DNA of 48,380 nucleotides, taken from an uncultured Verrucomicrobiota bacterium. Its GTDB lineage: Bacteria > Verrucomicrobiota > Verrucomicrobiia > Limisphaerales > UBA9464. Shown here piece after piece: positions 1-48,380 of this stretch (within the stretch, counting starts at the first letter, position 1; the number at the start of each line of letters is the position of its first letter). The stretch spans positions 1 to 48,380 of the forward strand of contig CAIMMI010000053.1 in NCBI GenBank assembly GCA_903842505.1, given 5' to 3'. The translations under genes and the position numbers were made by a program. Below the pieces are notes generated by a model. It saw only the letters and a program-made list of their open reading frames with translations. It did not search any database and was not told the DNA's origin.

Positions 1-1
1 C

Positions 2-682
2 ATGTCGCTCCGCGCCGCCGATCTCGCCCGCTACATCGACCACACGCTGCTGAAGCCGGAGGCTTCCGCTGCGGACATTGAGCGACTGTGTGCGGAGGCC
101 CGCGAACACCGCTTCCACGCGGTCTGCGTCCACGGCTCACGGGTCGCCCTGGCGGCCGCCCGTCTTGAGGAGTCCGGCGTCTATGTCGCCGCAGTGGTTG
201 GCTTTCCCCTGGGGGCAGCGGATTCGGATGCCAAGCGATTCGAGACCGAGTCCGTCATTGATCTGGGCGCCCAGGAGATCGACCTCGTGTTGAACATCGG
301 GCGACTTCGGGAGGGCGACGACCGATACGTGCTGCGTGAGATGCGGGACGTGGTGGAGGCCGCGCAGACGGTTCCGGTGAAGGTCATCCTCGAGACCTGC
401 CTGCTCAATGAAGAGCAGAAGCGCCGCGCCTGCTCCCTCGCCGTCGAAGCCGGCGTCCGCATGGTCAAGACTTCGACCGGATTCTCAACCGGCGGTGCCA
501 CGCTGGAGGATGTCCGTCTGATGCGGGAATGCGTGGGACCCAAGATCGGGGTCAAGGCGAGCGGAGGCATCCGGGATACCGCCACGGCCCTCGCCATGAT
601 CGAGGCCGGCGCCACCCGACTGGGCACGAGCTCCGGCGTGGCGATCCTTCGCGGCGTCGCCACCGAAGGCAGCGGGTACTGA
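2..682 (+). CDS. deoC: Deoxyribose-phosphate aldolase
   Basis: This 226-residue class I aldolase splits 2-deoxyribose 5-phosphate into glyceraldehyde 3-phosphate and acetaldehyde, in cytoplasmic deoxynucleoside salvage. The DeoC TIM-barrel signatures are visible: the N-terminal YIDHTLLKP strand, the acidic residue in IDLVLN (D94), the Schiff-base lysine in MVKTSTGF (K156) and the second active-site lysine in GVKASGGI (K185). The length fits the short bacterial DeoC type and the ATG lies one base inside the window, so the protein is complete although its promoter is not seen. It converges on the minus-strand epimerase gene 24 bases downstream. The family call is secure from the active-site motifs. 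Confidence 0.97.
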   Translation: MSLRAADLARYIDHTLLKPEASAADIERLCAEAREHRFHAVCVHGSRVALAAARLEESGVYVAAVVGFPLGAADSDAKRFETESVIDLGAQEIDLVLNIGRLREGDDRYVLREMRDVVEAAQTVPVKVILETCLLNEEQKRRACSLAVEAGVRMVKTSTGFSTGGATLEDVRLMRECVGPKIGVKASGGIRDTATALAMIEAGATRLGTSSGVAILRGVATEGSGY

Positions 683-706
683 CGGATCGGTCGCTCCCAG
701 AAGGAC

Positions 707-1678
707 TCAGGCTGCCGGGCCAAGCCCCGCAACCTGCCGAACGACATCGCGAACACCGGCGCGGGGACGGAATCCGGTCAGGCGTTCGAGCTTTCTGAGA
801 TCAGGCCTTCGTCGCGGCATGTCCTGAAACCCGGATTGATACGCAGCCTCGTAGGGAACCCGATCAATCGTCGAAGCCGAACCCAGCTCGGAAATGACCA
901 CCTGCGCCAGGTCGAGGATCGAGATTTCCTCGTCGTGTCCGATGTTGACGATCTGGCCGGCCGCCGCCGGGCAGGCCCAAAGTCGGAGAAGGGCCTCAAC
1001 ACAGTCCTGCACCCGGCACAGGCATCGCGTTTGACGCCCGTCGCCAAAAACGCGCAGTGGCTGCCCGGCCCGGGCGGCACTGACAAACCGGGGAAGCACC
1101 ATGCCGTGGCGGCCCGACTGACGTGGGCCAACGATGTTGAACAATCGGGCGATCACGACGGGGACACCCTGTTCACCGTGACACGCCAGCGCCAGAAACT
1201 CGTCGAGCAGCTTGCTGCAGGCGTAGCTCCACCGACTGAGCGTCGGAGGCCCGATCAGGAGGTCGTCCTCCTCGGAAAACCATGGCTTGTCGCTCTTGCC
1301 ATAGACTTCGGAGGTCGAGGTGAACACCACAGGTGTCTTGGACTTCGAGGCTGCGTCCAACACCGCTTCCGTCTCGCGCAGGTTGATCTCGATCGTCCGG
1401 CGTGGTGCTTGCACCACCAACTCCACACCGACCGCAGCCGCGAGATGGAAGACGGCCTTGGCCGACGCCACCGTATCCCCCAGACCCGCCCAGGCGGAAA
1501 CCGTGGACTCCACCCGCTCCAGCCCGGGATGGGAACGAACCGAAGCCAGATTGTCCCAGCTTCCAGTCGAGAGGTCGTCAATGACCACGACCTGCTCTCC
1601 GGCTGCGAGCAACCGTTCCACGAGATGGGAGCCAATGAACCCAGCACCTCCCGTCACCACAACCCGTCGAGTATCCAC
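707..1678 (-). CDS. NAD-dependent epimerase/dehydratase (extended SDR)
   Basis: A 323-residue cytoplasmic extended short-chain dehydrogenase/reductase acting on a nucleotide sugar. The Rossmann glycine motif GGAGFIG is at residues 10-16, the active-site serine region STSEVYG at 121-127, and the catalytic pair Y152-x3-K156 in YACSK. The overall pattern is closest to UDP-glucuronate decarboxylase and UDP-glucose 4-epimerase relatives, but the exact substrate cannot be told from motifs alone. The start is a GTG; no ATG gives an intact N-terminal nucleotide-binding strand. The gene diverges from apaG, and no glycan-synthesis genes flank it, so the neighbourhood gives no hint of pathway. Confidence 0.9.
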   Translation of the reverse strand: MDTRRVVVTGGAGFIGSHLVERLLAAGEQVVVIDDLSTGSWDNLASVRSHPGLERVESTVSAWAGLGDTVASAKAVFHLAAAVGVELVVQAPRRTIEINLRETEAVLDAASKSKTPVVFTSTSEVYGKSDKPWFSEEDDLLIGPPTLSRWSYACSKLLDEFLALACHGEQGVPVVIARLFNIVGPRQSGRHGMVLPRFVSAARAGQPLRVFGDGRQTRCLCRVQDCVEALLRLWACPAAAGQIVNIGHDEEISILDLAQVVISELGSASTIDRVPYEAAYQSGFQDMPRRRPDLRKLERLTGFRPRAGVRDVVRQVAGLGPAA

Positions 1679-1783
1679 GCCGTCAGCGTGCCGGCTGAAT
1701 CCGCGGCTGGCGAGGTCTCACTGCGGTTCCGTATGTGGTTCCCCGCCTTGCACCGGAAGACGCATTCGGCCAGCTTCCCGCGC

Positions 1784-2167
1784 ATGAATCAGAGCGGCAC
1801 CCCTGTGGAACTGGATGGACTCCGGGTCACCGTCGACCGCCTGATCTACCGGCACGTCCCCGTGGCCGACAAGCCGCACTCCTTCGTCTACTTCATCAGC
1901 ATCCACAACGACACCGACGTCGAGATCACCCTCCAACGGCGCAAATGGGTTGTGACCTCCGACGATGGAACCCAGCTGGTGTTCGTCGGGGATGGGGTCG
2001 TCGGGCAGACTCCGGTGCTCAAGCCAGGCGGGAAGTTCACTTACAACTCCCAGCATCTGATCGCCACCGCCTCTGCGGTCGCCGAGGGAGCCTATGGCGG
2101 AATCGACGAGAACGGACGTCAGGTCGTCACCCGCATCCCGAAGTTCCGCATGGTCGTCCCGGACTGA
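1784..2167 (+). CDS. apaG: ApaG-domain protein
   Basis: A 127-residue protein covering the whole ApaG (DUF525) fold, an immunoglobulin-like beta sandwich. Family landmarks are the N-terminal strand VTVDRLIYRHV, the central FVYFISIHNDTDVEITLQRRKWV region, the GEG-like turn seen here as GDGVVGQTPVLKPG, and the FTYNSQHLI strand. ApaG is linked genetically to divalent-cation and diadenosine-tetraphosphate phenotypes in enterobacteria, but its biochemical role is unsettled. An upstream in-frame ATG at 1733 would add 17 residues unlike the family, so the start at 1784 is preferred although no clear ribosome binding site precedes either. The gene converges on the esterase gene 13 bases away. Confidence 0.92.
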   Translation: MNQSGTPVELDGLRVTVDRLIYRHVPVADKPHSFVYFISIHNDTDVEITLQRRKWVVTSDDGTQLVFVGDGVVGQTPVLKPGGKFTYNSQHLIATASAVAEGAYGGIDENGRQVVTRIPKFRMVVPD

Positions 2168-2180
2168 GGCAGGTCCGCAC

Positions 2181-4379
2181 TCAGGGCTCCGCTACATAGT
2201 TGGCGGCCTGACGCCGCACGGACTGCGCATCTCCCGGCGTGCCGAGACGCAGCAGATCCGGTTCGGAGCGGACAGCGTACACGGATCGCACCAGCGGAGG
2301 GATGGCCTCCTCTCCCAGCAGCAAGGTCCGCCCCGGAACGCCCAGCGCAACCAGACCGGGAACATCGCCGTACCTGGCACCACCCGGAGTAAAGTCGGGA
2401 TGACGCAGATCCGTCAGCTTGCCGAATCGGAAGCCCGCGAGATCCAACGCCGCCCGCCCCACCATTCCGCGGGATTGTGCCCGGGCCGCGGCCGCGATCA
2501 CGCCGGCCCCGTCGACGCCCACGAGATCCACCCGACTGGAGCGCTGCTCGTGATCGCGCACAAACCGCAGGACAGCGAGGGCATCGACCACCCGTTCCGC
2601 AAACACGGATGGATTGTAGCCAAAGGTATAGGACCCGGATTCCCGCGGGTTCCGAACCTTTGGGGTCACGTCGAGAGGCCGACCGTCGGCGAGGAACTCG
2701 CCCTGGTAGCACAGGTCGACCCCGACCACGCTTGTTCCTCCGTCGACCAACTTCTGCACCTCAGGACGAAGCTTTCCATCCGCCCCATACAGACCGTCCT
2801 TCCCCTCGCCGCTGAGCCAGACGGTCGTCCGACCGTTCCACTTCCTGGGATGGCAGAAGACAGCGGGCAACTCGCGTCGTCCTCCCGTCCCACGCAGCAA
2901 CCCGAACATCTCGAGCCAGGTTCCACGATCCTCCTTGCCACTCAGGCTCCACTTGCAGGCTCCGGCTTCCTCGATGCCCCCGTTGAGCACGATGTCCCAG
3001 CCTCCTCCGAACACCTTGGTGAACTCGGCCGGAACGGCCGCAGCAGCATCGAGGGAGCGCTGGGTATCCAGATGCCATTCCCGGAGCAGGCTTCGCTCAT
3101 GGGTGACGTCGGCAGCGGGTGGCGCCGGGTGCTGGGCATCCCAGACCGTGAGTTCCTCCCGTCGGAGGCGGCGATAGTCGCGCTCGATGACAGGCTCGGG
3201 AAGCCCGAGGCGGAAGTGGCGGTTCACCCAGGTGTAAAAAGCGGATCGCGAGACGGCGTTGTAGTTGTGGGGAAAGTGCTCGCCGCGCTTGAGCATCACG
3301 CGGTCTTTCGCACCGTGGAGCGCGTATAACTGCTGCAATTCCGGAAAACCCTTGGTCGACATCTCCCGGGTCCAGTCGTTGGCGGAGGTCATCCCCTGGG
3401 GCTTCGGTGCGAACAGGGCCGCGAACTCCACGTTGCCGGTCCCGATCCGGAGGAGGCTGGCATTTTCACACGTGCAACCGCCCTGCATCGCCGTGCTCAC
3501 CATCACCGCCGGAAAGGAGAGCTTCACCCGCGGATCAATCGCCGCCAGAAGCATGGTCTGGGTTCCACCACCGCTCGCCCCGGTCATCGCCACCCGTTCC
3601 GGATCCACCTCGGGAAGCGACAACAGGAGGTCCAGCGAACGCGACGCGTTCCAGGTCTGGAGCCCCATGATGCTCTGAAGGTGGGCCTCGGCCTGGGGAC
3701 TGAAGAAGCCCCACCCCTCCGGCGTGTTCATCTCCGGTCGCTGTTTCGCGAATCCATGCGCCAGAGCCATTGAGATCTGCTGGCTGTCGGAGTTCCCCAA
3801 CATGTCCCACTGCCACACCACGCAGCCCATCCGGGCCAACTGAACACACATCGACTGGAACCGGCTCCGGCCACCTTCCTCGAACCGCTCCTCCCCTTCA
3901 GCCAACTCCCGCAGCAACTCCTTGTCGGACGCTTCACTCAACCGCGCGTCCGTCCAGTGGCCATGAGCGAACAACACCGCCGGAACCTTCCCGGTCACCT
4001 TCTTCGGCCGGTACAGGTTGCCCGTCACAAAATGGCCCGGCCGGCTTTCGAAATAGACCTTCTCGATCGTATACTCCTCCCGGTCTACCCGACCGTGCAC
4101 CACAGCATTCAACGGCGTGCGCGTCGGCTCGGGCCAGATCCCCTGCGATACACGGATCCGCCGCTGGACGACTTCAGCCCGCCGGTTCCACGCCTCCAGC
4201 GTTTCCGGCGGATGGAACGGAAATTCTCCGTCCAGATCCTTCAATGCTCCCAACCGGGAATCCGTCGGCCGCGCACCCACCGGCAGGACCCGGGGACCGG
4301 CGGCTTCCAGATCGAGTGAAAGTCCGGCCAGGGCGCCGACGATGGCTGCCATCCAGCACAACCGAAGGGGAGATCTCAT
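2181..4379 (-). CDS. Secreted two-domain acetylxylan-esterase-like alpha/beta hydrolase
   Basis: A 732-residue exported hydrolase with a signal peptide (about residues 1-26). Residues about 100-390 form an alpha/beta hydrolase of the acetylxylan esterase/AB-hydrolase type. The oxyanion strand is AVLFAHGH, the nucleophile elbow is GASGGG with Ser269, a likely acid is D335 in SANDW, and the likely catalytic histidine is in EHFPHNYN (H371). Residues about 440-730 repeat the hydrolase fold, but the elbow reads GVDGAG with Asp in place of Ser, so the second domain is probably not catalytic. Related two-domain proteins are common in Planctomycetes and Verrucomicrobia and are thought to deacetylate polysaccharides; the substrate here is unknown. 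It lies 87 bases after the coiled-coil gene. Confidence 0.85.
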   Translation of the reverse strand: MRSPLRLCWMAAIVGALAGLSLDLEAAGPRVLPVGARPTDSRLGALKDLDGEFPFHPPETLEAWNRRAEVVQRRIRVSQGIWPEPTRTPLNAVVHGRVDREEYTIEKVYFESRPGHFVTGNLYRPKKVTGKVPAVLFAHGHWTDARLSEASDKELLRELAEGEERFEEGGRSRFQSMCVQLARMGCVVWQWDMLGNSDSQQISMALAHGFAKQRPEMNTPEGWGFFSPQAEAHLQSIMGLQTWNASRSLDLLLSLPEVDPERVAMTGASGGGTQTMLLAAIDPRVKLSFPAVMVSTAMQGGCTCENASLLRIGTGNVEFAALFAPKPQGMTSANDWTREMSTKGFPELQQLYALHGAKDRVMLKRGEHFPHNYNAVSRSAFYTWVNRHFRLGLPEPVIERDYRRLRREELTVWDAQHPAPPAADVTHERSLLREWHLDTQRSLDAAAAVPAEFTKVFGGGWDIVLNGGIEEAGACKWSLSGKEDRGTWLEMFGLLRGTGGRRELPAVFCHPRKWNGRTTVWLSGEGKDGLYGADGKLRPEVQKLVDGGTSVVGVDLCYQGEFLADGRPLDVTPKVRNPRESGSYTFGYNPSVFAERVVDALAVLRFVRDHEQRSSRVDLVGVDGAGVIAAAARAQSRGMVGRAALDLAGFRFGKLTDLRHPDFTPGGARYGDVPGLVALGVPGRTLLLGEEAIPPLVRSVYAVRSEPDLLRLGTPGDAQSVRRQAANYVAEP

Positions 4380-4466
4380 GTGGGGTCAGGTTAACCCCGG
4401 GCCCCGGGCTTCGGGGAGTACGAAGTACAGGACAGGGTCGGGATGCGCCCCGCCGGAATCCTTCCC

Positions 4467-5963
4467 CTACTGAAGCCCGGGCGGGAGGCGATCCACCATC
4501 GCCCGGAACTCCTCCAGTTTCTTCCCGACCGCGGCCTTCGTCATCGAGGGATCCAAGGCTCCACCGGCCGCGGGTTGCACATCGGAGAGCACCACGCAGT
4601 ATTCGGAATTCACCATCAAGCCCAGGATCTCGCCCGAGCGGCTCACGACCAGATCGCCGGACGACGGAGAAAACTCACCGAAAAGCCGGCTGAAAACCTT
4701 GGTCTTCATGCGGACATAGCCCGGGGTTCTGGGATCCAACCGGAACTCCACCTCGCCGAAATAGCGGCCGCCCCGACTCACGATCAGCGCGTCCGGAAAC
4801 TTGAAGGGATTCTTGGCGAGTTGGTAGATGCGGACCCCCGCTTTCTGCGCAGACGCCGGATCCACCGGAACCACCATGCCCCGGGGATCCGCTCGGAGGA
4901 AGGCCGCTGCCCCCGAAGTCAGGATCCCTCCGCGGACCTGGACGCGGGCCGTCGGCTGATCCAGTCCGAATCCAGGAATGCTGAGGCTATAGGGACTTTC
5001 GTTCACATGCAGGAGGGCCGAAGTCTTCACGCCGTCACTGATCAGCACCGTGGCGCTCGCCTTCTCGCGCGGCCCCGTCGAGAAAAGGCCGGAAGACGTC
5101 CCGCCGATGACGACATCGACGCGGTTGCTCAGGAAATCCTGGAAGAGGAGATTGGCGCTGGTGGGAGTGTTGTCGCGGATCTCCTGCTTGAGTTCCTCGG
5201 ACTTGGCCGCCAGTTGGTTGACGCCCGTGGCGAGCGCAGCCGTCTGGGCCTGGATCCGGTCCTTCTCCAACTGGACCCGGGTTACCTGCTGCTTCAACTC
5301 CGAGACGTTCTCCCGGAGGAGGGTTCGCTCGGCGTCCGCCACCTTGACGGCCGAGGCCAACTCCGACGCCCGCCGTTCGGCTTCCCGCTTGTCGTTTTCG
5401 ATCGCAACCAGCGCCTGCTGCTGACGCCGCGCGGCTTCCCGTTCGGCCGCCAGGGCCTCCGTCAGCTTACGGCGTTCGGCCTCGGAAAGTTTGACGTTCT
5501 CGCTGAGGGATTCCCGGGCCTTCTCGATCTCCGCGAGCCGGGCTCCAGTCTGCGCCAACTGCTGCTGGGTGGCTGCCGCCTGCTGCTGCAACTGGGCAGC
5601 CTGCTGCGCCGCCTGCGAAAGCGTGTTGGTCAGCCGCACCGCCAGTTCCTGCGCGGATTGACGCGCCTGCTGGAGACCTGCTTCCAACTCCTGACGACGG
5701 GAATCCAGCGTCCGGACAGCGGCGTCCCTCGACGCGGTCTCGCTCCGCATCTGTTCCGACAGCTTCTCCCTCGCCGCCCGCTCCTCCTCCAAAGCCGTCC
5801 GCATCGAGGCCACCAGGTCCTCGGAGGTCGCCGCGGCATTGGCAGCCACGGCAGGGACCGGCGGTTGACGGGCTGCTTCCGGCTCGACCGTATCCCACCG
5901 GGACAAGGCCAGCAGGTTCAGGAGCAGGAAGTCACAGAGGATGAGGAGCAGGGTTCGGTTCAT
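4467..5963 (-). CDS. Membrane-anchored coiled-coil protein with trypsin-like C-terminal domain
   Basis: I do not recognise a named family for this 498-residue protein. It starts with a hydrophobic anchor (residues 4-20), then has a low-complexity Ala/Pro stretch and a long heptad-rich, Glu/Gln/Arg/Ala coiled coil (about 45-262). A beta-rich domain follows (about 270-460). Its segment SGDLVVSRSGEILGLMVN (435-452) resembles the GDSGGPVV..G.VIGI strand pair of trypsin/HtrA folds but lacks the catalytic serine, so a dead protease or a scaffold is possible; this is inference. The start lies 13 bases after the stop of the polytopic membrane gene, which suggests one operon with that gene and the DUF4230 gene. 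Confidence 0.75.
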   Translation of the reverse strand: MNRTLLLILCDFLLLNLLALSRWDTVEPEAARQPPVPAVAANAAATSEDLVASMRTALEEERAAREKLSEQMRSETASRDAAVRTLDSRRQELEAGLQQARQSAQELAVRLTNTLSQAAQQAAQLQQQAAATQQQLAQTGARLAEIEKARESLSENVKLSEAERRKLTEALAAEREAARRQQQALVAIENDKREAERRASELASAVKVADAERTLLRENVSELKQQVTRVQLEKDRIQAQTAALATGVNQLAAKSEELKQEIRDNTPTSANLLFQDFLSNRVDVVIGGTSSGLFSTGPREKASATVLISDGVKTSALLHVNESPYSLSIPGFGLDQPTARVQVRGGILTSGAAAFLRADPRGMVVPVDPASAQKAGVRIYQLAKNPFKFPDALIVSRGGRYFGEVEFRLDPRTPGYVRMKTKVFSRLFGEFSPSSGDLVVSRSGEILGLMVNSEYCVVLSDVQPAAGGALDPSMTKAAVGKKLEEFRAMVDRLPPGLQ

Positions 5964-5976
5964 GATGCCCCCAGGC

Positions 5977-7614
5977 TCAACGCACCGGACCGGATCCCGC
6001 TTCCGCCTGTCCTTCGAGGATCAGCTCGCGCTTGATCGGACGGACATGCCGGATCTTCACCAAGGCGACGGTGACGATGCCGAGCAGGTTCGAGGAGTAC
6101 GCCGCGAGAAGGTTGGCCTCGACCACGTGGAGGACCTGGAGCACCAGCGCCGCCGCCGTCCCGGCGATGCCGATGTAGAGCCCCGCATCAAACAGGTTCT
6201 CCTCATTCTCCATCAGGCGCAGCCGCACTGCGGCCGGTTCCTCCATCTCACGGATCTCGGTGATCTTGCGCCGGCAGATGACGTACACGGTCAACTGCAG
6301 CAGCGCGAACAGGACGATCGTCGCAACGGTTTTCGGTTCCATGACTGGCCTTTCTCGGGACACGGCTCCCCCCGCCGCAGCGGTGGGACTCGAAAGTAAA
6401 TGGACGCGGACTCCCGGGGGCTTCGGCGGCCGGGGCGGCGTTGGTTCAGCAAGGATGAACAGGAAAAAGCCCAGCGCCAACCCCAGTGCCAAGGTTCCAG
6501 CCCACGAACTGGTGGCATCCCCCATTCCGCCCACCTCCAGCGCACCGCCGACTGCGGACGCCAGGAGCAAGGCGGCAATGCCCAGCATCGCGGACCGAAG
6601 CACCCGCGCCACTTCCGGCGCGCTGCCCACCCACGCGGCCAAGCCGCGGAAGGTGAATCCATCGGTTCCCACCGGTTGACTCATCTCGGCGTAGGCCCGG
6701 GTCGCCCCCACTCCACCCCGAAGCGCCGTTTCCAATCCCAGCCGGCCCGAAGGTCCGGGATGCGAATACCAAGCTGCGACCTTCCCCGGTGAACCACTGA
6801 GCACCGCGGCCGAGTACAGCAACGGCAGGTCCGCCTGATTCGTGCGGACCGTCGCCGTCCACCGATGGAGGGCTGCGGAACTGGGCACCGTGCGGACCAG
6901 TTCGCGGAAACTCGTCCAATCCAGCCTCCGCGACAGCGTCAGCACATCGAGGCAGATGTGTTCAAACGCCTCATTCGGAGCACCGGGAGCGATATGACCC
7001 AACATTCCCTGAAGCTCGGACGCCCAACCGGAGTTCAGCACATCGGACTCCGCAAGCGTCGCCAGCATGAGGATGACCGCCTCCAGCGGTTGCCCGCCTG
7101 GCCTCTGGACCGGGATGAACTCGCGGGCCCCGAAATCCCGGGCCGCAAGGATCGCCCGCGTGGACAGCAGTTGGGACGAACTCAGGAAGGTCCGCATGGC
7201 TCCCCGATTTCCCTCCGGGAGGAAGACCTCCATCGCGGTTCCGAATCCATTGGTGATCAGGGGAAGTCGCAGCCCGGCCACACGCCCCAGAACCGGATCC
7301 GCCCCGCCGAGAACCCGGGCTGCAGGTGCCTGCACCGCCGCCTCCAGGCGTGCCATGAGTTCGTTGGTGCCCGTCATTCCCAGGCGGATGGCCGCGGTGG
7401 CGAGGAGGAATCCAGGCCCGGGCCGACCGGCCTGGGTGGCCGCGTCGCCGACCTGCACCAGCGAGGGTGTTCCCCTGCCGGCAGCGGAAAGCACGGAGGG
7501 ATGCGTCCACCACCAGCGGGCGGGCAAGCCCCAGGCGCCCACGGCGATCAGAAGTCCAATCAACGCCAGCAGCGTTGAGCGTCCCGCCGAGGATTCTCGG
7601 TGCAATTCAGCCAT
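5977..7614 (-). CDS. Polytopic membrane protein, two modules
   Basis: A 545-residue uncharacterised inner-membrane protein. An N-terminal helix (about 14-30) is followed by a 300-residue, probably alpha-helical extracytoplasmic region with no motif I know, then two membrane helices (about 343-365 and 374-396) and a Pro-rich linker (398-410). The last 121 residues form a separate module with three predicted helices and an Arg/Lys/Glu-rich loop. That module begins at Met425, and the DNA before this codon (start at 6342) has a plausible ribosome binding site, AGAAAGG, so it may also be made alone. It lies between the DUF4230 gene and the coiled-coil gene in the same direction. No function is assigned. 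Confidence 0.75.
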   Translation of the reverse strand: MAELHRESSAGRSTLLALIGLLIAVGAWGLPARWWWTHPSVLSAAGRGTPSLVQVGDAATQAGRPGPGFLLATAAIRLGMTGTNELMARLEAAVQAPAARVLGGADPVLGRVAGLRLPLITNGFGTAMEVFLPEGNRGAMRTFLSSSQLLSTRAILAARDFGAREFIPVQRPGGQPLEAVILMLATLAESDVLNSGWASELQGMLGHIAPGAPNEAFEHICLDVLTLSRRLDWTSFRELVRTVPSSAALHRWTATVRTNQADLPLLYSAAVLSGSPGKVAAWYSHPGPSGRLGLETALRGGVGATRAYAEMSQPVGTDGFTFRGLAAWVGSAPEVARVLRSAMLGIAALLLASAVGGALEVGGMGDATSSWAGTLALGLALGFFLFILAEPTPPRPPKPPGVRVHLLSSPTAAAGGAVSRERPVMEPKTVATIVLFALLQLTVYVICRRKITEIREMEEPAAVRLRLMENEENLFDAGLYIGIAGTAAALVLQVLHVVEANLLAAYSSNLLGIVTVALVKIRHVRPIKRELILEGQAEAGSGPVR

Positions 7615-7696
7615 GCTTCAGTCCTGGCGCGGTGGTCACCTTAGCCAGACAACCGCCAGGTGCCGCGCATTCACCCGAGGGTTAAACAGAAACGAC

Positions 7697-8305
7697 TCAT
7701 CGAAAAGCTACTTCAACTTCAGCGAACCCGGACTGCGTCAGAAGGCTCGTGAGGTGCAGTCGGGCCCGTTCTTCCGCATCCTTCAGGATCCCGGAATCCC
7801 GGACGGCAACCTTGATCGAGTCCACGGCCTGGCGACGGGCGTCCTGCTCCAGGTCTTTGTCGAATGCCCGCAAAGCCCCCGTTGAACGTTCGACGATCTG
7901 GGTCCGGCGGTCGTCGAGATAGACGTCCAGGATCTGGGGCCGAGGCAGAGTGAGATGGATGGATTTCCCCCGGATCCCGACATCGCCCGGTTGAATCCGG
8001 GAGAGGTCCACCCCGGCCTTGGCCACGCCGTGGGCCACCATCAGAAGCCGATTGTCCCCGTACCACTTGGCGTCCTCGACGATCACGATCTTCTCCAGCA
8101 CATACTTGACGCTGACCAGTTGGTTCAGTCCCTGGATCTGTCGAACCAGCGTTGGCGTATCGGAGATTGCCGGCGTTCCGGTCCCTACACCCGTCCCCCG
8201 GGCAAGCATCCACCCACCCATGACGCCGATGCCCACCAATGCCAGGAGCAGGAACCCTCCCGCTCCCACCAGAAGCCACCCCATCGATTGCCTTTCCCGC
8301 GCCAT
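7697..8305 (-). CDS. DUF4230 membrane-anchored protein
   Basis: A 202-residue protein with a single N-terminal membrane helix (about 10-32) and a DUF4230 domain over most of the rest. Visible hallmarks are the early LVRQIQGLNQLVSVKYVLEKIV segment, a central region with GDVGIRGKSIHLTLP, and the D-x-R-rich helical tail with LLTQSGF. DUF4230 proteins are usually anchored to the membrane with the domain outside the cytoplasm; their role is unknown. The ATG at 8305 was chosen because the helix follows at once; upstream in-frame codons would add a 34-residue Cys/Trp/His-rich leader. The gene is divergent from the CLC gene and is first of the 8305-4467 cluster. Confidence 0.85.
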   Translation of the reverse strand: MARERQSMGWLLVGAGGFLLLALVGIGVMGGWMLARGTGVGTGTPAISDTPTLVRQIQGLNQLVSVKYVLEKIVIVEDAKWYGDNRLLMVAHGVAKAGVDLSRIQPGDVGIRGKSIHLTLPRPQILDVYLDDRRTQIVERSTGALRAFDKDLEQDARRQAVDSIKVAVRDSGILKDAEERARLHLTSLLTQSGFAEVEVAFR

Positions 8306-8405
8306 GATGCAGGAGCCTATCCCAGCCAGGCATCCAGGCCAATTCCCGTGCTGCCCAACATCCCCGTGGACCCACGCGCGCAGGCAGGCGACGCTCTTTC
8401 CAGGC

Positions 8406-9665
8406 ATGCCGGACTTACCGCCATCGACTCCTATCCGCGAAAATGTGGGGCGAACCGCCCTCGCGCTCGTGCTGACGGCGATGGCTGGAGGCGCCGCGGG
8501 GGCCGCCTTTCTCGGTTTACTCGACTCCGTGACGCGGCTTCACCAGCGCCACGCCTGGCTACTGTACCTGCTTCCTCTGATCGGCATCGGTGTTGGGTGG
8601 TTCTATCACCGGTTCGCTGGCGCGGCAGCGAAAGGAACCCACCTCCTCATCGAACAAGCCCAGGAGGCGGCGCCCAACGTCCCCTTCCGCCTCGCCCCCC
8701 TCATCCTCATCTCCACGCTCATGACCCACCTGGGCGGTGGCTCCGCCGGCCGCGAGGGCACCGCCGTCCAGATGGGGGGCGGCATCGGAGGCGGAATCTC
8801 GAACCTGCTCGGCCTGTGCCCACAGGGCCGACGTCTGGTCCTGCTCGGCGGAATGGCAGCAGGCTTTGGCGCCGTCTTCGGAACCCCGTTCGCGGCCGCC
8901 GTCTTCGCCATCGAGTGCCTCCAGGCGCGCCGGATGGAATGGCGGATACTGCCCGCCTGCCTCGGGACGGCCTGGGGTGCGCACCTCACCTGCCTCGCCT
9001 GCGGTGGATCCCACACCCACTACGATGCAGGCCTTCCACCCCTGACTGGGATCCAATCCCTGGACCTCCGCTTCGGCTGGATTGCCGGTGCGGCGCTGGC
9101 AGGCGTCAGCGCAGGGCTCATGGCCCAGATCTACATCCACACGGGAAGACTCACAGCCCGCGGCTTCGCCCGGATTCCCACCCCTTGGCTCCGTCCCGTC
9201 GCCGGTGCCGGGCTCCTGATCCTGCTGACCTTCCTTCTGGGTAACCGATCCTACCTCGGTCTGGGAGCCATCCCGATGGATCCCGGCAACCCGAGCATCG
9301 AAACGGCATTCGGCCCCGACGCGATGCCCTTGTGGTCGTGGGCCTTGAAGCTGATCTTCACGGTCGTCACGCTGGGATCCGGCTTCAAGGGCGGCGAAGT
9401 CACGCCGCTGTTCTTCATGGGAGCCACCGCCGGGAACGCCCTGGGAACGCATGTCGGCCTTCCATCGGGACTCGGAGCAGCAGCGGGACTGGCCGCCGTG
9501 TTCGCTGGGGCCAGCCGGACTCCGGTAGCCTGCACGCTTCTTGGACTTGAATTGTTCGGGTGGGCCGCGGCGCCTTACGTCGCGGTCGCGTGCTGGGCTT
9601 CCCAACTCAGCAGCGGGCACAAATCGATCTACGACGCACCGAACCGGACTCCCCGGGAGCAATAG
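8406..9665 (+). CDS. CLC-type antiporter, probably the fluoride/proton CLC-F subtype
   Basis: A 419-residue polytopic CLC protein without CBS domains. The gating-glutamate motif is GSAGREGTAVQMGG (112-125, E117); a second helix-start motif is GAVFGTPFAAAVFAIE, and GSGFKGGEVTPLFFMGA (324-340) matches the anion-coordinating segment. The first CLC signature (GSGIP in chloride types) is replaced by a KGTHLLIE-type segment near residues 76-83, and Thr follows GREG. These are features I associate with CLC-F, which expels fluoride in exchange for protons at the inner membrane. Chloride transport cannot be excluded. Starts: ATG at 8406, or an in-frame GTG at 8445 that would still include the first helix. 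No fluoride riboswitch was found upstream. Confidence 0.88.
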   Translation: MPDLPPSTPIRENVGRTALALVLTAMAGGAAGAAFLGLLDSVTRLHQRHAWLLYLLPLIGIGVGWFYHRFAGAAAKGTHLLIEQAQEAAPNVPFRLAPLILISTLMTHLGGGSAGREGTAVQMGGGIGGGISNLLGLCPQGRRLVLLGGMAAGFGAVFGTPFAAAVFAIECLQARRMEWRILPACLGTAWGAHLTCLACGGSHTHYDAGLPPLTGIQSLDLRFGWIAGAALAGVSAGLMAQIYIHTGRLTARGFARIPTPWLRPVAGAGLLILLTFLLGNRSYLGLGAIPMDPGNPSIETAFGPDAMPLWSWALKLIFTVVTLGSGFKGGEVTPLFFMGATAGNALGTHVGLPSGLGAAAGLAAVFAGASRTPVACTLLGLELFGWAAAPYVAVACWASQLSSGHKSIYDAPNRTPREQ

Positions 9666-9701
9666 CAGGCCATCAGACCCCGGATTCTGGGTGTCAACGA
9701 T

Positions 9702-10709
9702 TCACAGGGCACCACCAGCGGCCTTGGCAGGAGCAGGACCGACCGGAGTTCCCGGGGTCGCGGCGGGCTTCGGCGCCGACGGCGTCTCCTTGGCGAAGTC
9801 GCCCGCGAGATAACCAATCAGCGACGTGATCTGCTCCTCCGTCAACGGCCCACCCTTGGAACTGTCGAACGAAGGCATCAGTGACCCCTCCTTACCGACA
9901 CGGATCCACTGGGTCCAATAGTCCGGGTGGAAGGTGCCCGGACGACCGCGCAAGGCCGGAACCATCGAAGCCCGATGCTCCGCATCATGGCAAACACCGC
10001 AGGCCGCCACGTAAAGGTCCTTGCCCAGCTTTCCTACGGTCGGATCAACATGGCAACGCGCACAGTCGCCACGGAAAACAGCCTGCCGATCTGCTGCCGC
10101 AATCTGGAGGTTTCGGGACCGATCCCCCATCCGCTGCATCTGCTCGTACGCATCCTTCGGCAGGACTGCCTTCACAAAGAGCGGAACGGACCCAACGGTC
10201 GAGACCACCGTGACAGTCTTGGTCACCGTCCCGAACTTGCCCGCCAGATTCATGGTCGCCCCCACCTCGCCACCTTCGCCCGGCTTCAGGACCCAGGGCG
10301 TCGAAGGCAGCTTGGCCGCTGTGCAACCGCAGGAGGTATGCACGGACATGATGGTCAATTCCTCCTTGGAAACGTTGGTGACAGCGAAGACGAACTTGGC
10401 CTCGGTCTCCCCCGACTTCACGTTGACAGTCTTCTCCTTCGAGTCGAACTGCAGCGCATTCGCGCTGGCCGACGGGGCGGCCGCACTGGCCCGGGCAGGT
10501 GCCGCATAGGTGAAGCCGTTCGTCAAAGGCTTGGAGGGACGCAGCACCGCGCGATTGGTCGTCAGGTTCGAGGGACGCGACCGCGGCGGGAACGGTGGAG
10601 GATTCACCGGCTCGGGATCCAGGGACTGCGCGAAAGCCGAACCGAACATAACCGCCCACGTCAGACCCAGACTCAACAGCATCGAAGGGACCCGCATGCG
10701 GTCCTGCAT
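9702..10709 (-). CDS. DUF1573-cytochrome c fusion protein
   Basis: A 335-residue exported protein. A signal peptide (about 1-28) is followed by a Pro-rich segment, a DUF1573 domain (about 85-185) with the hallmark HTSCGCT (125-130), and a C-terminal c-type cytochrome region (about 205-305). Two heme-binding CxxCH motifs are present, CARCH (216-220) and CGVCH (237-241), only 21 residues apart, with a possible axial Met in GSLMPSF (M278). The tail is Ala/Pro-rich. DUF1573 is an extracytoplasmic beta-sandwich of unknown role. The fusion suggests a periplasmic electron-transfer or redox-linked binding protein, but no partner oxidase is nearby. Met5 is an alternative start. The gene converges on the CLC gene. 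Confidence 0.88.
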   Translation of the reverse strand: MQDRMRVPSMLLSLGLTWAVMFGSAFAQSLDPEPVNPPPFPPRSRPSNLTTNRAVLRPSKPLTNGFTYAAPARASAAAPSASANALQFDSKEKTVNVKSGETEAKFVFAVTNVSKEELTIMSVHTSCGCTAAKLPSTPWVLKPGEGGEVGATMNLAGKFGTVTKTVTVVSTVGSVPLFVKAVLPKDAYEQMQRMGDRSRNLQIAAADRQAVFRGDCARCHVDPTVGKLGKDLYVAACGVCHDAEHRASMVPALRGRPGTFHPDYWTQWIRVGKEGSLMPSFDSSKGGPLTEEQITSLIGYLAGDFAKETPSAPKPAATPGTPVGPAPAKAAGGAL

Positions 10710-10758
10710 AGCAGAGCGGTTGCGGTTGGAAAGCCTGATTCAGGCCAACGACTCCAAA

Positions 10759-10928
10759 GGGGCGCATCGGGACACGGCCCCAGCGAGGGGTGGGGCGAGT
10801 GTCCTCACGAGCCGTTGCCGTGTTCCAAGTTTCAAGTGCTTCAAACTTGAACCTGAAAACTTCAAACTCTGGATCGGCTCGTCGGAGTCTCGCCCCACCC
10901 GTTTCGGGGACGGCATCGGGATGCGCCC
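10759..10928. repeat. Long imperfect inverted repeat (MITE-like or structured element)
   Basis: The left arm (10759-10814) and right arm (10875-10928) are imperfect reverse complements of about 55 bases. Shared blocks include GGGTGGGGCGAG, GAGCCG and GGCGCATC read on opposite strands. The 60-base centre is AT-richer and holds its own near-palindrome, CAAGTTT...AAACTTG, near 10825-10850. The element fills the gap between the DUF1573-cytochrome gene and the pilC terminator. It codes for nothing convincing. It may be a non-autonomous mobile element or a transcribed hairpin. Confidence 0.7.
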
Positions 10929-10965
10929 GCTCCGAACGGCCACCTGCCGCCTCGTCCAACAAGCG

Positions 10966-11001
10966 AAACACCCGCCGGGAAGGATTTCCCAGCGGGTGTT
11001 T
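10966..11001 (-). terminator. Rho-independent terminator of the pilus motor operon
   Basis: A perfect 10-base stem, AAACACCCGC (10966-10975) with GCGGGTGTTT (10992-11001), encloses a 16-base loop 24 bases beyond the pilC stop. A short T run follows on both strands, so it could work in both directions. Confidence 0.75.
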
Positions 11002-11025
11002 TGCAGAACCCTTTCGGGTGGCCGA

Positions 11026-12354
11026 TCAGTCGCCGCCGCCGCCACTGTCGCTGCCGAGCTTGTCGATCAGCGTGATCAGCGGAAGGAAGAGCGCGATGAC
11101 GATGGAACCGACGATGACCGCCAGGAAGACGATCATGACCGGTTCCAGGAGCGAGGTCATGGCCGTCACGGCGTTGTCCACCTCTTCGTCATAGTTGTCG
11201 GCGATCTTCAGCAACATCTCAGGCAGGGCACCGGTTTGCTCACCGACGTCCACCATCGAGATCACCATGGGCGGGAATACCGCGGACTTTTCCAACGGAG
11301 CCGTGATCGTTTCGCCCTCCTTGACGCTCTCGTACACGGCGGCCACGGCGTTCGCCACGATCAGGTTGCCAGCCGTTTCCTTGACGATCGTAAGGGCTTG
11401 AAGGATCGGCACACCCGATTGGACCAAGGTGCCGAGCGTCCGCGTAAACCGGGCGATGGCCACCTTCGAGATGACCGATCCGATCACCGGGAACTTCAGC
11501 TTCACCTTGTCCCAGATGAACTGCCCCTTCTTGGTACGCATCGCGATCTTGAAGGCGATGATCAAGCCGATGAATGCCCAGACCACCGGACCGGGCAGAG
11601 GAAAGCCACCCGCCCACTCCGGGAACACGATGGTATAGTTCTTCAGCGTGTCCGAGATCTTCAGGACGAACTCGGTGAAGGCCGGCATGCCGGCATCGCC
11701 CAGCAGGTCAGCGAAGATCTGTTTGAACTTCGGGACAACGACGATCATGAGGAGCGCCAGAATGCCGCCGGCGACGACCATGACCGCCGCCGGGTAGAAC
11801 ATGGCGGCGACGACCTTGCCCTTGATCTTCTCAGCCTTCTCCATGAACTCCGCGAGTCGCTTGAGGACAACCTCCAGCACACCGCCGATTTCACCGGCCT
11901 TGACCATGTTGACGAACAGCCGGTTGAACACCTTCGGATGCTGCGCCAAGCCCTCGGAGAAGGTCGAACCGCCCTCGATGGAAAGGGCCAACTCGCCCAG
12001 GATCCGCTTCAGCGTCGGATTCCGCTCCTGCTTGCTGAGCACACGCAACCCGCGGAGCAACGGCAGACCCGCCTCCACCAGGGTGGCCAGCTGACGCGTA
12101 AAGGTCGTCAGGACCTTGGGTTTCACGCCGCTGCCGAAGGAGATGTTGAGGTTGGTCTTACCCTTCCCCTTGCCCTTCGGATCCGCCTTCTTGGCGGCCT
12201 TGGCATCCTTGGGTTTTTCCGCCTCGACCACCTTGGTCGGCAGAAAGCCCATCTCCTTCAGGCGGCTGATCGCCTCGGCTTGACTCCCCACCTCAAGGAC
12301 ACCCTTGGTCTCCTTGCCCTTGGTGTCCATCGCCTCGTATTTGAACTTCGGCAT
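11026..12354 (-). CDS. pilC: Type IV pilus/type II secretion inner-membrane platform protein
   Basis: A 442-residue GspF/PilC-family protein that anchors the assembly ATPase to the pilus or pseudopilus base in the inner membrane. It opens with the conserved MPKFKYEAMD start. Two T2SS-F domains follow, each with an FTRQLATLVEAGLPL-type or FTRTLGTLVQSGVPI-type signature, a VKAGEIGG or VDVGEQTG segment, and hydrophobic helices. A Lys/Gly-rich linker (about 45-72) between the N-terminal part and the first domain is longer than usual. It is the last gene of the minus-strand operon pilB2-pilT-pilB1-pilC and is followed by a terminator. Sequence alone does not separate pilus from secretion use. Confidence 0.95.
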   Translation of the reverse strand: MPKFKYEAMDTKGKETKGVLEVGSQAEAISRLKEMGFLPTKVVEAEKPKDAKAAKKADPKGKGKGKTNLNISFGSGVKPKVLTTFTRQLATLVEAGLPLLRGLRVLSKQERNPTLKRILGELALSIEGGSTFSEGLAQHPKVFNRLFVNMVKAGEIGGVLEVVLKRLAEFMEKAEKIKGKVVAAMFYPAAVMVVAGGILALLMIVVVPKFKQIFADLLGDAGMPAFTEFVLKISDTLKNYTIVFPEWAGGFPLPGPVVWAFIGLIIAFKIAMRTKKGQFIWDKVKLKFPVIGSVISKVAIARFTRTLGTLVQSGVPILQALTIVKETAGNLIVANAVAAVYESVKEGETITAPLEKSAVFPPMVISMVDVGEQTGALPEMLLKIADNYDEEVDNAVTAMTSLLEPVMIVFLAVIVGSIVIALFLPLITLIDKLGSDSGGGGD

Positions 12355-12391
12355 AACGACCTCCGAATCTGAAAGTTTGCCCGTGCTTTGG

Positions 12392-14095
12392 CTACGTGTA
12401 CTTCAACACTTCTTCCACAGTGGTCTCGGCATTGTAGATGGACCGGAGACCGTCCTCGCGTAGGGTCACCATGCCCAACTCCACTGCCTTTTGCCGGATG
12501 ACCACCGTGGGAGCGCGTTCATTGATTAGAGTGCGGATCGCATCGTTGATCACGAGCAATTCAAAGATTCCTTTCCGCCCCTTGTAGCCGGTGTCATTGC
12601 AGGTCTGACAGCCACGGCCGTAGTAAAACATCTTGTCCCCGATGTCATGGGGCGAGAGCCCCATGGTCTGCAATTGGTTCTCGCTGGGCTCAAACGGCGT
12701 CTTGCACTTCGAACACACCCGCCGCACCAACCGCTGAGCCAGCACCGCCAATAGCGTCGAGGAAATCAGGAAGGGCTCCACGCCCATGTCCACCAGACGG
12801 GTCACCGCGCCGGAGGAGTCGTTCGTATGCAGCGTGGACAGCACCAAGTGACCGGTGAGCGACGCCTGAATCGCGATCTGCGCCGTCTCCAGATCGCGCA
12901 TTTCACCCAGCATGATGATGTCAGGATCCTGCCGCAGGAAGGCCCGCAGGGCCTTCATGAAGGTCATCCCGACCCCTTCATTCACCTGCACCTGCATGAT
13001 CCCTTCGATATCGAACTCAACCGGGTCCTCAACCGTCAGCAACTTGGTGTCGATGACGTTCACCCGACGCAGGGCCGAATACAGGGTCGTGGTCTTTCCG
13101 CAACCCGTCGGGCCCGTCACCACGAAGATGCCGTTCGGTTGGTTGATCGCCTCGATCACATAGCCAAAAACCTGCTTCGGCAGTCCCAGCGTCTCCAACT
13201 CCAGACTGATGGAACCACGGTCGAGAACGCGCAACACCACCGACTCACCGAACGCCGTTGGCAATGTCGACACGCGCAGGTCGATCTGCTTGCCAGCAAT
13301 GTTCACCGAGATACGGCCGTCCTGGGGAAGGCGCTTCTCGGAAATGTTGAGGTTCGACATGACCTTCAGACGGGAGGTCACCGGCCCCGCCAGATGCTTC
13401 GGCGGCGGAGTCATCTCATACAGCGCGCCGTCGACACGGTACCGGATCTTGAACTCGTCTTCGAAGGGCTCGAAATGGATGTCCGATGCCCGATCCTGCA
13501 CCGCCTGCATCAACACCAGGTTCACGAACTTGACGATCGGCGCGTCGTTGACGGCGTCGTCTTCCAACTTCTGCAGGCCAGCCTTGACCTCTTCCGCGGC
13601 ATTCGCAGCCTCGTCACCGCCAAACTGGGCAATCAAGTCCGCATAGCCGCCTGCGGCCTGCGCCGGATAAAACTTCTCGATCGCCTTGACGATGTCCGCC
13701 GGGTTGGCAACCACCAGTTGGATCTGGTACTTCACCGAGAAGCCCAACTCGTCAATCACCGCGGGATTGAGGGGATCCGCCAAGGCCAACTGGAGCGTAT
13801 CCCCGTAAAGTGCGACGGGTACACATTGGTACATGCGCGCACTCTCGGCCGGAACCGCAGCCAGCAAATCCGGCGTCAACTGCGTCTCATCCAGCGCCAC
13901 CACCATCGTACCCAGATGATCAGCGATGATCTGCAAGGCCGAGTCGAGGTCCAGCAATCCGTAGTCCTGCACCACCTGGAGCACGGGCTTGGCACTGCGG
14001 CTCACCTCCTGCACAACCTCCTCGAACTGCAGGTCATCAAGCAGTCCACGCTCGCGGATCAACGCCAGCAGGGGATCAGAAGCGACTTCAGGCAT
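12392..14095 (-). CDS. pilB: GspE/PilB-family assembly ATPase (first copy)
   Basis: A 567-residue cytoplasmic hexameric ATPase that drives pilin or pseudopilin polymerisation. It has an N-terminal MshEN/GspE-N domain (about 1-145), the RASDIHFEP segment (202-210), Walker A GPTGCGKT (328-335), an Asp box around TVEDPVE, Walker B-like IIMLGEMRD, the His box LHTNDS, and a zinc-binding tetracysteine site (C461, C464, C496, C499). It sits 20 bases after pilT and 37 before pilC. The locus holds a second, clearly different PilB paralogue, so two assembly ATPases may share one platform or serve different fibres. Confidence 0.95.
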
Positions 14096-14115
14096 GGTTC
14101 AGATTCCTTGGAAGA

Positions 14116-15222
14116 TCAGGGTTTGCGCCGCGCCTGGGCTTCCGCCCGTGCCTGCTTCAACTCCTGAAGTTTTTGATGGATCGTCGTCGGATCCTGGGCC
14201 TTCGTGACAACATCCTCCTCCGAGATCAACCCGGCCTGCCACTTGTCCAACAGGAAGGAGTCCAATGTCACCATGCCGTACTTGGCACCGGTCTGGATGT
14301 CCGACTGGATCCGGAAGGTCTTGTTGTCGCGGATCAGCGCGCCGACGGACGGGGTATTCACCATGACCTCGAAGACGGCCACACGCCCCGGCTTGTCCAC
14401 CCGCGGAATCAGCAACTGGGAAATCACCGCCTGAAGCACGGTCGAGAGCTGGATCCGGATCTGCTCCTGCTGGTTCTGGGGAAAGGCGTTGACGATACGG
14501 TCAATGGTCTTGGCCGCGCCCGTGGTGTGCAGCGTGCCGAACACCAAGTGGCCCGTCTCAGCGGCAGTGATCGCCGCTTCCATCGTTTCCAGGTCACGCA
14601 ACTCACCCACCAGGATCACATCCGGGTCCTGCCGCAGCGCGCGCCGCAGGGCCTCCGCAAAGTTGGGTACGTCGACGTTGACCTCCCGCTGCGTCACCAC
14701 CGCCTTCTTGTGCTTGTGGTAGTACTCGATCGGATCCTCGATCGTGATGATGTGCGCGTGGTTGGACTCTTCGTTGATGATGTTCAGCAACGACGCCAAG
14801 GTGGTCGTCTTGCCCGAACCCGTCGGCCCCGTCACCAGAACCAGACCTCGCGGCTTGTAGATCAACTCCTTGACCGTCGGCGGAATGCCGATCTGCTCCA
14901 TCGTCAGCAACTTCGATGGAATCTGCCGCAAAACGAGGGCGAAGTTGCCCTTCTCCTTGAAGGCTGAAACACGGAATCGCGCCAGTTCACCGAACGCGAA
15001 TCCGAAGTCCGCCCCACCCTTCTCGCGGATCTGCTGGATGTGATCCTCGGATGTGATCGAACGCATCAACTCCTCGGTATCCTCAGGACGCAACACCGGG
15101 CCATCGACCCGCTGAAGGACACCATGGATCCGGATGACGGGCGGAATCCCAACACGGACGTGCAGGTCGGCGCCGCCTTCGGACACCATCAACTGCAACA
15201 GATCGGACATCTGATAGGACAT
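14116..15222 (-). CDS. pilT: Twitching-motility retraction ATPase
   Basis: A 368-residue PilT-family ATPase that depolymerises type IV pili and powers retraction. It starts with the typical short N-terminal domain ([13 protein letters not shown]), has Walker A GPTGSGKT (132-139), the [10 protein letters not shown] Asp box, ILVGELRD Walker B, a GTLHTTGA His box, and the C-terminal [14 protein letters not shown] segment that corresponds to the PilT AIRNLIRE motif. No zinc-binding cysteines are present, unlike the two PilB proteins. Its presence argues that the machine is a retractile pilus rather than a pure type II secretion system, although no secretin gene is in the window. Confidence 0.95.
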
Positions 15223-15305
15223 GAGAAAGGGGGGAAGATTCTGAGCGGGTATCGAACCCAGTTTGAAAGCGTATTAAGCAGGTCTTTTGCCGGGGTCACC
15301 CAGAT

Positions 15306-17018
15306 TCAGTGATCCACAACCGTGGCCCGCACAACCTCGTCCACCGTGGTCAGGCCGGCGAGCACCTTCCGGGTGCCGTCTTCCCGCAAAGTCCTCATTC
15401 CCATCTCACGGGCCTTGTTGCGCAACACGTTGGCAGGAACCTTGTCAAAGATCATCTTCCGGGCCTGATCGTTGATGATGAAGATTTCGAAGACACCGAA
15501 TCGCCCCTTGCACCCCGTCTTGTTGCACGTCGCGCACCCCTTGCCTTTCCGGGGAGCGGCATTCGCCAACATTTCGGGCGTGATGTTCAGCGACCGGCAC
15601 TCGTTTTCATCGAGGGTCGCCGGCGCACCACAATTCTTGCAGACCTTCCGCACCAGACGCTGAGCCATCAGACACCGTGTAGCCGAGGCCACCAGGAAGG
15701 GCTTGATGCCGATGTCGATCAGACGGGTGACCGCGCCCGGGGCGTCATTCGTGTGAAGCGTGGAGAACACGAGGTGACCCGTCAGCGACGCATTGATCGC
15801 AATGGTCGCCGTCTCCATATCGCGAATTTCTCCCAGCATGATGACGTTGGGAGACTGGCGGAGCATGGACCGGAGCGCGTACGCGAAAGTGAATCCGATC
15901 ACCTCGTTCACCTGCACCTGATTGATGCCCGCCAGCATGTACTCAACCGGGTCCTCTACCGTGATGATCTTCCGATCCGGACGATTGATGTAGTTGAGGC
16001 ACGAATACAGCGTGGTCGTCTTGCCGGAACCAGTCGGACCGGTCACAAGCAGAATCCCGTCCGGAAGGGCGATCAACCGCTCGAAAGTCTGCTGGTCATC
16101 GGCAAAGAAGCCCAACTCGGGCAACCCCAGCTTCAGACCGTCCTTGTCCAGAATACGCATGACGATCGACTCGCCGTGCTGCGTCGGCAGCGAATTGACG
16201 CGCAAATCGATCGTCTTGCCACCCACATTCGTCTGGATACGTCCGTCCTGCGGAATCCGTCGCTCCGCAATGCTCATGCCCGACTGGATCTTGAGACGGG
16301 CGATGATCGGAGCCTGCAGTCTCTTCGGGGGGTCCTTCTGCTCGATCAGCATACCGTCAATCCGGTACCGGACCCGGAACCGACGGGCCATCGGCTCCAG
16401 ATGGATGTCGGATGCCCTCATCTTGAAGGCATCGACGATGATCTGGTTCACCAACTTGATGATCGGAGCATCGGCATCGACGGCCTCCCCGTCAGCCCCG
16501 ACATCCCCCGTCATCTGCGAAACCTCGACCTCACCCTCGGTGATGTCCTGAATCATCTGGGCGATGCCACCATCGTCCCGCCCGGAACCGCCGTAGTACC
16601 GCGCCAGAGCCGCCTCGATGTCCGCCGAACTGGCCACCCGAAGCTCCACCGTCTTGCCGATCGACACCTGCAAACCGTCGATCGCCTCGATGTCCGACGG
16701 ATCGCTGATCGCTACCGCCACGGTGCCCTCGTTGATGGCCACCGGAACCGCGTTGAACTTCTTGGCTACGTGACGTGGTACCGCCGCAATCACATCGTCA
16801 GCCAACCGCAAACCCGTGAGATCGACGGACTCGACGCCGAAGTAGGTGGCCTTGGCCATGACCACGAAGGCGGGTTCGAGATGACCGTTCTTGACGAGGG
16901 TGTCGAGTAAGCCTTCGCCCGCGGATTCAGCATCCGCTTGCACAGCGTCGACCTGGTCACGGGTCACAAGACCCATGTCGACCATCGTATCGATGAGGAA
17001 ATCGTCTTTGGCAGCCAC
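15306..17018 (-). CDS. pilB: GspE/PilB-family assembly ATPase (second copy)
   Basis: A 570-residue PilB/GspE ATPase, first gene of the operon. It has an MshEN-type N-terminal domain (1-145), RASDIHLEP (201-209), Walker A GPTGSGKT (327-334), TVEDPVEYM, VIMLGEIRD, LHTNDA, and a zinc tetracysteine site made of CKNC and CATC. An acidic, Asp/Glu-rich linker of about 40 residues (146-185) separates the N-terminal and catalytic parts. The start is a GTG with AAGGA placed eight bases upstream, which decides it. It is the same length as the other PilB but differs across the N-terminal half, so these are old paralogues rather than a fresh duplication. Confidence 0.94.
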   Translation of the reverse strand: MAAKDDFLIDTMVDMGLVTRDQVDAVQADAESAGEGLLDTLVKNGHLEPAFVVMAKATYFGVESVDLTGLRLADDVIAAVPRHVAKKFNAVPVAINEGTVAVAISDPSDIEAIDGLQVSIGKTVELRVASSADIEAALARYYGGSGRDDGGIAQMIQDITEGEVEVSQMTGDVGADGEAVDADAPIIKLVNQIIVDAFKMRASDIHLEPMARRFRVRYRIDGMLIEQKDPPKRLQAPIIARLKIQSGMSIAERRIPQDGRIQTNVGGKTIDLRVNSLPTQHGESIVMRILDKDGLKLGLPELGFFADDQQTFERLIALPDGILLVTGPTGSGKTTTLYSCLNYINRPDRKIITVEDPVEYMLAGINQVQVNEVIGFTFAYALRSMLRQSPNVIMLGEIRDMETATIAINASLTGHLVFSTLHTNDAPGAVTRLIDIGIKPFLVASATRCLMAQRLVRKVCKNCGAPATLDENECRSLNITPEMLANAAPRKGKGCATCNKTGCKGRFGVFEIFIINDQARKMIFDKVPANVLRNKAREMGMRTLREDGTRKVLAGLTTVDEVVRATVVDH

Positions 17019-17073
17019 AGTGGTATCCTTTTCCGGCCAACCAACCTTTGCGGGACCGGGGAAGAGCGCGGTG

Positions 17074-17102
17074 AGTTAAGGTAGCACCATCCCGAAAGTC
17101 AA
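17074..17102 (-). promoter_or_regulatory. Candidate sigma-70-like promoter of the pilus motor operon
   Basis: Read on the minus strand, TTGACT (17102-17097) and TTAACT (17079-17074) are spaced by 17 bases about 60 bases before the GTG of the first PilB gene. The -35 is close to consensus and the -10 is weak. Assignment is by pattern only. Confidence 0.35.
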
Positions 17103-17177
17103 ACGTGGACAACCGCATGCCCGTTACCAACCCCTTTTCCGGATTGGGAAATCCCACGCCGGACACTATTTTCGGGT

Positions 17178-17720
17178 ATGAAGCGATCCCTCCTACGCTG
17201 GCTTGGACCAACCCTCGTTCTCTTCGTCCTGTGGCGATGGGCCCCCCGGGGAGAGGCTCCAACCCTGGGAGTCCAGGACGGGCAACTCACCCCCTGCCCT
17301 GAATCTCCCAATGCAGTCTGCAGCAAGGCTCAGGACGACATCCACGCCATCGCACCGATCCAAACCGAAGGCCGGATGGAACAGGCTTGGGCCCACTGCC
17401 GCGCAGCGGCGTTCGCCGAACCCGGGACCCGGCTCGTGAGCGAATCCCCCGGGTACATGCGATTTGAAGCCACCACCCGATGGTGCCGATTTGTCGACGA
17501 CGTGGAGTTTCTCGCGGATCCCCCATTGAACCTGATCCAGGTGCGATCCTCGTCCCGCATCGGTCACAGCGATCTGGGGACAAATCGTCGCCGGGTAGAG
17601 CGGATCCGATCGGAACATCAAAAACGGATGCGCCTGTCCAATCCGGGTCCTGCACCCACGCCCACGCAAACGTTGCTTCGAGCCGATCCTCAGGCTCCAA
17701 CGGGGCAACCGGCAAAATAG
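17178..17720 (+). CDS. DUF1499 family protein
   Basis: A 180-residue protein of the DUF1499 family, whose function is unknown. A short N-terminal hydrophobic stretch (about 6-20) could be a signal or anchor. The family blocks CPESPNAVCS (about 40-49), RWCRFVDDVEFLAD, LIQVRSSSRIGHSDLG and the N-x-x-RVERIR helix are all visible. The tail is Pro/Thr-rich and probably disordered. The gene diverges from the pilus motor operon and lies 94 bases before the DksA-like gene in the same direction. Confidence 0.85.
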   Translation: MKRSLLRWLGPTLVLFVLWRWAPRGEAPTLGVQDGQLTPCPESPNAVCSKAQDDIHAIAPIQTEGRMEQAWAHCRAAAFAEPGTRLVSESPGYMRFEATTRWCRFVDDVEFLADPPLNLIQVRSSSRIGHSDLGTNRRRVERIRSEHQKRMRLSNPGPAPTPTQTLLRADPQAPTGQPAK

Positions 17721-17814
17721 TTGTGGCATTCCCCGGATCGTTTGCTAATTTCCGCGGCCTTCGTTCCGGCTGAACCGCATGTGTTGTGCGCTTCGGATGA
17801 TTGCTGGAACGGCA

Positions 17815-18441
17815 ATGGAACACCGATCAAGTGTTGCTGTGACTGGTAAGAAAACTACTCCCAAGAAGCCGCTGCCCAAAGGCAAGACGGTTGGAGCTGC
17901 CAGTGCCGCCGCGATCCTCGGCCGCCCTCAGGCCAAGGCCGGCAAGTCCAACGCCATCGCGTGGACGCCAGTCAACAAGGTCAAGCCCGACCTGCAGAAG
18001 TTCTACCTGAACCTGCTCGAACTCCACGAGCGACTCCGCAACCAGATGAGCGGGCTCGTCAAAGAGTCCCAGGCGGAGATGGAAAGCTACTCCCTCCACA
18101 TGGGAGATTCTGGCACGGATAATTTCGACCGCGACTTCGCCCTCAGCCTGCTGTCGTCCGATCAGGACGCCATCTATGAGATCGAGGAAGCGCTGAAGCG
18201 CATCGAGAAGGGCACCTACGGGGTGTGCGAACTCACCGACAAGCCCATCCCCAGGGCCCGTCTGGATGCGATCCCTTGGACCCGCTTCACCGTTGAAGCC
18301 CAGGCGCAGCTCGAGAAGGAAGGCGCCCTCCGTTCCCGCAACCGTCTCGGTTCGCTCGGCTCTGTCGAGTCCGGGTCGGGTGTGGAGGTGGACGACGACG
18401 ATATCGAGATCGAAGAGAAACCCGCAAAGGAGAAGGAATGA
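17815..18441 (+). CDS. DksA/TraR-family protein lacking most zinc-finger cysteines
   Basis: A protein of about 208 residues related to DksA, which binds RNA polymerase in its secondary channel and modulates transcription with ppGpp. A basic Lys/Ala-rich N-terminus is followed by the two-helix coiled coil, with an Asp-rich segment DSGTDNFDRDF, and the remnant zinc-finger region YGVCELTDKPIPRARLDAIP. Of the four zinc ligands only the first Cys remains; the others are Thr, Thr and Ala. The C-terminus is a 20-residue acidic tail. Starts at 17779, 17797 and 17815 (ATG) are possible and none has a strong ribosome binding site; 17815 was chosen with reserve. It is followed by rpmG after 6 bases and rpsR, so the three are probably one transcript. 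Confidence 0.82.
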   Translation: MEHRSSVAVTGKKTTPKKPLPKGKTVGAASAAAILGRPQAKAGKSNAIAWTPVNKVKPDLQKFYLNLLELHERLRNQMSGLVKESQAEMESYSLHMGDSGTDNFDRDFALSLLSSDQDAIYEIEEALKRIEKGTYGVCELTDKPIPRARLDAIPWTRFTVEAQAQLEKEGALRSRNRLGSLGSVESGSGVEVDDDDIEIEEKPAKEKE

Positions 18442-18447
18442 CCATTT

Positions 18448-18615
18448 ATGCCGCGTGAGATCGTCACCATCGAGTGCACGGAGGCGCGCAAGGAAGGCAA
18501 GCCGCCTTCACGTTACCAGACGTCGCGCAACAAGAAGCTGCAGACCGAGAAGGTAGAGAAAAAGAAGTACAATCCCTTCCTCCGTCGGCATACCCTCCAT
18601 CGCGAAATCAAGTAA
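18448..18615 (+). CDS. rpmG: 50S ribosomal protein L33, zinc-free form
   Basis: A 55-residue L33. Recognisable parts are the N-terminal strand [12 protein letters not shown], the [10 protein letters not shown] turn, and the C-terminal [16 protein letters not shown] found in nearly all L33. Zinc-binding L33 proteins carry two CxxC pairs; here only one Cys is present, so this is the C-minus form. It begins 6 bases after the DksA-like stop and ends 3 bases before rpsR. Confidence 0.95.
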
Positions 18616-18618
18616 GCC

Positions 18619-18867
18619 ATGCCCCGCAAGACCAGTCTCGAGGAAAAAAAGAAGCGTCGCTCATCCTCTCCGCGCACTCCGCGGCCGAGGCCCAAGGTGG
18701 ATTTCACCATTGATGCGATCGACTTCAAGAATGTGAACCTGCTCAAGCAGTTCGTGACCGAAAACGGCCGCCTCCTGCCCCGCAAGTACACCAACCTCCC
18801 CGCCGCCTATCAGCGCCGTCTCACCACGGCGATCAAGCGAGCGCGCCAGATGTTGTTGATCAAGTAA
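18619..18867 (+). CDS. rpsR: 30S ribosomal protein S18, zinc-free form
   Basis: An 82-residue S18. The S18 core is plain: [29 protein letters not shown] and the [16 protein letters not shown] helix. The N-terminus is basic and Ser/Arg/Pro-rich and has no cysteine, where zinc-binding S18 has a Cys-x-x-Cys. It is the last gene of the DksA-like/L33/S18 unit, which ends at the strong terminator at 18885-18912. Confidence 0.96.
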
Positions 18868-18884
18868 TCAACCGCTCTCCAACG

Positions 18885-18912
18885 GGCCGCCGGAAGCACC
18901 GGCGGCCTTTTT
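18885..18912 (+). terminator. Rho-independent terminator after rpsR
   Basis: A perfect nine-base GC stem, GGCCGCCGG (18885-18893) and CCGGCGGCC (18899-18907), with a five-base loop is followed by TTTTT (18908-18912), 17 bases after the rpsR stop. It separates rpsR from the zinc-uptake operon. Confidence 0.93.
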
Positions 18913-18926
18913 GTTGTCTTCGCCTG

Positions 18927-18943
18927 CTGCAATCGGTTTGCAG
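18927..18943 (+). promoter_or_regulatory. Candidate Zur operator upstream of znuA
   Basis: A perfect inverted repeat, CTGCAA-N5-TTGCAG, lies 28 bases before the znuA ATG and just after the rpsR terminator. Its position and symmetry fit a dimeric Fur-family repressor site, and a Fur-family gene ends the znu cluster. The sequence is not a known consensus for this phylum, so the link to Zur is inference. Confidence 0.5.
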
Positions 18944-18971
18944 CCTGATTCTCCCCCTCTAACCTCCCGCC

Positions 18972-19970
18972 ATGCCCGCCCTGCGTCGCTCCAGTCTTCA
19001 ACTGCTTCGCCATTGGTGGTTGTGCGTCTTGGTTGGCCTGATGTCAGCCGTCTCACGCCAAGCCTTGGCGACCGAGCCCAAGCCCAGCCTCAGGATCCTC
19101 ACCACCTTTGCCCCCATCCATTCGTGGACCCTGAATATTGTCGGGGACGACGCCTCGGTGGAACTGCTGCTCCCGGGAGATGTGGGCCCCCACGATTTCC
19201 AACTCCGCCCTCAGGACCTGAGGAAGATTCGACAGGCAGATCTGATCATTGCCAATGGATTGGGCATGGAAGGATGGCTGGACAAGGCAATCGCAGGCAA
19301 CGCGAAGGAGTCCGCCAGTCGGATCGTGCAGGTGTCGAAGGGACTCAAGTCCCAACTCATCTACCATCTTCCCGTCCTCTCGTTGGATCCGAAGACCGCG
19401 CGCCAGAAGGACCACGGTCACGCCCATGGACACGACCATGACCACGAAGCGGAGGGCGAGGCTCCGAATCCGCACGTCTGGCTGGATCCGCTGCTGGCGT
19501 CCCACGGTGTATCCAACATTGTCGAGGCCCTCATCCAGGCCGATCCCTCGCATGCGACCGGTTACCGCACACGGGCCTCCAGGTACCAGACCAGGCTGCT
19601 CGCCCTGGATGACGAGATCCAAAAGGGGCTGCGGTCCGTTACGAATCGGACCATCGTCACCTACCACGACGCCTTCCCCTATTTCTGCCGTCGTTACGGT
19701 CTGGAACTCGCGGGAGTGATCGAGGAGATACCTTCGGTCAGTCCTTCGCCCAAGTATCTGGCCAATCTCTCTGCCGTGATCCGCGCGCGGCAAGTCCGGG
19801 TGATCTTCACTGAACCCCAGTTCAATCCACGCCTCGTCAAACAACTCACCCGCGATCTGGGAATCCAGTTCACAGACCTGGACGTTCTCGAGACCGGCAA
19901 GGCCACGGCGGCCTTCTACGAGGATGCCATGCGCCGAAACCTCCGCTCCCTCCAGACAACCCTCCGGTGA
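18972..19970 (+). CDS. znuA: Zinc ABC transporter substrate-binding protein
   Basis: A 332-residue periplasmic cluster A-I metal-binding protein with a signal peptide (about 1-34). Likely zinc ligands are H74 in GPHDFQLRP, H168 in NPHVWLDP, H232 in TYHDAF and E281 in FTEPQF. A His/Asp-rich loop (148-158, HGHAHGHDHDH) between the lobes is typical of ZnuA rather than the manganese-binding homologues. It is the first gene of znuA-znuC-znuB-zur; znuC starts 3 bases after its stop. A palindrome upstream may be the Zur operator. Confidence 0.95.
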   Translation: MPALRRSSLQLLRHWWLCVLVGLMSAVSRQALATEPKPSLRILTTFAPIHSWTLNIVGDDASVELLLPGDVGPHDFQLRPQDLRKIRQADLIIANGLGMEGWLDKAIAGNAKESASRIVQVSKGLKSQLIYHLPVLSLDPKTARQKDHGHAHGHDHDHEAEGEAPNPHVWLDPLLASHGVSNIVEALIQADPSHATGYRTRASRYQTRLLALDDEIQKGLRSVTNRTIVTYHDAFPYFCRRYGLELAGVIEEIPSVSPSPKYLANLSAVIRARQVRVIFTEPQFNPRLVKQLTRDLGIQFTDLDVLETGKATAAFYEDAMRRNLRSLQTTLR

Positions 19971-19973
19971 TCC

Positions 19974-20777
19974 ATGCCTCCGTCCCTTGAATCCCCTGCC
20001 ATCGAAATCCGGGATGCCCGGATCCGACTCGGCGACACGGATGTCCTCCGCGGCGTGACCATGTCCGTGCCCCGGGGAAAGATGGTGGCGCTGATCGGGC
20101 CCAATGGATCCGGAAAGACGACCCTGCTCCGATGTCTGCTTGGGCTGCAAAAGTTGGATTCGGGCGTAGTGAAGCTTCTGGGCGAGCCGATCGGGCCGCG
20201 GGTCCTGGGCCGGATCGGCTACGTGCCTCAGCGACTCCAACTGGAATCCTCCTTTACGATATCGGTCAGGGAATTCCTTTCCCTGCGGAGGAGGGAAACC
20301 CGTCGTTGGTTCTGGCAGAGCCACCGCAAGACGGACGCCCTCCTGCTTGGAACCCTGGGCGAGCTTGGGGTCGAGTCGCTGCTCGATCGACCGCTGGCAG
20401 GCCTGTCTGGCGGACAACTCCAACGGGTGCTGATTGCGTACAGCCTGCTGTCCGAGCCGGAACTGCTGCTGCTGGACGAACCGACGGCCGGGGTCGACAC
20501 ACCTGGAGAACAGAGCTTTTACGAGCTCATCTCGGGAATCCACGCCCGGATGAAGATCACGGTTGTCCTGGTCTCGCATGACCTTGCCATGGTCTTCCGC
20601 CAGGCATCGTGGGTCTACGCACTCAATGGAGTCATCTGTTGTGAAGGCCATCCAGAGCAGGTCCTGAATGCCGACTCGTTGAAGGCGGCCTATGGGATCC
20701 ACGTGACGCCATACCATCACCATCACGGCCATGGCTCCGCCGAGGCCGGGCAACCGATCCAATTCCGACGCCGATGA
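19974..20777 (+). CDS. znuC: Zinc ABC transporter ATP-binding protein
   Basis: A 267-residue cytoplasmic ABC ATPase with Walker A GPNGSGKT (42-49), Q-loop in VPQRLQLE, signature LSGGQLQRV, Walker B LLLLDEPTAG with the D-loop following, and switch histidine in VLVSHDLA. The C-terminus ends in a His-rich run (HHHHGHG) that could bind metal. The first four bases of znuB overlap its stop, indicating translational coupling. Its zinc role follows from the flanking znuA and zur. Confidence 0.95.
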   Translation: MPPSLESPAIEIRDARIRLGDTDVLRGVTMSVPRGKMVALIGPNGSGKTTLLRCLLGLQKLDSGVVKLLGEPIGPRVLGRIGYVPQRLQLESSFTISVREFLSLRRRETRRWFWQSHRKTDALLLGTLGELGVESLLDRPLAGLSGGQLQRVLIAYSLLSEPELLLLDEPTAGVDTPGEQSFYELISGIHARMKITVVLVSHDLAMVFRQASWVYALNGVICCEGHPEQVLNADSLKAAYGIHVTPYHHHHGHGSAEAGQPIQFRRR

Positions 20778-21613
20778 ACCTGCCCGAGTTCCTCGCTGAA
20801 TCCTTCTTCCAGCGCGCGCTGCTGGTGGCCCTCGCGCTTGGACCGATCTGCGGTTTTCTGGGTGTTTTCGTCACTGCCCGTCGGATGGCGTTTTTCAGCG
20901 ACACCATTTCCCATGCCGCCTTGACCGGCGTGGCCGCCGGGTTTCTGGCAGGTTTCGACGAGCCCACACTACCAGTGCTTCTCTACTGCTCGCTGGTGGC
21001 GGTGGCCATGCTGTGGTTGAGGGAGCGAACGCAGTTGCTCAACGACACGATCATGGCAGTGCTGCTCAGCACTTCTGTGGCTGGAGGCGTGGTACTCCTC
21101 AGCCTGCAGCGCAATCGTTGGGCCGAACTCGACAAGGTCCTGCTCGGGGACATCCTGTCCGTGAATTGGGTCGACGTCGGTGCTGCCTGGGCAGTCGCAA
21201 TCCTGGTCGCATCAGCGCTGCTGCGGTGGTTGACCCCGTTGGTGCTGTTGACCACTCATGAGGATCTGGCGCATGTGGGTGGAATCCACGTTCGGAGGCT
21301 CAATTACGGGTTTGTGATCCTGCTGACGATTGCCGTGTCCTTGACGATCAGGGCCCTCGGGATCCTGCTGGTGACGTCCCTGATTGTGCTGCCTCCCGCC
21401 ATTGCCCGAAGCCTTTCCGTCAACCTGCGTCAGCATATCGTGTTCAGCTTTCTGGTGGGAACCGTCGGGGCAACCGGGGGGGTGCTGCTCTCCTACCCCC
21501 TGAACCTGCCGACCGGCCCCACGATCACGCTCACGCTGGGGTTCCTGTTCATCCTTTCCCTGGCGACCCGCCACTTGCGGCGGGGACCCGCCGCGACCCA
21601 TCCGTCCCCGTGA
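20774..21613 (+). CDS. znuB: Zinc ABC transporter permease
   Basis: A 279-residue ABC-3 family permease with eight to nine hydrophobic helices. Family landmarks include GFLGVFVTARRMAFFSDTISHAAL near the N-terminus, the coupling-type segment DLAHVGGIHVRRLNY, and ALGILLVTSLIVLPPAIAR. It overlaps znuC by 4 bases upstream and zur by 4 bases downstream, so all four genes are tightly coupled. Confidence 0.95.
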   Translation: MNLPEFLAESFFQRALLVALALGPICGFLGVFVTARRMAFFSDTISHAALTGVAAGFLAGFDEPTLPVLLYCSLVAVAMLWLRERTQLLNDTIMAVLLSTSVAGGVVLLSLQRNRWAELDKVLLGDILSVNWVDVGAAWAVAILVASALLRWLTPLVLLTTHEDLAHVGGIHVRRLNYGFVILLTIAVSLTIRALGILLVTSLIVLPPAIARSLSVNLRQHIVFSFLVGTVGATGGVLLSYPLNLPTGPTITLTLGFLFILSLATRHLRRGPAATHPSP

Positions 21614-22119
21614 ACAACGCCTGCTCCCAGCACGCCCATCCCCATCGACTGGTCCAGCAACCCCTCACCGAACTCACCGACCGGCTTCGTGCCGGAAGCC
21701 GGAAGGTAACGGGGCAGCGCGAAGCAATCCTGGACGTCCTCCGACGTCATGCGAGTCCGCTGACCAATCGCGAGATCCACGCTGCCCTCGGCAAGAACGA
21801 TTGCGACCTCGCCACCATCTACCGGAACATGCACACGCTGACCTCGATGGGCTTGGTCAAGCGCTTCGATTTCGGCGATGGAGCAGCCCGGTTCGAGTTG
21901 TTAACGGACGCCTCCGACCACCATCACCACCATCTGGTCTGCAACCAATGCTCGGCTATCGTGGAAATTGAGGACTGCTTCCCCACGGAGTACGAAGAAG
22001 CCCTCGCCAAACGACACGGATTCACGGCCGTCACCCATCGGCTTGAGTTTTTTGGAACTTGCCCGCGTTGTCAGAAATCGACAGCGGCCGTGGATCCGAC
22101 CATTGCCCGTCCTTCCTGA
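21610..22119 (+). CDS. zur: Fur-family zinc uptake regulator
   Basis: A 169-residue Fur-family repressor. A winged helix (about 25-100) contains RKVTGQREAILDVLRRH and DLATIYRNMHTL. The dimerisation and metal region has a five-His run (104-108) and two CxxC pairs (C111/C114 and C151/C154) for the structural zinc. Co-transcription with znuABC makes Zur the best call; Fur or Mur specificity cannot be ruled out by sequence alone. The N-terminus is about 20 residues longer than average and contains extra His. It probably represses its own operon through the palindrome at 18927-18943. Confidence 0.92.
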   Translation: MNNACSQHAHPHRLVQQPLTELTDRLRAGSRKVTGQREAILDVLRRHASPLTNREIHAALGKNDCDLATIYRNMHTLTSMGLVKRFDFGDGAARFELLTDASDHHHHHLVCNQCSAIVEIEDCFPTEYEEALAKRHGFTAVTHRLEFFGTCPRCQKSTAAVDPTIARPS

Positions 22120-22142
22120 GAGACCCATCCGCATTCCGTCCC

Positions 22143-22505
22143 ATGCGCCTCGATCTCTGGCTCTGGTCCACCCGAGTTTTCAAAACCCGGTCCAATGCCG
22201 TCGAAGCCATCCGCGGTGGCGGCGTCACGGTGAATGGTGCGCAACCCAAACCTGCCCGGGACGTACACCCCGGAGACCTCATCGTCGCCACCGTCGGCCG
22301 AGTCACACGAACCCTCCGGGCACTGGGTTCGCCAAAGACCCGGGTCGGTGCGGCCCTCGTCAAGGACTACGCCGACGATCTGACCCCGCCAGAGGCATAC
22401 GCGAAACCCGCAAAGGAGGATGCCGACCAGATCGCCGTCCGCCCGCGGGGTTCTGGCCGTCCCACAAAAAGGGATCGGCGTCAGATCGATGCCTTGGAGG
22501 ATTGA
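22143..22505 (+). CDS. hslR: S4-domain RNA-binding protein, Hsp15-like
   Basis: A 120-residue protein with an N-terminal S4 RNA-binding domain (about 1-60): MRLDLWLWSTRVFKTRS, then the EAIRGGGVTVNG motif. The Arg/Lys-rich tail with GRPTKRDRR fits Hsp15, which rescues 50S subunits carrying nascent chains after heat stress. The ATG at 22143 matches the family start; an upstream ATG would add 28 residues inside zur's tail. It lies 23 bases after zur and may be read through from the zinc operon, or it may be an unrelated neighbour. Confidence 0.88.
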   Translation: MRLDLWLWSTRVFKTRSNAVEAIRGGGVTVNGAQPKPARDVHPGDLIVATVGRVTRTLRALGSPKTRVGAALVKDYADDLTPPEAYAKPAKEDADQIAVRPRGSGRPTKRDRRQIDALED

Positions 22506-22612
22506 TCGTCGCTCTGCCAAGCCCGGAAAAACGTCGCTGCGACCCATTCCGCGAGCGGGCCAATCCCACCCAGCCAGGAGGCCAAGCCAACACCGTAAGC
22601 CTGCATCGGTTT

Positions 22613-23497
22613 TCAACCGGGGGCGCGTCCAATGGAAAGTGCCGCAGCCTGAATCCCAGCCCGCAGCCACTCCGAAGGGAGCTTGTTCCTCGAGAATGAC
22701 CGCACGATGCCAGCCAGCATCGCATCCCCCGCTCCGACGGTGTTTCGCACCCGAACGGTCTTCGCTGGCACCTGGACGAGCGCATCCGATGGGTTGCCCA
22801 ACATCCACGCCCCCTCCTCTCCGCACGAAAGGACCACCCACCCACGGGTCGCTGCTGTGAGCTGTCGCAAGGCTGCCTCACGCTCACCGTGATCCTTCAG
22901 GCTGCGTCCCGCCCACTGCTCCAACTCGTGCAGATTCGGCTTCACGAGAAACGGGCGCGCCGGAACGGCTTTCCGGAACGCCGCCCCATCGCAGTCCAGG
23001 AAAACAGGAATCCCCAGTGCTCCCGCTGCCTTCACCCAACCTGCATAGAGCCCGATCGGGGCCCCCCGAACCAGCGCCCCGGAAATCACGATCATGCTGG
23101 CCCCGGCCAGCGATTCCCGCACCCGTTGATCCAACTGCTTCACCTCATCCCGATCCAACACGGGCCAGGTCGGATTCAATCGATATTGAACTCCGGAATC
23201 CGTCGTCACCACGACGTTCGCCCGGGTCGGCTTCCCGATCGCAACAGCCCGATAGGGAATTGCCTCCGAGCGTAGGCCTCGGACGATTTCCTCCCCGGTA
23301 GTGCCGCCCAAAGGCAGGATCAACTCCACCTGCGCTCCCAACCGTACCAACCATCGGGCTACATTGATCCCCTTCCCTCCCGGCCACCGTGATTCAGAAC
23401 GGACCTCGTTCTTCTCCTCAGGTTGCAGTGATTCGACGCGCCACTCGACGTCGACCGCCGGATTTGTTGAGACAACAACGATGGGCCTCTGCCTCAC
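22613..23497 (-). CDS. fruK: PfkB-family sugar kinase, 1-phosphofructokinase-like
   Basis: A 294-residue ribokinase-fold kinase. The N-terminal VSTNPAVDVEWRVESL and PGGKGINVAR (G40-R48) match the FruK/LacC/PfkB branch, and VGAGDAMLAGI supplies the catalytic Asp258 and anion hole. These support phosphorylation of a sugar phosphate such as fructose 1-phosphate; tagatose 6-phosphate is an alternative. The C-terminus stops soon after the last helix and is slightly short. The start is GTG and overlaps the stop of the giant subtilase as GTGA, so translation looks coupled. No fructose PTS gene is near, which leaves the physiological substrate open. Confidence 0.85.
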   Translation of the reverse strand: MRQRPIVVVSTNPAVDVEWRVESLQPEEKNEVRSESRWPGGKGINVARWLVRLGAQVELILPLGGTTGEEIVRGLRSEAIPYRAVAIGKPTRANVVVTTDSGVQYRLNPTWPVLDRDEVKQLDQRVRESLAGASMIVISGALVRGAPIGLYAGWVKAAGALGIPVFLDCDGAAFRKAVPARPFLVKPNLHELEQWAGRSLKDHGEREAALRQLTAATRGWVVLSCGEEGAWMLGNPSDALVQVPAKTVRVRNTVGAGDAMLAGIVRSFSRNKLPSEWLRAGIQAAALSIGRAPG

Positions 23498-26400
23498 GGT
23501 GCTGGAATGGGGATCACCCGATAGAACTGCTGCGGCTCAATGTTGAAGGGCAGCACCATCCGGAGGGTGTACCCCGTGGCTGCGGTGGCTGAACCTACGT
23601 CCGTCCAGGTCACCGGGAAGTCCAGGCCTCCGGTGGACTGGAGTTGGTAGCTGCGGCCCGGGATGGAGTTGAAATCCACGAAGGCATCACTGCCCGTGGT
23701 CGGCGGGACGAAGCTCATTTCGATGGCTGCCCGACTGTTCGGGATGCCGTTCGCCGGCGCCGACGCACGGACGGTGAAACTGAGCTGATTGGTGTCCTGA
23801 CTTCCCACGGCCAGATACCAGATGCCCGACAGGTCGATCAGTTCGTTGGTCGTCACCACCACCAACTCGGGCTGCAGGCCCGGCTTCGGGAACGTGAAGA
23901 TCCGGTTCCTCGGATTCGGGACAGACCCTTGGCTGACCACCAACTCCGCCTGACCGGTCAACCCGTAGATCTCAAACAGCACAAGCGGCGCACCCGGTTC
24001 CACCACGAAGCGGAAGAGGCGCGACGAGGCAACCTCCAGATTCCGATCCACCGGCAGATCCTCGAACAGGGTCTCGATGTCCGTCCGGTCAAACGACACC
24101 AGCGCCGTGATCGTGAAGGCCACCGGGGCCGGGTCCACCGCCTGGACCGCCACGTACCACCGCCCCGCCGCCAGCGGCACGGGCGTGGAACTCCGGTTGA
24201 TCGAGATCACCTCGCTGTTGGTGCCGGCCAGCACGGATGCGTAGTCAAACTGATTGGTCGCAACCAGCGGCAAACCCCGCTTGAGATACAGATCCACATT
24301 GCCGGTCAGCTCCGTCAGTCGCAATTCGGCAGCCGTCGCGTCCTCCGGCACATCCAGGGCAAAGTACTGAATCGAACCGCTGACCTCGTTGGTCAGCGTC
24401 AGCGGCAGGTTGTTCGTGAGGATGACCAATTGCCCTGCCAATTCAGTGGCAACCACGGAATAGCTCGAGGAATTGGTCCCCGGCGTCGCCACCGAGAGGT
24501 ACCACCGGCCGGGTGCCAACTGCACCGGCAACGTCCCCGTATCGAGCGAGATCACCTCAGGCGCCGTACCCGCGTTCGTGCTGGCGTAATCGTGCAGGAA
24601 TCGCCGGGGCAGCGTCGGGGACCGACTCAGGAAGAGGTCCACATCCGAACTCAGGGTCGGAACCTCAAACACCGCGGCCAACGCATTGGTCGAAACATCG
24701 AAGGCGTAGTAGTCCAGATAGCCCGGCTCGGAATTCGTCCGACTGAATGGGATCCCGTTCGTCAGGACGACGAGTCCGATGTTGATATCCGCCCGGATCG
24801 CGAAGTCCACCGCGGCAGGATTCGGGTTGAGAAGCGCCATGTAGTAGCGCTGCCCCCGCGGCAGGATCGGAGGCAGGTTGGTATCCACAATGAATGGATT
24901 CGACGTAGCGAAGATGTCGCCCGGCGAGGTCCCCGAGGGAACGCCGGAGTCGCTGTAGAACAGCGGCAGGAATGTGCCATCCGTAAACACCGTGTTGGTC
25001 GCAGCCCTCGCTTCCAGCGGAACGTCGACGCGGAAGAGTGCGCTCTCGCCGGGAGCCACAGTTGCTGAGTAGAGCACTCCGTTCGTCAATCGGACCACGG
25101 GTCGATTGGTCTGCATGAATGTCAGACGCAGTTCCCAACTGTCGATCGCTCCAACGGTTGTCCCCCGGGAGTCCGTGACCTCCAGCTTCCACTCACCGGC
25201 TCCGGACTGACCCAGGATGGTCTTGAAGGAATCCTCCGGTTGGTAGCTCAACTCGGCCCCCACCTGCTCCAGGGTGAACGTGTCCATCAGCACACCCAGC
25301 GGCTCTCCGTTCGTCGTCACATTACCCATCACCGTCGGGGCAATCGCGATATTCATCCGGTTGGTGGAGGCCCGGAACCGGAAGTCCGTCTTCAACCAGT
25401 TCGACGACAGGACCAGCGTCTGGTCGAGCTCCCCATTGAGGTAGAGCGCGACGGGGACGGGATTCGTGGACAGCGGATGGGTCCGGAGCTGGATCGATGC
25501 CCGATATCCAACTCCGACATTGGCGTCGAAATCGAACCTCGCAGCCGCGTCACCCAGCGCCAGCACCCTGACCCCGGTCTGGGCTTCGGTCGGCAGGCTG
25601 AGGATCGCCGCTGTGTTCGTCTCGATCGTCCATCCATCCGCCACTTCGCCCGGGGCATATAGCCCGACTTCCGCAGACTCGAAGGAATTGGTCACGATGA
25701 CCACCGGTGAGGAGTTCGACCCCGAATAAGGCGGCACCGCGAACTTGATCGGCCCTGCCGTCAGGTTGGTGCGATCCGAGAAGACGGCGTAGGTGAAGTT
25801 GGTCGAGATATTGTTCGGAACAATGGTCCCGGCAGCGGACGAAACCACCTGCGTCACCCCGTTCGTATCGGTGAACACGGCCGAAACCGAACCAACTCCA
25901 TTCCCGTATGGCGGATTAAAGCCAATCAGCAGGGCCGGGCTCGAAATACCGCTGTCAGGACCCCAGGCCCCTACAACGATTCCCGCCGTGGACGGATACG
26001 CCTGCACCCATCCCTCCAGAGTGAAGCCCGTGGAGGCGTCGATCGGCAGCACCGGCGAGCGCGCCTCCGCCGTCACACCCGAAAACCGGAGTCCGGAGTC
26101 CACCTGCCCGGGAAGGAATTCCGAGAAGCCAAGCAGGGCCAGATCATTCAAACCGAGCAGGTCCCTGCCGTTCGAATCCAACGGCCACAGGGCAGCCATC
26201 CCATCCGCCTTGCGACCGATGTCCTTGCCGAAGCCGGCAAGACCGTCCTCGTGGATGCCTCGAACCTCATTCGTTGTCAGGGGGCGACGCCAGAATGCCA
26301 TGTCGTCCAGTCCGATCGTGGCACGCCGATTCGTGAATCCCCGGGTGGGATCATTCGCCAGGCTGAGCCGCTGATTGATCGGCAGGAAGACATTCGAAAC

Positions 26401-29400
26401 GACACCCGCTGCGATCCGCTTCCCATCGACGAACAGGCTCACCCGCGAGTCGCTTGGATCATAAGCCATCGCGACGTGCTGGTAGTTCGTCAGCACCCTT
26501 CGACCGCCATAGCTTCGCCCAACGGTCGTTCCCCGGTTCTCGGTGACCATCATCCGCTGTCCCTGCGGATTGACCAGATGCACTGCCAAGTCCGAAAGAC
26601 GGGGATGCGTGATCCGCAAGCCGACCTCCACCGCAGCCACGGGACGGGTGTCGTTCACGACAATTCGCGATTCGGTGGTCGCCGCATCCCGAAGGACCAC
26701 GTTCGCCAACGGGTCCGAGCGCTGGGTGCGGTTGAACTGATCGTCCAGATCCTGCTCGATGAACCGGGCGATCTGGTACTTCACCGCCACGTTGTTCGGA
26801 TTGCAGACCGAGACAAAGTAACGACCCGGCACCAGCGGGGGTTCATCCCGGATACCCAGCGAAACCGAACCACCCGGGGGAGCAAGGGTTGCGAACATCT
26901 CGGATGCGTCCGGATTGGCCGGGTCCGCCGGCACCGAACGACGGATGTGAACCTCCAGCGGCAACGACGGATTGAAGTTGGTCACCACGATCGTCAACCG
27001 GCTCGCATTGGCCGGCACGTTGACCACCTCCAACTCGCACTGACCTGGTTGGACAATCCGGTCAACCAAACCGATCCCGAGGTCATTCGGTTGCACGATC
27101 AGGTCGAGCGAATCGATCTGACCCACGTTCCCCAAGGCATCGTCGACCGTCTGCAACAGCCACACGCCATTCGCCTGCTCGCCCAGATAGTCAATCAGAC
27201 TCCCGGGTCCATCCGAAGGCACGGATCCCGGGAAGGTCGTGCTGCTGGCATCATCATAGACGGTCGTGACGTTGGTTCCCCACTGCACGCGACCAAAGTC
27301 CACGTCCGAGATCTGCCCATGATTGTTCAGGATGGCCGAGACGTTGTCGTGAAACAGATTTCCAATCAGGTCCGGGAAGTTCTGGTGGGACAGCGTCTGC
27401 TCCACGAACACCCGCCGGATCTCACCTCCCGAGAGCCCCAGCGCCATGTAGTAGCCCAGACCCGGGTTCGCCGGAGTCCCATCCGGAATGGGCTGCCGGA
27501 TCGGGATCCCGAGGAATCCCAGGTTTCCATCCGGACGAAGTCCCCCGAAAGGACGCACCGAGGAAACCGCAACGAAGGTGTACTCCGCTGCTTGCTGATC
27601 CTCCGACTTCACTCCGACGTAGTATACCTCGCCGTTCACCGGCGAATTCGTGAACGCCACGTATTCCGTGCCCCCGCGCAGGGTCGACTTGAAGGACGCC
27701 GAGATGGCAGACGGAACCAGGTTGGTCAGGCCAGGATCCCGGGACACGTATAGGTCCAGATCGGCATCGGCCGCTCTCGGCCTGCCGAGATTCGGAGGGA
27801 AGAACGTGACGAAGGCCACGTTGGATCCATTGGTGAGTGCTCCACCGAATCCCGTTCCTCCCGGTGTATTCGTGAACACATAGAACTTCCATTGATTGGA
27901 AGATCCGTTCGTTCCTCCGAAGAGCGGTGAGTTGGCACCGACGCGCTCATTGAACAACGGCAACCCGTTGGTCAACGGCACCAGCGCCGGCCTCCGATAG
28001 GAAATGACGTTGGCAGCCACCGTCTCCGCATCCTCGATCGTCCCGACCACTCCCAGATCCTCTGCCCCGTCCGACCGGATGACCAAGGCGGCGTCCTGCA
28101 CGATGTCTCGCGGGTGCATCTGGCGCGCGTTCACATTCACCCGACTCGCCTTCACGATCACGACGAACTCCTGGGGCACCGGTGACGGAATCACGATGCG
28201 CTCGACGTTGTTGACCCTGTCGGCCGTGATCGTCACGGCATTGGTCGACGTGGTCGGGTTCCCGAACGGGTCCGTGGCCGGATTGGTCGGGGTGGTATTC
28301 GTTGCAGACTGCAGGCGGGTAAACGCCGTGCCGCCCTCGAAATCATTGCCAAAGTAGAACTCCCCTTTGGCGGCGTTGGTAACGACCAGATCCAGGTCGT
28401 TCACCAACTTGATCGCCGCGGCGGGATTGCCCGGAGGATCCGTCCAGACCAGCGTGATACGGACCGGATGGTTGGTAGCTTCCGGGTTCGTGAGCTTGAT
28501 CCGGAAAGCCCGGGACTCCCCCGTCGCCAATCCCAACTGGTTCGATCGCCCCACCACCGGGAAACCGATGATCTGGTTGTTGGTCCCGGACTGTTCACCG
28601 ACAAACCCGTTGAGCGGTTTGCCCGACGCCAGGAAACCGCTGTTGAGCGACCGCAGGACCGAGGGACGTCCCCAACCGGCATAGTTGATCGTGCCCTTCG
28701 GGTCGGGTTGGTACCGCTGGTTCTCCACCTCAGATGAGTTGATGAGGATCGCCTTGTACCCTTCGGGAGGAATCCGGTTGCTCTGACGGAGTTCGTAGTA
28801 CTCCTGCAACTGCGCGAGAATACCCGTGATGGCCGGAGCGGCCATCGACGTTCCGGATTCGTAGCGGTAAAAGGGGCCCACTTCATCCGTCAATTCCTCC
28901 GTCACGGGGAACAGGTCGTCGTCCGGCGGTATGTTGTACTCCAAGCGCCATTGAGCCGACCGGGCAGAGAGGATGTAGGAACCAGGCGCAACCACGTCCG
29001 GCTTGAACCGCCCGAACTCACCCTCGGTTCCGATCCCGGTATTGCCGCGACTCGAGAAGCCGGCAATCTGGGAATCGGAATCCGTCTCCGCCTCGAAGAT
29101 CCGGTTGGTCACATACGAAGGGACCTCCGGGTTGTAGCCCCGATCCGGGATCGGAGTGAGTCCGGATCGGACCACCACGCCGTTCGTATCCACAACCACG
29201 GTATTGGTCAGGACCCGGCGTGACTCCAACGCACCGACAGAAATAACATTCTTGGCCGTGGCCGGAGCCGACACGGAATCCGGAGCGCCGCCCAATCCAT
29301 TGTCGCCCCCGTCCCCCTCGTTGCCCGCGGCAAAAACGAAAAGGATGGGTTGGTCGCCCGTGACCTTCGGCAGTGCATCCCGGGATGCCGCGTCGTAAGA

Positions 29401-30711
29401 CGCCGCAATCGAGTTGTACTCGTAAGCCCCCGGATAACCCCAACTGTTGTTCGAGAGGGGCGCGTTGGTGCGTCCCGTCGATCCGTTCAACGCGAGATTG
29501 GTCGTTGCGTAGGTTTCCTGCAGGAAGACATCCGAAACCAAGGGTCCCGTCTCCAGATCGATCGGAAGCACGAAGAGTCGCGCGGACGAAGCGCGACCAC
29601 TGAAGTTCGCGTTCGAAACCGAACCTCGGGCCAGCGTGACCGAGCCCGACTGCGAACCATTGCCAGCGATGGTGGCCGCGACGTGCGTGCCATGGCCCAC
29701 CGGGTCCTGAAGCGTGGACGAATCGGTGGCGAAAACACGGCCCGCAAGGTCCGGGTGCGTGGCATCAACACCGCTGTCGTTGAGGTTCACCAGCACATTG
29801 GAACCCGTCAGCCCCAACGTCCGGGTCACGTTGGTCCAGTCGTCCGAGGACTCGAGCAGGAAACCGGCGCGGTCGTTGGAAACCTTCCGTCGATGCATCT
29901 CTTCGACCAGCGTGATGCCGGGCAGGCGAGCCAGTGCCACGATCGCCCCCGAAGGAGCCTGCACCGAAACCAATTCGCCGAACGGTCCGCGCTGGCGCAG
30001 CAGGGTCTTCGCGCCGAGAGCTTCCACCAAAGGCAGGGTCTGGTCTGGATCCAGAACGGTCAGCAAAAGCTCCGCAGGAACCGCCCGCTCCTCGAGCACT
30101 GCCTGAGCCAGCCGGGGCTCCAGCTTGAAATGCGGTTCGTTGGCCAGGACCGCGCCAATCTCCGGCGCCGTCACCATCGCCGCAGCCACCTCTGGCGTCG
30201 CCTGCACCAGATAGGCGTTCTTCGGGATATAGGAAATGATCCGCGCCCCGGAGATCGCCAGACGCTGACGAAAGGCGTCATCCACCTCTCCCCGGCTCTG
30301 CACAATGTAAGTCCCAGGGTCCTCGCCGCTCCGCAACATCTCCGGCACCGGCACCGGTTCGCCACTCGCCGTATCCACGAAGGCGTTCCGGAGGAGGATC
30401 ACCCGCTCGTTGTTGGCGAGCGCATTCCACCCATCCAGCGTGTTCCGTACCCGATGCGGGAAGCGCGGATCCGCATTCGGAATTGGCGCTCCTTTCGGAA
30501 TGGAGGTGATGGGAACCCAGCGTCCCGCGCCGGCGGTGAGCTGGAGCCTCAGCGGCGCAGCCCCGGCACCCGACGGGACCACCCCAGCGACGGCCAGGAG
30601 TTCCGGCATGGCCGGCCCCGTTGGCGTCGGTGGTCGGACCGATCGGTGGACGGCCAGCCCGACCAGGACGGCGATCAGGGCGAAGGGAGCAATGCGGCGA
30701 ATGAGGCGCAT
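23494..30711 (-). CDS. Giant secreted subtilase with P-domains, LamG and PPC repeats
   Basis: A 2405-residue exported serine protease. A signal or anchor helix (about 7-25) precedes a prodomain-like region and a peptidase S8 domain (about 290-660) with the triad D312 (LNDSGVD), H340 (GHGTH) and S622 (GTSMAAP) and oxyanion Asn464 (AAGNEG). Then comes a KP-43-like jelly roll (about 725-855, LVWTDPPG and NDLDLVV), a P-domain (about 1095-1205), a second P-domain interrupted by a LamG-like segment and a carbohydrate-binding-like segment (about 1346-1866), several PPC-type repeats (about 1875-2310), and the family-style tail ending QFYRVIPIPAP. The ATG at 30711 puts the signal peptide at the N-terminus; an upstream start would add 62 unlikely residues. 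It follows the cassette A gene by 59 bases and is the likely cargo or partner of the pilus-like machine. Confidence 0.88.
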   Translation of the reverse strand: MRLIRRIAPFALIAVLVGLAVHRSVRPPTPTGPAMPELLAVAGVVPSGAGAAPLRLQLTAGAGRWVPITSIPKGAPIPNADPRFPHRVRNTLDGWNALANNERVILLRNAFVDTASGEPVPVPEMLRSGEDPGTYIVQSRGEVDDAFRQRLAISGARIISYIPKNAYLVQATPEVAAAMVTAPEIGAVLANEPHFKLEPRLAQAVLEERAVPAELLLTVLDPDQTLPLVEALGAKTLLRQRGPFGELVSVQAPSGAIVALARLPGITLVEEMHRRKVSNDRAGFLLESSDDWTNVTRTLGLTGSNVLVNLNDSGVDATHPDLAGRVFATDSSTLQDPVGHGTHVAATIAGNGSQSGSVTLARGSVSNANFSGRASSARLFVLPIDLETGPLVSDVFLQETYATTNLALNGSTGRTNAPLSNNSWGYPGAYEYNSIAASYDAASRDALPKVTGDQPILFVFAAGNEGDGGDNGLGGAPDSVSAPATAKNVISVGALESRRVLTNTVVVDTNGVVVRSGLTPIPDRGYNPEVPSYVTNRIFEAETDSDSQIAGFSSRGNTGIGTEGEFGRFKPDVVAPGSYILSARSAQWRLEYNIPPDDDLFPVTEELTDEVGPFYRYESGTSMAAPAITGILAQLQEYYELRQSNRIPPEGYKAILINSSEVENQRYQPDPKGTINYAGWGRPSVLRSLNSGFLASGKPLNGFVGEQSGTNNQIIGFPVVGRSNQLGLATGESRAFRIKLTNPEATNHPVRITLVWTDPPGNPAAAIKLVNDLDLVVTNAAKGEFYFGNDFEGGTAFTRLQSATNTTPTNPATDPFGNPTTSTNAVTITADRVNNVERIVIPSPVPQEFVVIVKASRVNVNARQMHPRDIVQDAALVIRSDGAEDLGVVGTIEDAETVAANVISYRRPALVPLTNGLPLFNERVGANSPLFGGTNGSSNQWKFYVFTNTPGGTGFGGALTNGSNVAFVTFFPPNLGRPRAADADLDLYVSRDPGLTNLVPSAISASFKSTLRGGTEYVAFTNSPVNGEVYYVGVKSEDQQAAEYTFVAVSSVRPFGGLRPDGNLGFLGIPIRQPIPDGTPANPGLGYYMALGLSGGEIRRVFVEQTLSHQNFPDLIGNLFHDNVSAILNNHGQISDVDFGRVQWGTNVTTVYDDASSTTFPGSVPSDGPGSLIDYLGEQANGVWLLQTVDDALGNVGQIDSLDLIVQPNDLGIGLVDRIVQPGQCELEVVNVPANASRLTIVVTNFNPSLPLEVHIRRSVPADPANPDASEMFATLAPPGGSVSLGIRDEPPLVPGRYFVSVCNPNNVAVKYQIARFIEQDLDDQFNRTQRSDPLANVVLRDAATTESRIVVNDTRPVAAVEVGLRITHPRLSDLAVHLVNPQGQRMMVTENRGTTVGRSYGGRRVLTNYQHVAMAYDPSDSRVSLFVDGKRIAAGVVSNVFLPINQRLSLANDPTRGFTNRRATIGLDDMAFWRRPLTTNEVRGIHEDGLAGFGKDIGRKADGMAALWPLDSNGRDLLGLNDLALLGFSEFLPGQVDSGLRFSGVTAEARSPVLPIDASTGFTLEGWVQAYPSTAGIVVGAWGPDSGISSPALLIGFNPPYGNGVGSVSAVFTDTNGVTQVVSSAAGTIVPNNISTNFTYAVFSDRTNLTAGPIKFAVPPYSGSNSSPVVIVTNSFESAEVGLYAPGEVADGWTIETNTAAILSLPTEAQTGVRVLALGDAAARFDFDANVGVGYRASIQLRTHPLSTNPVPVALYLNGELDQTLVLSSNWLKTDFRFRASTNRMNIAIAPTVMGNVTTNGEPLGVLMDTFTLEQVGAELSYQPEDSFKTILGQSGAGEWKLEVTDSRGTTVGAIDSWELRLTFMQTNRPVVRLTNGVLYSATVAPGESALFRVDVPLEARAATNTVFTDGTFLPLFYSDSGVPSGTSPGDIFATSNPFIVDTNLPPILPRGQRYYMALLNPNPAAVDFAIRADINIGLVVLTNGIPFSRTNSEPGYLDYYAFDVSTNALAAVFEVPTLSSDVDLFLSRSPTLPRRFLHDYASTNAGTAPEVISLDTGTLPVQLAPGRWYLSVATPGTNSSSYSVVATELAGQLVILTNNLPLTLTNEVSGSIQYFALDVPEDATAAELRLTELTGNVDLYLKRGLPLVATNQFDYASVLAGTNSEVISINRSSTPVPLAAGRWYVAVQAVDPAPVAFTITALVSFDRTDIETLFEDLPVDRNLEVASSRLFRFVVEPGAPLVLFEIYGLTGQAELVVSQGSVPNPRNRIFTFPKPGLQPELVVVTTNELIDLSGIWYLAVGSQDTNQLSFTVRASAPANGIPNSRAAIEMSFVPPTTGSDAFVDFNSIPGRSYQLQSTGGLDFPVTWTDVGSATAATGYTLRMVLPFNIEPQQFYRVIPIPAP

Positions 30712-30770
30712 GTGAATCGGAGGCGTTGGCGCTCGAAACATCACGGGAAAATCAACGGGGTGGCGGCAGT

Positions 30771-33700
30771 TCAGTTGTCGGGCGTCAGGACCCGATGATC
30801 CTCCACCACCGGCTTGAGCTGGCCGGAACGGGGGGCACCGTCGAACCGGACGACAGTGCGCGTTGCGAACTCGCCGGTGACGACGTAGTTCGTGCAAAGA
30901 CCGTAGAAGACACCTGGCCGGGTCACGATGGAGTTCGGCGCCGGCTTCAGGGATTGGCCATACGCATAGATCACGACCCTCGGCTCATCCGTCCTCAGCA
31001 ACGACAGCGTCTGTTGAGGGATCATTTCCAGAACCTCATCGGGAACCTGGGCGGGGTCGGTCGTCGCATTGAACGGCCGGATATAAGGAGAGAACTGGTC
31101 AAAAACGACGCCATTCTCGTTGGTGTAGGATCCCACCGAAAGGGCGTTGGCGGACAGCACATGCCCCATCCTCGGGAAATATCCGCCAGGGAAGTTGGTC
31201 CGGGAACCGTTGATGCTCTCCACGATCGACTTCATCTGGGCGCTGGCGGGTTCGATGAACAAGCGCTGCAGCACCGCTGCGTTGGCGGGATCATTGGTCA
31301 ACACAGGGACGGCGGACAGCACCGCCGACCATGCCGCCGCATTGGTCTGGTTGACCGAGAGCAATCCCTTGGCCGCATTCTCGTTCACCGCCGTCGTGAA
31401 CAGGTCGAGGATAGCCCAATCATTCTCTGGCCGGGTGAACGGGTGACCTGCCCACCCGGCCCAACTCTTCTGCCCAAGATACCGGTCGAGCAACCGCTGG
31501 GTCCCCACCTCGGGACGACGCGCCTTGAGATAGAGGGTCTGCCAAGGCGTTCCGCGGTGAACCCGGCCCAGCCATCCGATGCTCGGGAATTTGTTGGTCG
31601 GGAAATTCCATGCATCTGGATTCCGTACCAGAGGATCCTTGTACGCGACGTCAAAGGCCGTGCTGTTCGCGTCTGAAGTCCCGACATCCACAGCGGTGCC
31701 CAGGGTCGGATTCACGCCCCACGGAGCGTAGGCGCTGACAACCTTGGTTCGGGGCCCAAGGTGATTCGTGAAGAACTGCTCCTCGGATCCGACCCGCGCG
31801 CCGGGCCCAGGACGGAGTCGGCTGCCATCCGGCAACGGGACCTCGACCAACCCTTCCGGCGACGTGAACACCGCCTGCCCCGGTGCCAGGTCATCCGCGG
31901 TATAATGCACCAAGGGATCATTGGCCTGCCGACGATCGGTCAGCAGAAGCACGGGCGAAGGGGTATAGCCGGCCTGAGACACCCTGCCACCAAACCGAGC
32001 CAGGAATTGAGGCGTGATCTGCAACCCGGCACGCCGCGGTTTTCGGAAAAGGAAGTAGTACATTCCGTCCTTCTCGGATTCGACCTGCGAATCATTCGGC
32101 CGCTGCCCGGGTGCATCTCGCCACAGATCCTGCGGCAGGTTGAGCACCGATCCGTTCTGGTTCAACCCCATCGACGCGTCCAACTGGAACCCAACGCCGC
32201 GCGTCACAATCGTATTGGCGGCATACTGGTTGGTTTCCCAGAAGCGGAACATCGAGACAGCCCCGGCGCTGCGCCCTCCTGGCCGACCAAACATCGACAG
32301 AACGTTCGTCTCGTAGAGCACGCTCTTGATGTTCACGACATCCAGCACACGGCCGGAGGCCTGATCCACCAGCGCGTAGACCAACCGATTCGTGAAGGCC
32401 ACCGTCAACCGAGGTGCCGGAGCCGTCGCCGGAACGTATCCACCGTTGGTCTCTCCCGCTGGGAAGAGGAGGCGTCGCACATGATCGTAGACAAAGTTGG
32501 TCGCGATGAGGGAATTCAAGGGCGCGAGATATTGGCCCGCCCGCCACTGGCCAGCCGGAATCACGGCCGAGGCCCGCCGGAAACCATTGGTGAACACCCT
32601 CGGTCGCGCGTTGAAGGCGTCGTTCTCATCCCGGATCGCGAAGTCGAAGTAGTTCGTCGCAATCATCGTCACCCCCGTCCGATTGCTGATCGAATAGGAA
32701 TTCCAGGCCTCCATCCCGAGCGTGTTGGCAAAATCAAACCGGTACTGGGCTTCCGTCCCGAATCGGGCGTCTTCCCAAGGACGGGCGTTGGTCACACTCA
32801 GGGCGTCAGTCGCCTGCGCCTTGACCACCCGCAACCGACGGGTCACTTGCAGACGACTCTGCCAGAAACCTTCCTGAAAGTTCGGCAACCCCTTCTTGGC
32901 CCCGACCACCCACGGAATGTTGAAGGCATTGAAATCCAGGCCGGCTGCCACGATCTCGTCCGGATCCGGCGAAGTGGACAGGCGAGCCTGTTGGATGGGA
33001 TCTTCGAGATCGATCCAAGGCCGACTCAAGGCGACCGAACTCGTCACCTCGACGAAGCCTGCCAACCGGACAACCGGTAATCCATTCGTCACCTGCCGGT
33101 ATAGGATGGGACGGAAGACGGAGGGAACTTCATCCCTCGGATTCCCGGGACGCGCCGCTGAGTGGTAGTGGGTCGCATCATAGAGATTCGCCGCGACCTG
33201 GGCGAGCCGGTGAACCCTGGCGTCCCAGCGGTAAATATTCGTCACCCCACGAACCACGTTCGTGCCATGCACCGGCAACCCATGCCCCAGATGGAAAGTG
33301 CGGGGCGAGGCGAGCAGCGCTGCATCCGGGAGCCCATTCGTGAACTCGGACAGGAAAAGCCGGTGCACCGCATTGGTGTACCACTGGATCGGAGTCCAAT
33401 CCCGGAATGTCCGGACGTCCGCGCTCGTCGCGAGGTCCTGGTTCACATCCCCGTCCGGCGCATAGTTCAGATTCAACTTGGCCCGGCGATAGAACAGGCC
33501 GGCCATATTGGTTCCGGACTCATACCGACCGTCGCCCGTGTCCGTGCCCAAGCTGCCCAGAAGCCGATAAAAGGTATTCTGGTCATAGGTGCTCCGCAGC
33601 AACTGGCCGGCGAAATCCCGGCGCCCGATCAACCGATCCTGCAGGTCAGTTCCCAAGGTGCTGTCCGCCAGATCCGTCATGTCGTGGATCTGACGACTGT

Positions 33701-34838
33701 TATCGGATCCGACCCAAGGAGTTCCCACCGCATCTTCAGAACCTCCGGCCAGATAAAGATCCTGGGGACGGCGAAACTCGGCGAGTGTCAGCGGGATCGG
33801 CCCATCCGATTTGTTATCGAACCCATCCACCGCGAACAGCGGATCCCGACCGAAATACTGGACCGGACTCTGGGCGATCCCCAGGCCACGTCGGGACCAG
33901 AACAGTCGATCCGCATCCGTAAACGCCAACCCGGACGAGACCGAGGCCAGAGCCGGCCGGTATTGATAGGCAAACGGAGACGCAGTGCCGGTCGGGTGCC
34001 AGATGTTGGTGTTCAGGTCCGCCAGGAAACCACCGAGATTGACCTCCCAGGCTCCCACGCCCTGATTCCTCAGGAATCCGCTTCCGTCCGTCCGACGGAA
34101 CTTCACCTCGTTGTGGGCATAATTGATATCGAGCGTCTTGCCCGCGGGCAGGATCAGGTAGGCATACCGCATCAGGAAGCGGTTGGTGCCGCTGTGGATC
34201 GCGTCGCTATGCTCACGAACGCCGATCCACTGGGGATCGCCCACCAACTCACCAACACCCACCCGTTGGCCCTTTTGGTCGAACATCACCTGAAGTCCGT
34301 TCGTGTCGAACACCCCATTCCGGTTGAGGTCGAGGTAATATCGGAACTCGGGCGCCACCAGCGGACTCCGGCTGACCTGCGCGAACACGGGCGGGCGCGG
34401 ATCGAAATAAAGGTTCATCAACGACGCCCGGTACAACTGCACGTCCGAGCTGCTGCCCAACTGGAAGACCGGCTGACCATCCGCCCGGAAATAGGTCGTG
34501 GCGTTCGTCAGGATGTTGGGATTCCGAAGGTCGAGGGAGTCATTGGCCAACGCCTGCAACTGGGCGATGTTGAGCGTGGCGTTGACCCAGTTCGTGGAGA
34601 CCAACAGGTCGATCTGGAACCGGTTGGAAGACCCCAGGATCCGCCCGGCAATCTCGGACTGCGCCCGTTGCAGCGCCGTCTCGGCCGCGTACTGCGCATC
34701 CAACTGTTCTGCCGCCGCGCCCACCGAGGCCCGGTCCTGCCGGGTCACGGCAAGGAATGCGACGGCGGTGATGGTCACCACCGACAGCATGATCAGCGTG
34801 ATGACGAGCGCGATGCCGCGTTGTTGATTTCGGTTCAT
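30771..34838 (-). CDS. Giant PilX-like minor pilin, Verru_Chthon cassette A-like
   Basis: A 1355-residue protein beginning MNRNQQRGIALVITLIML, a PilX/GspK-type prepilin-like N-terminus with one membrane helix (about 9-30) and a Gln/Ala/Glu-rich amphipathic helix to about residue 65. The remainder is a long extracytoplasmic region rich in Asn, Arg, Thr and aromatic residues with no enzyme motif. Size, N-terminus and gene order match what I know as cassette protein A of the verrucomicrobial four-gene pilin cassette. Its ATG overlaps the stop of the cassette C gene by 4 bases. By analogy with GspK it may cap a pseudopilus tip; this is inference. Confidence 0.8.
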   Translation of the reverse strand: MNRNQQRGIALVITLIMLSVVTITAVAFLAVTRQDRASVGAAAEQLDAQYAAETALQRAQSEIAGRILGSSNRFQIDLLVSTNWVNATLNIAQLQALANDSLDLRNPNILTNATTYFRADGQPVFQLGSSSDVQLYRASLMNLYFDPRPPVFAQVSRSPLVAPEFRYYLDLNRNGVFDTNGLQVMFDQKGQRVGVGELVGDPQWIGVREHSDAIHSGTNRFLMRYAYLILPAGKTLDINYAHNEVKFRRTDGSGFLRNQGVGAWEVNLGGFLADLNTNIWHPTGTASPFAYQYRPALASVSSGLAFTDADRLFWSRRGLGIAQSPVQYFGRDPLFAVDGFDNKSDGPIPLTLAEFRRPQDLYLAGGSEDAVGTPWVGSDNSRQIHDMTDLADSTLGTDLQDRLIGRRDFAGQLLRSTYDQNTFYRLLGSLGTDTGDGRYESGTNMAGLFYRRAKLNLNYAPDGDVNQDLATSADVRTFRDWTPIQWYTNAVHRLFLSEFTNGLPDAALLASPRTFHLGHGLPVHGTNVVRGVTNIYRWDARVHRLAQVAANLYDATHYHSAARPGNPRDEVPSVFRPILYRQVTNGLPVVRLAGFVEVTSSVALSRPWIDLEDPIQQARLSTSPDPDEIVAAGLDFNAFNIPWVVGAKKGLPNFQEGFWQSRLQVTRRLRVVKAQATDALSVTNARPWEDARFGTEAQYRFDFANTLGMEAWNSYSISNRTGVTMIATNYFDFAIRDENDAFNARPRVFTNGFRRASAVIPAGQWRAGQYLAPLNSLIATNFVYDHVRRLLFPAGETNGGYVPATAPAPRLTVAFTNRLVYALVDQASGRVLDVVNIKSVLYETNVLSMFGRPGGRSAGAVSMFRFWETNQYAANTIVTRGVGFQLDASMGLNQNGSVLNLPQDLWRDAPGQRPNDSQVESEKDGMYYFLFRKPRRAGLQITPQFLARFGGRVSQAGYTPSPVLLLTDRRQANDPLVHYTADDLAPGQAVFTSPEGLVEVPLPDGSRLRPGPGARVGSEEQFFTNHLGPRTKVVSAYAPWGVNPTLGTAVDVGTSDANSTAFDVAYKDPLVRNPDAWNFPTNKFPSIGWLGRVHRGTPWQTLYLKARRPEVGTQRLLDRYLGQKSWAGWAGHPFTRPENDWAILDLFTTAVNENAAKGLLSVNQTNAAAWSAVLSAVPVLTNDPANAAVLQRLFIEPASAQMKSIVESINGSRTNFPGGYFPRMGHVLSANALSVGSYTNENGVVFDQFSPYIRPFNATTDPAQVPDEVLEMIPQQTLSLLRTDEPRVVIYAYGQSLKPAPNSIVTRPGVFYGLCTNYVVTGEFATRTVVRFDGAPRSGQLKPVVEDHRVLTPDN

Positions 34839-35827
34839 CGGAGGAAGGGGCGCAGCGGAACGCGTTGCCGGAAGCTCTGGATGCGCGCGAGATTGTTGGT
34901 CAGGAATCGATTCCGGATCGCCGGATTTTCGGGAAGCGCCCGGTACTGGTCGAGAAGCCGGGGCTCCAAGGCATCCACCTCGATCTCGACATAGGACGGC
35001 ATCGCCGTCCCAGTGAAGGTCGTCTCGGTCAGCAAGCCTCCCTGGGCGTGACTCAACTGGACCGGCGCCAAGGCCGGAACCGCAGGGTCCGAAGCCGGGA
35101 CGGATGCAGGACGAACCGGAAGCTGGTTCGTGGGATAAAACACATTGTAGGGACGCCCGACCTCGTCATAAGGCGTCACCTTGAAGTTCAGCACGCCATC
35201 CAGGACGCGGGCTGAGTTCGTCCGGTACGGCCATTCTGCCAGCGTCTGCCCGGCAAACGGACGGCCAAGCACATGGTTGAGGAGTGAGGCCGCGGCCGAC
35301 CGACCGCGCACCAGGAACCGAACCGGGGTGTTGGTCACCACGTTCTCCCCCGGGATCCGCTGGGAATCGCCGCGGTCCTCGTATCGGTAAAGCGTCCCGA
35401 TCGGAGGAGTCGTCCGGAGGGACGGATCATTCTCGTTCGCGATGAAGTAACCGAACACCGACCACTGCTGGTCCGTCACGTTCCGGGTCGCGAAGAACTC
35501 CTGAAGCACCGGTTGGCGTTCCTGGAAAAGCGCGTCCTGATCCTCGATCAGGTTGGGGGCGACCGAGAGGCGGGTAACGAAGTGCGGCCCGTCGAAGACA
35601 CCCGCAGGACGGGCGTGCTCCAGATCCTTGGACATCAACTCCAGGGCCGACCGTGATCCCTCGAAGACGTCCACCTGCCCAACGCTGCTGCGCAACGCCC
35701 GCTGGGTCTGGTCGAACATCGCGTACAACGCCAGGATCACCACGCTGAGGAGGCCAACCGCCACCAGCATTTCGATCAGGGAGAATCCCCGCTGCGCCGT
35801 CCGTCGGATGATGGTTCTAGAAAACAT
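34835..35827 (-). CDS. Prepilin-type protein, GspJ/PilW-like, Verru_Chthon cassette C-like
   Basis: A 330-residue pseudopilin. The prepilin peptidase site is GFSLIE: cleavage would fall after the Gly, leaving Phe+1 and Glu+5, followed by the helix MLVAVGLLSVVILALYAMFDQTQRAL. The globular part (about 60-330) contains no catalytic motif. The DQTQRALR segment is typical of cassette C and GspJ-like members. It overlaps the cassette A gene by 4 bases and follows the cassette B gene by 7 bases. Confidence 0.85.
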   Translation of the reverse strand: MFSRTIIRRTAQRGFSLIEMLVAVGLLSVVILALYAMFDQTQRALRSSVGQVDVFEGSRSALELMSKDLEHARPAGVFDGPHFVTRLSVAPNLIEDQDALFQERQPVLQEFFATRNVTDQQWSVFGYFIANENDPSLRTTPPIGTLYRYEDRGDSQRIPGENVVTNTPVRFLVRGRSAAASLLNHVLGRPFAGQTLAEWPYRTNSARVLDGVLNFKVTPYDEVGRPYNVFYPTNQLPVRPASVPASDPAVPALAPVQLSHAQGGLLTETTFTGTAMPSYVEIEVDALEPRLLDQYRALPENPAIRNRFLTNNLARIQSFRQRVPLRPFLR

Positions 35828-35834
35828 GGGACAC

Positions 35835-36668
35835 TCAGTTCAGCGACGGAATCGCGTTCGTCCGACCGCCATTGAAGCGGTAGGCCGGGTGAAGGGTGCC
35901 AAGGAAATTGGTCGTCAGGAGATCCCGCTCCCCGCGGATCAAGGATCGGAAGGAGCGCCGACTCCCTCCGGTCCTGAAATCGGCTCCCACCCGGAACACC
36001 GGCCATTGGAAGGTCAGGCGCAGGTCACTCATCCCCTGCTCGATCCGGAACAACTGGCTCGCCACGATGTTGGACTCGTTCCGATTCGTGTATCCGTTCA
36101 ATATCAATGGAGGCCGGGTCGGCGTGGTCTGGGTCTCGGCAGTCACCAGATACCGCATGGCCGTCTGCAACCGGGCCTGACTCGGGAGCCCACCGGCATC
36201 CCGGTACGGCTTTTCGCTGAACGGACTGCCGAAGGTTCGGAACTGGGCCGTCACCTCGTTCTGCACCACCCCGTTCCGGACCGCCTCATAGCGGGGCATG
36301 CCCAGCAGCGCGGTCACCTGCCACGACGCGGTCAGCGGAATGACTGTACCCGGCAGCGCTTCCTGAAAGTTGGGCCCCCGGAAATAATACTCCTTGTTCT
36401 CGGCACCCGTCCGACGCCACAGGATGAAATCCACCTGGTTGGTGAGGTCCGGGATCGCCATCGCTCCGCTCCGGATGGATTCGATCAGGAACTGGGCATC
36501 CTGTGAGACCAGCGTGTCCTCCCGGTTCTGCTTCTGCACGTTCAGGCCAGAGGGAAGCACTCCGATGATCGCGGTCAACGCGATGCCGATGACCGCGATG
36601 CAGAGTGCGATCTCGGTCAGGGTGAAGGCCGCCTGCTGCGGTGCTTTGGGTGATTGGATCTTCATCAC
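35835..36668 (-). CDS. Prepilin-type protein, GspI/PilV-like, Verru_Chthon cassette B-like
   Basis: A 277-residue pseudopilin with the prepilin motif AFTLTE (Phe+1, Glu+5) and helix IALCIAVIGIALTAIIGVLPSG. The residue before the cleavage site is Ala instead of the usual Gly, as in some other members. The VLPSGLN segment after the helix resembles cassette B proteins. The start may be GTG at 36668, giving a GTGA overlap with the cassette D gene, or the ATG that follows it directly. The downstream globular domain is unassigned. Confidence 0.83.
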   Translation of the reverse strand: MMKIQSPKAPQQAAFTLTEIALCIAVIGIALTAIIGVLPSGLNVQKQNREDTLVSQDAQFLIESIRSGAMAIPDLTNQVDFILWRRTGAENKEYYFRGPNFQEALPGTVIPLTASWQVTALLGMPRYEAVRNGVVQNEVTAQFRTFGSPFSEKPYRDAGGLPSQARLQTAMRYLVTAETQTTPTRPPLILNGYTNRNESNIVASQLFRIEQGMSDLRLTFQWPVFRVGADFRTGGSRRSFRSLIRGERDLLTTNFLGTLHPAYRFNGGRTNAIPSLN

Positions 36669-37555
36669 TTCGGCTGGTTCTTGATCAGGCGCGCGCGCCC
36701 CGTGTAGTACGAAACCCGGATCAGCCCGTTCGTGTAACCGAACTGGGGTGTCTCCACCACGTCAGCAACTCCCAGGCGGGTCTGGCCATCGGGTTGCTTC
36801 GGGGGCAACACCGATCCAGGACCGACCGCCAGGACCACGTCGTTCCCAGGAAGCACCGGATTCCCCAGCGCGTCCTGCAAACCGGCGTAGGTCACGTCGG
36901 CAATCCGACCGCTCGGATCAAAGGCGATGAAGGGCACCAGCGGCATGTTCGCCAGACCGTTCCAGATCGGAGTCGATCCGCTGTAGTGGTTCCGAAGCTC
37001 GACGCCCGGGATCACCAGCGGGAAAGGGAAGTTGGCCTGCGCCAATCGATGCGGCCGGTTGGTTGCCAACGGCCCGGCCAAACCGTCCGTCAACCCCAGC
37101 ATCTCCTTCGGGAAGATCACCCCCTGCGGCAGCGACCGCCACTCCGTCAGGTACCGCGGGCGCTCCACTCCAGGCTGCTCACCCAACCGTCGCTGCGTAT
37201 AGATCGCATACGACGAATACTGCCCGAGCACGACGTTGGTCAGGACGGTCAGGGCTTCGTCCCGAAACCCACCGAATTGGCCCGAAAGCGCCGTGAACGT
37301 CGCCTGCTGCGCCCAACTGTTGGTGGGGGCGAACAGGACGTAGACCGTCGAACGGTTCTTGATCGCCAACTGCCGCGCATACCGGAGTTCGTCCACCATC
37401 TGCCGCTGCCCGGCCGTGAAGGCGTTCGCCCGGCCGAATCCCTTGAAGGTGGGAACCGCGATCGCCGCCAGCGTTCCGATGATCGCCAGCACCACCAGCA
37501 ACTCGATCAGCGTGAACGCCCGACTCCGGGGTTGGATGGGTCTCAAGGGATTCAT
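36665..37555 (-). CDS. Prepilin-type protein, GspH-like, Verru_Chthon cassette D-like
   Basis: A 296-residue pseudopilin with the motif AFTLIE and helix LLVVLAIIGTLAAIAVPTFKGF. A GspH-like segment follows: QRQMVDELRYARQLAIKNRSTVYVLF matches the amphipathic helix and first strand of GspH/FimT proteins. The C-terminal domain ends GRARLIKNQPK. The stop overlaps the start of the next pilin gene, so it is translationally coupled. It is 26 bases downstream of the GspG-like gene. Confidence 0.85.
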   Translation of the reverse strand: MNPLRPIQPRSRAFTLIELLVVLAIIGTLAAIAVPTFKGFGRANAFTAGQRQMVDELRYARQLAIKNRSTVYVLFAPTNSWAQQATFTALSGQFGGFRDEALTVLTNVVLGQYSSYAIYTQRRLGEQPGVERPRYLTEWRSLPQGVIFPKEMLGLTDGLAGPLATNRPHRLAQANFPFPLVIPGVELRNHYSGSTPIWNGLANMPLVPFIAFDPSGRIADVTYAGLQDALGNPVLPGNDVVLAVGPGSVLPPKQPDGQTRLGVADVVETPQFGYTNGLIRVSYYTGRARLIKNQPK

Positions 37556-37581
37556 GGCGGCTTGGAGTTGGGCCAGACGGC

Positions 37582-38325
37582 TTACTTCCAGCTATAGAGA
37601 TTGTCCCCGTTCACGGTCCCCTTGGCCGTCTGCCCCACCGGCGCCCGGCTGAAGTCCACCTGACCATCCGCACCCAGCGAGAACACCACCACCGGCGCGT
37701 TGATGAACTCCTTCTCACCCGGTGCCCCGGCGAACGGATTGCGCACCCGTCCGTCCGAATCCAGGTCGACGATCACGATGTACGGAAATCCATAGGCATC
37801 CCGGAACGCCCCATCATCGTCGCTCACCCGATCCGGCTTCTTGCCCGTCTCCGACTTGACCGTCAGGAAGATCTCCTGCTGCGGGTTCAACTCGTTGCCC
37901 TTGTTGATGACCTCTCCGTTGATCGTCCGCTGCTCGCGCAGCAGGATGGTCATCAACTCGGCGTTGCTCACCTGCCAAGGCGCACCCGATCGATTGAGGA
38001 CCGACGTGTAACCCACGCCCGGCTTCGACGCCTGCAACTGCCCGCCTTCCTGCTGCGTGCCGAAAATGAAGTCCGGGAAATTCGCGTTCACCGCCGCCCG
38101 CGTCTTCGCCGAGGCCGGCAACCGCGAGTACTTCGCCTCATAGGCCTGCACCGCCGCCGCCAGATTCGACATCTGCGACAGCACCTGCTTCTTCTTCGCG
38201 TTGGCCGACACCCGCGAAACCGCCGGCAGCAGCATGCCCGCCAGGATCGCGATGATGGCAATGACGACCAGCAACTCGATCAGCGTGAAACCGCTGCGGC
38301 GCCGGGTTTGGAATCGGGATTTCAT
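37582..38325 (-). CDS. GspG-like prepilin-type protein (second)
   Basis: A 247-residue pseudopilin. The N-terminus MKSRFQTRRRSGFTLIELL carries a basic leader, the Gly/Phe cleavage site and Glu+5, followed by IAIIAILAGMLLPAV, the classic verrucomicrobial and planctomycete form. The helix continues into a heptad-like KKKQVLSQMSNLAAAVQAYEAKY segment and the YSRLPAS motif of GspG-like proteins. An in-frame upstream start would add 30 residues without pilin character, so the ATG at 38325 was chosen. It lies 25 bases after the first GspG-like gene. Confidence 0.85.
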   Translation of the reverse strand: MKSRFQTRRRSGFTLIELLVVIAIIAILAGMLLPAVSRVSANAKKKQVLSQMSNLAAAVQAYEAKYSRLPASAKTRAAVNANFPDFIFGTQQEGGQLQASKPGVGYTSVLNRSGAPWQVSNAELMTILLREQRTINGEVINKGNELNPQQEIFLTVKSETGKKPDRVSDDDGAFRDAYGFPYIVIVDLDSDGRVRNPFAGAPGEKEFINAPVVVFSLGADGQVDFSRAPVGQTAKGTVNGDNLYSWK

Positions 38326-38350
38326 TCTCGGAAAGGTTGAGGGTTCAACT

Positions 38351-39052
38351 TCAGTTCTTCCAGTTGCCGATGATCTCCTTGCGTCCGCGCACGATGATTT
38401 CGGCCCAAATATCATAACTCCCGGGGTTGTGGATCGGGTTGCTCGAGTTATACCGCCACGGGTTCAATCGGGGACGGCTCGGAATCGGCGGCGTGAACCC
38501 GCTGTTCGGCGGCCAAGGCACCGGCGCCACCAGGACCTCGATGTCCGGATTGTCCGAGATCTGCGCGTGCTGGCTGGCCTTGAAGTCCATCCGGAACAAC
38601 CGCCGGATCGCATTCGTAGGCTGCGCGTTCACAAAACCATCCCGGCGGAACACCGCCTCCAACTGCGTCGGCAACAACCGCGCATCCACCGCGTCCGAAT
38701 CCGCCACCGGCACGAAGTATCCCTCCTTGCCCTGCCGCACCACCATCACCCCGGTCAACTCGTAGAACAGCGGGTGTATGATCGAATCCACCACCGGCGT
38801 CCCATCCGCCGCCGCACCGGTCACATGGTCCGGCGGATACACGCCAAAGCGGGCCTTGTAGGCCTCGATCCCGGTGATCACCTTCTGTAGCTCTGCCCGC
38901 GTCCGGCTCTCGCGGATCCGGGCGGTCGCCTGCGGCGCCAGGCCGACGAGCAGACCTGCCAGGACCGCGATGACCGAGATCACGACCAGCAGCTCAATCA
39001 GCGTGAAGCCCGCCTCGGCGGACCTCTTCACGGTGTTTTTCGGCGCTTTCAT
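38351..39052 (-). CDS. GspG-like prepilin-type protein (first)
   Basis: A 233-residue pseudopilin: MKAPKNTVKRSAEAGFTLIE supplies leader and cleavage motif (Gly/Phe, Glu+5), then LLVVISVIAVLAGLLVGLAP and an amphipathic helix RAELQKVITGIEAYKARFGVYPPD that matches the major-pseudopilin GspG pattern up to the YPPD turn. Its C-terminal half differs fully from that of the second GspG-like protein. An upstream ATG would add 13 residues overlapping brnA. It is the first pilin gene of the 39052-22613 run and starts 35 bases after the brnA stop. Confidence 0.85.
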   Translation of the reverse strand: MKAPKNTVKRSAEAGFTLIELLVVISVIAVLAGLLVGLAPQATARIRESRTRAELQKVITGIEAYKARFGVYPPDHVTGAAADGTPVVDSIIHPLFYELTGVMVVRQGKEGYFVPVADSDAVDARLLPTQLEAVFRRDGFVNAQPTNAIRRLFRMDFKASQHAQISDNPDIEVLVAPVPWPPNSGFTPPIPSRPRLNPWRYNSSNPIHNPGSYDIWAEIIVRGRKEIIGNWKN

Positions 39053-39087
39053 GCAGGCGGAAAGGGGGACTTGGTACACGCTCCTGA

Positions 39088-39369
39088 TCAACGGTCACGC
39101 ATTTCTTTCTCCATGCGCTCACTCAACCACTGCTTCATCATGCTCTGATAGTTGAGATACCGGGACCGAGCCATTCGCTTGATTCGTGCCAACATCCGCG
39201 GATCCATCCGCAATGTGATCGTCACCGACTCGGATCCTTCCGACATCGCCGACGCCGCCGCTTCCATCAGTCGCAGGTCCACCTGATGCTCCAGCCAGTA
39301 CGCTGCCTCCGCCTGTTCGCCATCGAACAGCGGCACATCCTCCCAGGAAGTGATGGATTCCAGCGCCAT
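39088..39369 (-). CDS. brnA: BrnA/CopG-family antitoxin
   Basis: A 93-residue protein. The C-terminal half is a ribbon-helix-helix domain: VTITLRMDPRMLARIKRMARSR, then LNYQSMMKQWLSERM, as in CopG-type BrnA antitoxins. It would bind DNA as a dimer and neutralise the toxin encoded upstream. The start lies 10 bases after the toxin stop, the usual toxin-first order of brnT-brnA. It probably autorepresses the pair. The next gene downstream is the first pilin, in the same direction. Confidence 0.82.
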   Translation of the reverse strand: MALESITSWEDVPLFDGEQAEAAYWLEHQVDLRLMEAAASAMSEGSESVTITLRMDPRMLARIKRMARSRYLNYQSMMKQWLSERMEKEMRDR

Positions 39370-39379
39370 AACCTTTGCT

Positions 39380-39667
39380 TCAAGCCGACAACGCCTGATT
39401 CAGCCGCCGTTGGTAGAAGTACTCTTCCAACTCGGTGAACGGCCTCGCCAGAACCACCCGGATCATCTTTCCATTCGTCCGGTACACGCTGAACAACCCC
39501 ACCCCACCGGCAGAACGCCCCAGGTTGAAGTAGCGAGCCTGTACCGAAAACCGGGTCGAATCGGGCATCAACCGCACCGCAAACGGGTCCTCAAACGACT
39601 CCTCGATCTCCGTTACCGTCAAAGATCCAGCGACATCGAAGGGCGAATTGTTCCAGTCAAACTCCAT
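39380..39667 (-). CDS. brnT: BrnT-like (DUF497) ribonuclease toxin
   Basis: A 95-residue protein matching the BrnT fold: an N-terminal FDWN strand, a helix with VTEIEESFEDPFAVRL, the YFNLGRSAGG strand pair, and the RVVLARPFTELEEYFYQRR end in place of the usual RIISARxATRRER. BrnT is a RelE-like ribonuclease that cuts RNA when its antitoxin is lost. The family's conserved basic residues near the C-terminus are only partly kept (R at VVLAR, R-R near the end), so activity is plausible but not certain. An upstream TACATTGTA palindrome may be the operator. Confidence 0.78.
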   Translation of the reverse strand: MEFDWNNSPFDVAGSLTVTEIEESFEDPFAVRLMPDSTRFSVQARYFNLGRSAGGVGLFSVYRTNGKMIRVVLARPFTELEEYFYQRRLNQALSA

Positions 39668-39710
39668 CGGATCAGTTCAGACCGTCATGGCATCGCCCAT
39701 CCATTGTGCT

Positions 39711-39719
39711 TACATTGTA
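39711..39719 (-). promoter_or_regulatory. Candidate brnTA operator and -10 region
   Basis: The 9-base palindrome TACATTGTA (arms TACA/TGTA) and a neighbouring related CATTGTG half-site lie 44 bases before the brnT ATG. Read on the minus strand the same bases give TACAAT, close to a -10 box. Binding by BrnA is inferred from position only. Confidence 0.35.
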
Positions 39720-39843
39720 TTTACGTTCTCTCAGACCGCCCGGTCAAGCGCCCGTCACGGGAAACTTCAATTCCGCCGGCTCCACCCCTTCCAGCCCGGT
39801 TCTGGGTTCGCCTCCCCGCTCCCACCCTGCTCTCCTCTCCCAC

Positions 39844-41115
39844 ATGGTCCGTTTCATCCTCGGAACGCCCCGCCCCTTGGCTCTGGCCTGGGTCATCGCT
39901 GCCGCCTCTGTCACCAGCAGCGCGGCCGAAACCCGCAAACTCCGCATCGCCACCTTCAACGCCTCCCTCAACCGCGATGAAGCCGGCGCGCTGATGCGTG
40001 ACCTCAGCCTCCGAACCAACGCCCAGGCCGCGCACGTGGCGGCCATCCTGCAGAAGATCCGACCGGACATCCTGCTCCTGAACGAGTTTGACTACGATGC
40101 TCAGGGGCTGGCCGTGAACCTCTTCCGACAGAACTATCTCGAAGTCCCGCAGGAAGGACTCTCTCCGCTCCGCCTGCCCCACACCTTCGCCCCGCCCGTC
40201 AACACAGGCGTCTCCGCCAACCGCGCCGATTCGGCCACCCACGACTTCGACCGAAACGGCCAATCCACCCATACACCGCCACTGCCCAGCGCAACCGCGC
40301 GGGAGCGAAACGCCTACGGCGGCGACTGCTTCGGCTTCGGCACGTTCCCCGGGCAGTATGGTTTTACCGTCCTCTCGCGACTCCCCATCCGGACGAACGA
40401 GATCCGAACCTTCCAGAAGCTCCTGTGGCGGGACATGCCGGGTGCCCAACTTCCCGACGATCCCGCAACCCCAGCCCCTGCCGACTGGTATCGACCGGCC
40501 GACCTCGCGGTCTTCCGGCTCTCCTCCAAGACGCATGCCGACGTCCCCATCGAACTCAGCCCGGGTCAGGTCGTCCACGTCCTCGCCAGCCACCCAACGC
40601 CGCCGGTCTTCGACGGACCCGAGGACCGCAACGGCCGACGCAATCACGACGAGATCCGTTTGTGGGCCGACTTCGTCCGGGGCGAATCCTGGATGAAGGA
40701 CGACGTCGGCCTCGCCGGCGGACTTCCACCGAAGTCCAGATTCGTGATCCTCGGCGACCTCAATGCCGACCCCTTCGACGGCGACAGTTTCCAGTCCCCG
40801 GCCCGACTCCTGTTGGAACATCCCCTGATCTCGGCCGTCCACGAACCCTCCAGCGCCGGCGCGGTGGAGGCCGCCCGAACCCAGGGTGCCAACAATGCCA
40901 CCCACAAAGGCAAGCCAACCCTCGACACCGGCGACTTCGCCGACCGCGGCAACGCCCCGGGCAACCTGCGGATCGACTACGTCCTACCCTCCAAGGCCGG
41001 CTTCAAGGTCATCGACTCCGGCGTCTTCTGGCCGGAGAAGTCGGACCCCATGTCGAAATGGGCCCAAGCCTCAGACCATCGACTGGTCTGGGTGGACGTG
41101 GAAGTAACCGAGTAA
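39844..41115 (+). CDS. Secreted endonuclease/exonuclease/phosphatase-family protein
   Basis: A 423-residue exported enzyme with a signal peptide (about 1-32). The EEP fold is indicated by LRIATFNASL (metal-site Asn), ILLLNEFDYD (catalytic Glu), VLASHPTPP, VILGDLNADP (Asp-x-Asn) and the C-terminal ASDHRLVWVDV with the catalytic His. Family members hydrolyse phosphodiester bonds in nucleic acids, lipids or sugar phosphates. Export suggests phosphate or nucleotide scavenging, but the substrate is not known. The ATG at 39844 precedes the signal peptide directly; an upstream start adds 46 Pro/Ser-rich residues. It is divergent from brnT and converges on thrS with a gap of 6 bases. Confidence 0.87.
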   Translation: MVRFILGTPRPLALAWVIAAASVTSSAAETRKLRIATFNASLNRDEAGALMRDLSLRTNAQAAHVAAILQKIRPDILLLNEFDYDAQGLAVNLFRQNYLEVPQEGLSPLRLPHTFAPPVNTGVSANRADSATHDFDRNGQSTHTPPLPSATARERNAYGGDCFGFGTFPGQYGFTVLSRLPIRTNEIRTFQKLLWRDMPGAQLPDDPATPAPADWYRPADLAVFRLSSKTHADVPIELSPGQVVHVLASHPTPPVFDGPEDRNGRRNHDEIRLWADFVRGESWMKDDVGLAGGLPPKSRFVILGDLNADPFDGDSFQSPARLLLEHPLISAVHEPSSAGAVEAARTQGANNATHKGKPTLDTGDFADRGNAPGNLRIDYVLPSKAGFKVIDSGVFWPEKSDPMSKWAQASDHRLVWVDVEVTE

Positions 41116-41121
41116 TCCCGA

Positions 41122-42975
41122 TTACGCCCTCCGCTCCCGGATCGCAGCAACCATGTCGGCGACGACTTCGGCACGGGGCTTGGCACCCTGGGGGCCCTTG
41201 CTGTGCAGGCGCACACTGACCACCCCGGCGTCGAGATCCCGACCACCGAGCACCAGCATCGTGTGGACCTTGGCCTGCTCGGCATCCTGGATCTTGGCCT
41301 TGATGGGATTGGTCGACCAGTCGCCCTCGGCCCGGACCTGATGTCCGCGGAGTTCGGCGACAATGGAACGGGCATACTCCACCAACCGCTCGTCGTCCCC
41401 GATCGTGAGCACGCGGACCTGCTCCGGTGCGAGCCAGAGCGGAAAGTTGCCGGCGTAGTGTTCGATCAGGAACCCGATGAACCGCTCGTGGGTTCCCAGC
41501 GGCGCCCGGTGGATGCAAAGCGGCGTCTTCTCGACGTTGTCCCGATCCTTGTAGACCAGGTCGAACCGACGCGGGACGGCGAAGTCCACCTGGTTCGTCG
41601 CGATCGTGAACTCGCGTCCGATCGCACTCCAGACCTGGACGTCGATCTTGGGACCGTAGAAGGCGGCCTCGTTCGGAACCTCCACGTAGTTGATCCCGCT
41701 GTTCTTGAGGACGTCGCGCACCATGTCCTCCGTCTGCTTCCACAGCTCGGGTTCGTTCACGAACTTCTGCCCCAGCTTTGAGGGATCGTGCGTGCTGAAA
41801 CGCATCAGGTAACGGTCGAGCCCGAAGATCTTGAAATACTTCAGGTACATCTCGTTCACCGCGTTGAACTCCGCGGCAAACTGCTCCGGGGTCAGATAGA
41901 TGTGCGCGTCGTTCATCTGCATCGAACGCACGCGCATCAACCCGAACAACTCACCGGACTGCTCGTACCGATAGCAGGTGCCGTACTCCGCCAGGCGCAA
42001 CGGCAGGTCGCGGTAGCTGCGCGGCTCGGCGGCAAAGATCCGATGATGATGCGGGCAGTTCATCGCCTTGAGGTAGTAGCGGGTAGCCACCTCGTCGGCT
42101 TCCGCCTCCTTGAACTCCATCGGGGCGAACATGCTTTCCGCGTAGTACGGAAGGTGCCCGGAGGTCTTGTACATCTTCTCCTTGGCGAGGTGCGGCGTGC
42201 GGACGCGGACGTACCCGGCCGCGAACTCGGTCTCCTTGGCCAACCGTTCCAACTCCTCGACCAGCACCGTCCCCTTCGGCAGCCACAAAGGCAGACCGGG
42301 GCCGACGTACTCCGAATCAAAGGCGAACAGCCCCATCTCGGCTCCGATGCGCCGGTGGTCCCGCTTCTTGGCCTCCTCCTGGAGTTTCACCCAGGCCTCG
42401 AGCTCCTCCTTGTTCTTGAAGGCCGTCCCGTACAACCGCTGCAACTGCGGGTTCTTCTCGTTCCCGCGGAAGTACGCGCTCGCCACCTTCAGCAGCTTGA
42501 ACGCCTTCACATTGCCCGTGCGCATCACGTGCGGCCCGGCGCACAGATCCACGAAGTCGCCGTTCTGATAGAAGCTGATCGCCTCGCCCTCGGGGATGTC
42601 GCCCAGGCGCTCGACCTTGAACTTCTGTCCCTTGCCCTCGAAGTAGGCGCGGGCTTCATCCCGGGTCTTGATGCTCTTCTCGAAGACCTGATTCTCCTTC
42701 ACCACCTTCTTCATCTCCTCCTCGATCCGGGGGAAATCCTCCGGCGAGAACCGATGCGACGGCAGGTCGAAGTCGTAGTAGAAGCCCTCGTCGGTCGGCG
42801 GACCAATGTCGAGCAGGGCGTCCGGCCAGATCCGCAGCACCGCGGTCGCCAGCATGTGGGCGCAGGAATGGCGGATCCGCATGAGCTCGTTCATCTGCTC
42901 ACGCTGGTCCAGCGTCTTGCGCTGGACGTCGTTCTTCGCGGCCTCGAATCCCGCGTTGGCTTCGGCGTTCTGCAT
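41122..42975 (-). CDS. thrS: Threonyl-tRNA synthetase without TGS domain
   Basis: A 617-residue cytoplasmic class II synthetase that charges tRNA-Thr. It starts almost directly with the editing domain (RIRHSCAHMLATAVL, with the HxxxH-type motif), then the SAD region (DLCAGPHVMRTG), the catalytic core with zinc ligands in MNCPHHH and MNDAHIY, TNQVDFAVP, and PLCIHRAPLGTHERFIGFL, and the anticodon-binding domain from about 500. The 60-70-residue N-terminal TGS domain of most bacterial ThrRS is missing. The ATG at 42975 was chosen because an upstream in-frame start would run through a terminator hairpin; Met at 42894 is another option. Confidence 0.93.
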   Translation of the reverse strand: MQNAEANAGFEAAKNDVQRKTLDQREQMNELMRIRHSCAHMLATAVLRIWPDALLDIGPPTDEGFYYDFDLPSHRFSPEDFPRIEEEMKKVVKENQVFEKSIKTRDEARAYFEGKGQKFKVERLGDIPEGEAISFYQNGDFVDLCAGPHVMRTGNVKAFKLLKVASAYFRGNEKNPQLQRLYGTAFKNKEELEAWVKLQEEAKKRDHRRIGAEMGLFAFDSEYVGPGLPLWLPKGTVLVEELERLAKETEFAAGYVRVRTPHLAKEKMYKTSGHLPYYAESMFAPMEFKEAEADEVATRYYLKAMNCPHHHRIFAAEPRSYRDLPLRLAEYGTCYRYEQSGELFGLMRVRSMQMNDAHIYLTPEQFAAEFNAVNEMYLKYFKIFGLDRYLMRFSTHDPSKLGQKFVNEPELWKQTEDMVRDVLKNSGINYVEVPNEAAFYGPKIDVQVWSAIGREFTIATNQVDFAVPRRFDLVYKDRDNVEKTPLCIHRAPLGTHERFIGFLIEHYAGNFPLWLAPEQVRVLTIGDDERLVEYARSIVAELRGHQVRAEGDWSTNPIKAKIQDAEQAKVHTMLVLGGRDLDAGVVSVRLHSKGPQGAKPRAEVVADMVAAIRERRA

Positions 42976-43018
42976 GTCGGTACTTCTGTTGGCCCCGATC
43001 CTTCCTTCCCCGGACAAC

Positions 43019-43079
43019 AAAAACGCCCCGGACCTTCTCGGTGCGAGGCGTGATGCGTTCATCCCGTCAGGATGAACGC
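43019..43079 (-). promoter_or_regulatory. Attenuator-like leader of thrS
   Basis: Reading toward thrS, a perfect 10-base stem-loop (GCGTTCATCC at 43079-43070 in the transcript, loop, GGATGAACGC at 43064-43055) is followed at once by a second hairpin (43051-43023; outer stem ACGCC/GGCGT, inner stem ACC/GGT with two mismatches) that ends in five U residues. The second has the form of an intrinsic terminator 44 bases before the start codon, which suggests transcription attenuation. No T-box motif is visible. Confidence 0.6.
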
Positions 43080-43227
43080 TAGCAAGTCGTCATGGTGCGG
43101 ACAGGCGGCATGGAGATATGAAGCCGAACCGGAGCCTGACAGGCAAGTTCCCAGTTCCCTGCCCCGTTCGACTCCGGGACAACGTCAGGCCTCACCTCCC
43201 CTGAATCTGAAACCGGCAGTTGGGTTA

Positions 43228-43364
43228 TCCACCGATTTCACAGATTTCACAGATGGACCGGGACGAGACGCCCCACCGCATCGCTGTTCCCAGGTCACCC
43301 TCGGGGTGAAACCACAGCCTGTCTCGACCGTCTTCCAATCCGTGTAATCGGTGCAATCTGTGGA
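43228..43364. repeat. Inverted repeat built from CACAGATTTCACAG-type units
   Basis: The left arm (43228-43256) contains short direct repeats of TTTCACAGA; the right arm (43335-43364) is its imperfect reverse complement, with CCGTGTAATCGGTG and AATCTGTGGA. Between them a perfect hairpin TCACCC-TCG-GGGTGA lies at 43295-43309. It occupies the gap between thrS and the efflux adaptor gene. Similar 'ATCTGTGAAATC' arrays are scattered in many environmental bacterial genomes; this copy codes for nothing. The rest of 42976-43384 holds only the thrS leader. Confidence 0.65.
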
Positions 43365-43384
43365 TTCAACCGCTGTTTCCAGGC

Positions 43385-44578
43385 TCAAGGTTTCTTCACC
43401 GCTTCTCCAGAGTAGACCCGCACCTCCACGCCATCCGTAATCGAGTCGGGCGGGTTCAACACCAGGCGATCCGTTGCCGTCACGCCCCCGGACACCTCGA
43501 CCGTCATCCCGAGGTCGCGTCCCAGCGTGACCTTCCGCAATTCCACCCGGTTGTCCGGCTTCACCGTCGCTACCGTGGCGCCATCCGACCGGAACAACAG
43601 TGTGTTGGCTGGGATCGCCAGCGGAACGTCCCGTGAGATCCCGGTGAAGCGCACCTGCGCAAACCCGCCCGGCAACACCTGATGCCCCGGATTCGGCAGC
43701 TCGAGTTCCGTCAGCAGCGTCCGCGAGGCCGAGTCCATCGCACCCGAGGTTCGAATCACCTTCGCCGCCAGCGCTCGACTTCCCTTGCCGTCCAGCAGCA
43801 CCTCGGCAGCCAGCCCAGGCACCATCGCTCCCGCCGTCGCCTGCGGCACCCGGACGAAGACCCGCAGCGTGTCGACCTGCGCGATCCGGTAGAGCTCCAC
43901 GTTGCTCCCGGCCGCCACCAACTGTCCCACGTCGACCCGCCGCGCCGTCACCACGCCCGCGAACGGTGCCGTGATCCGCGCGAACCTCTGCAACTCCTCC
44001 AGACGATGCACGTTTGCCTCCGCCGATTCGACCTGCGCCGCCTTCAATCGAGCATCCGCCAGCTTCTCGTCCGTCTCCTGCTGCGACACCAGCGCCTCGC
44101 GTCGCATCTCGCGCCATCGCGCAGCCGTCGTTTCCGCCAACGCGGCCGCCGCCTGCATCTGCTTCAATTGCGCCCGCGCCGTCGACAACTCTTCGTTCAA
44201 CTCCGGCGTTTCCAATTCAGCCAGCAACGCACCCGCCTCCACCGTGGATCCCAACTCCGCGTGCCAACGCTTCACGTAACCCGACGCCCGCGCCAGGATC
44301 GAGGCATCGGTGAACGGCCGGACCTCCGCCGGCAACAGCAGCAGGCCACCCGCCTTCGAAGGTGCCGGCGAAACCACGCTCACGGTCACCAGCGCCAACT
44401 CGCGCGTCTCCGCCACCACCGCTCGCGCCTGACGCGCCCGGGGAAGCCACCCCATGGCGAAGGCCACACCCAGCACCAGCGCCAAAAGGACGATGTATAC
44501 CAACACGGAGGCTCCGCGGATGCGGGCCCGACCGCGTGCACCTTTCGTCAGGGTCGGACGTTCAGGAACGATTCTCAT
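43385..44578 (-). CDS. RND efflux periplasmic adaptor (HlyD/AcrA family)
   Basis: A 397-residue membrane-fusion protein. It has an N-terminal membrane anchor (about 25-44), a lipoyl-like half-motif (LLLPAEVRPFTDASILARASGYV), an alpha-helical hairpin (about 120-205, Ala/Glu/Arg-rich), the second lipoyl half (RITAPFAGVVTARRVDVGQLV), and beta-barrel and membrane-proximal domains to the end. It would link the RND pump in the inner membrane with an outer-membrane TolC-like channel, which is not encoded in the window. Its ATG overlaps the pump's stop by 4 bases, so pump and adaptor are translationally coupled. Confidence 0.92.
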   Translation of the reverse strand: MRIVPERPTLTKGARGRARIRGASVLVYIVLLALVLGVAFAMGWLPRARQARAVVAETRELALVTVSVVSPAPSKAGGLLLLPAEVRPFTDASILARASGYVKRWHAELGSTVEAGALLAELETPELNEELSTARAQLKQMQAAAALAETTAARWREMRREALVSQQETDEKLADARLKAAQVESAEANVHRLEELQRFARITAPFAGVVTARRVDVGQLVAAGSNVELYRIAQVDTLRVFVRVPQATAGAMVPGLAAEVLLDGKGSRALAAKVIRTSGAMDSASRTLLTELELPNPGHQVLPGGFAQVRFTGISRDVPLAIPANTLLFRSDGATVATVKPDNRVELRKVTLGRDLGMTVEVSGGVTATDRLVLNPPDSITDGVEVRVYSGEAVKKP

Positions 44579-47500
44579 GGAAAAAGGGTCTCGGGGCCGG
44601 ACTCGGACATCAGGTCAGAGGTCTTCTCCTTCGGGTCCCGTCCGCGGTGAACGAGCGTGAAGACCACCGGAACAAAGAGCAGCGTGGCCACCGTGGCCAT
44701 CACCAGACCACCGATCACCGCGCGACCCAGGGGCGCGTTCTGTTCGCCGCCTTCGCCCAGGCCAAGGCTCATGGGAACCATGCCCAGCGCCATCGCCAGC
44801 GCCGTCATCAGAACCGCCCGCAGACGCGTGCTGCCCGCCTTCAGCGCCGCCGACAGCGCATCTTCACCCAGGTTCATCGCGTCGCGCGCAAAGCTCACGA
44901 TCAGTACCGAGTTCGCCGTCGCCACGCCGACGCACATGATCGCCCCCATCAATGCCGGAACGCTCAACGACGTCCCCGTCACCCACAGGCCCCAAGCCAC
45001 CCCGGCCACCGCCCCCGGCAACGCCGTGATGATGATGAACGGATCCAGCCAGCTCTGGAAGTTCACCACCAGCAGCAGGTACACCAACACCACCGCCCCC
45101 ACCAACCCCAGCAACAACCCCCGGTAACTCGCTCGCATCGTCTCCGCCTGACCGCGCATCACGATGAAGCTCCCCTTCGGCAGGTCCTTCTTCGCCGCCT
45201 CCACCAAGGGTTCGATATCGCGCAACACGGACCCCAGATCCCGCCCATCCACACCGCCGAAAACGTCGATGACCGGAAGCACGTTGTAATGCGTCACCAC
45301 CGGCGGCGAGTTCGTCCGCGTGACGGTCGCCACGTTCGCCAGCACCTGCCCATCCCCCGCTCCCGCCACACTCGCACTCACCGGCACCGACATCAGCGCC
45401 TCCAGCGAATCCATCACGTGTTCCGGAGCCCGGATGTTCAGCAGGTACTGGATCCCGATCCTCGGGTTCAGCCAGTACGAGGGCGCTACCTGCCCGCTTC
45501 CATTCAGGCTCAGCAGCACCGAGTTCGCCACGTCCCGCTCCGTCAATCCGATCTCCGCCGCCTTCGCCCGATCCACTTCCACATGCAGGCGCGGTTGATC
45601 GGCCGGTTGCTGCACCCGCACGTCCACCGCCCCGGGCACCTGCCGGATCTTCGCCGCCAGCGCTGCCGCCACCGCCCGGTTCCCCATCTGGTCCCGTCCC
45701 ACGATCTGCACGTCGAACGGCGCCGGCAGGCCGAAGTTGATCGTCTGGCTGACGATGTCGGCCGGCAGGAAGTAGAACAGCGTCCCGGGAAACTCCTTCG
45801 ACAGCCGCGACCGCAGCCGACGCACGTGATCCACCGTCGGCCGATGCCCGTCCTTCAACGACACCAGCACGTCCGCATCGCCCGTGCCGATCAAACCGCT
45901 GTTCGAATAACTCAGCGCAATGCCCGAGTTCGGGATGCCGATGTTGTCGAGCACACCTGCGATCTCTTCGACTTCCTCCCGGATCACCGCCTCCACCTGA
46001 TCCACCAGGCGCACCGTCTCCTCGATCCGTGTGCCCGTCCGCGCCCGCAGGTGCAGCCGGATCTGTCCCGCGTCGACCGCCGGAAAGAAATCCTCCCCCA
46101 ACCGCCCATACAAAAACGCCGAAGCCCCGCACAGCAGAAGGAACGCCGTCGCGAACGCCACGCGATGGTGCAGCAACATTTCGAGCAATTCCCGGTATCC
46201 AGCCCGGAACCGACCGAAACCCCGTTCGAAGGCCTTCTGGACGCCCGCGAGTGGCTTCATCCAGATCGGCGTCTTCACCACCTCCCGACGCCGGATCATC
46301 GTGCCACCCGTCTCCCATTCCGCAGCGTCTTCCGCCGAACCCGACGCGTGACCCTGCCCGGCCCCAAGCGGAACATTTTTGTAGAACCACATCACCAGCG
46401 TCGGGATCAGCGTCCGGCTCAGCACGTAGCTCGCCAGCATCGCGAACACCACCGCCTCCGCCAACGGCACGAACAGGTGCCGCGCCACACCCGTCAGGAA
46501 GAACATCGGGACGAAAACAATGCAGATGCAGAGCGTGCTCACGAAAGCCGGCAAGGCGATCTCCTGTGCCCCATCCAGGATTGCCGTCTCCAGCGTCTTC
46601 CCGAACGACATCTGCCGATGGATGTTCTCGATCTCCACGGTCGCGTCGTCGACCAGGATCCCCACCGCCAGCGCCAACCCACCCAGCGTCATGAGGTTGA
46701 TCGTCTCCCCCAGCGCACTCAGCACCGCCAGCGACGCCAGCACGCTCAGCGGAATGGAAACCGCGATGATCAACGTGCTCCGCCAGGATCCCAGGAACAG
46801 CAGGATCATCACCGCCGTCAACCCGGCCGCGATCACGCCCTCCCGGATCACCCCGTCCACCGCCGCCCGCACGAACAGCGATTGATCCCCGAATTCCTTC
46901 ACCTCCAACTCCGGCGGCAGACCCGACACGATCCGCGGCATCGCCCCCTTCACGCTCGCGACCACATCCAGCGTCGACGCCACCCCGCTCTTCAGGATCG
47001 TCAGCAACGCCCCGCGCTGCCCGTCCTGGCGAACCACATTCTGCTGCGGTTGATATCCATCCCGCACATTCGCCACGTCCCGCACCCGGATCGTCGCCCC
47101 GTTCACCACCCGCACCGGCAGGTCGTTCAACTCCTCCAGCACCCGCGGTTGGCTGTTCACCGAGACGTCATACTCCGTCGGCCCGATCTTCATCGTCCCG
47201 GCCGGCAGGATCAGGCTCTGCGACGCAAACGCGTTCACCACGTCCTCCGCCTTCAGCCCCTTCGCCTTCAACGCCGGCAGGTCGAGATCCACCGACACCA
47301 CCCGCGTCTTCCCTCCATACGGCCACGGCACCTGCGCCCCGAACACCGTCGACAACCCCACCCGCACCTGGTTTTGCCCCAGGTCATACAGCTCCTGCTC
47401 CGAAAGCGTCTTCGAACTCAGCCCGTACTGCAGGATCGGAACCGTTGAAGCGTTGTACCGGATCACCAACGGCGGCGTCTGCCCCGGCGGCATCTGCCTC

Positions 47501-47850
47501 AGGATCGTCTGCGCAATGGCCGTGATCTGCGCCACCCCCGCATCAATCGACGCTCCCTCCCGCAGGAACACCTTGATGATCCCCACGCCGTTGTAGGCGT
47601 TCGACTCGACGTGCTCGATGTCATTGACCGTCGCCGACAGCGACCGCTCATGCCCGAACAGGATGCGCTGCTCGATCTCCTGCGCGCTCAGGCCCTGGTA
47701 CTGCCAGATGACCGAGATGACGGGGATGTTGATCGACGGGAAGATATCCGTCGGCGTCCGCAGCAGGATCAGCGGCGTCAACAGGATCAACACCAGCGCC
47801 GCCACCACGAAGGTGTACGGACGACGGAGGGCAAGGCGGACGATCCACAT
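44575..47850 (-). CDS. RND-family efflux pump, inner-membrane transporter
   Basis: A 1091-residue proton-driven RND transporter with twelve predicted helices and two large periplasmic loops. It starts MWIVRLALRRPYTFVVAA, followed by TPTDIFPSINIPVI. The helix-4 proton-relay motif reads GILVDDATVEIENIHR, with the paired Asp residues, and the second half has LMGAIMCVGVATANSVLIV and RAVLMTALAMALGMVPM. The motif form is closer to HAE/HAE1-like drug or organic-compound pumps than to CusA-type metal pumps, but the substrate is unassigned. The ATG at 47850 matches the family start; an upstream start would add 18 Pro-rich residues. Confidence 0.93.
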   Translation of the reverse strand: MWIVRLALRRPYTFVVAALVLILLTPLILLRTPTDIFPSINIPVISVIWQYQGLSAQEIEQRILFGHERSLSATVNDIEHVESNAYNGVGIIKVFLREGASIDAGVAQITAIAQTILRQMPPGQTPPLVIRYNASTVPILQYGLSSKTLSEQELYDLGQNQVRVGLSTVFGAQVPWPYGGKTRVVSVDLDLPALKAKGLKAEDVVNAFASQSLILPAGTMKIGPTEYDVSVNSQPRVLEELNDLPVRVVNGATIRVRDVANVRDGYQPQQNVVRQDGQRGALLTILKSGVASTLDVVASVKGAMPRIVSGLPPELEVKEFGDQSLFVRAAVDGVIREGVIAAGLTAVMILLFLGSWRSTLIIAVSIPLSVLASLAVLSALGETINLMTLGGLALAVGILVDDATVEIENIHRQMSFGKTLETAILDGAQEIALPAFVSTLCICIVFVPMFFLTGVARHLFVPLAEAVVFAMLASYVLSRTLIPTLVMWFYKNVPLGAGQGHASGSAEDAAEWETGGTMIRRREVVKTPIWMKPLAGVQKAFERGFGRFRAGYRELLEMLLHHRVAFATAFLLLCGASAFLYGRLGEDFFPAVDAGQIRLHLRARTGTRIEETVRLVDQVEAVIREEVEEIAGVLDNIGIPNSGIALSYSNSGLIGTGDADVLVSLKDGHRPTVDHVRRLRSRLSKEFPGTLFYFLPADIVSQTINFGLPAPFDVQIVGRDQMGNRAVAAALAAKIRQVPGAVDVRVQQPADQPRLHVEVDRAKAAEIGLTERDVANSVLLSLNGSGQVAPSYWLNPRIGIQYLLNIRAPEHVMDSLEALMSVPVSASVAGAGDGQVLANVATVTRTNSPPVVTHYNVLPVIDVFGGVDGRDLGSVLRDIEPLVEAAKKDLPKGSFIVMRGQAETMRASYRGLLLGLVGAVVLVYLLLVVNFQSWLDPFIIITALPGAVAGVAWGLWVTGTSLSVPALMGAIMCVGVATANSVLIVSFARDAMNLGEDALSAALKAGSTRLRAVLMTALAMALGMVPMSLGLGEGGEQNAPLGRAVIGGLVMATVATLLFVPVVFTLVHRGRDPKEKTSDLMSESGPETLFP

Positions 47851-48113
47851 GGCGGTTCCAGGGGGCGGACGATCAGGCGGGGGCGGCAGGCCGACTTCCG
47901 GCACCCACCCGGGTACCGCCGCACGAAGGTGGATCCATCAACAGCATCTCCCATGCTTGCGGACCCGAGCCTCGGATGGCCAATACAAGATTGCTGCCGC
48001 ACCGATAAAAGAAGACTGGGACATCGCCCCGACGCCGATACCGACCCCGCCCCAACACCATGGGACGCGGGCAAGTCGGGCAGCAGATCCATTCCGAACC
48101 CTGACCCGTCCTT

Positions 48114-48134
48114 GATCTGTCAAATGGACAGATC
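48114..48134. repeat. Perfect palindrome GATCTGTC-N5-GACAGATC
   Basis: Two perfect 8-base arms flank AAATG. It lies about 265 bases upstream of the RND pump start. It could be a repressor operator or the edge of a dispersed repeat; nothing in the window decides between them. Confidence 0.5.
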
Positions 48135-48164
48135 TGACCCCAGTGACCCCTTCCTCCGCGCCTT

Positions 48165-48286
48165 TCGTACTCGTACTCGTACTCGTACTCAGCCCGAAGG
48201 GCGGTACTCGTACTCGAACCGCAGCCTCCCCTCATCACCGCACCCTGCTCCCATCGCCCCGAGTACGAGTAGGAGTACGAGTACGA
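48165..48286. repeat. Hexanucleotide repeat block, TCGTAC units in inverted orientation
   Basis: TCGTAC is repeated about four times at 48165-48190, then GCCCGAAGGGC forms a small hairpin (48192-48202), more units follow at 48203-48216, and the reverse-complement form GAGTAC/GTACGA fills 48261-48286. The outer blocks can pair into a long stem. Read on the minus strand the block would encode Ser-Tyr and Glu-Tyr dipeptide runs, which I regard as non-genic. Confidence 0.8.
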
Positions 48287-48380
48287 CCGCAACCCGCGCG
48301 CACCCAAAACCCCTCCGCGCCTCTGCGGGGGATTCCTTCCTAATCCTCCTCCCGCCCAAGGCCCGGAGGGCCGACAGAAC

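Follow-up and report, generated by a model that had tools for sequence, protein, structure and literature searches.

This study investigated whether the P-domain of a giant subtilase, encoded in the genome of an uncultured Verrucomicrobiota bacterium, is split by a single LamG domain whose two halves have changed places. A sequence-only reading of the window, which denotes the whole stretch of 48,380 nucleotides analyzed here, had described such a split and had proposed either a genuinely permuted LamG set within a P-domain or else the outcome of a rearrangement or of faulty assembly. All of the amino acid strings quoted in that reading were found in the order given there in the minus-strand ORF translation, and its residue coordinates were accurate to a few residues.

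Architecture of the subtilase and its split P-domain

Residue numbers follow the 2405-residue numbering, which starts from the ATG at 30711 and was also used in the earlier reading. The subtilase is presumed to be secreted, and all three of the active-site motifs of the S8 family (Asp, His, and Ser) are present in its translation. Downstream of the S8 domain (Table 1), the N- and C-terminal profile parts of a P-domain (PF01483) follow each other in order. Pfam analysis of the protein reported P_proprotein in two separated stretches, the first of which (profile positions 2-38) matched nucleotides 26527-26637, and recognized only the C-half of Laminin_G_3. The N-half of the P-domain covers residues approximately 1339-1405, the LamG C-half residues 1409-1502, and the LamG N-half residues 1504-1634, and the P-domain is taken up again from residue 1636. 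The same P-domain is broken twice, by the predicted permuted LamG and then, before its last third, by a further domain at approximately 25255-25701. Neither this second interruption nor a weak P-domain-like C-terminal stretch (GVWLLQTVDDALGNVGQIDSLDLIV; E 0.15), located at approximately 27097-27192 on the minus strand upstream of the split P-domain, had been part of the earlier account. Four other P-domain matches in the genome of the window are uninterrupted according to Pfam.

Table 1. Coordinates of the subtilase, its domains, and the neighboring gene in the window.
Feature	Coordinates	Strand	Basis or remark
Open reading frame, 2467 aa from TTG at 30897	23494-30897	minus	
Subtilase gene, 2405 aa from ATG at 30711	23494-30711	minus	Peptidase_S8 E 8e-39 (Pfam)
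Peptidase_S8 catalytic domain	28717-29805	minus	Asp (NDSGVD), His (GHGTH), and Ser (GTSMAAP) motifs visible
P-domain N-terminal part, to the ENRG strand and loop	26497-26697	minus	P_proprotein 2-38; intact loops of orthologues
Predicted permuted LamG, original C-terminal half (NYQHVAMAYD ... LDDMAFWRRPLTTNEVRGIHEDG...)	26206-26487	minus	hhalign; Laminin_G_3 79-150
Predicted permuted LamG, original N-terminal half (GMAALWPLDSNG ... GFTLEGWVQ ... VVSSAAGTIVPNN)	25810-26202	minus	hhalign; rotation
P-domain middle part (TNFTYAVFSDRTNLTAGPIKFAVPPY)	25726-25806	minus	adjoins the ENRG loop in the empty-loop orthologues L056, L061, and L062
Second nested domain, jelly-roll-like (FESAEVGLY...DGWTIETN...MDTFTLEQV)	25255-25701	minus	absent in L046-L048; without Pfam match
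P-domain C-terminal part (EDSFKTILGQSGAGEWKLEVTDSRGTTVGAIDSWELRLTF)	25123-25227	minus	P_proprotein profile 52-86 (Pfam)
PPC (bacterial pre-peptidase C-terminal) domain, better of two stretches	24139-24369	minus	E 9.5e-13
PilX/GspK-like protein, 1355 aa, directly upstream of the subtilase	30771-34838	minus	

Most subtilase loci with enough flanking sequence have the 1355-residue PilX/GspK-like gene directly upstream, and orthologous loci could be recognized because they share this neighbor. Its presence before the subtilase throughout the order suggests a conserved pseudopilus-linked secreted protease. In the window, this gene and three N_methyl pseudopilin-like genes occupy positions 30771-38415 on the minus strand, directly upstream of the subtilase.

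Comparison of the orthologous loci revealed that the loop after the ENRG strand of the P-domain is occupied in different ways. The loop is empty in five orthologues (L056 and L059-L062), and it is filled by the permuted LamG in the family of the window and in the other genomes with intact junctions. In a further group (L057, L058, L064, L068, L069, L071-L075, L078, L079, and L201), it holds a domain of approximately 95 residues that has no Pfam match, with the pattern NYDFF..PDxMxVYYDGxxIFDSG...DFGPGxxT noted for L057, L058, L064, L068, L071, L073-L075, and L201, and in L065 and L070 it is filled by the jelly-roll-like domain. The ENRG loop looks like an insertion hotspot. At the second insertion point, which precedes the final third of the P-domain, most orthologues of the order (e.g. 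L057, L058, and L064-L067) carry a jelly-roll-like domain of approximately 150 residues, for which Pfam returned no match. In L046-L048, the middle part of the P-domain runs on into its C-terminal part without this second insert, and the two insertions are therefore separable. Several families (L054, L055, L069, L071-L073, L075, and L076) have a LamG of normal order nested inside the jelly-roll-like domain, which gives a nesting depth of three, namely LamG in jelly-roll-like domain in P-domain; L054 and L055 additionally have the permuted LamG.

Element order within the LamG insert

We cut an insert profile (45 sequences, 233 columns) from the alignment of the relatives and compared it with 12 LamGs of normal order by using hhalign. 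In its native order, the insert profile produced two separate, swapped matches only: positions 5-89 matched normal LamG positions 131-216 (E 2.7e-15), and positions 99-174 matched positions 1-74 (E 1.7e-12). E-values of this size exclude chance as the cause of the swapped halves, and together with the split Pfam match they bear out the earlier description of a P-domain interrupted by a LamG with its halves exchanged.

We then rotated the insert profile in steps of 4 columns. The results revealed a single, sharp maximum at a chain start of ADGMAALW, which is the predicted join. At this rotation, the score rose from approximately 103 in native order to 177.7, with 199 aligned columns covering template positions 1-216 of 217 (E 4.2e-27). 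The middle strands (template positions approximately 75-130) aligned more poorly than the two halves did. Both LamG parts are present once and are complementary, with neither overlap nor gap, and their order is swapped relative to that of their homologues. The last motif of the C-half is separated from the first motif of the N-half by approximately 3-10 residues, which join the old LamG termini.

The individual inserts of three divergent proteins behaved similarly. The insert of the window matched Laminin_G_3 positions 79-150 in native order and gave one match to positions 7-150 of 151 once rotated. The L054 and L184 inserts had split or partial Pfam matches in native order and one contiguous match after rotation (up to positions 1-150 of 151), and a normal LamG that was permuted artificially as a control behaved like the natural permuted ones in Pfam. 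The clearest example among single sequences was G146 (L184): once rotated, its insert shared 48% identity with an ordinary LamG across positions 1-218 of 219, whereas the native order gave two pieces, at 56% and 48% identity.

The rotation and complementarity results argue that the insert is one complete LamG whose former ends are fused and whose chain has been opened just before the W/YxHVA strand. At the level of sequence, the earlier proposal of a genuine permuted LamG within a P-domain is thus upheld: the insert reads as a complete LamG in C-half-then-N-half order that splits the P-domain after the ENRG strand.

Distribution and origin of the arrangement

The full 553-residue region aligned end to end in approximately 40 genomes of the family of the window, at identities from 61% to approximately 32%; throughout this region, the order was kept in one open frame. 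A profile of the P-LamG junction was matched over its full length in 59 of 320 genomes from the order of the window, in five families (among the matches listed, 44 in the family of the window, 11 in f15, 2 in f54, and 1 each in f44 and f14). The intact-junction matches had E-values below 2e-39, and the next match (2e-22) covered one side only. In all 59 genomes, the C-half of this LamG precedes the N-half, contrary to the usual N-to-C element order. The permuted copies, all within one bacterial order, are 28-61% identical to that of the window.

No full P-LamG junction was detected outside the order in 387 genomes sampled across the phylum, no further relatives were found in viral contigs, and plasmid records gave no match. 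As a control for the normal order, we employed a chimeric junction profile that combined the P-domain N-half with the LamG N-half; in the 320 genomes, this profile yielded half matches only and no full match. No homologue in these genomes had a LamG of the usual order directly at the P-domain loop, an arrangement that would have spoken against the earlier proposal. The one longer match to this profile, at positions 19-148 in G196, proved to be a spacer followed by an ordinary LamG, with no P-domain.

Both LamG halves are under purifying selection. The dN/dS values were approximately 0.06-0.18 for both halves in four of five pairs, with one half non-computable in one pair and synonymous sites near saturation; the fifth, very close pair gave values of 0.02 and 0.34.

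In trees of the rotated permuted LamGs and the normal ones, the permuted LamGs were placed within or next to a normal-order subfamily of the same order. Members of this subfamily often stand head to tail, with linkers of approximately 5-16 residues, as in L112, which has four LamGs in succession, and in L135, which has two. The frequent arrays in this donor subfamily suggest either out-of-phase capture of one repeat or duplication followed by trimming. Most likely, the permuted LamG has a single origin, either in the out-of-phase capture of a segment one repeat long from a head-to-tail LamG array or in the duplication of a LamG within the P-domain and the later loss of its outer halves; both courses would give the permuted order seen here. 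No intermediate of the permutation route was found, so we can only infer the exact genetic route. An origin from the normal LamG in the jelly-roll-like domain of the same protein appeared likely in a small tree and vanished with better sampling.

A separate locus in a genome of the same taxonomic class, G410:C1:3308129-3312217, has five LamG matches with identical scores and an exact spacing of 954 bases in a frame of 5605 residues, and is a near-perfect tandem array.

The same permutation could also have arisen independently two or more times, in the lineage of f14 (G146) and in the others. The G146 copy is far nearer to the normal LamGs (48% identity), and in the free tree it clusters with them. 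On the host-gene tree, the trait is spread over at least three lineages, and a single gain therefore needs several losses or replacements. Nevertheless, constraining all permuted LamGs to one group gave a likelihood slightly above that of the free search, and a repeated origin would require both cut point and host loop to coincide each time. A single origin was not rejected on the host tree (p-AU 0.108), and neither was one clade of permuted LamGs on the LamG tree (p-AU 0.555). We consider a repeated origin unlikely.

Fold, role, and significance

Chain ends of the concanavalin-like or LamG fold lie close together. This closeness and the complementarity of the two segments are the grounds on which both halves are predicted to form one jelly-roll sandwich. 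The two segments might instead be leftovers of neighboring tandem LamGs, that is, half-domains that do not fold together or that pair with other parts or chains. Tandem LamG arrays do hold the same C-then-N succession, and AlphaFold models built from three sequences (the window and two relatives) had very low pLDDT values over the insert (approximately 25, against 41.8 for the 553-residue region; 34.8 for the insert alone). However, the pieces complement each other exactly across five families, over 1-216 of 217 template positions with no overlap or gap, both halves are under purifying selection, and half sandwiches would expose their cores. Leftover half-domains are accordingly a very improbable explanation. 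As for misassembly, or a chimera of two paralogues, the genome of the window is fragmented (362 contigs) and has many LamG genes, but the same open arrangement recurs in 59 separately assembled genomes at amino acid identities down to approximately 30% and orthologues at the same locus show an empty or otherwise filled loop, so that the assembly error considered in the sequence-only reading can be dismissed with near certainty.

The explanation that we favor is a circularly permuted, complete LamG in the ENRG loop of the P-domain, forming one jelly roll, probably of single origin and serving as a binding module; we give this explanation as a whole a probability of approximately 0.88. Under it, a LamG chain of the Laminin_G_3 type would have been opened in the loop that precedes the W/YxHVA strand, a linker of approximately 3-10 residues would connect its former C- and N-termini, and the permuted domain would occupy the loop that follows the ENRG strand of the P-domain in a secreted subtilase. 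The permuted domain would most likely adopt the ordinary LamG jelly roll, with its new, adjacent ends continuing the two flanking P-domain strands.

Glycans or proteins are the usual ligands of LamG modules of this type. The subtilase follows a pseudopilin-like gene array and carries PPC domains, and the permuted LamG is likely to serve, next to the protease domain, in binding a substrate or a surface.

The permutation of concanavalin A is reportedly post-translational; work by Carrington (1985) is cited in PMC3281007. The permutation of the LamG in the window, by contrast, lies in the gene and is nested in a P-domain. According to a passage in PMC3281007, favin and concanavalin A are a natural circular permutation within the concanavalin-like fold class; they resemble the present case in having a permuted sequence in a legume-lectin sandwich, the same fold class as that of the insert. 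Fold b.29 is among the folds with non-sequential alignments (PMC2213659). The duplication-deletion model of permutation has been applied to swaposins and DNA methyltransferases (PMC2213659), in which, as here, tandem copies are the likely source of a gene-level permutation; the present case differs in that the segment, one repeat long, is housed in another domain and in that tandem relatives of normal order still exist in the same bacterial order. Insertion is likewise combined with permutation in the RNA polymerase insertional domains, which PMC13114784 mentions as inserted domains that are themselves permuted, but their host and guest are different, and here the empty sites and the donor relatives can be identified.

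Compared with Laminin_G_3 (PF13385), which has the concanavalin A-like lectin/glucanase fold, the insert contains all of the same sequence elements (48% identity in the closest case) but has its halves swapped and is nested in another domain. Similarly, both profile ends of the proprotein convertase P-domain (PF01483) are present after the subtilase domain, but the P-domain in the window is split twice, first by the permuted LamG and again by an unnamed jelly-roll-like domain. The open-licence papers searched contained no account of a permuted LamG, whether inside a P-domain or elsewhere. Circular permutation is already known in the concanavalin-like fold; the well-documented permuted LamG in a P-domain appears to be new. 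Profile searches report such permuted domains as half-domains, which calls for caution.

A wider reading, which we offer tentatively and hold to be somewhat doubtful, is that the family keeps the stages of a permutation (tandem donors, empty acceptors, and the nested copy), that the loop is a general acceptor of at least three unrelated domains, and that the permutation was possibly fixed twice. For most natural circular permutations, structure databases show the end product alone. The presence of insert-free acceptors, normal-order tandem relatives, and permuted copies within one order makes the route by which a domain was permuted and built into another traceable and testable.
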